Source: a virus. From it: 25,137 bases of DNA. Position 1 is the first letter of the stretch. Each line of letters starts with the position of its first letter. Both the position numbers and the translations under genes were made by a program. The notes below the pieces were generated by a model. That model ran no database searches and was not told where the DNA came from. It saw only the letters and a program-made list of their open reading frames with translations. The DNA lies in IMG/VR virus record IMGVR_UViG_3300044841_000069, positions 1 to 25,137 of that record, one strand, 5' to 3'. Below are positions 1-25,137 of the stretch, piece by piece.

Positions 1-527
1 ACCTGTACTCATGGGCGGTGCTGAACGCCAACGTGTTCAGCATCAACCTGTGCTTTGCCGGATCGCGGGCCGCATGGACGCGCGACCAGTGGATGAAGCA
101 GTCGAAGGCCATCCGCGTCGCCGCCTACATCGCGGTGCAGGACGCCAAGAAGTACGGGTTCTCCACTGAGGTCATCCTGCCCCCGTATGGCACTGCACGC
201 GCGGGCATCTCGGATCACCGCTACGTCACCAAGTGTCTAGGTATCGGCAGCCACACCGATGTCGGCGGCTCAATGGCGGCGCCTTGGTCGGGCTTCCCGT
301 GGGACTACTTCGTGCAGTGCGTCAACGAGTTCACGAACAACGCGCCGGTCGTCACCCAGCCCGCGCCCACCACACCGGTTCCCGTGTCGGCCTGGCCGGC
401 GAGCGCCACTGACCGCCAGTTGCTGGAGTGGATGGTCAACCAGATGGGTGTCGGCGACCCGTCGTGGCCGTCGAAGGGGATGACGCTGCGAGACAAGGTG
501 TTTTCACTAGCGAAGGCTGCAAACTGA
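1..527 (+). CDS. lysA: Lysin A (endolysin), amidase-type, C-terminal part
   Basis: This gene is open at the left edge, reads in frame from base 3, and its true start lies outside the window. The visible part has the look of the peptidoglycan-recognition/Ami-2 N-acetylmuramoyl-L-alanine amidase domain of mycobacteriophage lysin A: LYSWAVLNANVFSINLCFAG, then a GSHTDVGG segment whose His and Asp resemble zinc-site or active-site residues, then FPWDYFVQCVNEF. A Pro/Thr-rich linker follows, and a C-terminal segment of about 45 residues may bind the cell wall. The enzyme would cut peptidoglycan at the end of infection. Its TGA overlaps the ATG of lysin B, so the two are translationally coupled. The family assignment is from motif recognition; the missing N-terminus could hold another catalytic domain. 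Confidence 0.85.
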   Translation, partial: LYSWAVLNANVFSINLCFAGSRAAWTRDQWMKQSKAIRVAAYIAVQDAKKYGFSTEVILPPYGTARAGISDHRYVTKCLGIGSHTDVGGSMAAPWSGFPWDYFVQCVNEFTNNAPVVTQPAPTTPVPVSAWPASATDRQLLEWMVNQMGVGDPSWPSKGMTLRDKVFSLAKAAN

Positions 528-1645
528 TGGCGGCGTGGAAGCCCTGGCAACTCGACACCCCGTACATGAGCGGGCCCGAGGTGATGGCCATCAAGGATCG
601 ACTCTGGCGGCTGTTCCAGTGGGTGCGCGACAAGTACCCGCAGCTGGCCCCCGCGGGCCGCACGGACGTCTACGACGAGCCGGTGGCCGCCGCGGTGCGC
701 GAGTACCGATTCCGTCGCGGCTGGGATGCCACGGGCGCCGCTCCCGCTGACTGGCAGGTGAAGGTCGGCCTGGGCATCATCAAGGCCGCCGCCGCCCCTG
801 CTGCTGATCTGAGAACCGAGTTCCTATCGGTGACCGGTACGGGCGGCTTCTGGGACAACGGGTTCGGCTTCGACGTCGGCGTGCGCCTGGACCCGAAGCG
901 ATTCCGCCACCAACCGGTCGGCTACAACACGTCGGCGTTCCTGATGGGCGACCCGTCACACTCGTTCCTCGACGCGCTCAACGACGGCTCGGCCGAGCTG
1001 CTGCGGCTGTCGCTGCCGAACTACGGGCCGAAGATCTGGGACGGCTACTCGATGGGCGCCAGCGTCGTGACGCGCGCGCTCAACCTGTGGCCCGTCGATC
1101 GCCAGCACGAAATCGTGATGGTCACCCAGCAGGGCGACCCGACCAGGCCCAAGGGCAAGACTCTGCTCGGCAACGACCCGGGTGGCGAGGGAATCTCCGA
1201 CGAGCGCCCGCCTGCGTGGGTCCTCGATCGCTACTTCAGCTTCGCGATCAGCGGGGACATGTACCCGGCCGCGGATGGTCTTCTTCCGCAGCTGTATTCG
1301 ATTCTGGTGCGGGCCGAGGCGTCGCCCGAGTTCGCCATGTACCTGTTCCAGATGTTCCTCACCTCGGCGGGCGGAATGCTTCTCGGGTCGATCCCTGGCG
1401 GCAACCTGCTCGGATCCGGCGCGCTGTCAGGTCTGCTCGGGCTGATCACGCCGGGCCCGGTGAGCCAGACCACCGGCCCGCCAAACCTGTTCGCGATGAT
1501 CCTCAACATCGGCGGCATCGTGCAAACCCTGATGACCGCGCTGAAGTTCGTCATCACCAACGCGCACTCGCATTACGGCGACCAGCGTGTGTTCGACGGA
1601 CTGACCGGCGTCGACAAGGCCGTGCAGCTCATCCAAGCCGCCTGA
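527..1645 (+). CDS. lysB: Lysin B, mycolylarabinogalactan esterase
   Basis: A 372-aa alpha/beta-hydrolase of the cutinase-like lysin B family. It cleaves the ester bond joining mycolic acids to arabinogalactan, so it opens the outer layer that lysin A cannot. The nucleophile elbow is G173-Y-S175-M-G177 (WDGYSMGASVV). D244 (ISGDMYP) and H347 or H349 (AHSHYGD) are the best candidates for the rest of the triad. Residues 1-95 look like a peptidoglycan-binding-type N-terminal domain, as in the longer lysin B proteins. The ATG at 527 was chosen because it overlaps the lysin A stop (TGATG); the open frame runs back to 428 inside lysA but without a ribosome site. This enzyme is a signature of phages of mycolate-containing hosts. 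Confidence 0.93.
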   Translation: MAAWKPWQLDTPYMSGPEVMAIKDRLWRLFQWVRDKYPQLAPAGRTDVYDEPVAAAVREYRFRRGWDATGAAPADWQVKVGLGIIKAAAAPAADLRTEFLSVTGTGGFWDNGFGFDVGVRLDPKRFRHQPVGYNTSAFLMGDPSHSFLDALNDGSAELLRLSLPNYGPKIWDGYSMGASVVTRALNLWPVDRQHEIVMVTQQGDPTRPKGKTLLGNDPGGEGISDERPPAWVLDRYFSFAISGDMYPAADGLLPQLYSILVRAEASPEFAMYLFQMFLTSAGGMLLGSIPGGNLLGSGALSGLLGLITPGPVSQTTGPPNLFAMILNIGGIVQTLMTALKFVITNAHSHYGDQRVFDGLTGVDKAVQLIQAA

Positions 1646-1683
1646 CACTTCACCCCCCCGCACGTCAACGAAGGGAATCAACC

Positions 1684-1887
1684 ATGCCCACACCTACCCC
1701 CAAGCAGCGCCAATGGCTTTACGGGATCGTCGTCGCCCTACTCCCGGTGCTCGTCGCGTTCAAACTGATCGACCCTGACCAGTTGCCGCTGTGGCTGACG
1801 CTGGCGGGCGCCGTCCTGGGTACCGGTGCTGCGGGTACGGCCCTTGTGGCTGTGACCAAGCAACGCAAAAACGGCATCCTCGAATAG
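1684..1887 (+). CDS. Small two-TM membrane protein, putative holin
   Basis: A 67-aa protein with two hydrophobic segments (about residues 10-28 and 33-57) separated by a short polar turn (DPDQLP) and ended by a basic tail (TKQRKNG). Size, topology and position directly after lysin B fit a class II holin that would let lysin A reach the wall. The start is an ATG preceded by GAAGGGA. Holins are too variable to name from sequence alone, and the next three genes are also membrane proteins, so which of them forms the lethal hole is not decided here. Confidence 0.7.
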   Translation: MPTPTPKQRQWLYGIVVALLPVLVAFKLIDPDQLPLWLTLAGAVLGTGAAGTALVAVTKQRKNGILE

Positions 1888-1888
1888 C

Positions 1889-2290
1889 GTGATGACGATC
1901 CGTGAGTCCGGGATCTGCGGCGGTGCCTGCTGGGCGCTCACCGGCTGGCTGTGGTGGTTCACCGTCGACCTCGTATGGCGCGCAGACAACGTCACCAGCC
2001 GTCAATGGCAATACCTGATGAGCGTGCCCGGACACCAATGGACCTGGGCGGCGCTCTACGCTGCCGCAGCGCTCATCCTCACCGTCGGCATGATCACCAC
2101 CCGATACCGGCTCCGCAGTGCAGGGCTGGCCATCGGCGGGTTCGGGGCGCTACTCATCGCCGCGTTCTACGCACTCGCGCCGGACATCGGCGCCGGTCTC
2201 ACCACCCTCGGGTATCACCCCTGGCTGCTCGGTGGCGGGGCGATGCTGCTCGCCGCGGTCGTCAACTGGAGACCCACCCCATGCTTCTGA
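1889..2290 (+). CDS. Four-TM membrane protein of the lysis cassette
   Basis: A 133-aa very hydrophobic protein starting at GTG 1889 or ATG 1892, immediately after the putative holin stop. It shows about four membrane spans: a Trp-rich first span (GWLWWFTVDLVW), then segments near residues 50-65, 75-95 and 110-125. Its end overlaps the start of the next gene by 10 bp. It is likely a second holin-type or lysis-timing protein; no catalytic motif is visible. Function is inferred from position only. Confidence 0.62.
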   Translation: MMTIRESGICGGACWALTGWLWWFTVDLVWRADNVTSRQWQYLMSVPGHQWTWAALYAAAALILTVGMITTRYRLRSAGLAIGGFGALLIAAFYALAPDIGAGLTTLGYHPWLLGGGAMLLAAVVNWRPTPCF

Positions 2291-2739
2291 CCCGCATGTT
2301 GGACAGGTTCCTCGCCGCCCTCGACGCCGAGGGTGTCGGCCTGTTTCAGGCGATCGTCTACCTTCACGTCGTTACGGCCGGTCTCTACCTGATGATCGGC
2401 GCGAACGGCCTCGTCCCTCAGTCCGTCGAAGAGTCTCTCGGCGCGGAGTTCAATGCGGTGTGGCTGTGGCTGTGCGTCGGGCCGATCGTGTGCCTCGCCG
2501 GGAAGGTGTTCTATTGGCACAGGGCAACACGCATCGCCGGGATGTGGATGCAGCTGTCCGGGGACATCTTCGGGTTCGGGGTGTTCCTCACCTACGTGGT
2601 GGCCACCATCGGCACCAGCTGGTGGGGCAGGGCGGTGTTCGCGGTGTTCGTGTGCGCTGCGATCGGCGAGTGCATCGGACTGCTGATTCTGCGTGACATC
2701 CGCCGCATCGGCCAAGTGGAGCGCGAGGTCCGCCGATGA
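2281..2739 (+). CDS. Four-TM membrane protein, holin-like
   Basis: A 152-aa protein with four predicted membrane spans (around residues 16-40, 60-80, 95-115 and 120-140) and a charged C-terminal tail (RDIRRIGQVEREVRR) that should lie in the cytoplasm. The ATG at 2281 lies inside the end of the preceding gene, so translation is coupled. It belongs to the lysis block by position. I recognise no enzymatic motif; it may be a holin partner or antiholin-like regulator. Confidence 0.62.
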   Translation: MLLTRMLDRFLAALDAEGVGLFQAIVYLHVVTAGLYLMIGANGLVPQSVEESLGAEFNAVWLWLCVGPIVCLAGKVFYWHRATRIAGMWMQLSGDIFGFGVFLTYVVATIGTSWWGRAVFAVFVCAAIGECIGLLILRDIRRIGQVEREVRR

Positions 2740-3047
2740 ACCCGGCAATAGCCGCCGTCCTCGGTGCGGCGATAGCCGGACTGGTCAGCCTCTGCGTGGC
2801 GGCCATCGGGGCTGCCGTCGGTCGCGGTGGCCGGCGAGCGGACATCGCAGAGAAGATCTCGGAGGCATCCGACCGGATCTTCGAGCGCATGGAGAAGGAC
2901 ATCTCCAAGGTCGAGCGGCAGTGCGACAAGTGCACCGAAGAGCTCCGGACGGTGAAGGCCGCCCTTCGGGCTACGGTTCGTGCCATCGACGCCAACGACC
3001 CGACTTCTGTCGACGTGGCCATCGCCGCGGCGCGGGAACTCCTCTAG
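2736..3047 (+). CDS. Single-TM, coiled-coil membrane protein at end of lysis cassette
   Basis: A 103-aa protein with one N-terminal hydrophobic segment rich in Ala/Gly (about residues 4-28) and then a charged, heptad-like helix (ISEASDRIFERMEKDISKVE) with a CDKC pair. This build resembles the single-span lysis accessory proteins of mycobacteriophages and, more loosely, i-spanins. It starts with an ATGA overlap with the previous gene and is followed by the cassette terminator. A spanin-like or holin-regulating role is an inference. Confidence 0.6.
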   Translation: MNPAIAAVLGAAIAGLVSLCVAAIGAAVGRGGRRADIAEKISEASDRIFERMEKDISKVERQCDKCTEELRTVKAALRATVRAIDANDPTSVDVAIAAARELL

Positions 3048-3065
3048 GCCCCGCCACCGGATCTG

Positions 3066-3099
3066 AACCGCCCCACTCTTCGGAGTGGGGCGGTTTCGT
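3066..3099 (+). terminator. Strong hairpin terminator after the lysis cassette
   Basis: A perfect 13-bp stem: arms at 3066-3078 and 3083-3095, closed by the very stable TTCG tetraloop at 3079-3082, ending in a short T-rich run (TTTCGTC). It lies 19 bases after the last lysis gene and should end rightward late transcription before the leftward genes begin. Confidence 0.85.
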
Positions 3100-3112
3100 C
3101 GTTGGTGAGGAC

Positions 3113-3118
3113 TACCAT
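3113..3118 (+). promoter_or_regulatory. Candidate -10 element for the isolated gene at 3126
   Basis: TACCAT matches the mycobacterial TANNNT -10 pattern and sits 7 bases before ATG 3126, between the lysis terminator and this gene. No convincing -35 is visible. The call rests on position plus a weak motif. Confidence 0.3.
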
Positions 3119-3125
3119 CGCCGCC

Positions 3126-3365
3126 ATGGTTGGTGAACTCGTCAAGACGACCCGCGGCTGGATCGTCGCACCGCCGACGCATTGCCCGAACGGCCACCGT
3201 CTCGGTCCAGGCCGCGTGCTCGTCGGTCACCAGGTGTGCGGCGGCGAAGACCCCGGCGGCCACACGACATGGACGTGCCTCGAGTGCGATGCCACGGTGT
3301 ACGCGCCGCCGATCGGTGAGGTCTGTCTAGTCCTGCACGGGCCCGCCGCGGTCCGCAGCGTCTAG
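3126..3365 (+). CDS. Small Cys/His protein, unknown function
   Basis: A 79-aa protein beginning MVGELVKTTRGWIVAP, with a CPNGH motif near residue 27 and a later C-x2-C (TWTCLECDATVY), plus further Cys. These could bind one zinc ion as a ribbon. I chose ATG 3126 over GTG 3102. A TACCAT hexamer at 3113-3118, just after the lysis terminator, would place a transcript start close to this ATG, so it may be leaderless, as is common in mycobacteria. That makes it an isolated, separately expressed rightward gene, possibly one active in the lysogen. Confidence 0.65.
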   Translation: MVGELVKTTRGWIVAPPTHCPNGHRLGPGRVLVGHQVCGGEDPGGHTTWTCLECDATVYAPPIGEVCLVLHGPAAVRSV

Positions 3366-3381
3366 GGCGTTCGTCGGGCAG

Positions 3382-4035
3382 TTACCTACGTTCGCAGATG
3401 TACGTCTCAAGCACGGTGTAGGCGAACTGATCCGCCGAGACGTAGGGGTTGGGAATGTTCTGCGCGACAGCCTCGGCGGTCAGCTTGTCGATGATCTGGT
3501 TCATGGAGGCGTGCTGCTGGAAGTCCATGCACACCTGATGCGCGCGCTGCACCGATGACGCCGCATCCCAGACGACCCAGTTCTTCGCCTCGAGGTTCGC
3601 GATGAACCGGCGGTCCTGGGCCGCGGTCATGGCTGGGGGCATCTGCACAGGTGGCGGCTTCTCGACCGTCACCGTCTTGGTTGGCGGCGGCACCATCTCG
3701 ACCGGGACTCCCCAGCCGTCGGTTGGCGGCTTGGGCTCCGGTGCGGCGACGGGAATCACGGTCGTCATGGGCGCGGCGGTCACCATCGACGACGTGACAG
3801 CCGCGTCGACCGGTGCATCCTCCGTGTGCAGGTACATCCCCGCCAGTACTGCGGTTACCGCCACTGCAACCAAGCTAGCCGCGACCGCGGCGCCCGTGAT
3901 CCGCCCAGGGGTGAGTCGGGTGGTCGGAAGCTCTTCGTCGTAGTCGAACTCGTCGAGGCCCCACGCGCGCACCGACGCGGTTTCGTTCTCGGTCGGTGCC
4001 AGCTCGGTCGGGTCGGCGGCATCCACTTCCCCCAT
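3382..4035 (-). CDS. Membrane-anchored DUF732-type exported protein
   Basis: A 217-aa leftward protein: an acidic cytoplasmic N-terminus (1-40), one membrane span (about 47-68, Ala/Val rich), a Pro/Thr-rich outer linker (about 80-140, PPPTKTVTVEKPPP), and a C-terminal domain (about 140-215) with the mycobacterial DUF732 pattern, including a Cys pair (QVCMDF and YICERR) that could form a disulfide. DUF732 proteins are typical of mycobacteria and their phages and have no firm function. It lies downstream of the 4047-4259 gene, 11 bases away, as a two-gene leftward unit between the lysis cassette and attP, a common position for genes expressed from the prophage. A role in superinfection exclusion or host-surface change is inference. 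Confidence 0.75.
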   Translation of the reverse strand: MGEVDAADPTELAPTENETASVRAWGLDEFDYDEELPTTRLTPGRITGAAVAASLVAVAVTAVLAGMYLHTEDAPVDAAVTSSMVTAAPMTTVIPVAAPEPKPPTDGWGVPVEMVPPPTKTVTVEKPPPVQMPPAMTAAQDRRFIANLEAKNWVVWDAASSVQRAHQVCMDFQQHASMNQIIDKLTAEAVAQNIPNPYVSADQFAYTVLETYICERR

Positions 4036-4046
4036 GCACGGGCAGT

Positions 4047-4259
4047 CTACGCCCGGTGGGTGACTTTGCTAGCAAATCGGGCGATGCCATTGGACGTCGC
4101 GTTCGGCTGTCCGGCTTCCGCGATGCTGCGTTCCGCGCCAGGGCGCCAGTCGAAGCCACACTCACACAGGTGGTCGTCGTAGTGGCCGTCACCCCGCCAG
4201 CAGTGGTGGACGTGCTTCACGCCGGGATGCTGTTCGTTGCACTCGGGCCGCTCCGTCAT
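4047..4259 (-). CDS. Small Cys/His protein, unknown function
   Basis: A 70-aa leftward protein. Residues 1-40 are rich in Cys and His (ECNEQHP, HVHHCWRGDGH, LCECGFDW), suggesting a zinc-binding fold; the rest looks unstructured. The start ATG (4257-4259) has a strong ribosome site, GGGAGGA, on the minus strand at 4270-4276. It is the first gene of the leftward pair with the DUF732 protein. I do not recognise a family function. Confidence 0.65.
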   Translation of the reverse strand: MTERPECNEQHPGVKHVHHCWRGDGHYDDHLCECGFDWRPGAERSIAEAGQPNATSNGIARFASKVTHRA

Positions 4260-4340
4260 GGCTTCATCCTCCCACCGCTACCCGACACCAACCGGGACAT
4301 CTGTAACCAGCGTGGTGCTGCGCCCTGCATCGCGCCGAAG

Positions 4341-4366
4341 TTGTGCCGGAGTTGTGACAACTCGCG
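4341..4366 (+). repeat. Left arm-type repeats of attP (two TTGTG units)
   Basis: Two direct copies, TTGTGCCGGA at 4341 and TTGTGACAACTCGCG at 4352, are 11 bp apart, about one helical turn. The same 15-mer recurs at 4570 on the other side of the attachment core. Paired, helically phased direct repeats flanking a core are what tyrosine integrases use as arm-type binding sites. The second copy contains the palindrome GTTGTGACAAC, so a repressor operator is an alternative reading. Confidence 0.55.
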
Positions 4367-4462
4367 CGATTCCTGCAGCGCCGCCGAGAGACAGTGCGAG
4401 TCACGGCGCCGAGGTCAGCGGCTATTTTTGCGACACTACGCAACGGCCAGGAACGCTCTGGG

Positions 4463-4510
4463 CCCGACTGTTAATCGGAAGGTTCCTGGTTCGAGTCCAG
4501 GCGGGGGAGC
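4463..4510 (+). other. attP: attP common core: 3' half of a tRNA-Asn (GTT)
   Basis: The stretch reads as the anticodon arm to acceptor end of a tRNA: loop CTGTTAA with anticodon GTT at 4470-4472, T-arm CCTGG/TTCGAGT/CCAGG at 4485-4501, then acceptor strand CGGGGGA and G at 4502-4509. The 5' half (D-arm, first acceptor strand) is absent to the left, so this is not a tRNA gene. A phage-borne tRNA 3' half next to an integrase gene is the classic attP core, which restores the host tRNA after integration. The predicted host target is a tRNA-Asn gene. Confidence 0.85.
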
Positions 4511-4543
4511 GGTTTAACCAGCGGATATGCGTCCGCTGGCCGG

Positions 4544-5752
4544 TCAGATGGGGTCAGAATTGTGACGGATTGTGACAACTCGCGACAAACTCTGCGCCGC
4601 AGCCCGCAACGCCTCGGGCTGCGACTTCACGTAGGTCCGCATCGTGAAAGACGAATCGGCATGCCCAAGCCACGCCGCCACTACCCCGATCGGCACGCCC
4701 TGGAGGTGCATCGTCGTCGCGCAGGTGTGCCGGGCATCGTGCAGCCTGATGTGCGGCACGCCTGCCTTGGCAACAGCCTTTGTCCACATCTTGGTCAGCG
4801 TGTCGGGGTGGTACGGCTCACCAGCCTCGTTGCATACCACGTAGCCCAGATCGGCGTAGGCCGCGCCCAGCGCCAGCTTCTCCGCGGCCTGGCGCCGCTT
4901 GGCCGCCTTCAGTTCTGCCAGCAGGCCATCGGGTATCGGCAGCGGCCGGCTGGAGCTCGCCGACTTCGTGACGCCCTCCTGGTCGATCGCCTTGCCGTTC
5001 GCGCTGACCCGGGTGTCGGCGATCTGCAGCGTCTTGGCCTTCAGGTCGATGTGCGCCCACTTCAGCCCGCCGATCTCGCCGCGCCGCAGCCCGGTCAATG
5101 CCAGATGCCAGGCGTGCCGATCGCGGTCGTCAGCGAGACTGTCGAGGACTGCTGCGACCTGCTCGGGCTCGTAGGTCTCGAACTTCGTCGGCTTCCCGGG
5201 CACCCGATCGACGTGGCGAGCAACGTTGCGCGCCAGATCACCCTCGGCGACGAGTTGCTCGAGCACCTGTGACAGCGTGCCCAGCATCAGGTTGCAGTAG
5301 CGCGCGCTCCATGGCTTGCGCTTCTTCCCGCCTGGCCGCAGCACGTCGCCGTCGCGGAGCCGGCGCACCAGAGTGTCGATGTCCTTGCGTGTGAGTTTCT
5401 GCACCGGAACCTCGCCGAGCTCGGAGCGCACCGGCTGCAGTGCGTCGCGATAGCCGCTGCGGGTGGTGGGCTCGATGCCGTGCCGCGACAGCAGCCAATC
5501 GGCGCACGCCTGCTCGACCGTCAGTGTCGTCGGGTGCACATAGGTGCGGCCCGAGACCTGGCCGCGCACCTCGTCGAGAACCCTCCGCGCCTCGGCCTCG
5601 GTCGAGTAGCGCTTGCGCATTCGCTTGCGCTTCCCGTCGACCTCGCCGACGTCGACCGTCAACTGGTAGCGCACCACCGGTCGGCCGCCCTTGCGCGCGG
5701 CGAGTTCGATGCGTTTGATCTGTGGGGGCAACTGTCGGCGAGCCTCGGCCAT
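4544..5752 (-). CDS. int: Tyrosine integrase
   Basis: A 402-aa site-specific recombinase that would join attP to the host tRNA site. Domains in order: an N-terminal arm-binding region (about 1-70, with basic KRKRMRKRY), a SAM-like core-binding domain (about 75-185), and a catalytic domain. The catalytic set is complete: R223 (TGLRRGEIGGLKW), K263 (TKSASSSR), H338 and R341 (RLHDARHT), H364 (WLGHA) and Y374 (MRTYV). Its 3' end lies 33 bases from the attP core and contains the right-hand TTGTGAC repeats. The start ATG has no clear ribosome site. It reads leftward, opposite to the early genes, so it is probably expressed separately from a promoter in 5836-5864. Confidence 0.95.
   Translation of the reverse strand: MAEARRQLPPQIKRIELAARKGGRPVVRYQLTVDVGEVDGKRKRMRKRYSTEAEARRVLDEVRGQVSGRTYVHPTTLTVEQACADWLLSRHGIEPTTRSGYRDALQPVRSELGEVPVQKLTRKDIDTLVRRLRDGDVLRPGGKKRKPWSARYCNLMLGTLSQVLEQLVAEGDLARNVARHVDRVPGKPTKFETYEPEQVAAVLDSLADDRDRHAWHLALTGLRRGEIGGLKWAHIDLKAKTLQIADTRVSANGKAIDQEGVTKSASSSRPLPIPDGLLAELKAAKRRQAAEKLALGAAYADLGYVVCNEAGEPYHPDTLTKMWTKAVAKAGVPHIRLHDARHTCATTMHLQGVPIGVVAAWLGHADSSFTMRTYVKSQPEALRAAAQSLSRVVTIRHNSDPI
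4560..4584 (+). repeat. Right arm-type repeats of attP, inside the 3' end of int
   Basis: TTGTGACGGA at 4560 and TTGTGACAACTCGCG at 4570 are direct copies 10 bp apart, in the same orientation as the pair at 4341-4366. They encode part of the integrase C-terminus, so the sequence serves as both coding and probable integrase-binding DNA. Confidence 0.55.
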
Positions 5753-5835
5753 GCGTTGAATGATGCACCAGCTGGAGTGCGGCGCCCGGTGATTCGGATT
5801 GAAAACCTCGAGGTATCAAGCGGCGGTGGCGGCGC

Positions 5836-5864
5836 ATTGTGCAGCACTTGGTTTACACAGTGAA
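5836..5864 (-). promoter_or_regulatory. Candidate integrase promoter
   Basis: On the minus strand TTCACT (5864-5859) and CACAAT (5841-5836) are separated by exactly 17 bases and each matches the consensus at four of six positions. It lies about 84 bases before the integrase ATG and abuts the palindrome at 5865-5877, which would be well placed to control it. Confidence 0.35.
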
Positions 5865-6074
5865 CCTCAAGTTGAGGGGCATACCCAGCAGCGGTTTTGA
5901 CAATCGGCAGTGTGCTGACGGTGGCACGTGCGGTGCATTCCCCAGCAAGGACAGTGACCGCGATCAGTGCGCGACTTAACCGGCTGTGAGCTCGCTATGC
6001 AACGTGAATCGACAACGGGCGTAGTCGGATTGAGTAAACTTCCTGAGAGTTTATTGACCCGCTTGCAAATGACG

Positions 6075-6100
6075 TGTGGCAGTGCCACATTGCCTACAGT
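6075..6100 (+). promoter_or_regulatory. Palindromic operator and -10-like element before the 6161 gene
   Basis: TGTGGCA-G-TGCCACA (6075-6089) is a perfect 15-bp inverted repeat, followed by TACAGT at 6095-6100, a TANNNT-type -10. A protein bound to the palindrome would cover the -35 position. No strong -35 is seen. Confidence 0.4.
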
Positions 6101-6160
6101 GGCAACTTCGGGGGAACGTCACAGACCGTTCACAAGTTGCGACAAGCCCAAAGAGGTAGC

Positions 6161-6448
6161 ATGCCTGACCCGTCAACGGCAGATCTTAGTTTACGAATCG
6201 CGGCCGCCCTCAACTGCCCTCCCGCTAATGAGGTTGACATGCTTCCGCACCTTCAGTGGCAGCTCGGAGAGATCATGGGCCGTGTCAAGCCAAGCGACCT
6301 GTCGGCGGCCGAGGTCATCGCGCTGCTCGCAGTGCTCGCTCCCGCGCATTCCCGGGTTCTAATCGGTGCTATTGGTCCACCCGGGCGGCCACTCTTGCGT
6401 GCCGTCGGTGAGCCGCCGCCGGAGCTCGTTCAGAATTGCCTCGATTGA
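6161..6448 (+). CDS. Small helical protein, conserved-looking, unknown function
   Basis: A 95-aa protein. ATG 6161 is chosen because of the AAGAGG ribosome site at 6151-6156; the open frame extends upstream without support. The middle is predicted helical (WQLGEIMGRV, then DLSAAEVIALLAVLAPAHSR), a pattern I associate loosely with small proteins found near phage switch regions, but I cannot name it. The last 90 bases overlap the 3' end of the leftward repressor gene on the opposite strand. It probably acts in the lysogeny decision or immunity, judged only by location between int and the repressor. Confidence 0.6.
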   Translation: MPDPSTADLSLRIAAALNCPPANEVDMLPHLQWQLGEIMGRVKPSDLSAAEVIALLAVLAPAHSRVLIGAIGPPGRPLLRAVGEPPPELVQNCLD

Positions 6449-6724
6449 CACCTTGGTGAGGTCGGCGACCAGAGGGGTGCCGCCGTCCTCGTAGCGAGCG
6501 AGCGACCGGGCCGCCGCGGTCTTGACCCGCTCGACCGGGATGCCGAAGCCCAGCGCGATCTTGTCCATCGTCGTCTGATCGGGCATCCGCCCCAACATTT
6601 CGCGCTTGTCGTGGAGGATCTTCCAGATCGCCTGCCGGCTGAGGCCGGACCTGCGTTCGAGCTCGGCCGGCTTCCAGCCACGCTGGTCGAGCTCAGCCTG
6701 AATGAACTGCCGGTATTCGTGCAC
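6359..6724 (-). CDS. HTH transcriptional repressor, probable immunity repressor
   Basis: A 121-aa leftward DNA-binding protein. Residues about 5-45 form an XRE/Cro-type helix-turn-helix (WKPAELERRSGLSRQAIWKI), followed by a dimerisation-like helical region. The start is GTG 6724, with an excellent ribosome site GGGAGG 9 bases upstream. It is transcribed away from the Cro-like gene across an operator-rich region, the classic layout of repressor and cro, so it is the best candidate for the lysogeny-maintaining repressor. Its 3' end overlaps the convergent 6161 gene. The short C-terminus has no peptidase domain, so SOS-type self-cleavage is not expected. Confidence 0.78.
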   Translation of the reverse strand: MHEYRQFIQAELDQRGWKPAELERRSGLSRQAIWKILHDKREMLGRMPDQTTMDKIALGFGIPVERVKTAAARSLARYEDGGTPLVADLTKVSIEAILNELRRRLTDGTQEWPPGWTNSTD

Positions 6725-6955
6725 GAAACGAAGCCTCCCGTCGGTCTTCCGCGGTGTCTAGTGAACTTACGGGTTGTCGTCAACCGGCCGGTGTCCATCG
6801 CCAGGAGACATCATGTCAACCATCGCAAGATTCGTCTACCCCAACTCTGACCTGCTACGTGCCGAACTACAAGCGTGTAACTAGTTGACACCGCGTCAAC
6901 CGTTATGCAACATGGTGTCTGTCAATCGTTGACAACTAGCCCAACAGGGAGCACC
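6725..6955. promoter_or_regulatory. Repressor/Cro operator region with divergent promoters
   Basis: Symmetric GTTGAC half-sites cluster here: TGTCAA-TCG-TTGACA (perfect, 6920-6934), GTTGAC-ACCGC-GTCAAC (perfect arms, 6884-6900), GGTTG-4-CAACC (6772-6785), and an extra GTCAAC at 6815-6820. Rightward, a consensus -35 TTGACA at 6885-6890 is followed after 17 bases by CAACAT (6908-6913). Leftward, TTGACG (6783-6778) is followed after 17 bases by TAGACA (6760-6755). Both promoters overlap half-sites, as expected for a mutually repressing switch. The -10 matches are weak. Confidence 0.6.
6813..6884 (+). CDS. 23-codon micro-ORF in the switch region
   Basis: A short ORF, ATG 6813 to TAG 6882-6884, begins MSTIARFVYPN and ends RAELQACN. 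It has a good ribosome site AGGAGA at 6803-6808. It ends exactly where the inverted repeat and -35 of the rightward promoter begin. It may be a leader peptide or a small regulator, or it may not be translated. No homology can be judged at this length. Confidence 0.35.
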   Translation: MSTIARFVYPNSDLLRAELQACN

Positions 6956-7273
6956 ATGACAACCAACAACCCCCGCCGAAAACGCCCGAAAGGCCAGTGG
7001 ATGCGACTGCGCGACCCCGAGCTCCTTGTGGCACACATGAAGCACGCCGACTACTCCCAGGCCCGCCTGGGTCGGCACGCCGAAACCAGCCGCCAGTTCA
7101 TCTACAAACTCGTCACCGGCCGATCCCGTACTTGCACACCGCGAGTCGGGCAACGCATCGAGGAGGCGCTCGGCGTCCTCCCGGGCACTCTTTTCGTGCT
7201 CGAGAAGTCAATCGATACGAAACGTTCTGTCCCACGTAAGGGGACGAAGGGAACGAAGGGGACGAAGTCGTGA
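6956..7273 (+). CDS. Cro-like HTH DNA-binding protein
   Basis: A 105-aa protein with a basic N-terminus (NNPRRKRPKGQW) and a helix-turn-helix at about residues 28-60 (DYSQARLGRHAETSRQFIYK) and a repetitive Lys/Gly/Thr tail (KGTKGTKGTK). ATG 6956 has the ribosome site AGGGAG. It is the first gene rightward of the operator region and opposite to the repressor, so it fits the Cro role: shutting off the repressor and early promoter during lytic growth. The triplet repeat GGGACGAAG/GGAACGAAG near its end causes the tail and could vary in length by slippage. Confidence 0.72.
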   Translation: MTTNNPRRKRPKGQWMRLRDPELLVAHMKHADYSQARLGRHAETSRQFIYKLVTGRSRTCTPRVGQRIEEALGVLPGTLFVLEKSIDTKRSVPRKGTKGTKGTKS

Positions 7274-7449
7274 GCGAAAACCTGCTGACCGTCCAAGAGA
7301 CCGCCGCCAAGTTCAAGTCATCCCGCGCCACGGTCTACCGCCTGTTCGCCGCGGGGGAGTTGGCGTGGGTGCAGATCGGAGCCCGCCGACGGGTGACTGC
7401 CGCCGAGATCGACCGGTTCATTGCCGAGCACACGGAGGTCAGCGCGTGA
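7270..7449 (+). CDS. xis: Excisionase-like MerR/Xis HTH protein
   Basis: A 59-aa protein from GTG 7270, overlapping the Cro-like stop by four bases. The sequence LLTVQETAAKFKSSRATVYR then LFAAGELAWVQIGARRRV is the standard winged-helix HTH_17/excisionase fold: a first helix binding DNA and a wing that usually reads R-K-G-x-x. Such proteins act as recombination directionality factors, bending attL/attR so that integrase excises the prophage. Its place in the early operon, away from int, suits expression only on induction. A plain transcription regulator is the alternative. Confidence 0.75.
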   Translation: MSENLLTVQETAAKFKSSRATVYRLFAAGELAWVQIGARRRVTAAEIDRFIAEHTEVSA

Positions 7450-7547
7450 CCACCCTCTGCGACCTCCTGGCCATCCTGCGCGCCCTTGCGTCCGGGCGAG
7501 ATCCGCGCGAGGTAGTGCTCGAGCGTTGGCGGGGGCGGGAGTCATGA
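7446..7547 (+). CDS. 33-aa early protein, unknown
   Basis: A very short gene from GTG 7446 that overlaps both neighbours by four bases (GTGA before, ATGA after). It contains LCDLLAILRALASGRDPREV, an amphipathic helix, then a short basic end. The double overlap in the tight operon is the main support. No function recognised. Confidence 0.5.
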   Translation: MTTLCDLLAILRALASGRDPREVVLERWRGRES

Positions 7548-8362
7548 CTTTCGGCATCCCCGACCCAGGCCGTGCGTCCAAGGCCGTCGAGCTGGTCGTG
7601 CGCACGACGACCCCATGTGACCCGATGGCCTTCGACTTCAATGGCCACACTGTTCGCGGCTGGCTACACGCGGATGACCCGATGTTCGTCGCATCCGACA
7701 TTGCCCGTGCTCTGAGTTACCGCATGGCGTCGGACATGACGCGCCGGATCGACGAGGCCGACAAGGGCTACGCGAAAGTGCGTACCCCTGGCGGCGACCA
7801 GGACATGCTCGTCATCAACGAGTCCGGCATGTACACGGCGATCTTCCGTGCCAACGTGGAAGAGGCCCAGGACTTCCGCCGCTGGGTGACGCGCGAGGTT
7901 CTCCCGGCCATTCGCAAGACCGGCTCTTACTCGACCGCTCCCGCCCTCACCGGCGCCGAGCTCTTCGCCCACGCGGTCCTCGAGGCACAGGCCATGCTCG
8001 CCGCCAAGGACGAGCGGATCGCCGAGCTGGAGCCCAAGGCCGAGATCGCCGACCGGCTGCTCGACGCCGAGGGTGACCTATCGGTAGGCGACACCGCGCA
8101 GGCGCTGACCCGCGCGGGCATCAAGACGGGCCGCGGTCGGATGTTCGCCACCCTCGAAGGCAAGACGTGGATCTACCGCGCGCGTGGCGATGGCCGGTAT
8201 CGCGTCAATCAGCGGGCCATCGACGCGGGATGGATGTCCGTGCTGCCGCAGACGCACTACCACCCGAAGACCGGCGAACTGGTGCTGGATCCGCCACAGC
8301 CGCGCGTGACGCCAAAGGGATTGCAGCGGCTGCTCATTGATCTGGGTGGTGTCGCCGCATGA
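7544..8362 (+). CDS. Phage antirepressor, BRO-N plus KilAC/ANT domains
   Basis: A 272-aa protein. Residues about 25-125 match the BRO-N DNA-binding domain (MFVASDIARALSYR, INESGMYTAIFRAN, RRWVTREVLPAIRKTGSY). After an Ala-rich helix (about 130-175) comes a KilA-C/ANT-type domain (about 180-262: DTAQALTRAGIKTGRGRMFA, then RYRVNQRAIDAGWM). Proteins with this pair are phage antirepressors or early regulators that inactivate the repressor or bind operator DNA. Its place three genes after the Cro-like gene fits a lytic switch role. The start ATG 7544 overlaps the preceding stop. Confidence 0.88.
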   Translation: MTFGIPDPGRASKAVELVVRTTTPCDPMAFDFNGHTVRGWLHADDPMFVASDIARALSYRMASDMTRRIDEADKGYAKVRTPGGDQDMLVINESGMYTAIFRANVEEAQDFRRWVTREVLPAIRKTGSYSTAPALTGAELFAHAVLEAQAMLAAKDERIAELEPKAEIADRLLDAEGDLSVGDTAQALTRAGIKTGRGRMFATLEGKTWIYRARGDGRYRVNQRAIDAGWMSVLPQTHYHPKTGELVLDPPQPRVTPKGLQRLLIDLGGVAA

Positions 8363-8517
8363 CCCAACCACCCCCCGGCTTCATGGCCGTCGAGAACGTC
8401 GACCACAACGCCGACGGCTCGATAACCGTCTACGCGCGTGACTGCAACGGCGACCCGATCGTCAAGACCTATGCGCCCGGCACCGTCGTGACGCGACTCA
8501 GGACGGATGCATCATGA
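8359..8517 (+). CDS. Small beta-rich protein, unknown
   Basis: A 52-aa protein beginning MTQPPPGFMAVENVD with ATGA overlaps at both ends. The alternating hydrophobic pattern (SITVYARDCNGDPIVKTYAP) suggests a small beta-sheet fold. Part of the early operon. Function unknown. Confidence 0.6.
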   Translation: MTQPPPGFMAVENVDHNADGSITVYARDCNGDPIVKTYAPGTVVTRLRTDAS

Positions 8518-8756
8518 CCAACCAGCTGCATTTCCCCGGCGACTGCACCGACTTCGAGCCGGATTCCTTCGTCGGCGCCGACAAGTTCGGCGCGTTCTAC
8601 CGGCCCATCGAAGCGACCTACGACGCCGAAGCTGACCGAACCAAGATCCAATACAAGCCCATCCCGCCTGCCGACATGCCCCGGTACGCCGAGGACAAGG
8701 TTCGGCAGATGCATGACCGGGCCCGCCTGGTCGAGCTGTTCGGGGGGCACTGGTGA
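8514..8756 (+). CDS. Hypothetical early protein, 80 aa
   Basis: Begins MTNQLHFPGDC; acidic N-terminal half and a helical C-terminus (KVRQMHDRARLVELFGG). ATG 8514 overlaps the preceding stop and the next gene's GTG overlaps its end. Codon-level support is the coupled operon arrangement. No family recognised. Confidence 0.6.
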   Translation: MTNQLHFPGDCTDFEPDSFVGADKFGAFYRPIEATYDAEADRTKIQYKPIPPADMPRYAEDKVRQMHDRARLVELFGGHW

Positions 8757-9118
8757 CCATTCCAACTTTCCGCGCCGTCGACCAGCAGACCGGCGAGATC
8801 GCACCCGTCGTCGACGCCGAAACGTACGCCATCGTCTGCGCTCAGCGAGACAGAATGACCACCGAGCGCGACAACGCCCGCCATGAGCGCGACGACTGGA
8901 TCGACAAGGCGAGGGCCGCGACCGAATCCGATGCCGCGCAGACGAAATGGGCGCAGGGCTACGCGAAGGAATGTGACGAACTCCGCGAGGAACTCGAAGA
9001 CATGCGCGAGTCCTGCGACATGTGGGCCGAGCGTGCCGAGATGGCCGAGCGCGCGCTGACCGCCGCCCGGGGCGAACGCGACACGTGGCGCGCTGGGGTA
9101 TCGGCGGTGGCGCGGTGA
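8753..9118 (+). CDS. Coiled-coil protein, unknown
   Basis: A 121-aa protein from GTG 8753. Residues about 28-115 are almost wholly charged, with heptad spacing (RDRMTTERDNARHERDDWID, then ELREELEDMRESCDMWAERA), so a long coiled coil is likely. It could be a scaffold or partner-binding protein in the early complex. It has no membrane segment or enzyme motif. The next gene, overlapping its end, encodes a small membrane protein. Confidence 0.65.
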   Translation: MTIPTFRAVDQQTGEIAPVVDAETYAIVCAQRDRMTTERDNARHERDDWIDKARAATESDAAQTKWAQGYAKECDELREELEDMRESCDMWAERAEMAERALTAARGERDTWRAGVSAVAR

Positions 9119-9288
9119 TCACCCTCAGCACCCTCGGACTCATCGCCATCATCGGCGTCACGCTCATCGGCGGCATCGCACTGGCCTGGCACGTCCATGC
9201 CAGCTACATGGCAATGAACGAGCGAGACCGGCGGTTCGTGCGGGGCTGCGAAGTCGCCGACGAGGCCGAGAACGGGGAATGCCGCTAA
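9115..9288 (+). CDS. Small single-TM membrane protein
   Basis: A 57-aa protein from GTG 9115, overlapping the preceding stop. A strong membrane segment covers about residues 3-26 (LGLIAIIGVTLIGGIALAW); the remainder is polar and acidic with two Cys. Role unknown; small early membrane proteins in phages can affect host physiology or exclusion. Confidence 0.62.
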   Translation: MITLSTLGLIAIIGVTLIGGIALAWHVHASYMAMNERDRRFVRGCEVADEAENGECR

Positions 9289-9695
9289 TGGCCAACGTGA
9301 TCCACGAACGCATCGCCCGCATCGCGCGGCAGGAGTTATCGCAGCGGTACGCCTCGGTGGACGACCAGGCCGACGCGATGGCGGCTGCGATCCTGACTGG
9401 GCTTCGGGAAGACGGGGTTGCTGTCGTGGAACTGCCCAAGCCTGACGAGGACGGCCGGTTCTGGTTCAGAGAAGTCTGCTACGTCTACGTCGATCCCGAA
9501 GACCAGATGATCATGACGCAGCGCGACACCACTCACGGTGACGCCGACGACGCCCGCGAGACCGCCGCCGCTCTTCTCGCAGCGGCCGACGCTGCGGAGT
9601 CCACGCCTGACGAAGATCCACACGCTGGCCAACTCTGGGCCAACGAACTCCAACGCCGCCAACAGCAGGTTTCCTCGGATCGGGAGTGGTCATGA
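9288..9695 (+). CDS. Hypothetical protein, 135 aa
   Basis: Starts at ATG 9288 (TAATG overlap; CGGGGA ribosome site about 10 bases upstream); an ATG at 9279 is possible. The N-terminal 45 residues are helical (ERIARIARQELSQRYASVDD), followed by a beta segment FWFREVCYVYVDPEDQMIMT and an Ala-rich acidic C-terminus. I do not recognise the family. Confidence 0.6.
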   Translation: MANVIHERIARIARQELSQRYASVDDQADAMAAAILTGLREDGVAVVELPKPDEDGRFWFREVCYVYVDPEDQMIMTQRDTTHGDADDARETAAALLAAADAAESTPDEDPHAGQLWANELQRRQQQVSSDREWS

Positions 9696-10444
9696 CGTTC
9701 CTCGTCGCATCCATCGAGCACCACGCCCGCGTCCTGGCCAACGCCGTCAAGCGCGCCCTGGTCGAGAAGTGCAGTGGCTTTAGTGATTACGAGGCGGCCG
9801 ATTTCTATGAGGGCACCGTCGAGCGCGGCAAGACCTACCGCGTCCGTCCTGGCGAGTTGACCATGTTCGGCAGGATTCAGGACGCGGATGGCTTCTGGGT
9901 CGATGCCGCCGAGTTGCAGGCCGAGTGTGAGGCCGAGCAGGAGGTGGCCGAGCCGACGGTCGGAACGCAGTGCCGAGCGCCGCACCCGTTCGCCTGCTTG
10001 CTGTGTCGCATCGGCTGTACCTACAAGACTCCCACAGCAGGCCAGCGTGGTGAGAACCCGGCAGGTGACGACTCCCCGACGTCGCCTGCCGGGTCACCAG
10101 ACCCGTCGCCCACCTCACCACCGGCCAGCCAGCCGCGGGTCGGCGACGAAGGCTCCCCGGCGGAGATAGCGACATTCGCTCGTCGCCCCGCCGGGGAGCG
10201 CCCCACTTGGGTCGACTGGGCTGTCCCCGCGATCTGCGACGTGCTGGCCCTGCACGGCTGCGTCTACAACGAAGACGCCGCCATCTACGAGTGCTGGGAC
10301 GAAGTCGGCCTCACCCCGCATGCGTCGTTCGGTGACGCCCACGACTGGCGCGAGCACGTCGCACCGCTGATCGCCGAACGCCTCGGTGTCGCAATGGAGT
10401 CCGCCGCGATACCTGACGCATTCACCCACTGGTTTCAGAAGTAA
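9692..10444 (+). CDS. Two-domain protein with hairpin-rich linker, unknown
   Basis: A 250-aa protein. The N-terminal part (1-95) is an alpha/beta-looking domain (YEGTVERGKTYRVRPGEL). Residues about 92-112 hold three Cys (QC, FACLLCRIGC) that may bind metal. A long Pro/Ser/Gly linker (about 115-165) follows. The C-terminal domain (168-250, RPTWVDWAVPAICDVLALHG) is compact and acidic. The linker DNA contains perfect inverted repeats (listed separately), which suggests a recent fusion or insertion between two older modules. ATG 9692 overlaps the preceding stop. Function unknown. Confidence 0.65.
   Translation: MTFLVASIEHHARVLANAVKRALVEKCSGFSDYEAADFYEGTVERGKTYRVRPGELTMFGRIQDADGFWVDAAELQAECEAEQEVAEPTVGTQCRAPHPFACLLCRIGCTYKTPTAGQRGENPAGDDSPTSPAGSPDPSPTSPPASQPRVGDEGSPAEIATFARRPAGERPTWVDWAVPAICDVLALHGCVYNEDAAIYECWDEVGLTPHASFGDAHDWREHVAPLIAERLGVAMESAAIPDAFTHWFQK
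10056..10199 (+). repeat. Cluster of inverted repeats inside the 9692 gene
   Basis: First hairpin: arms 10056-10070 and 10080-10094, 15 bp with one G-T pair and a 9-base loop. Second hairpin: perfect 12-bp arms GCTCCCCGGCGG (10152-10163) and CCGCCGGGGAGC (10188-10199), 24-base loop. A short GACCCG/CGGGTC pair (about 10101-10141) lies between. All fall in the low-complexity linker. Confidence 0.7.
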
Positions 10445-10447
10445 GAC

Positions 10448-10499
10448 GGCGCCGCCCACGCACGGGCGACGCCATCACCCACAACAGGAATAGGAGCCC
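10448..10499 (+). promoter_or_regulatory. Start-associated sequence with upstream inverted repeat (SAS/ESAS-like)
   Basis: GGAATAGGAGCCC at 10487-10499 precedes GTG 10504 and matches at 12 of 13 positions the start-associated sequence GGGATAGGAGCCC described for Cluster K mycobacteriophages. Upstream is an inverted repeat: GGCGCCGCCC (10448-10457) and GGGCGACGCC (10464-10473), 9 of 10 pairs, 6-base loop. Cluster K phages have extended elements with inverted repeats in this place. It serves as the ribosome site (AGGAG) and perhaps more. Confidence 0.5.
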
Positions 10500-10503
10500 T
10501 GAC

Positions 10504-10608
10504 GTGAGCGATTCGATTGTACCGGTGTTCGTCCCGGCCGACGGAGCCGAGCTGGCAGCACGCGCGGCCGAGTTCGAGGCCGAGCGCGGGGAAGAGGTGG
10601 ACCGGTGA
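10504..10608 (+). CDS. 34-aa protein after the SAS-like element
   Basis: A short gene from GTG 10504, with a well-placed AGGAG ribosome site and a stop overlapping the next GTG. The sequence has a VPVFVPADGAELA start and an acidic helix ending EEVDR. Its strong start signal, unlike the coupled starts around it, suggests high or independent translation. Function unknown. Confidence 0.55.
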   Translation: MSDSIVPVFVPADGAELAARAAEFEAERGEEVDR

Positions 10609-10721
10609 CGACCCTCCATTTCACCCTCAACCTCATCGTCGTCCTAGTCCTCTCGGGCGTGGGCGCGTTTGCGGTCATGGCCAGTGTGGCACTCCTGCGG
10701 GACTGGTGGACCCAGCGATGA
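10605..10721 (+). CDS. 38-aa single-TM membrane peptide
   Basis: From GTG 10605, overlapping the previous stop and the next start (ATGA). Nearly the whole protein is one membrane helix (NLIVVLVLSGVGAFAVMASV) followed by a short RDWWTQR tail. Likely a small membrane effector; role unknown. Confidence 0.55.
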   Translation: MTTLHFTLNLIVVLVLSGVGAFAVMASVALLRDWWTQR

Positions 10722-10921
10722 GCGCGACGGTCGTGACCGGTCACGGCACCTACGAGTCGTCGCGAGCAGAGCAGTACCACGTTGACGAGTTCGGCCACCT
10801 GCACCTGGAGACTACCTACGGCGGCCAGGTCGCGACGTTCGCCGCTGGGAAGTGGTCGACCGTCAGGCTGATCCCGAGCCGGGATGCCAAGGGCCGCTTC
10901 GTCAAGCGCGGTGCCAAATGA
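10718..10921 (+). CDS. Hypothetical protein, 67 aa
   Basis: Begins MSATVVTGHGTYES. A beta-rich middle (HLHLETTYGGQVATFAAGKW) and a basic end (DAKGRFVKRGAK) suggest a small DNA- or RNA-contacting protein, but that is only a composition argument. ATGA overlaps at both ends support the reading frame. Confidence 0.6.
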   Translation: MSATVVTGHGTYESSRAEQYHVDEFGHLHLETTYGGQVATFAAGKWSTVRLIPSRDAKGRFVKRGAK

Positions 10922-11253
10922 GGCCCCGCACGCTTCGCCGCCGCCTCGCCCTGGCCGGCTTCGGTGCCATCCTCGCGGGTGCCACACTCGGCACCGGTAT
11001 CGCCAAGGCCGAGCCCATCGACAACTACGCCGCGATCAACGCCAGCCCGATCTGCTCGACGCTCGACAGCTTCCCCACGATCGCGGGCGTTACCGGTGTC
11101 CTGCAAGGCGTGATGGAGGACAGCGGGTTCGGCCCGTACGACGCTGGTCGCACCATCGCCACCGCCGTAGTCGGTTGGTGCCCACGGAATCTGCCTGTGC
11201 TGCAGCGCTTCGTCGCGGTCTACGGTCCCGAGGCGCGGACGGTGATCGCATGA
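10918..11253 (+). CDS. Secreted DUF732-like protein
   Basis: A 111-aa protein with a clear signal peptide: basic MRPRTLRRRL, hydrophobic core to about residue 25, and a likely cleavage after AKA (residues 29-31). The mature part holds two Cys (PICSTLD and VGWCPRN), as in DUF732-like exported proteins of mycobacteria. It is the second such protein in the window. It would act outside the membrane; a role in altering the host surface is possible but not shown. Confidence 0.7.
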   Translation: MRPRTLRRRLALAGFGAILAGATLGTGIAKAEPIDNYAAINASPICSTLDSFPTIAGVTGVLQGVMEDSGFGPYDAGRTIATAVVGWCPRNLPVLQRFVAVYGPEARTVIA

Positions 11254-11528
11254 CCACCAACATCATCGACCACCCAAACCTGGTGCGCGTGTGCGGTGAT
11301 GCCACCTACTCCGCGCACTTCGGCCCACTGGTCAGCGTCACGCCGATCAGCATCCCGGGTGACGGACACCACCCGCATATTGCCCTGCGGTTCAGGCGCG
11401 GTGTGGTGCTGGACATCTCGCTTCCCGATGCCATCGCGGTCGCGCGGCAGTTGCCCGAGGCGATTGCGGCGCTGCCCTTGGTGCCGAATGTGTCGGGTGC
11501 GCTGGCGGATTTGGGGGAGCCCGCGTGA
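11250..11528 (+). CDS. Hypothetical protein, 92 aa
   Basis: Starts ATG 11250 overlapping the preceding stop. A beta-rich centre (HIALRFRRGVVLDISLPDA) is followed by an Ala/Leu-rich helix (AVARQLPEAIAALP). It resembles short phage proteins with one beta-sheet plus helix, but I cannot assign a family. Confidence 0.6.
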   Translation: MTTNIIDHPNLVRVCGDATYSAHFGPLVSVTPISIPGDGHHPHIALRFRRGVVLDISLPDAIAVARQLPEAIAALPLVPNVSGALADLGEPA

Positions 11529-11731
11529 CGGCCTCGCTACTTGACCTCACCCGAGCCCGTGTCGCCCGCGAGCACCGCGCCGACATCTTGGCCGGCGCAC
11601 TGACTAAGTGCGAGTGCAAGCGCTGCGGCCAGCCCTGGACGACCAATGCGGGACCACGCGACAACTTCTCGCTCGTCACGAAGTTCTGCCCGGATTGCGT
11701 TGCGACGCTGCCGAGATGGGGGATGGCATGA
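11525..11731 (+). CDS. Small zinc-ribbon protein
   Basis: A 68-aa protein with two Cys pairs, CECKRCGQPW and FCPDCVA, that should form one zinc ribbon. The N-terminal helix (LLDLTRARVAREHRADILAG) may bind a partner. It lies just before a two-HTH DNA-binding protein, so it could belong to the same regulatory unit. No enzymatic residues. Confidence 0.65.
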   Translation: MTASLLDLTRARVAREHRADILAGALTKCECKRCGQPWTTNAGPRDNFSLVTKFCPDCVATLPRWGMA

Positions 11732-12105
11732 CCGCCGCACTAGGCATCGCAGCTCGCCGAGCCCGCGTCGTCGCCCTCACTCAGCAGGGCTTCACGGCCG
11801 CGGACATCGCTGCCGTCGAGGGGTTGACCATGCGGACCGTGTACCGCATCCGGCAGGAACTGGGCGTGTCACGGGAGAGATTCGCGCCACTGAGCGACGG
11901 TGAATTGCGCACGGCCGCCCAGCTTCTCGATGATGGATGCTCATGCAGCGAAGTGGCTCGGACGCTCGGGCGTAACCAGACCACGATCAGCAAGCACTTT
12001 CCCGGTCGCGGCTGGCCCGTCGATAGCGGTCAAGGCCCGCAGTTCGGGGCGACCAACCGATGGATGAAACGCAAGGCGCTACAGAAGGCGGGAGTGCGGC
12101 TATGA
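11728..12105 (+). CDS. Two-HTH DNA-binding protein
   Basis: A 125-aa protein with two helix-turn-helix units: residues about 15-45 (FTAADIAAVEGLTMRTVYRI) and about 65-90 (CSCSEVARTLGRNQTTISKH), of the kind found in resolvase and sigma region 4-like domains. A basic tail (NRWMKRKALQKAG) follows. It has no enzymatic domain, so it is probably an early or middle transcription regulator. Starts with an ATGA overlap. Confidence 0.72.
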   Translation: MTAALGIAARRARVVALTQQGFTAADIAAVEGLTMRTVYRIRQELGVSRERFAPLSDGELRTAAQLLDDGCSCSEVARTLGRNQTTISKHFPGRGWPVDSGQGPQFGATNRWMKRKALQKAGVRL

Positions 12106-12263
12106 CCGATTACTACGACCGGTTCGGCTACCCAGCAGACCTCGACGAGTGGCGATCGGCCGTGCGGTCGATGAGCGAGACCCAGCGTGTCCAGGCGTGC
12201 GGGCACAGCGCGCGCAACGGGCGTGTGTGCCCTGACTGTGGTGAGGAAGTGGACCGTGGCTAA
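12102..12263 (+). CDS. Small zinc-ribbon-like protein
   Basis: A 53-aa protein beginning MTDYYDRFGYPADLDEW. The C-terminal part has ACGHSARNGRVCPDCGEEV, a C-x2-H/C-x2-C pattern fit for one zinc. Overlaps the two-HTH gene start-to-stop. Role unknown. Confidence 0.6.
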   Translation: MTDYYDRFGYPADLDEWRSAVRSMSETQRVQACGHSARNGRVCPDCGEEVDRG

Positions 12264-12435
12264 GGCTCAGCAGAACGGAAACGACCTTCGCAAGTGGTAC
12301 ATCACCAAGTTTCGGGGCGCGTGGCTGGTCATGCCGCCAGTGATGGCCGGAATATCCAACTGGCACACGCTCGGAGCCACGTTCACGACCGGCAACGAAG
12401 CACACGCCACGTTCGCCCGAGGAGGCCAGCGATGA
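12256..12435 (+). CDS. Hypothetical protein, 59 aa
   Basis: From GTG 12256, 8 bases inside the preceding gene. The sequence (DLRKWYITKFRGAWLVMPP) is rich in aromatic residues, then THE segment NEAHATFARGG at the end. The last bases overlap the exonuclease ATG, so it may couple exonuclease translation. Confidence 0.58.
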   Translation: MAKAQQNGNDLRKWYITKFRGAWLVMPPVMAGISNWHTLGATFTTGNEAHATFARGGQR

Positions 12436-13250
12436 CGCTCATTACACACCCAGACCTGCTGCAGGGAACAGACGAGTGGATGGACCAGCGGCGCGGGATC
12501 GTGACGGCGTCAGTGGTGGGCCAACTCATCTCCACGCGCAAGCTCGGCGCGGGTGACTACGACTGCCCGGACTGCGAAGCACCTGCGCTCGAGCCCTGCC
12601 GCAGCAAGACCAAAAAGGGCGCAGTGATCAAGACGTTTCACTCTGAACGTGTCGACGTCGCAAGGCGTTCGCCCTCGCCGGTCGTCGTCGAGGTTGCACG
12701 CAATGACACGTCTCAGGGGCTCACAACGCTACTCGCGGCCGAGCGCATCACGGGATGGACGGAACCGACCTACATCAGCGACGACATGATGCGGGGTATC
12801 GCTGACGAACCGATCGCCCGTGACAAGTACTCGGAGCACTACGCGCCGGTCAAGGAATGTGGGTTCATCACAGAGGACCGCTGGGGATTCCAGATCGGTT
12901 ACTCCCCAGACGGTTTGGTGGGCGACGACGGGCTGATCGAGATCAAGTCGCGTCGGCCCAAGACGCAGTTGGCGACCATCCTGGCTGGTGAGGTGCCGAT
13001 CGAGAACATGGCCCAACTGCAGTGCGGCTTGCTAGTCACTGGCCGCGAGTGGATCGACTACGTGAGCTGGTGTGGCGGCATGCCTATGTACGTCAAACGG
13101 GTTCTACCACAGCAGAAGTGGTTCGACGCGATCACCGAGGCAGCCGCGACGTTCGAGAAGAACGTCGCGGAAATGATCAGCGCCTATGGGCAGTACGTCA
13201 CTGGGCTGCAACCAACCGAACGCACCACCGAGACTGAAATGGTCGTCTGA
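12432..13250 (+). CDS. YqaJ/RecE-like exonuclease with inserted putative zinc finger
   Basis: A 272-aa nuclease of the PD-(D/E)XK YqaJ/lambda-exonuclease type, which would trim double-stranded ends during phage recombination. Start: WMDQRRGIVTASVVGQLI (residues 16-33). Catalytic core: E126 (ADEPIARDKY), D160 (YSPDGLVG) and E170-x-K172 (LIEIKSRR). Between these lies an unusual insertion, residues about 42-80, with C45-x2-C48-x7-C56-x13-H70, matching the CPxC...PCR...FHxxR finger common in actinobacterial phage proteins. The next gene is its likely recombination partner. ATG 12432 overlaps the previous stop. Confidence 0.82.
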   Translation: MTLITHPDLLQGTDEWMDQRRGIVTASVVGQLISTRKLGAGDYDCPDCEAPALEPCRSKTKKGAVIKTFHSERVDVARRSPSPVVVEVARNDTSQGLTTLLAAERITGWTEPTYISDDMMRGIADEPIARDKYSEHYAPVKECGFITEDRWGFQIGYSPDGLVGDDGLIEIKSRRPKTQLATILAGEVPIENMAQLQCGLLVTGREWIDYVSWCGGMPMYVKRVLPQQKWFDAITEAAATFEKNVAEMISAYGQYVTGLQPTERTTETEMVV

Positions 13251-13251
13251 C

Positions 13252-13908
13252 ATGGACATAACCGAAACACTCACCCCGAAGAGCGACCAACTAAACGCCG
13301 AGGACCTGCTCACCGGCTCACGCACCGTCACGGTCGAGAAGGTGACCAAGGGGTCCGTCGAGCAGCCGGTCGACATTCACCTGGTCGAGTTTCCCGGCCG
13401 ACCCTTCCGGCCATCCAAGACGTCGCGGCGCCTACTCGTCGCGGCCTGGGGTGCTGAGGCGTCGGCCTACACCGGTCACCGGATGACGCTGTACCGCGAC
13501 CCCGAGATCAAGTTCGGCGCCGAAAAGGTCGGTGGGATACGCATCTCGCATCTCTCTCACATCGACAAGCCGCTGACCATTTCTCTGACGGAGACGCGGG
13601 GCAAGAGGAAGCCGCACCGCATCGAACCGTTGCCCGACGCACCGGCCACCACCCCCGACCGGCTCGGCATCGGCGCACTCTTCGACAAGGGCGGCCTACC
13701 GAAGGATCGCAGCGACGACCGGATGATCGTGACGCGCAAGATCATCGGCCGTGACGTGGCTGCGTATGCCGACCTCAGCACCGCCGATGTCGACGCGTTG
13801 CAGGTGCAGCTCACGACGTGGGATCTTGGCGGTGAGTTGGTCGACAAACTGAGTGAAATCTTGGACATGGCCGCGATCCAGGCCGAGTCCGAGGGTGGTG
13901 AGAAGTGA
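13252..13908 (+). CDS. Probable recombination partner of the exonuclease, unknown fold
   Basis: A 218-aa protein starting one base after the exonuclease stop. The N-terminal 150 residues are beta-rich and basic (SRTVTVEKVTKGS, YRDPEIKFGAEKVGGIRISH, LTISLTETRGKRKPHR); the C-terminal third is helical and acidic. The position, immediately after a RecE/YqaJ-type nuclease, is where phages keep the single-strand annealing or DNA-binding partner (RecT/Beta/Erf). I see no RecT or Erf signature, so this role is inference. Confidence 0.6.
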   Translation: MDITETLTPKSDQLNAEDLLTGSRTVTVEKVTKGSVEQPVDIHLVEFPGRPFRPSKTSRRLLVAAWGAEASAYTGHRMTLYRDPEIKFGAEKVGGIRISHLSHIDKPLTISLTETRGKRKPHRIEPLPDAPATTPDRLGIGALFDKGGLPKDRSDDRMIVTRKIIGRDVAAYADLSTADVDALQVQLTTWDLGGELVDKLSEILDMAAIQAESEGGEK

Positions 13909-14090
13909 CCGCGTACTGCGCCATCACTAAGCCAGGCGTTGGCGGCGAGTTGCGCTGCGACTTACCACCCGACCATCCCGGCGACAAGCACGCCATGGGA
14001 CTGATGAATCCGTTCATCCCGGGCAAGGTCGCGTTCATTCATGAGTGGACGCTCGACGGCGCGGAGCCACAGCGGGAGGTGTCCAAGTGA
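13905..14090 (+). CDS. Small Cys/His protein, 61 aa
   Basis: From GTG 13905, overlapping the previous stop. The N-terminal half has C-x12-C and two His (AYCAITKPG, LRCDLPPDHPGDKHAMG), enough for a minimal zinc site of a type often seen in actinobacterial phage proteins. Function unknown. Confidence 0.58.
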   Translation: MTAYCAITKPGVGGELRCDLPPDHPGDKHAMGLMNPFIPGKVAFIHEWTLDGAEPQREVSK

Positions 14091-14260
14091 CCGCACCCGC
14101 CGCAGAACTCTGCCAGAACTGCGACCGCGCCATCGAGCCGGTCGACAGCCCCGGTGCGACATACAGCCACCGGCACGTCGCGTCCAAGCGCATCTGCTGC
14201 CGGTCGGTGTATGAGCCTGAAATTGCAACGCCTGTAACCCAACCCGAGAGGACCAACTGA
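14087..14260 (+). CDS. Small Cys-rich protein, 57 aa
   Basis: From GTG 14087 with a four-base overlap. CQNCDRAIEP and the later HRHVASKRICCRS supply Cys and His for a zinc site. It precedes the protein with a clamp-binding motif. Function unknown. Confidence 0.58.
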   Translation: MTAPAAELCQNCDRAIEPVDSPGATYSHRHVASKRICCRSVYEPEIATPVTQPERTN

Positions 14261-14262
14261 CC

Positions 14263-14697
14263 ATGGCCGAAGTAACCGAGCGCACCGCACCAGGCTGGGT
14301 GCCCACCACCGACGCCCTAGCCAACATCCCAGCGGACCTGCTAGGCCCCATCCCGGCTGAGATCAGGCTGGGCGCGAATGTCTTGATGATGATGGAGACC
14401 CCGCCCGCCAATGGCGACACCGTCACCGTCGTTGCACGCCTGCGCATCTGGCGCACCGGCACCGACCAGCAGGGTGAGGACGCCGAAGAGCGACACTTCC
14501 GTCAGGGCAAGATCGTCGCGGCGTGGGTCCAGGGCCAGCCGGAACCGCCAGACCCCGAAGCTGAGCAGCCGGGACTGTTCGATGACGACGGCAACGCAAT
14601 CGAGGACGGCGACGGCACAGACGGTGAGCCCGAGAAGCTGGGCGACATCGTGGACAACGTTGCGCGGCCGGACTTCTCGCATGTGAGTGAAGCATGA
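14263..14697 (+). CDS. Acidic protein with sliding-clamp-type motif
   Basis: A 144-aa protein. The N-terminal 90 residues form a beta-rich domain (DTVTVVARLRIWRTG, KIVAAWVQG). Then comes an acidic tail with Q102-P-G-L105-F106 (EQPGLFDDDG), which fits the QxxLF pattern by which replication proteins dock onto the bacterial beta clamp. The tail otherwise resembles acidic C-termini of DNA-binding proteins. It is placed among recombination genes. Both clamp and DNA roles are inference. ATG 14263 lies in a GAGAGGA ribosome context. Confidence 0.65.
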   Translation: MAEVTERTAPGWVPTTDALANIPADLLGPIPAEIRLGANVLMMMETPPANGDTVTVVARLRIWRTGTDQQGEDAEERHFRQGKIVAAWVQGQPEPPDPEAEQPGLFDDDGNAIEDGDGTDGEPEKLGDIVDNVARPDFSHVSEA

Positions 14698-14975
14698 GCG
14701 AGTTCGCACCGTTGATCTACGTGGACCTGGCCTACACGCCATTCGTTGAGTCGCCGCTCAAGGGCCACGGACCCGACCCAGCGCGCCACCAGCCCTGGCG
14801 CCTGCTGATCAAGTCGGGCGACAACCAGAAGCCGCTGTTCCGGTCCACCGAGTCGTACTTCAACCGCGACGATGCGATCCACGCGGCCGAGTTGGCATTC
14901 GGGTCGGGTAGCAACGTCTACCTTCGCGAGGCTGAGCATGGCAATCGGGTGTTGCGGATGGCGGTGCCCGAGTGA
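14694..14975 (+). CDS. DUF1508-like small protein
   Basis: A 93-aa protein. Residues about 34-90 (WRLLIKSGDNQKPLFRSTES then YFNRDDAIHAAELAFGSGSN) follow the beta-beta-alpha pattern of YegP/DUF1508-type domains, which have no firmly known biochemical role. ATGA overlap at the start and GTGA at the end. The family call is tentative. Confidence 0.6.
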   Translation: MSEFAPLIYVDLAYTPFVESPLKGHGPDPARHQPWRLLIKSGDNQKPLFRSTESYFNRDDAIHAAELAFGSGSNVYLREAEHGNRVLRMAVPE

Positions 14976-15283
14976 CCACCTATATCGCGGGGCCCATGAC
15001 TGGCTTTCCGAACTTCAACTACCCCGAGTTTGTCTATGTCGCAGGCGTTCTGCGGGATAAGGGCATCGATGTCCGCTCGCCGAATGAGATTGATGCTGGC
15101 GGCGTAGAGCGCACGTGGGAGTGGTACATGCGCGAGGCGCTCAAGATGCTGGCCGAGTGTGACGAGATCCTGCTGCTCGTCGGCTGGCGGCAGTCCCGCG
15201 GCGCAACGCTGGAGCATCACGTGGCCGAGGCGCTGGGGATGAAGATCACGGAATGGGCCGGTAGTTCGGCGGTGATCTCATGA
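14972..15283 (+). CDS. DUF4406 / nucleoside 2-deoxyribosyltransferase-like protein
   Basis: A 103-aa protein from GTG 14972. YIAGPMTGFPNFNYPEF at the start, then a CDEILLLVGWRQSRGATLEH segment, are the hallmarks of the DUF4406 group, related in fold to nucleoside 2-deoxyribosyltransferases (Rossmann-like, catalytic Glu in the GATLE segment, here near residue 81). The likely role is nucleotide or base metabolism during DNA synthesis. Activity is unproven for most phage members. Confidence 0.75.
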   Translation: MTTYIAGPMTGFPNFNYPEFVYVAGVLRDKGIDVRSPNEIDAGGVERTWEWYMREALKMLAECDEILLLVGWRQSRGATLEHHVAEALGMKITEWAGSSAVIS

Positions 15284-15489
15284 CCCTCACCACGAAGCAG
15301 CAGCAGTGGGACTGGCTCAAGGCTGAGACCCGCGCCCAACGTGCCATCCGCCGCATCAAGACCCCTGGCCTCATCGACGGGCCCGTGCGACGTCGCAAGG
15401 TGGGCCAATGCTGCCCGCACACGTTCAAGCACCACACGGCGAGTGGTGGGTGCCGGCGTGGGTGTGAGTGTGGGGTTGGGCCGAAGTGA
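15280..15489 (+). CDS. Small basic Cys/His protein, 69 aa
   Basis: Helical basic N-terminus (QQWDWLKAETRAQRAIRRIK) and a Cys/His C-terminus (CCPHTFKHHTASGGCRRGCE) that may hold zinc. It could contact nucleic acid, given the charge. ATGA overlap with the previous gene. Function unknown. Confidence 0.58.
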   Translation: MTLTTKQQQWDWLKAETRAQRAIRRIKTPGLIDGPVRRRKVGQCCPHTFKHHTASGGCRRGCECGVGPK

Positions 15490-15641
15490 GGCCAGTTGCC
15501 GTCCATCGATTTCGCTGCGACCGCTGCGACGAGCCCATGTCGGCCAGTGGGCCGGCGCGCGAGTGCCAGCTGTGCGTGGCCGCCGCGCGCAGGGTGTGGC
15601 CTGGCGCGGGGCCGATACAAGGGGAGGCATCGGGTGGCTGA
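15486..15641 (+). CDS. Small zinc-finger-like protein, 51 aa
   Basis: From GTG 15486. FRCDRCDEPM and ECQLCVAAARR give two Cys pairs with the spacing of a zinc ribbon. It overlaps both neighbours, and its last bases supply GGGAGG as the ribosome site for the DUF5131 gene. Function unknown. Confidence 0.55.
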   Translation: MRPVAVHRFRCDRCDEPMSASGPARECQLCVAAARRVWPGAGPIQGEASGG

Positions 15642-16428
15642 CACCGCGATCGAGTGGACCGACCGGGTCTGGAATCCGACGACCGGATGCGACCGCGTCT
15701 CGCCGGGCTGTGATCACTGCTACGCGCTGACGATGGCCAAGCGCCTCAAGGGTATGGGCTCTGCGAAGTACCAGAACGATGGCGATCCAAAGACGTCGGG
15801 CCCGGGCTTCGGTATCGCGATGCACCAGGCCTCATTGAGTGAGCCGCTGAAATGGCGTAAGCCGCAACGGATCTTCGTCAATAGCATGTCGGACCTGTTC
15901 CACGCGGGTGTCGATGACATCTTCCTCGGCCTCGTCTGGCAGGTGATGGCCGAGTGTCCACAGCACACCTTCCAGATCCTCACGAAGCGGCCTGCTCGGA
16001 TGCGGTCGTTCCTCAAGCCCTTTGAGCCGCTGCCTAACGTCTGGTTGGGCACCTCGGCCGAAGATCAGAAGACCGCGGCCTTGCGCATTCCCATACTGCT
16101 CGGCGTCCCGGCTGCTGTGCGGTTCGTCAGCGCTGAGCCACTACTTGGGCCGATCGACCTCGCGAAGGCGATTGAGCCGAACTTCGCGCGGGGTGGATGG
16201 AAAGACTTGAGCCGTCTGCACTGGGTCATCGCTGGTGGCGAGTCGGGGCGGGGCGCCCGGCCGGTGGATGCCGACTGGGTGCGCAGCATTCGCGACCAGT
16301 GCGCCGAGGTCGACATTGCGTTCCTGTTCAAGCAGTGGGGCGGCCAGACGCCAAAGGCAAATGGGCGCGAACTCGACGGCCGCACCTGGGACCAGTACCC
16401 CGCAACGACGATGGAGGTGCCCGCGTAA
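15634..16428 (+). CDS. DUF5131 (phage Gp37/Gp68) three-Cys protein
   Basis: A 264-aa protein of the phage Gp37/Gp68 family. The N-terminal WNPTTGCDRVSPGCDHCYA gives C19-x6-C26-x2-C29, a three-cysteine motif reminiscent of radical-SAM iron-sulfur binding. Later conserved blocks are RIFVNSMSDLFH, FQILTKRP, VWLGTSAEDQ, RFVSAEPLLGP, WVIAGGESG and FLFKQWGG. The family is widespread in phages, its reaction is not established, and it is often linked with a three-Cys-motif partner (TcmP), which I do not see here. GTG 15634 has a strong GGGAGG site. Confidence 0.88.
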   Translation: MADTAIEWTDRVWNPTTGCDRVSPGCDHCYALTMAKRLKGMGSAKYQNDGDPKTSGPGFGIAMHQASLSEPLKWRKPQRIFVNSMSDLFHAGVDDIFLGLVWQVMAECPQHTFQILTKRPARMRSFLKPFEPLPNVWLGTSAEDQKTAALRIPILLGVPAAVRFVSAEPLLGPIDLAKAIEPNFARGGWKDLSRLHWVIAGGESGRGARPVDADWVRSIRDQCAEVDIAFLFKQWGGQTPKANGRELDGRTWDQYPATTMEVPA

Positions 16429-17385
16429 ATGGCTCGATCGACCGGTAAAGACCACGCCCGCATCAACCTCGATATCTGGGGCGACGAGGACTGGCTCGAC
16501 CTCACCCCACCCGCTCAGCACCTCTATTTCGTGCTCTGGACGAGCCCTCAGTTGTCCTACTGCGGCACAGGCGATTGGCGGCCGGCGAAGATCGCCGCGA
16601 AGGCCAAGGGATGGACGCCGGCACAAGTCGAAGCCGCCGCCGCCGAGTTGTCCGAGCGGCTGTTTCTGCTCATCGACACCGACACCGAGGAGTTCATTCT
16701 CCGGTCCTGGATGAAGCACGACGGGCTGTGGCGCACACCGAACATGGCCGTATCCATGGCCAACGCCCGCGCCGATCTAGCCTCCCGAGCACTCCGTGGC
16801 GTGGTGGTTTTCGAGGTGCTGAAGATCAAGAAGCGAGAGCCGAAATCGACATCATGGGAACGCGATGCAGTGGCTTCGATGCTCACCCAATCGGCCGTGA
16901 ACCCGGTTGAACTGGAGCCGTTTAACCCTTGGGCTAACGGTGGCGCTAAGGGTGGGCCTAAGGGTGGCGCTAACCCTTGGGTTAAGGGTGGGCCCAACGG
17001 TGGCGGAACTATGGAACCTAACCCCACCGCTAACGGTGGGTCCAACGGTGGCGCTACTCCTACTCCTGCTCCTACTCCTACCTCCATTCTCCAAGGGGGT
17101 CACCAAAATCCGGAAGGTCACCAGGGCGCCGAGCACGACCCGAACACCCCCCCACCAAGATTTTGCTCTGAGCATCCGACCGGCACGGGGAAGCCGTGCC
17201 GCGCCTGCGGCGCTGCCGGCGACGGGCACAAGGCATGGACCGCGGCACGCGCCGAGTCACGCCTCCGCGAACTCGCCGACTGTCCCAGCTGCGACCCCAA
17301 GGGCTGGCTGCTCAACGACGACGGCACGCCAGCCGATCACCAAACCCGCTGCCCCGCCCACGACTGGGAGACAACCCATGCCTAG
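16429..17385 (+). CDS. Replication-initiator-like protein with internal repeat array
   Basis: A 318-aa protein. Residues 1-140 form a winged-helix-like domain (INLDIWGDEDWLDLTPPAQH, later WTPAQVEAAAAELSERLFLL, RSWMKHDGLWRTPNM), as in phage replication initiators with DnaD/HTH-type N-termini. Residues about 169-225 are a low-complexity stretch of [N/K]-G-G-[A/P] tetrapeptides, then Thr/Pro. The C-terminus has CSEHPTGTGKPCRACGA and CPSCDPKG...CPAHD, probably one or two zinc sites that may contact a helicase or loader. The internal repeats may act as origin iterons, as in lambda O. Function is inferred from build and position. Confidence 0.68.
   Translation: MARSTGKDHARINLDIWGDEDWLDLTPPAQHLYFVLWTSPQLSYCGTGDWRPAKIAAKAKGWTPAQVEAAAAELSERLFLLIDTDTEEFILRSWMKHDGLWRTPNMAVSMANARADLASRALRGVVVFEVLKIKKREPKSTSWERDAVASMLTQSAVNPVELEPFNPWANGGAKGGPKGGANPWVKGGPNGGGTMEPNPTANGGSNGGATPTPAPTPTSILQGGHQNPEGHQGAEHDPNTPPPRFCSEHPTGTGKPCRACGAAGDGHKAWTAARAESRLRELADCPSCDPKGWLLNDDGTPADHQTRCPAHDWETTHA
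16935..17054 (+). repeat. In-phase 12-bp repeat array inside the initiator-like gene; candidate origin
   Basis: Consensus [T/C]AA[C/G]GGTGG[C/G]nn. Good copies start at 16935, 16947, 16959, 16983, 16995, 17031 and 17043, all on an exact 12-base register; the positions at 16971, 17007 and 17019 are degenerate. TAACCC-TT-GGGTTA (16971-16984) is a perfect inverted repeat within it. Because 12 bases is four codons, the array also writes the GG tetrapeptides. It could be an iteron origin or only a protein repeat. Confidence 0.6.
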
Positions 17386-17611
17386 CGACTCCCACCTCGA
17401 CGAGAACGGCTTCGTCGTCCTCGACAACCTCGACAGTTCCGGCATCGCGCCGCACTCCCACCGCGCCCAGATCGCGGCCTGTGCCCTGTGCGACGTGGAT
17501 GGTTACCGCGGCTCGACCATCTGCGATCACGTCGACCACCGCGAGGCGGCCCGGCGCGGCATGGAGCTCGTTCGGGCTGAGATTGCCAAGGCCAAGGGGG
17601 GCAAGTCGTGA
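17378..17611 (+). CDS. Small Cys/His protein, 77 aa
   Basis: ATG 17378 lies eight bases inside the end of the initiator-like gene. The centre has CALCDVDGYRGSTICDHVDH, a compact Cys/His cluster likely to bind zinc, followed by a basic helix (REAARRGMELVRAEIAKAKG). Function unknown. Confidence 0.6.
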   Translation: MPSDSHLDENGFVVLDNLDSSGIAPHSHRAQIAACALCDVDGYRGSTICDHVDHREAARRGMELVRAEIAKAKGGKS

Positions 17612-17847
17612 GCAATCGATTCGATCGACCGAGTTGCAACATGGCCGATCCCGAGCGCCTCCGTCATGCGCCGGTCGAGTGTCGCTGCGGTCGTGGTCTC
17701 TGCCATGACGGTCAGCATGAATGCGCCTGTGGTGCCCGCTGGGGCTCTCAGTCATCCGCTGACACGCCGCATACCCCGAAAATCGGCCCACGGGACGCAC
17801 AGCCCCGGGAATCGGCACTCACGACCGATGGCGAGGACGACCAATGA
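17608..17847 (+). CDS. Small Cys-rich protein, 79 aa
   Basis: From GTG 17608 overlapping the previous stop. Cys/His-dense middle (ECRCGRGLCHDGQHECACGA) with several C-x-C steps resembling a double zinc site; the C-terminal third is polar and likely disordered. Function unknown. Confidence 0.57.
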   Translation: MSNRFDRPSCNMADPERLRHAPVECRCGRGLCHDGQHECACGARWGSQSSADTPHTPKIGPRDAQPRESALTTDGEDDQ

Positions 17848-18341
17848 CCGAGATCGCCTACGAACCGCCGGAGCGCGAGTTCAACGACACGCTCCTGGCA
17901 TTCCGCGACATGCAGATGCGCGACTCCATGAGCGCAATGATCGAGCCTGACCCACTCGGCGACGTCAACCGCATCGTGACGCTGGTGCGCAACACCGGCA
18001 GCCGTCAGCACCGGATCAAGTCGGTCCTCTGCCGCGTACCCAAGGGCGCCGAGGTCGAGCTCGTCTACGAGAACACGCCGACCACCACGATCCTGGACTC
18101 CGATTGGGCGCCGATTCACCGATGGGCTGGCCGCCACGTGTGGGCCGTCAAGGTCGACGGCAAGCGCGTCATCGAGGTGCCGGACAGCGAAACCCACCCA
18201 CCGACGTTGCCGCGCCCAACCGTGCCCCTCAGCCGCCGTCTCCGGTCCTGGGCTACCAAACTCGCCCGTTCGGCTGCAGACGGGCTCGCTGGGCGGCTGG
18301 GGTACCACCGTGCGGGCGAGTGCGGGGGGTGGGATGAATGA
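17844..18341 (+). CDS. Hypothetical protein, 165 aa
   Basis: Begins MTEIAYEPPEREFND. The middle (RQHRIKSVLCRVPKGAEVEL, then WAGRHVWAVKVDGKRVIEVP) is beta-rich, and the C-terminal third is basic and helical (LSRRLRSWATKLARSAADGL). The basic tail may bind nucleic acid. No family recognised. ATGA overlaps at both ends. Confidence 0.6.
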   Translation: MTEIAYEPPEREFNDTLLAFRDMQMRDSMSAMIEPDPLGDVNRIVTLVRNTGSRQHRIKSVLCRVPKGAEVELVYENTPTTTILDSDWAPIHRWAGRHVWAVKVDGKRVIEVPDSETHPPTLPRPTVPLSRRLRSWATKLARSAADGLAGRLGYHRAGECGGWDE

Positions 18342-18481
18342 GTGCTTGGGACGAACTGCGTGAAGCGTGGCGCTGGAACACGCCAATCTGGCGGATGACC
18401 ACGGCGGCAAGGTGGCTGTTCCTCGGCCTGTTGGTCGGCTTCCTCGCGTTCATGGTTGGCCTGGCGGTGGTTCTCGCATGA
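18338..18481 (+). CDS. 47-aa single-TM membrane protein
   Basis: ATG 18338 overlaps the previous stop and the next ATG overlaps its stop. Trp/Arg-rich N-terminus (LREAWRWNTPIWRM) then one membrane helix (FLGLLVGFLAFMVGLAVVLA). One of several very small membrane proteins in this arm. Role unknown. Confidence 0.57.
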   Translation: MSAWDELREAWRWNTPIWRMTTAARWLFLGLLVGFLAFMVGLAVVLA

Positions 18482-18657
18482 CCCGCTGCTGCCTCTGCCG
18501 CGAATCTGAGGGCGGCATGAACCGTGCGTCCAACAAACTCGAGCCAACCGACCTCCCCGGCACCGGCTGGCGTTGCACCGACCACGACGCCTGCCGCCAG
18601 CGTGTGCGGGCCACCATCGCGGCGCATGTTGGGCTTGCGGAGGTGTGCGATGGGTGA
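18478..18657 (+). CDS. Small Cys-rich protein, 59 aa
   Basis: Begins MTRCCLCRES; later WRCTDHDACRQRVRATI. Four or five Cys plus His are spaced for a zinc finger. ATGA overlap at the start; its end overlaps the next ATG by eight bases. Function unknown. Confidence 0.57.
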   Translation: MTRCCLCRESEGGMNRASNKLEPTDLPGTGWRCTDHDACRQRVRATIAAHVGLAEVCDG

Positions 18658-18877
18658 CGCGCCGAATCCCCGTGTCCAGCTAGACCCTGACGGCACACTG
18701 GACGACTTCGCCGCATGGGACGTCAAAGTGGTCCACTTCGAAGCGCTCGATCAGTCGCAGTGGTACTTGACGGTTGAGCTCGATGATGGGCAAATCTGGC
18801 AACTCCACTTCGGTGCGAAGAACGACCGTGCTGCGGGATATGCGCGAGCCGACTTCATCAAGGGGCCGACCGAATGA
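18650..18877 (+). CDS. Hypothetical protein, 75 aa
   Basis: Begins MGDAPNPRVQLDPDG with an acidic, beta-rich body (WYLTVELDDGQIWQLHFGAK). A small beta-sheet protein by pattern. The stop overlaps the resolvase ATG, suggesting coupled expression with it. Function unknown. Confidence 0.6.
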   Translation: MGDAPNPRVQLDPDGTLDDFAAWDVKVVHFEALDQSQWYLTVELDDGQIWQLHFGAKNDRAAGYARADFIKGPTE

Positions 18878-19473
18878 TCGTCGTAGGCCTCGACCTCTCG
18901 CTCACCAACGCCGGCATCGCGGTCCTCACCGACGGCCGCCCAACGCTGCTCACGTCGGTCGGTCACGACCGGGAGGGCAAGAGCCACGCGCACCGATCGC
19001 GACGCATTGTGAGCCAGACACGGGCGATCATCAGCGCGCTCAACAACGCCCTGAACGAGGGCACCGTGCGTCGCCTCGAGGACCAGCAATTGCCCGACCT
19101 GGCCGTCATCGAGGACCAGCTCGAGCACGGGCCCATGCTGCCGAGCGCGCTCGATCGATCCGCGCTCTGGTGGGGCGTCTACAGCTCGCTACTGGCCAAG
19201 CGGATCCCCATCGCGGTCATGAACCCCACGACGCTCAAGGCCTGGGCGACGGGCAAGACACGATCGCCGATCAAGGGCGAGGCCAAACGCCAGATGCTCG
19301 CCGAAGTCAAGACGTGGTGGCCCGCAATCCCCGTGCGCAACGACGACATTGGGGACGCGCTCGCACTCGCGGCCATGGGTGCATTCCACCTCGGGGATCC
19401 CATGCCGTTCGAGGTCAAGGATCGGCACCGGAACAACATGGAGCAAGTCGCGTGGCCGGTGATGACCGCATGA
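18874..19473 (+). CDS. RuvC-like Holliday junction resolvase
   Basis: A 199-aa RNase H-fold nuclease. Acidic catalytic set: D7 (VVGLDLSLTNAGIA), E80 (LAVIEDQ), and D157/D158 with D161 (NDDIGDALALA). PTTLKAWATGKTRSPIKGEA matches the RuvC-family loop. It would cut branched DNA made by recombination or replication before packaging. It lies downstream of the initiator-like gene in the same rightward operon, starting with an ATGA overlap. Confidence 0.86.
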   Translation: MIVVGLDLSLTNAGIAVLTDGRPTLLTSVGHDREGKSHAHRSRRIVSQTRAIISALNNALNEGTVRRLEDQQLPDLAVIEDQLEHGPMLPSALDRSALWWGVYSSLLAKRIPIAVMNPTTLKAWATGKTRSPIKGEAKRQMLAEVKTWWPAIPVRNDDIGDALALAAMGAFHLGDPMPFEVKDRHRNNMEQVAWPVMTA

Positions 19474-19676
19474 GCTTCGCAGCGAACTTCCCCGCGAACT
19501 ACTCCGGCAAGTGTGGAGCATGCGGTGATCGCATCCACGTCGGCGACCAGATCGACTACCGCGACGGCAGCACGATCCACGCCTTCTGTGACGACCGCGT
19601 TGATCCCGACGAGCCACGGCGCACCGAACGAAAGTGCCTTGAGTGCAACCTCATCCACGCGGGGGAGTGCGAATGA
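19470..19676 (+). CDS. Small zinc-ribbon protein, 68 aa
   Basis: KCGACGDRIHVGD and KCLECNLIHAGEC give two C-x2-C pairs about 40 residues apart, with HAFCDD between. This looks like a LIM- or DksA-like minimal zinc fold. ATGA overlap with the resolvase stop. Function unknown. Confidence 0.62.
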   Translation: MSFAANFPANYSGKCGACGDRIHVGDQIDYRDGSTIHAFCDDRVDPDEPRRTERKCLECNLIHAGECE

Positions 19677-19843
19677 AATGCGTATGCGGACACTGGCACA
19701 CGGCAACCTGCCGACACTGCGGATGTACCACGCCTGAGCCTGACGATGGCACCGACGGCACCAAGAGCTACCCGAGCCCGGACTGGACATTGGACCGATA
19801 CCAAGGGATCTATAGCCCGCCTGGAGGTTACAAGCTGCCATGA
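19673..19843 (+). CDS. Small Cys/His protein, 56 aa
   Basis: Begins MKCVCGHWHTATCRHCGCTT: five Cys and three His in 20 residues, then a polar tail ending YSPPGGYKLP. Strongly suggests a zinc-bound N-terminus. Overlaps the previous gene by four bases. Function unknown. Confidence 0.6.
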   Translation: MKCVCGHWHTATCRHCGCTTPEPDDGTDGTKSYPSPDWTLDRYQGIYSPPGGYKLP

Positions 19844-19867
19844 GAGACAAGGCATGGAGGGAACCAA

Positions 19868-20137
19868 ATGACTGAAAACGAGGTCTTCCGGGCGCTGGCC
19901 CGTGACCTAGAGCGTCTCGAGAGGTCGGGCATGACCTTCGGCGACAGGGCGCGCGACCTGTTACTGAGCTACGACATGAAGCCGACAACATCCGGGCGAG
20001 TGACCGATGCCATCCGCCGAGTATTCGCCGAGGAGCATCCCTGGGGGCCGGACCTGCCCTACGGATTCACCGAGTACGTGCACCGCATCGCACCCGTCGC
20101 GGCCCAAGCCGCCATTGATGCGTTCTATCCGCAGTAG
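19868..20137 (+). CDS. Helical hypothetical protein, 89 aa
   Basis: ATG 19868 has a GGAGGG ribosome site. The protein is mostly helical (ENEVFRALARDLERLERSGM, then VTDAIRRVFAEEH, then AAQAAIDAFYP). It has some resemblance in pattern to the protein at 21718-22092, which also has a VADAIS helix and AA-rich end. Function unknown. Confidence 0.62.
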   Translation: MTENEVFRALARDLERLERSGMTFGDRARDLLLSYDMKPTTSGRVTDAIRRVFAEEHPWGPDLPYGFTEYVHRIAPVAAQAAIDAFYPQ

Positions 20138-20198
20138 TGCGGCGGCATGGAACACATGCAGTACATCGCAAACCTGACGAAAAACCAAGGAGAGAACA

Positions 20199-20387
20199 GT
20201 GAGTAAACCCTTGAGCGAGGAGCAGTGCGCGGCGTTCGAGGCTAAGTGCCTGGCCGAAGGTAACTGCCCTGGCGGCGGCGGCAGGCTGCGTCTGGAGCAG
20301 TGGGATTCTCACGGCCCAACGATGGCCTGCGGGATGTGCGACTGCTTCGGGTTCGACCCCGCCGACCCACGCTTGAGCAACCGATGA
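20199..20387 (+). CDS. Small Cys-rich protein, 62 aa
   Basis: From GTG 20199 with ribosome site AAGGAGA. QCAAFEAKCLAEGNCPGGGG then ACGMCDCFGFDP provide six Cys for a metal-bound fold. Its stop overlaps the next ATG. Function unknown. Confidence 0.6.
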   Translation: MSKPLSEEQCAAFEAKCLAEGNCPGGGGRLRLEQWDSHGPTMACGMCDCFGFDPADPRLSNR

Positions 20388-21334
20388 CGTGTACCGCTTG
20401 CACAGGCCGATCCACCCTCTTCTTATGCGGCCCTTGCCAATCCAAGCTCCGCGACCTACTCGAGCACCTGCCGCAGTGGATCACACACCTGGAAGAAGCG
20501 GCGATTGGCCAAGTCTGCCTCGGCGACGGTGGTGGTGGCCGCAGCACCGCGCGACGGGAGCCGTTCAAGGGCGATGACGAGCCACCACAGGGCGATCCAG
20601 CACTACTGCGGCGCTTCCTCGCAGCCGGCCGGGTCAATGCGCGGGCCAGCACGATGCTCGACGCCGTGCGCAACTCACTCACCACATGGACACGACACCT
20701 CGGCGAAACGCGCGGAATCGTGTTCGTGCGGCCGGGATTCATCGGGCCACTGCTGCCGGGTCACGTGCGGCTGGCCAACACGACGCCTGCGGTCCTGGCG
20801 TTCCTGGCCGAGAACGTCGGAGCCATCGCGTGTGACGAGGCTGCGGGGGAGTGCCTGGCTGAGCTCGAGGATCACGTGCGGGCGATTGAGAAGGTGATCA
20901 ATCGGCCGCTCGCGATGCGGTACTTGGGCCCATGCAGGACGTTCGACGAGCGCACACGCCGCAGCTGCGGAACCCAGTTGCAATGCCGCGAAGACGTTCT
21001 GGAGGTGACGTGCCCGAAGTGTCGGCACACCTACAACGCCAATCACCTGCAGAGCCTCACGGAAGACGACCTCGAGCGCAGGAAGATGACCATTGACCAG
21101 CTCCTCGGCTACATGCGGCGGCTACCCGAGGAGTACCGGGTCGACGAACGGAAGCTGCGACGGTGGCGCAAACCCAACAAGGACGGGGTCGTGAGGCTCA
21201 AGGCGTGCGGGTTTCGGCGGGCAGATGGGCGCGAGGTGATCAATCGACACAGCGAGGATGACGAGCCGCTGTACCGGTGGGCTGACATCAAGGCGCTGAG
21301 GGCTGAGCGGCCTGATCGGAAGGTCAGTGCATGA
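20384..21334 (+). CDS. Zinc-ribbon and HTH protein, probable DNA-binding regulator
   Basis: A 316-aa protein. An N-terminal C3-x2-C6...C15-x2-C18 finger is followed by a helical region with a disordered Gly/Arg stretch (about 48-70). A second ribbon is formed by C184, C195, C210 and C213 (GPCRTFDERT, VTCPKCRHTYN). The C-terminal domain (about 235-310) reads as a MerR-like or winged HTH with RLPEEYRVDERKLRRWRKP, then NRHSEDDEPLYRWADIKAL. This layout recurs in actinobacteriophages, where it is taken as a DNA-binding protein. ATGA overlap with the previous gene. Confidence 0.72.
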   Translation: MTCTACTGRSTLFLCGPCQSKLRDLLEHLPQWITHLEEAAIGQVCLGDGGGGRSTARREPFKGDDEPPQGDPALLRRFLAAGRVNARASTMLDAVRNSLTTWTRHLGETRGIVFVRPGFIGPLLPGHVRLANTTPAVLAFLAENVGAIACDEAAGECLAELEDHVRAIEKVINRPLAMRYLGPCRTFDERTRRSCGTQLQCREDVLEVTCPKCRHTYNANHLQSLTEDDLERRKMTIDQLLGYMRRLPEEYRVDERKLRRWRKPNKDGVVRLKACGFRRADGREVINRHSEDDEPLYRWADIKALRAERPDRKVSA

Positions 21335-21367
21335 CGGAACGCAGGTTTATCGGCAAAGGAGCAAACG

Positions 21368-21541
21368 ATGGATGAGAAAGTCTGGGTGGTCCAGTGGAGG
21401 CGATACAGCCGACCCGAGGCGAACGCCGACCTGTTCGACATCGTGGAGGTTTACCGCCAGTGGGCCGATGCGTTCAAGAAGTACTCCGACCTCACAGATC
21501 GGGGCTATGAGGCAACCTTCAACGAGACAACGCTGTACTGA
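21368..21541 (+). CDS. Hypothetical protein, 57 aa
   Basis: Starts ATG 21368 with ribosome site AAGGAGC at 21356-21362. Sequence DEKVWVVQWRRYSRPEANAD is aromatic and basic at first, then helical and acidic. The upstream TTATCGGCAAAGGAG block is shared with the next gene's leader. Function unknown. Confidence 0.58.
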   Translation: MDEKVWVVQWRRYSRPEANADLFDIVEVYRQWADAFKKYSDLTDRGYEATFNETTLY

Positions 21542-21578
21542 GCGCAACGTTATCGGCACACCAGCAAAGGAGACATGA

Positions 21579-21707
21579 ATGGACTGTTACTGCGGCATGT
21601 GCGAGGGGCACTGCCCCTATGAGGTGGGCGGCGAATGCCACAACGAGATCGACGCCACCGAGTGTAGCGATACATACATCCCGCCGAACACCGGCTATCT
21701 CACGTAA
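21579..21707 (+). CDS. 42-aa six-cysteine peptide
   Basis: ATG 21579 has the AAGGAG ribosome site at 21567-21572. MDCYCGMCEGHCPYEVGGEC then TECSD holds six Cys in 29 residues, plus two His; it is either a zinc knuckle or a disulfide-rich peptide. An ATG at 21575 is in another frame and gives only 15 codons. Function unknown. Confidence 0.55.
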   Translation: MDCYCGMCEGHCPYEVGGECHNEIDATECSDTYIPPNTGYLT

Positions 21708-21717
21708 GGGTGACCCC

Positions 21718-22092
21718 ATGAGTCAACAGCAGCGGACCCAGTGGGCGCTGGACCTGTTCGGAGAGTTCGTCCGCGATTGGGTCGGCCCCGCCGCACGCAG
21801 TGCGTACGTGGCCACGGCGCTCGCGGGTACCTCACCCAGTCCGTTCGAACGAGTGGCCGACGCCATCAGCGCCATCGCACCTACGCCCGATAATAGCCGT
21901 CGCGTGGGCTGGGCAGTATTCAAGAGGGAGTACGACACCGAATACAGCCGGGAGCGACCAAGCGGCTGGGTGCACACGATGGTCAGCGCGGTCTTTGAGG
22001 AACCGGAGCAGGCGACGAACGCGCTCGCATTCCTGCGGGCCAAGCACCTGACCAACAACTTCGTCATCTGCGAGATACAGGAGATCCCGTGA
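21718..22092 (+). CDS. Hypothetical protein, 124 aa
   Basis: Begins MSQQQRTQWALDLFGEF. Helical throughout (VADAISAIAPTPDNS, EQATNALAFLRAKHLTN), ending in a beta-like FVICEIQEIP. ATG 21718 lies ten bases after the previous stop. No recognised family. Confidence 0.6.
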   Translation: MSQQQRTQWALDLFGEFVRDWVGPAARSAYVATALAGTSPSPFERVADAISAIAPTPDNSRRVGWAVFKREYDTEYSRERPSGWVHTMVSAVFEEPEQATNALAFLRAKHLTNNFVICEIQEIP

Positions 22093-22283
22093 CGACCAAG
22101 GGTATTGACAAAGACGCACAAGGCGATCCCGTGACGATTGATGACTTCGTGAGCAATTACACCGGAGCGCACGGCTTCGACTGTCGCATGTGCTATCCGC
22201 GCGGCTGGCCATACCCCCAAGCGCGAAACAGTGAACCGCACGATGCGCCGATGCCAGCAAACCCGGCAAATCCGACTACCTGA
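22089..22283 (+). CDS. Hypothetical protein, 64 aa
   Basis: From GTG 22089 overlapping the previous stop. Contains FDCRMCYPRGWPYPQ with one C-x2-C pair and a Pro/Asn-rich disordered end (PMPANPANPTT). Weak evidence beyond the coupled start. Confidence 0.5.
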   Translation: MTTKGIDKDAQGDPVTIDDFVSNYTGAHGFDCRMCYPRGWPYPQARNSEPHDAPMPANPANPTT

Positions 22284-22303
22284 CGTAAGAGAGGATTACC
22301 GGC

Positions 22304-22561
22304 ATGACTGCAGTGTGGGTTGCCGAGCTCGACTACACCCGACCAGGGGCGTCGGGCTCATGGATGGGCGTGCATGAGACCCGCGACGGCGCGCGCCTAT
22401 CGCTCGGCGAATATGCGCACGCCCATGGGATGGGCGACCTGTGGCCGCGCGCTCGAGAGCGGGACCTTGCGACTGCAAGTGAAGTGGCTTCGTCGACGTC
22501 GGTCAAGGACGGCGACTGCGAACTCACCTACGTGATCAATCGCTACGTCGTGAATCCGTAG
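22304..22561 (+). CDS. Hypothetical protein, 85 aa
   Basis: Starts ATG 22304, preceded by the GAGAGGATTACCGGC leader block that recurs almost unchanged before the next gene. A beta-rich N-terminus (AVWVAELDYTRPGASG) and an end CELTYVINRYVVNP frame a helical middle. Function unknown. Confidence 0.57.
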   Translation: MTAVWVAELDYTRPGASGSWMGVHETRDGARLSLGEYAHAHGMGDLWPRARERDLATASEVASSTSVKDGDCELTYVINRYVVNP

Positions 22562-22575
22562 AGAGAATTACCGGC

Positions 22576-22998
22576 ATGAACTGCCCGATCTGCAATCACC
22601 CGTCGCACGAAGGCCACCGCTGCGACTACGCGATCACCGAGACCTCCCGCGACGACGTCGGGATCTTCGCCAAGCCGAGCGGGCATCTCGATAACGGAGA
22701 TCGTCGGGACATGCGCGTGCGGTTCAGGCACAACATGGCGGCCCTAGCACGACACACCGACACCACAGGTAGTAGCGGAATGACACCAGTGTCGTTTACG
22801 ATGTCCGCGTCACCTGATGTAACGACCTATGGTCGAACGCTCAGGACCCCTAGCGCCCCGACTGCTGAGCAGCGGGGCGTTTCTCGTCGGCAAGCGAGGT
22901 CGGCATGCTCAGTCCAACCGAACTCGGCAGGCGCATCACCAGCGCACAGGACAACCTGCGTGCCGCTCGACGAGATGGCCGATACGACGACATCGTGA
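22576..22998 (+). CDS. Small zinc-finger-like protein with suspicious 3' extension
   Basis: Residues 1-65 look like a real gene: CPICNHPSHEGHRCDY is a Cys/His finger and VRFRHNMAALARHTD is a helix. It is preceded by the AGAGAATTACCGGC leader. After about residue 65 (base 22770) the composition turns Ser/Thr/Arg-rich and the frame runs through an operator-like palindrome, a hairpin terminator and another gene's start before stopping at 22996-22998. The likely explanation is a lost or late stop; the true functional part is probably the first third. Confidence 0.45.
   Translation: MNCPICNHPSHEGHRCDYAITETSRDDVGIFAKPSGHLDNGDRRDMRVRFRHNMAALARHTDTTGSSGMTPVSFTMSASPDVTTYGRTLRTPSAPTAEQRGVSRRQARSACSVQPNSAGASPAHRTTCVPLDEMADTTTS
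22782..22793. promoter_or_regulatory. GACAC-CA-GTGTC palindrome
   Basis: A 12-bp interrupted inverted repeat followed, at 22828-22833, by TATGGT (a TANNNT-type -10). Together they may form an operator and promoter for the short segment ending at the hairpin at 22854. The -35 is not convincing. Confidence 0.35.
22854..22886 (+). terminator. Hairpin terminator / attenuator
   Basis: CGCCCCG (22854-22860) pairs with CGGGGCG (22873-22879), with an inner CTGC/GCAG extension and a TGA loop, followed by TTTCTCG. The upstream GCTCAG (22839-22844) can pair instead with CTGAGC (22865-22870), which would break the inner stem. Confidence 0.55.
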
Positions 22999-23060
22999 CG
23001 TGGCGCAAAGAGGTCGACGAGTTGCTCGACCAGGTGCAGAGAACTTCCCCATCCCACTAG
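22905..23060 (+). CDS. 51-aa helical protein
   Basis: ATG 22905 with a modest GCGAGGT site. LSPTELGRRITSAQDNLRAA then DDIVTWRKEVDELLDQV is a two-helix pattern of a kind frequent in actinobacterial phages, with unknown function. It reads in a different frame from the overlapping 22576 ORF and has the better coding character over this stretch. Confidence 0.6.
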   Translation: MLSPTELGRRITSAQDNLRAARRDGRYDDIVTWRKEVDELLDQVQRTSPSH

Positions 23061-23073
23061 CCCAGGGAGACCA

Positions 23074-23232
23074 ATGAAGATCATCGATAACGGACCGCCG
23101 CTCATGGCGCGCGACTGCGGTTGTGGCACATGCCAGGCGATCCTTGAGGACGCTGCACGACGCAAGGCCGCCTCGACGGACATGCCCTATGTCGATCAGG
23201 TGCGCGGCGTCACGATCGAGGTTGGCGAATGA
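23074..23232 (+). CDS. Small Cys protein, 52 aa
   Basis: ATG 23074 with ribosome site AGGGAGA. MARDCGCGTCQAILEDAARR gives three Cys, then a helix; the end GVTIEVGE overlaps the next ATG. Function unknown. Confidence 0.58.
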   Translation: MKIIDNGPPLMARDCGCGTCQAILEDAARRKAASTDMPYVDQVRGVTIEVGE

Positions 23233-23684
23233 GCAACCCAGCTGTCGCCCAACTCATCGCCCAGGCCCTCCCCGCACTCGTCTACCCCGGCGACGGCAAG
23301 AGCGCGGCCGTGGTGATCCCGCTGCCGACGTTCCGCAACACGGGCATACCGGCTGATCAGGCCGAGGCGTACGCCAAGGAGGCGGGCCTACCACACATGG
23401 ACCTCGCGCAGCTCGTCGCCGAGTCGATCGTGCACCTGCTCGAGACCAATGGCTACCCGCTGACGTCCGCTGGCGAGGTCGACCAGTTGCGTCTTGCGGC
23501 CGCCGACCGGGAGCACCTGCGCCATCGCCAGGTCGAGGTCAGCTGCAACTGTGGGGCCAAGCTGTTCAAGGCCAACGTGACGGACTTCGACACGGACAAG
23601 GCGAAGATCAGCCCCCAAGTGATCAAGGCCTTGCGGTCGCTGAGTCCCGAGTGTGCGTTGGCGCATCAGCCGGTGAACGCATGA
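23229..23684 (+). CDS. Hypothetical protein, 151 aa
   Basis: Starts with an ATGA overlap. A helical N-terminus (AVAQLIAQALPALVYPG), then an alpha-rich middle (LVAESIVHLLETNG), then a Cys segment VEVSCNCGAKLFKANV with a later CALAH, which may hold a zinc ion. Function unknown; no family recognised. Confidence 0.6.
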   Translation: MSNPAVAQLIAQALPALVYPGDGKSAAVVIPLPTFRNTGIPADQAEAYAKEAGLPHMDLAQLVAESIVHLLETNGYPLTSAGEVDQLRLAAADREHLRHRQVEVSCNCGAKLFKANVTDFDTDKAKISPQVIKALRSLSPECALAHQPVNA

Positions 23685-23899
23685 TGTTCAGCGCGGACGA
23701 GATGCGCAGTAAGCCAGTGCGAATCACCGGCAAGGGTGAAATCTTCATCGGCGACGAGCAGGTACTCGCTGACTATCCCATCGGCGAGGGCAGCATCAGC
23801 GTCACCCCGTGGCACGGGAAGCTCAACCAGTTGACACTGACGCTGGTGGTCGGACCGGTGAGCATTGAGTTGCGCGACAAGCCTCAGCAGGCCGACTAA
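23681..23899 (+). CDS. Beta-rich hypothetical protein, 72 aa
   Basis: Tandem ATG ATG at 23681 overlapping the previous stop. KGEIFIGDEQVLADYPIGEG then QLTLTLVVGPVSIELRD gives an all-beta pattern. Coupled by TAATG to the following gene. Function unknown. Confidence 0.6.
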   Translation: MMFSADEMRSKPVRITGKGEIFIGDEQVLADYPIGEGSISVTPWHGKLNQLTLTLVVGPVSIELRDKPQQAD

Positions 23900-24213
23900 T
23901 GGCCCGCCTCGAGGTCAAGGTCGACGGCATCACCAAGTACGAGGGCGATGTGCCCGACAGCTACCTACCCAAGTACCCCTCGGCGTTCCCTCAGGCGCTC
24001 GGTGCTGCTGGCCCACCTAGCCCTGGCGCTCCTGTGCCACCGCTGGCGAGGGTGTACCTGCTGGGCGTGCTCGGGCCTGCACTTGCCGAGATGCTGCAGA
24101 AGACTCCGATGCTTCAACCCATCGATGCCAAGTGTGAGATGAGTGCGGCTAGTGGTGGGTTCGTCATCACGGTGAGTGGGCCGGCGATCAATGTGGATGA
24201 TCTGAAGCCGTGA
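23899..24213 (+). CDS. Hypothetical protein, 104 aa
   Basis: ATG 23899 overlaps the previous stop (TAATG). Beta N-terminus (RLEVKVDGITKYEGD), a Pro/Gly/Ala linker (about 35-48), a hydrophobic helix (ARVYLLGVLGPALAEML) and a beta C-terminus (GGFVITVSGPAINV). Not recognised. Confidence 0.6.
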   Translation: MARLEVKVDGITKYEGDVPDSYLPKYPSAFPQALGAAGPPSPGAPVPPLARVYLLGVLGPALAEMLQKTPMLQPIDAKCEMSAASGGFVITVSGPAINVDDLKP

Positions 24214-24632
24214 CGGTCTACATCGTCACTGGCCCACCCGCAGGCGGGAAGAGCACGTGGGTCGCTGAGCACGCCCAGTACGCCGACGTGGTGATCGACT
24301 ACGACAGCCTGATCGCAGCGCTGCACAACGAGGACGTGCCAGGCGATCCCGCCGAGCAGCCCAAGCACTTGGCCGAGATCGCCATGGAGATGAGACAGGC
24401 TGCCATCAACGCGGCCATCAGCATCCACGATGTCGACCCACGTCATGACGTCTACATCGTCCACACCACGCCCAGCCGTCAGCACCTCAACCAGTACCGC
24501 AAGCATGGTGTGCAGATGGTTGAGATGGATCCAGGCTTCGACGAGTGCATGCGACGAGCTGCACTCGAGCGCACACCACGACAGCAGGCCATCGTGCACG
24601 ACTGGTACGTACGCCGCGGGCTCACCGTCTAG
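24210..24632 (+). CDS. P-loop nucleotide-binding protein, kinase-like
   Basis: A 140-aa protein from GTG 24210. VYIVTGPPAGGKST (Walker A, G8 to T16, K14) then VVIDYDSLIAALH (strand 2, substrate-side Asp) and DVYIVHTTPSRQ (strand 3 or Walker B region) are the order of small P-loop kinases such as polynucleotide kinase or AAA-type kinases. The later RRAALERTPRQQAIVHDWYV supplies Arg residues that may form a lid. Substrate is unknown; nucleic-acid ends or nucleotides are likely. It precedes the HNH gene. Confidence 0.75.
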   Translation: MTVYIVTGPPAGGKSTWVAEHAQYADVVIDYDSLIAALHNEDVPGDPAEQPKHLAEIAMEMRQAAINAAISIHDVDPRHDVYIVHTTPSRQHLNQYRKHGVQMVEMDPGFDECMRRAALERTPRQQAIVHDWYVRRGLTV

Positions 24633-24634
24633 CG

Positions 24635-25021
24635 ATGGTCACCAAGGCCAAGCTCAGTACCACAGCCAAGGGGTTGGGGTATCGGCACCAGAAGGCAACG
24701 GGTGCACTCAAGAAGACGCACCGTGATGGCTCATCCTGCGACTGGTGCGGCAAGCCAATGTGGCTCGACCGCACACGCAACCCTGACTACGACCCGGTGA
24801 GCACCAACCCAACCAGTGGCGTGCTCCAAGGCGATCACTCGAAGATGGCAAGGTCGGAAGCACTGCGACTCGGGTTGCCGATCCCACCGCCTGACCGGTT
24901 GCTGCATGGTGAGTGCAACCGTCAACGAGGCGACGGACTCAACGACCACCTCGCTGCCGCAAACACTGGCGCGACGGGGTTGGTCGACACCAGTTCACTC
25001 GCGATGCCGTGGCCATGGTGA
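24635..25021 (+). CDS. HNH endonuclease
   Basis: A 128-aa nuclease. C35-x2-C38 (SCDWCGKPMW) begins the beta-beta-alpha-metal fold, GDH at 66-68 supplies the catalytic His, and LLHGECNRQRGDG (about 89-101) supplies the later Asn/Cys. In many actinobacteriophages an HNH protein sits beside the terminase and packaging site and assists terminase cleavage; its place as the last gene before a non-coding end fits that. The basic N-terminus (residues 4-30) should bind DNA. Confidence 0.85.
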   Translation: MVTKAKLSTTAKGLGYRHQKATGALKKTHRDGSSCDWCGKPMWLDRTRNPDYDPVSTNPTSGVLQGDHSKMARSEALRLGLPIPPPDRLLHGECNRQRGDGLNDHLAAANTGATGLVDTSSLAMPWPW

Positions 25022-25137
25022 TGCGTGAGATGTGGTGCGTTGCAACAACATTCGACGCGATGCGATGCGCGAAAGTCGTTGTGGCACAACCCCACCCGTC
25101 GATAATCTTGAGGGTGGGGGGGTCGCTTCTCGCTGAC
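25022..25137. other. Non-coding right end with palindrome, promoter-like sequence and inverted repeat; possible cos region
   Basis: No gene is seen. A perfect palindrome GTTGTG-G-CACAAC spans 25078-25090. TTGTGG (25079-25084) and GATAAT (25101-25106) give -35/-10-like elements 16 bases apart, rightward. CCCCACCC (25090-25097) and GGGTGGGG (25112-25119) form an inverted repeat with a 14-base loop around the -10. The run ends in a G-rich tract. An end near cos, just after an HNH gene, is plausible, but a cos overhang cannot be proven here. Confidence 0.45.

Follow-up and report, generated by a model that had tools for sequence, protein, structure and literature searches.

A candidate replication origin of 12-bp repeats embedded in a phage replication initiator gene

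The initiator gene and its repeat array

The window, i.e. the whole stretch of DNA analysed here, is a 25,137-base virus record; the features discussed below are listed in Table 1. In a PHROGs profile search, the 318-aa protein matched phrog_3171 'replication initiation protein' with an E-value of 6.6e-99 and over nearly its full length (residues 5-310 on positions 1-308 of the 331-position profile). A tblastn search with the initiator matched 282 phage records (E<=0.01), almost all of them from phages of Mycobacterium, Gordonia, Arthrobacter, and Rhodococcus, and the names given in these records are replication initiation protein, RepA-like replication initiator, HTH protein, and hypothetical protein. 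The gene encodes an N-terminal winged helix, followed by a linker coded by the repeats and a C-terminal module of zinc-binding type.

Table 1. Features of the initiator gene, the repeat array, and the adjacent tract in the window.
Feature	Position	Strand	Basis
Phage replication initiator gene	16429-17385	+	318 aa; phrog_3171 profile match
N-terminal winged-helix domain (predicted), residues 1-165	16429-16923	+	AlphaFold2, alignment A2, BFVD matches
12-bp iteron array, 11 register positions, 10 fitting; proposed to be bound by the initiator	16921-17052	+	sequence; kept in relatives
C-type units TAACCC	cores at 16923, 16971, 17019	+	sequence
G-type units YAASGGTGGS	cores at 16935, 16947, 16959, 16983, 16995, 17031, 17043	+	sequence
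Inverted repeat TAACCC-TT-GGGTTA	16971-16984	no strand	sequence
Inverted repeat CCACCG-ctaa-CGGTGG	17024-17039	no strand	sequence
Trinucleotide tract CTACTCCTACTCCTGCTCCTACTCCTAC; proposed unwinding or helicase-loading element	17054-17081	+	codon-null test; relatives
C-terminal module, CxxH..CxxC..CxxC..C metal-ligand pattern and long helix	17113-17382	+	alignment A3; AlphaFold2 pLDDT 86; relatives classified

The N-terminal domain is the conserved part of the family, as seen in a 68-member alignment (A2). AlphaFold2 predicted it confidently (mean pLDDT 91, pTM 0.86), and the order of helices and wing in the model is that of a winged helix. Its closest structural neighbours in BFVD are predicted phage proteins, several of which are called replisome organizer. 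Matches to solved structures were weak and included 4pt7_B (E 0.75, prob 0.72) and 4pql_A (E 0.94), both of which we take to be entries for the N-terminal domain of pSK41 RepA. No credible match to the domain was found in Pfam or NCBIfam, and none by sequence profile in the PDB; a fold search of the PDB with the N- and C-terminal domains gave nothing below E 0.001. The initiator lacks the signs of an AAA+ protein.

The array sits in the middle of the gene. The motif YAASGGTGG is found seven times on the plus strand, always in the array and always at spacings that are multiples of 12, and it is otherwise absent from both strands of the 25 kb; in their longer form, YAASGGTGGS, the seven units span 16935-17052. 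Three TAACCC units, 48 bp apart, lie on the same 12-bp register. Among the eleven units, only that at 17005-17016 (GGAACTATGGAA) does not fit the register. The array is the top lag-12 self-match of the window, and it is likewise picked out by Tandem Repeats Finder. The original prediction, which was made from the DNA letters, had described an initiator-like gene with a winged-helix-like N-terminal domain, seven copies of a 12-bp unit on a strict 12-base register, and an inverted repeat. The gene is now placed by its phrog_3171 membership and the domain by its predicted fold; all seven copies were found and are non-random, and there are two inverted repeats. The limits proposed for the candidate origin, 16935-17054, are slightly too narrow, since the array starts at 16921.

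The 12-bp repetition exceeds what the encoded peptide demands. When synonymous codons were redrawn from the codon usage of the phage, the expected number of copies of the unit was 0.43 on average, and it was 1.6 when the synonymous codons of the region were permuted; at least seven copies occurred in none of 20,000 draws (p 5e-5). On its own, the lag-12 identity score barely exceeded the codon-usage null (p 0.07), as the tetrapeptides of the window, xNGG and xKGG, repeat too, whereas lags 12, 24, and 48 combined gave p 0.003. Both the repeating tetrapeptides and the marginal lag-12 score are what would be expected if a flexible Gly/Asn/Pro-rich linker were selected at the protein level, the DNA repeat being a slippage by-product of an in-frame 12-mer. 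Therefore, the window alone could not settle the choice between DNA and peptide; the relatives do.

The array and the C-terminal modules in relatives

The comparison included 26 annotated relatives and 121 loci from viral and genome contigs, and the family counts are based on 91 non-redundant loci. Motif discovery by EM collapsed when unconstrained and, once the fraction of sites was fixed, yielded no more than a degenerate (A/T)ACCCC(C/T) core together with a CTN tract; therefore, the counts rest on a simple core pattern, AACCC[TC]/AAGGG[TG], which is absent from some relatives among the 91 loci. The core occurs at 14.8/kb in the linker versus 0.76/kb elsewhere, a 19-fold enrichment. The spacing of neighbouring cores is a multiple of 12 bp in 250 of 349 cases (72%), and in 84/91 loci the linker contains the best lag-11/12/22/24 run found anywhere in the locus; this run lies outside the linker in L072, L076, L088, L101, L123, L129, and L146.

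The core is not tied to one reading frame. Its dominant codon phase is 0 in 33 loci, 2 in 27, and 1 in eight, and in two further loci it lies after the stop codon. It is read as TCT AAC CCC GGG in Mbo4, CTA ACC CCC GGT in Cheoctovirus, and GGT TTA CCC CAA in Toast, while in Tortellini the phase switches within a single gene, so that the same DNA encodes quite different peptides among relatives, contrary to what selection of the linker peptide would lead one to expect. The original prediction had held that DNA and protein repeats are preserved together because the period is a multiple of three. However, four relatives (L027, L145, L149, and L150) have 11-bp arrays that are out of codon register, and the array is therefore not a peptide repeat in that subgroup. 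Since such arrays exist, divisibility of 12 by three is not the reason for the persistence of the repeats. The pattern that had been named as fatal to the prediction, tetrapeptides kept and DNA scrambled, is the opposite of what is seen: the peptides are scrambled and the DNA is kept. The comparison of relatives thus gives good support to the original prediction.

In Arthrobacter phages with short initiators that consist of the N-terminal domain only, the array sits after the stop codon. Arthrobacter sp. VKM Ac-2550, EastWest, and Mufasa8 carry their arrays past the stop of a short initiator; the Mufasa8 array is overlapped, in a different frame, by a small ORF of the annotation. The cleanest case is Beans, in which about 15 units occupy a 290-bp intergenic gap (lag-12 score 50), and this array refutes peptide selection as the sole explanation. 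In addition, synonymous codons are more conserved in the linker than over the remainder of the gene in three groups of close relatives (identity 0.967 versus 0.824, 0.962 versus 0.770, and 0.957 versus 0.828; permutation p 0.0002-0.001), although 6 to 24 of about 280 contiguous windows of the same size, counting those that overlap the linker itself, are equally high. The repeats almost certainly act as a DNA element that is selected independently of the encoded peptide; selection of the peptide, with slippage as the source of the DNA repeat, is highly improbable.

The two types of unit are best understood as a single core that stands either forward or inverted in place. The sequences AACCCTT and AAGGGTT are reverse complements of each other, and reverse-complement pairs of cores are also seen in Beans (AGCCCCT/AGGGGCT) and in a Bifidobacterium megaplasmid (GATACCCCATC/GATGGGGTATC). 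Both orientations are present in 42/91 loci, and 78 of 111 neighbours of opposite orientation lie a multiple of 12 apart. The inverted repeats of the window thus arise because cores occur in both orientations on one register.

The C-terminal module of the window's protein has eight invariant positions, seven of which are Cys or His (alignment A3), and no fold match was found for it. When the relatives were classified, the C-termini of the family proved to be of several unrelated, interchangeable types. The Yoshi gene (L010), compared with L009 and L025, is a mosaic: its first 600 nt are Sbash-like (73-88% identity) and the remainder is Soul22-like (91-100%), with the joint at about nt 600 of the gene (about 2095 in L010), at the end of the array. 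C-terminal modules are exchanged beside the array, as Yoshi shows. Both the swap in Yoshi and the diversity of C-terminal types would fit an array that is a recombination joint for these modules, or an incompatibility or copy-control locus, with the active origin elsewhere. A recombination role, however, predicts neither the register, the flipped cores, nor the tract, and it does not predict an array behind initiators that lack a C-terminal module; we regard this explanation as very improbable.

Two observations concern the same part of the gene. A stretch after the tract, GGTTACGTAAGTACGGAAGGTCACCAG, is conserved in relatives with a zinc-type C-terminus; its version in the window (17094-17125) is GGTCACCAAAATCCGGAAGGTCACCAG, with GGTCACC twice, and it may be an extra origin element or merely the joint of the C-terminal module. 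Downstream, a 77-aa gene (17378-17611, plus strand) resembles the last zinc-knuckle segment of the initiator C-termini of relatives (55% identity over 40 aa to the Tortellini initiator, E 2e-14), as if part of the zinc module had become a separate gene.

The short-period tract beside the array

In the window, nine of the 12 tract codons are NCT, whereas 1.0 would be expected from the codon usage of the phage (p 2e-5). Many relatives have a comparable short-period tract 3' of the array, made of CTN trinucleotides in the clade of the window, CTACAT in Microbacterium, and ACTCCTTA or ACAACAG in Arthrobacter phages, where the period is 7 or 8 bp and not 3. A run with T at every third base above the locus's own background was found in only 22/91 loci. 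The trinucleotide tract is thus typical of the clade of the window and is not universal in that form. In Beans, Mufasa8, and EastWest, the tract is clearly AT-rich (39-43% GC versus 59-66%); in the window the difference is mild (53% versus 65%), and nearby stretches are equally low. The tract is somewhat more likely than otherwise to be a strand-opening site.

Its sequence recalls elements of bacterial oriC. The rule for a DnaA-trio calls for three or more NAN trinucleotides in the same strand (PMC8287927), and the complement of the window tract, beside the presumed initiator sites, reads 3'-GAN-5' nine times. Its top strand contains TnnT repeats, like the TnnT element of DnaD (PMC10201434). 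In contrast to oriC, no DnaA box within one mismatch was found in the window's gene or near 17054, the initiator is without AAA+ signs, and not all relatives have a period of 3. The likeness to DnaA-trio and DnaD elements is a lead, not a finding, and the use of a DnaA-trio-like opening at the tract is conceivable but rather doubtful. The trinucleotide tract makes the borrowing of this bacterial mechanism by a phage testable.

Across the family, perfect DnaA boxes number five in or near the linker versus five outside over about ten times the length. With one mismatch allowed, there is no enrichment near the linker, and the enrichment was dropped for that reason. In three relatives, a perfect box, TTATCCACA (at L018 2162-2170, L118 3665-3673, and L105 3612-3620), lies 3' of a tract that is CTACAT-like or ACACCTACA and is located behind the DNA-binding domain of the initiator; this suggests that host DnaA may be involved in some members of the family.

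The candidate origin and known systems

The stretch 16921-17081 is very probably a phage replication origin, with repeats bound by the phage's own initiator and embedded in the initiator's gene. The most likely scheme is as follows. The N-terminal winged helix would bind the 12-bp units, whose cores may face either way within one register, and the bound array would build a nucleoprotein complex that opens the short-period tract at 17054-17081. The C-terminal module, tethered by the origin-coded linker, would then recruit the helicase or its loader, and the linker peptide would be a passenger. We infer each of these steps, namely binding of the array by the N-terminal domain, strand opening at the tract, the start of replication here, and the function of the C-terminus.

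An array of this kind could instead be an operator at which the protein represses its own operon, or a site for partition (parS-like). Autoregulation is common among DNA-binding proteins that have arrays, which would favour an operator. The parS of cluster A phages also consists of short direct repeats, eight copies of 8 bp (PMC7157519). However, the array interrupts or follows the initiator gene and is not at its promoter, and no parA/parB adjoins it in the annotated relatives inspected. The distinct short-period tract on the same side, as an unwinding element would be, and a layout that matches known intragenic origins also speak against an operator or a partition site, and such a role in place of an origin is unlikely.

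The best reading is an intragenic iteron origin like those of lambda O and RepA_N plasmids, in what appears to be an unrelated family. The lambda origin lies in the middle of O and has four iterons (six in Stx phages), next to a region rich in AT (PMC7466680). Both systems have repeats placed centrally in the initiator gene, flanked by a short tract or melting region, and in some relatives (BearBQ and Thimann) a neighbouring gene is annotated as a helicase loader, as in lambda. They differ in that the arrays here comprise roughly 7-15 units, each 12 (or 11) bp long and in either orientation, that the window has a weakly AT-rich trinucleotide tract, and that the array of some relatives is outside the gene; the initiator has no Pfam match to a phage replication O family. 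In pSK41 (RepA_N), the winged-HTH N-terminal domain of the 319-aa Rep binds Rep boxes that are central in rep, and the middle of the protein, which ori encodes, is a linker that can be dispensed with (PMC5703833). Central repeats, a (here predicted) N-terminal winged helix, and a similar length, 318 versus 319 aa, are shared with the window's protein, which differs in its C-terminal zinc-type module; none of 68 members matched RepA_N (PF06970) in Pfam at E<=0.1.

Among actinobacteriophages, the window's protein belongs over its full length to phrog_3171, the 'RepA-like replication initiator', and no description of an origin for this family was found in full-text literature searches of incomplete coverage. 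The same annotation is shared by RepA of the extrachromosomal cluster A mycobacteriophages Miko, Rachaly, and Jeeves, which drives replication (PMC7157519). The origin of these phages is predicted within or next to repA, and no repeats turned up in those regions that the authors examined (PMC7157519). Kinship to Miko RepA was rejected (best BLASTP E 0.97 over 18 residues).

The present analysis supplies a candidate origin for a large actinobacteriophage initiator family, which matched the 282 phage records. Such origins are easily overlooked, as coding sequence conceals the repeats and the frame differs between phages. They could provide laboratory mycobacteria, Gordonia, and Arthrobacter with small replicons, and nature has placed the same origin both inside and outside its initiator gene, which invites comparison. 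More tentatively, it is possible that actinobacteriophages share one type of origin, in which 12- or 11-bp repeats, whose cores can be inverted freely, precede a tract that resembles DnaA-trio and TnnT elements. The winged-helix initiator would replace DnaA at its boxes and load the host machinery on a mimic of the unwinding element, and the origin would double as a swap joint for helicase-recruiting C-terminal modules.

A GC-skew check, proposed with the original prediction, was run on the 25-kb fragment; the skew is flat, has no inflection, and is uninformative either way. On the minus strand at 4544-5752 there is an ORF judged by eye to be integrase-like, which suggests a temperate, integrating phage; therefore, the origin would probably serve lytic replication and not prophage maintenance. 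A YqaJ-like exonuclease gene (Pfam E 4e-12), followed by a gene that is weakly RecT-like in its C-terminal part, occupies 12441-13908; the two genes make up a recombination cassette that lies upstream of the initiator gene, at a distance of about 3 kb. The same layout as in the window is seen outside phage records, in a phrog_3171-type initiator of a 169-kb plasmid of Bifidobacterium longum (L154 2498-3739), whose gene holds 12-bp GATACCCCATCG/GATGGGGTATCT repeats and a 7-bp tract, hinting that this plasmid is a phage-plasmid.
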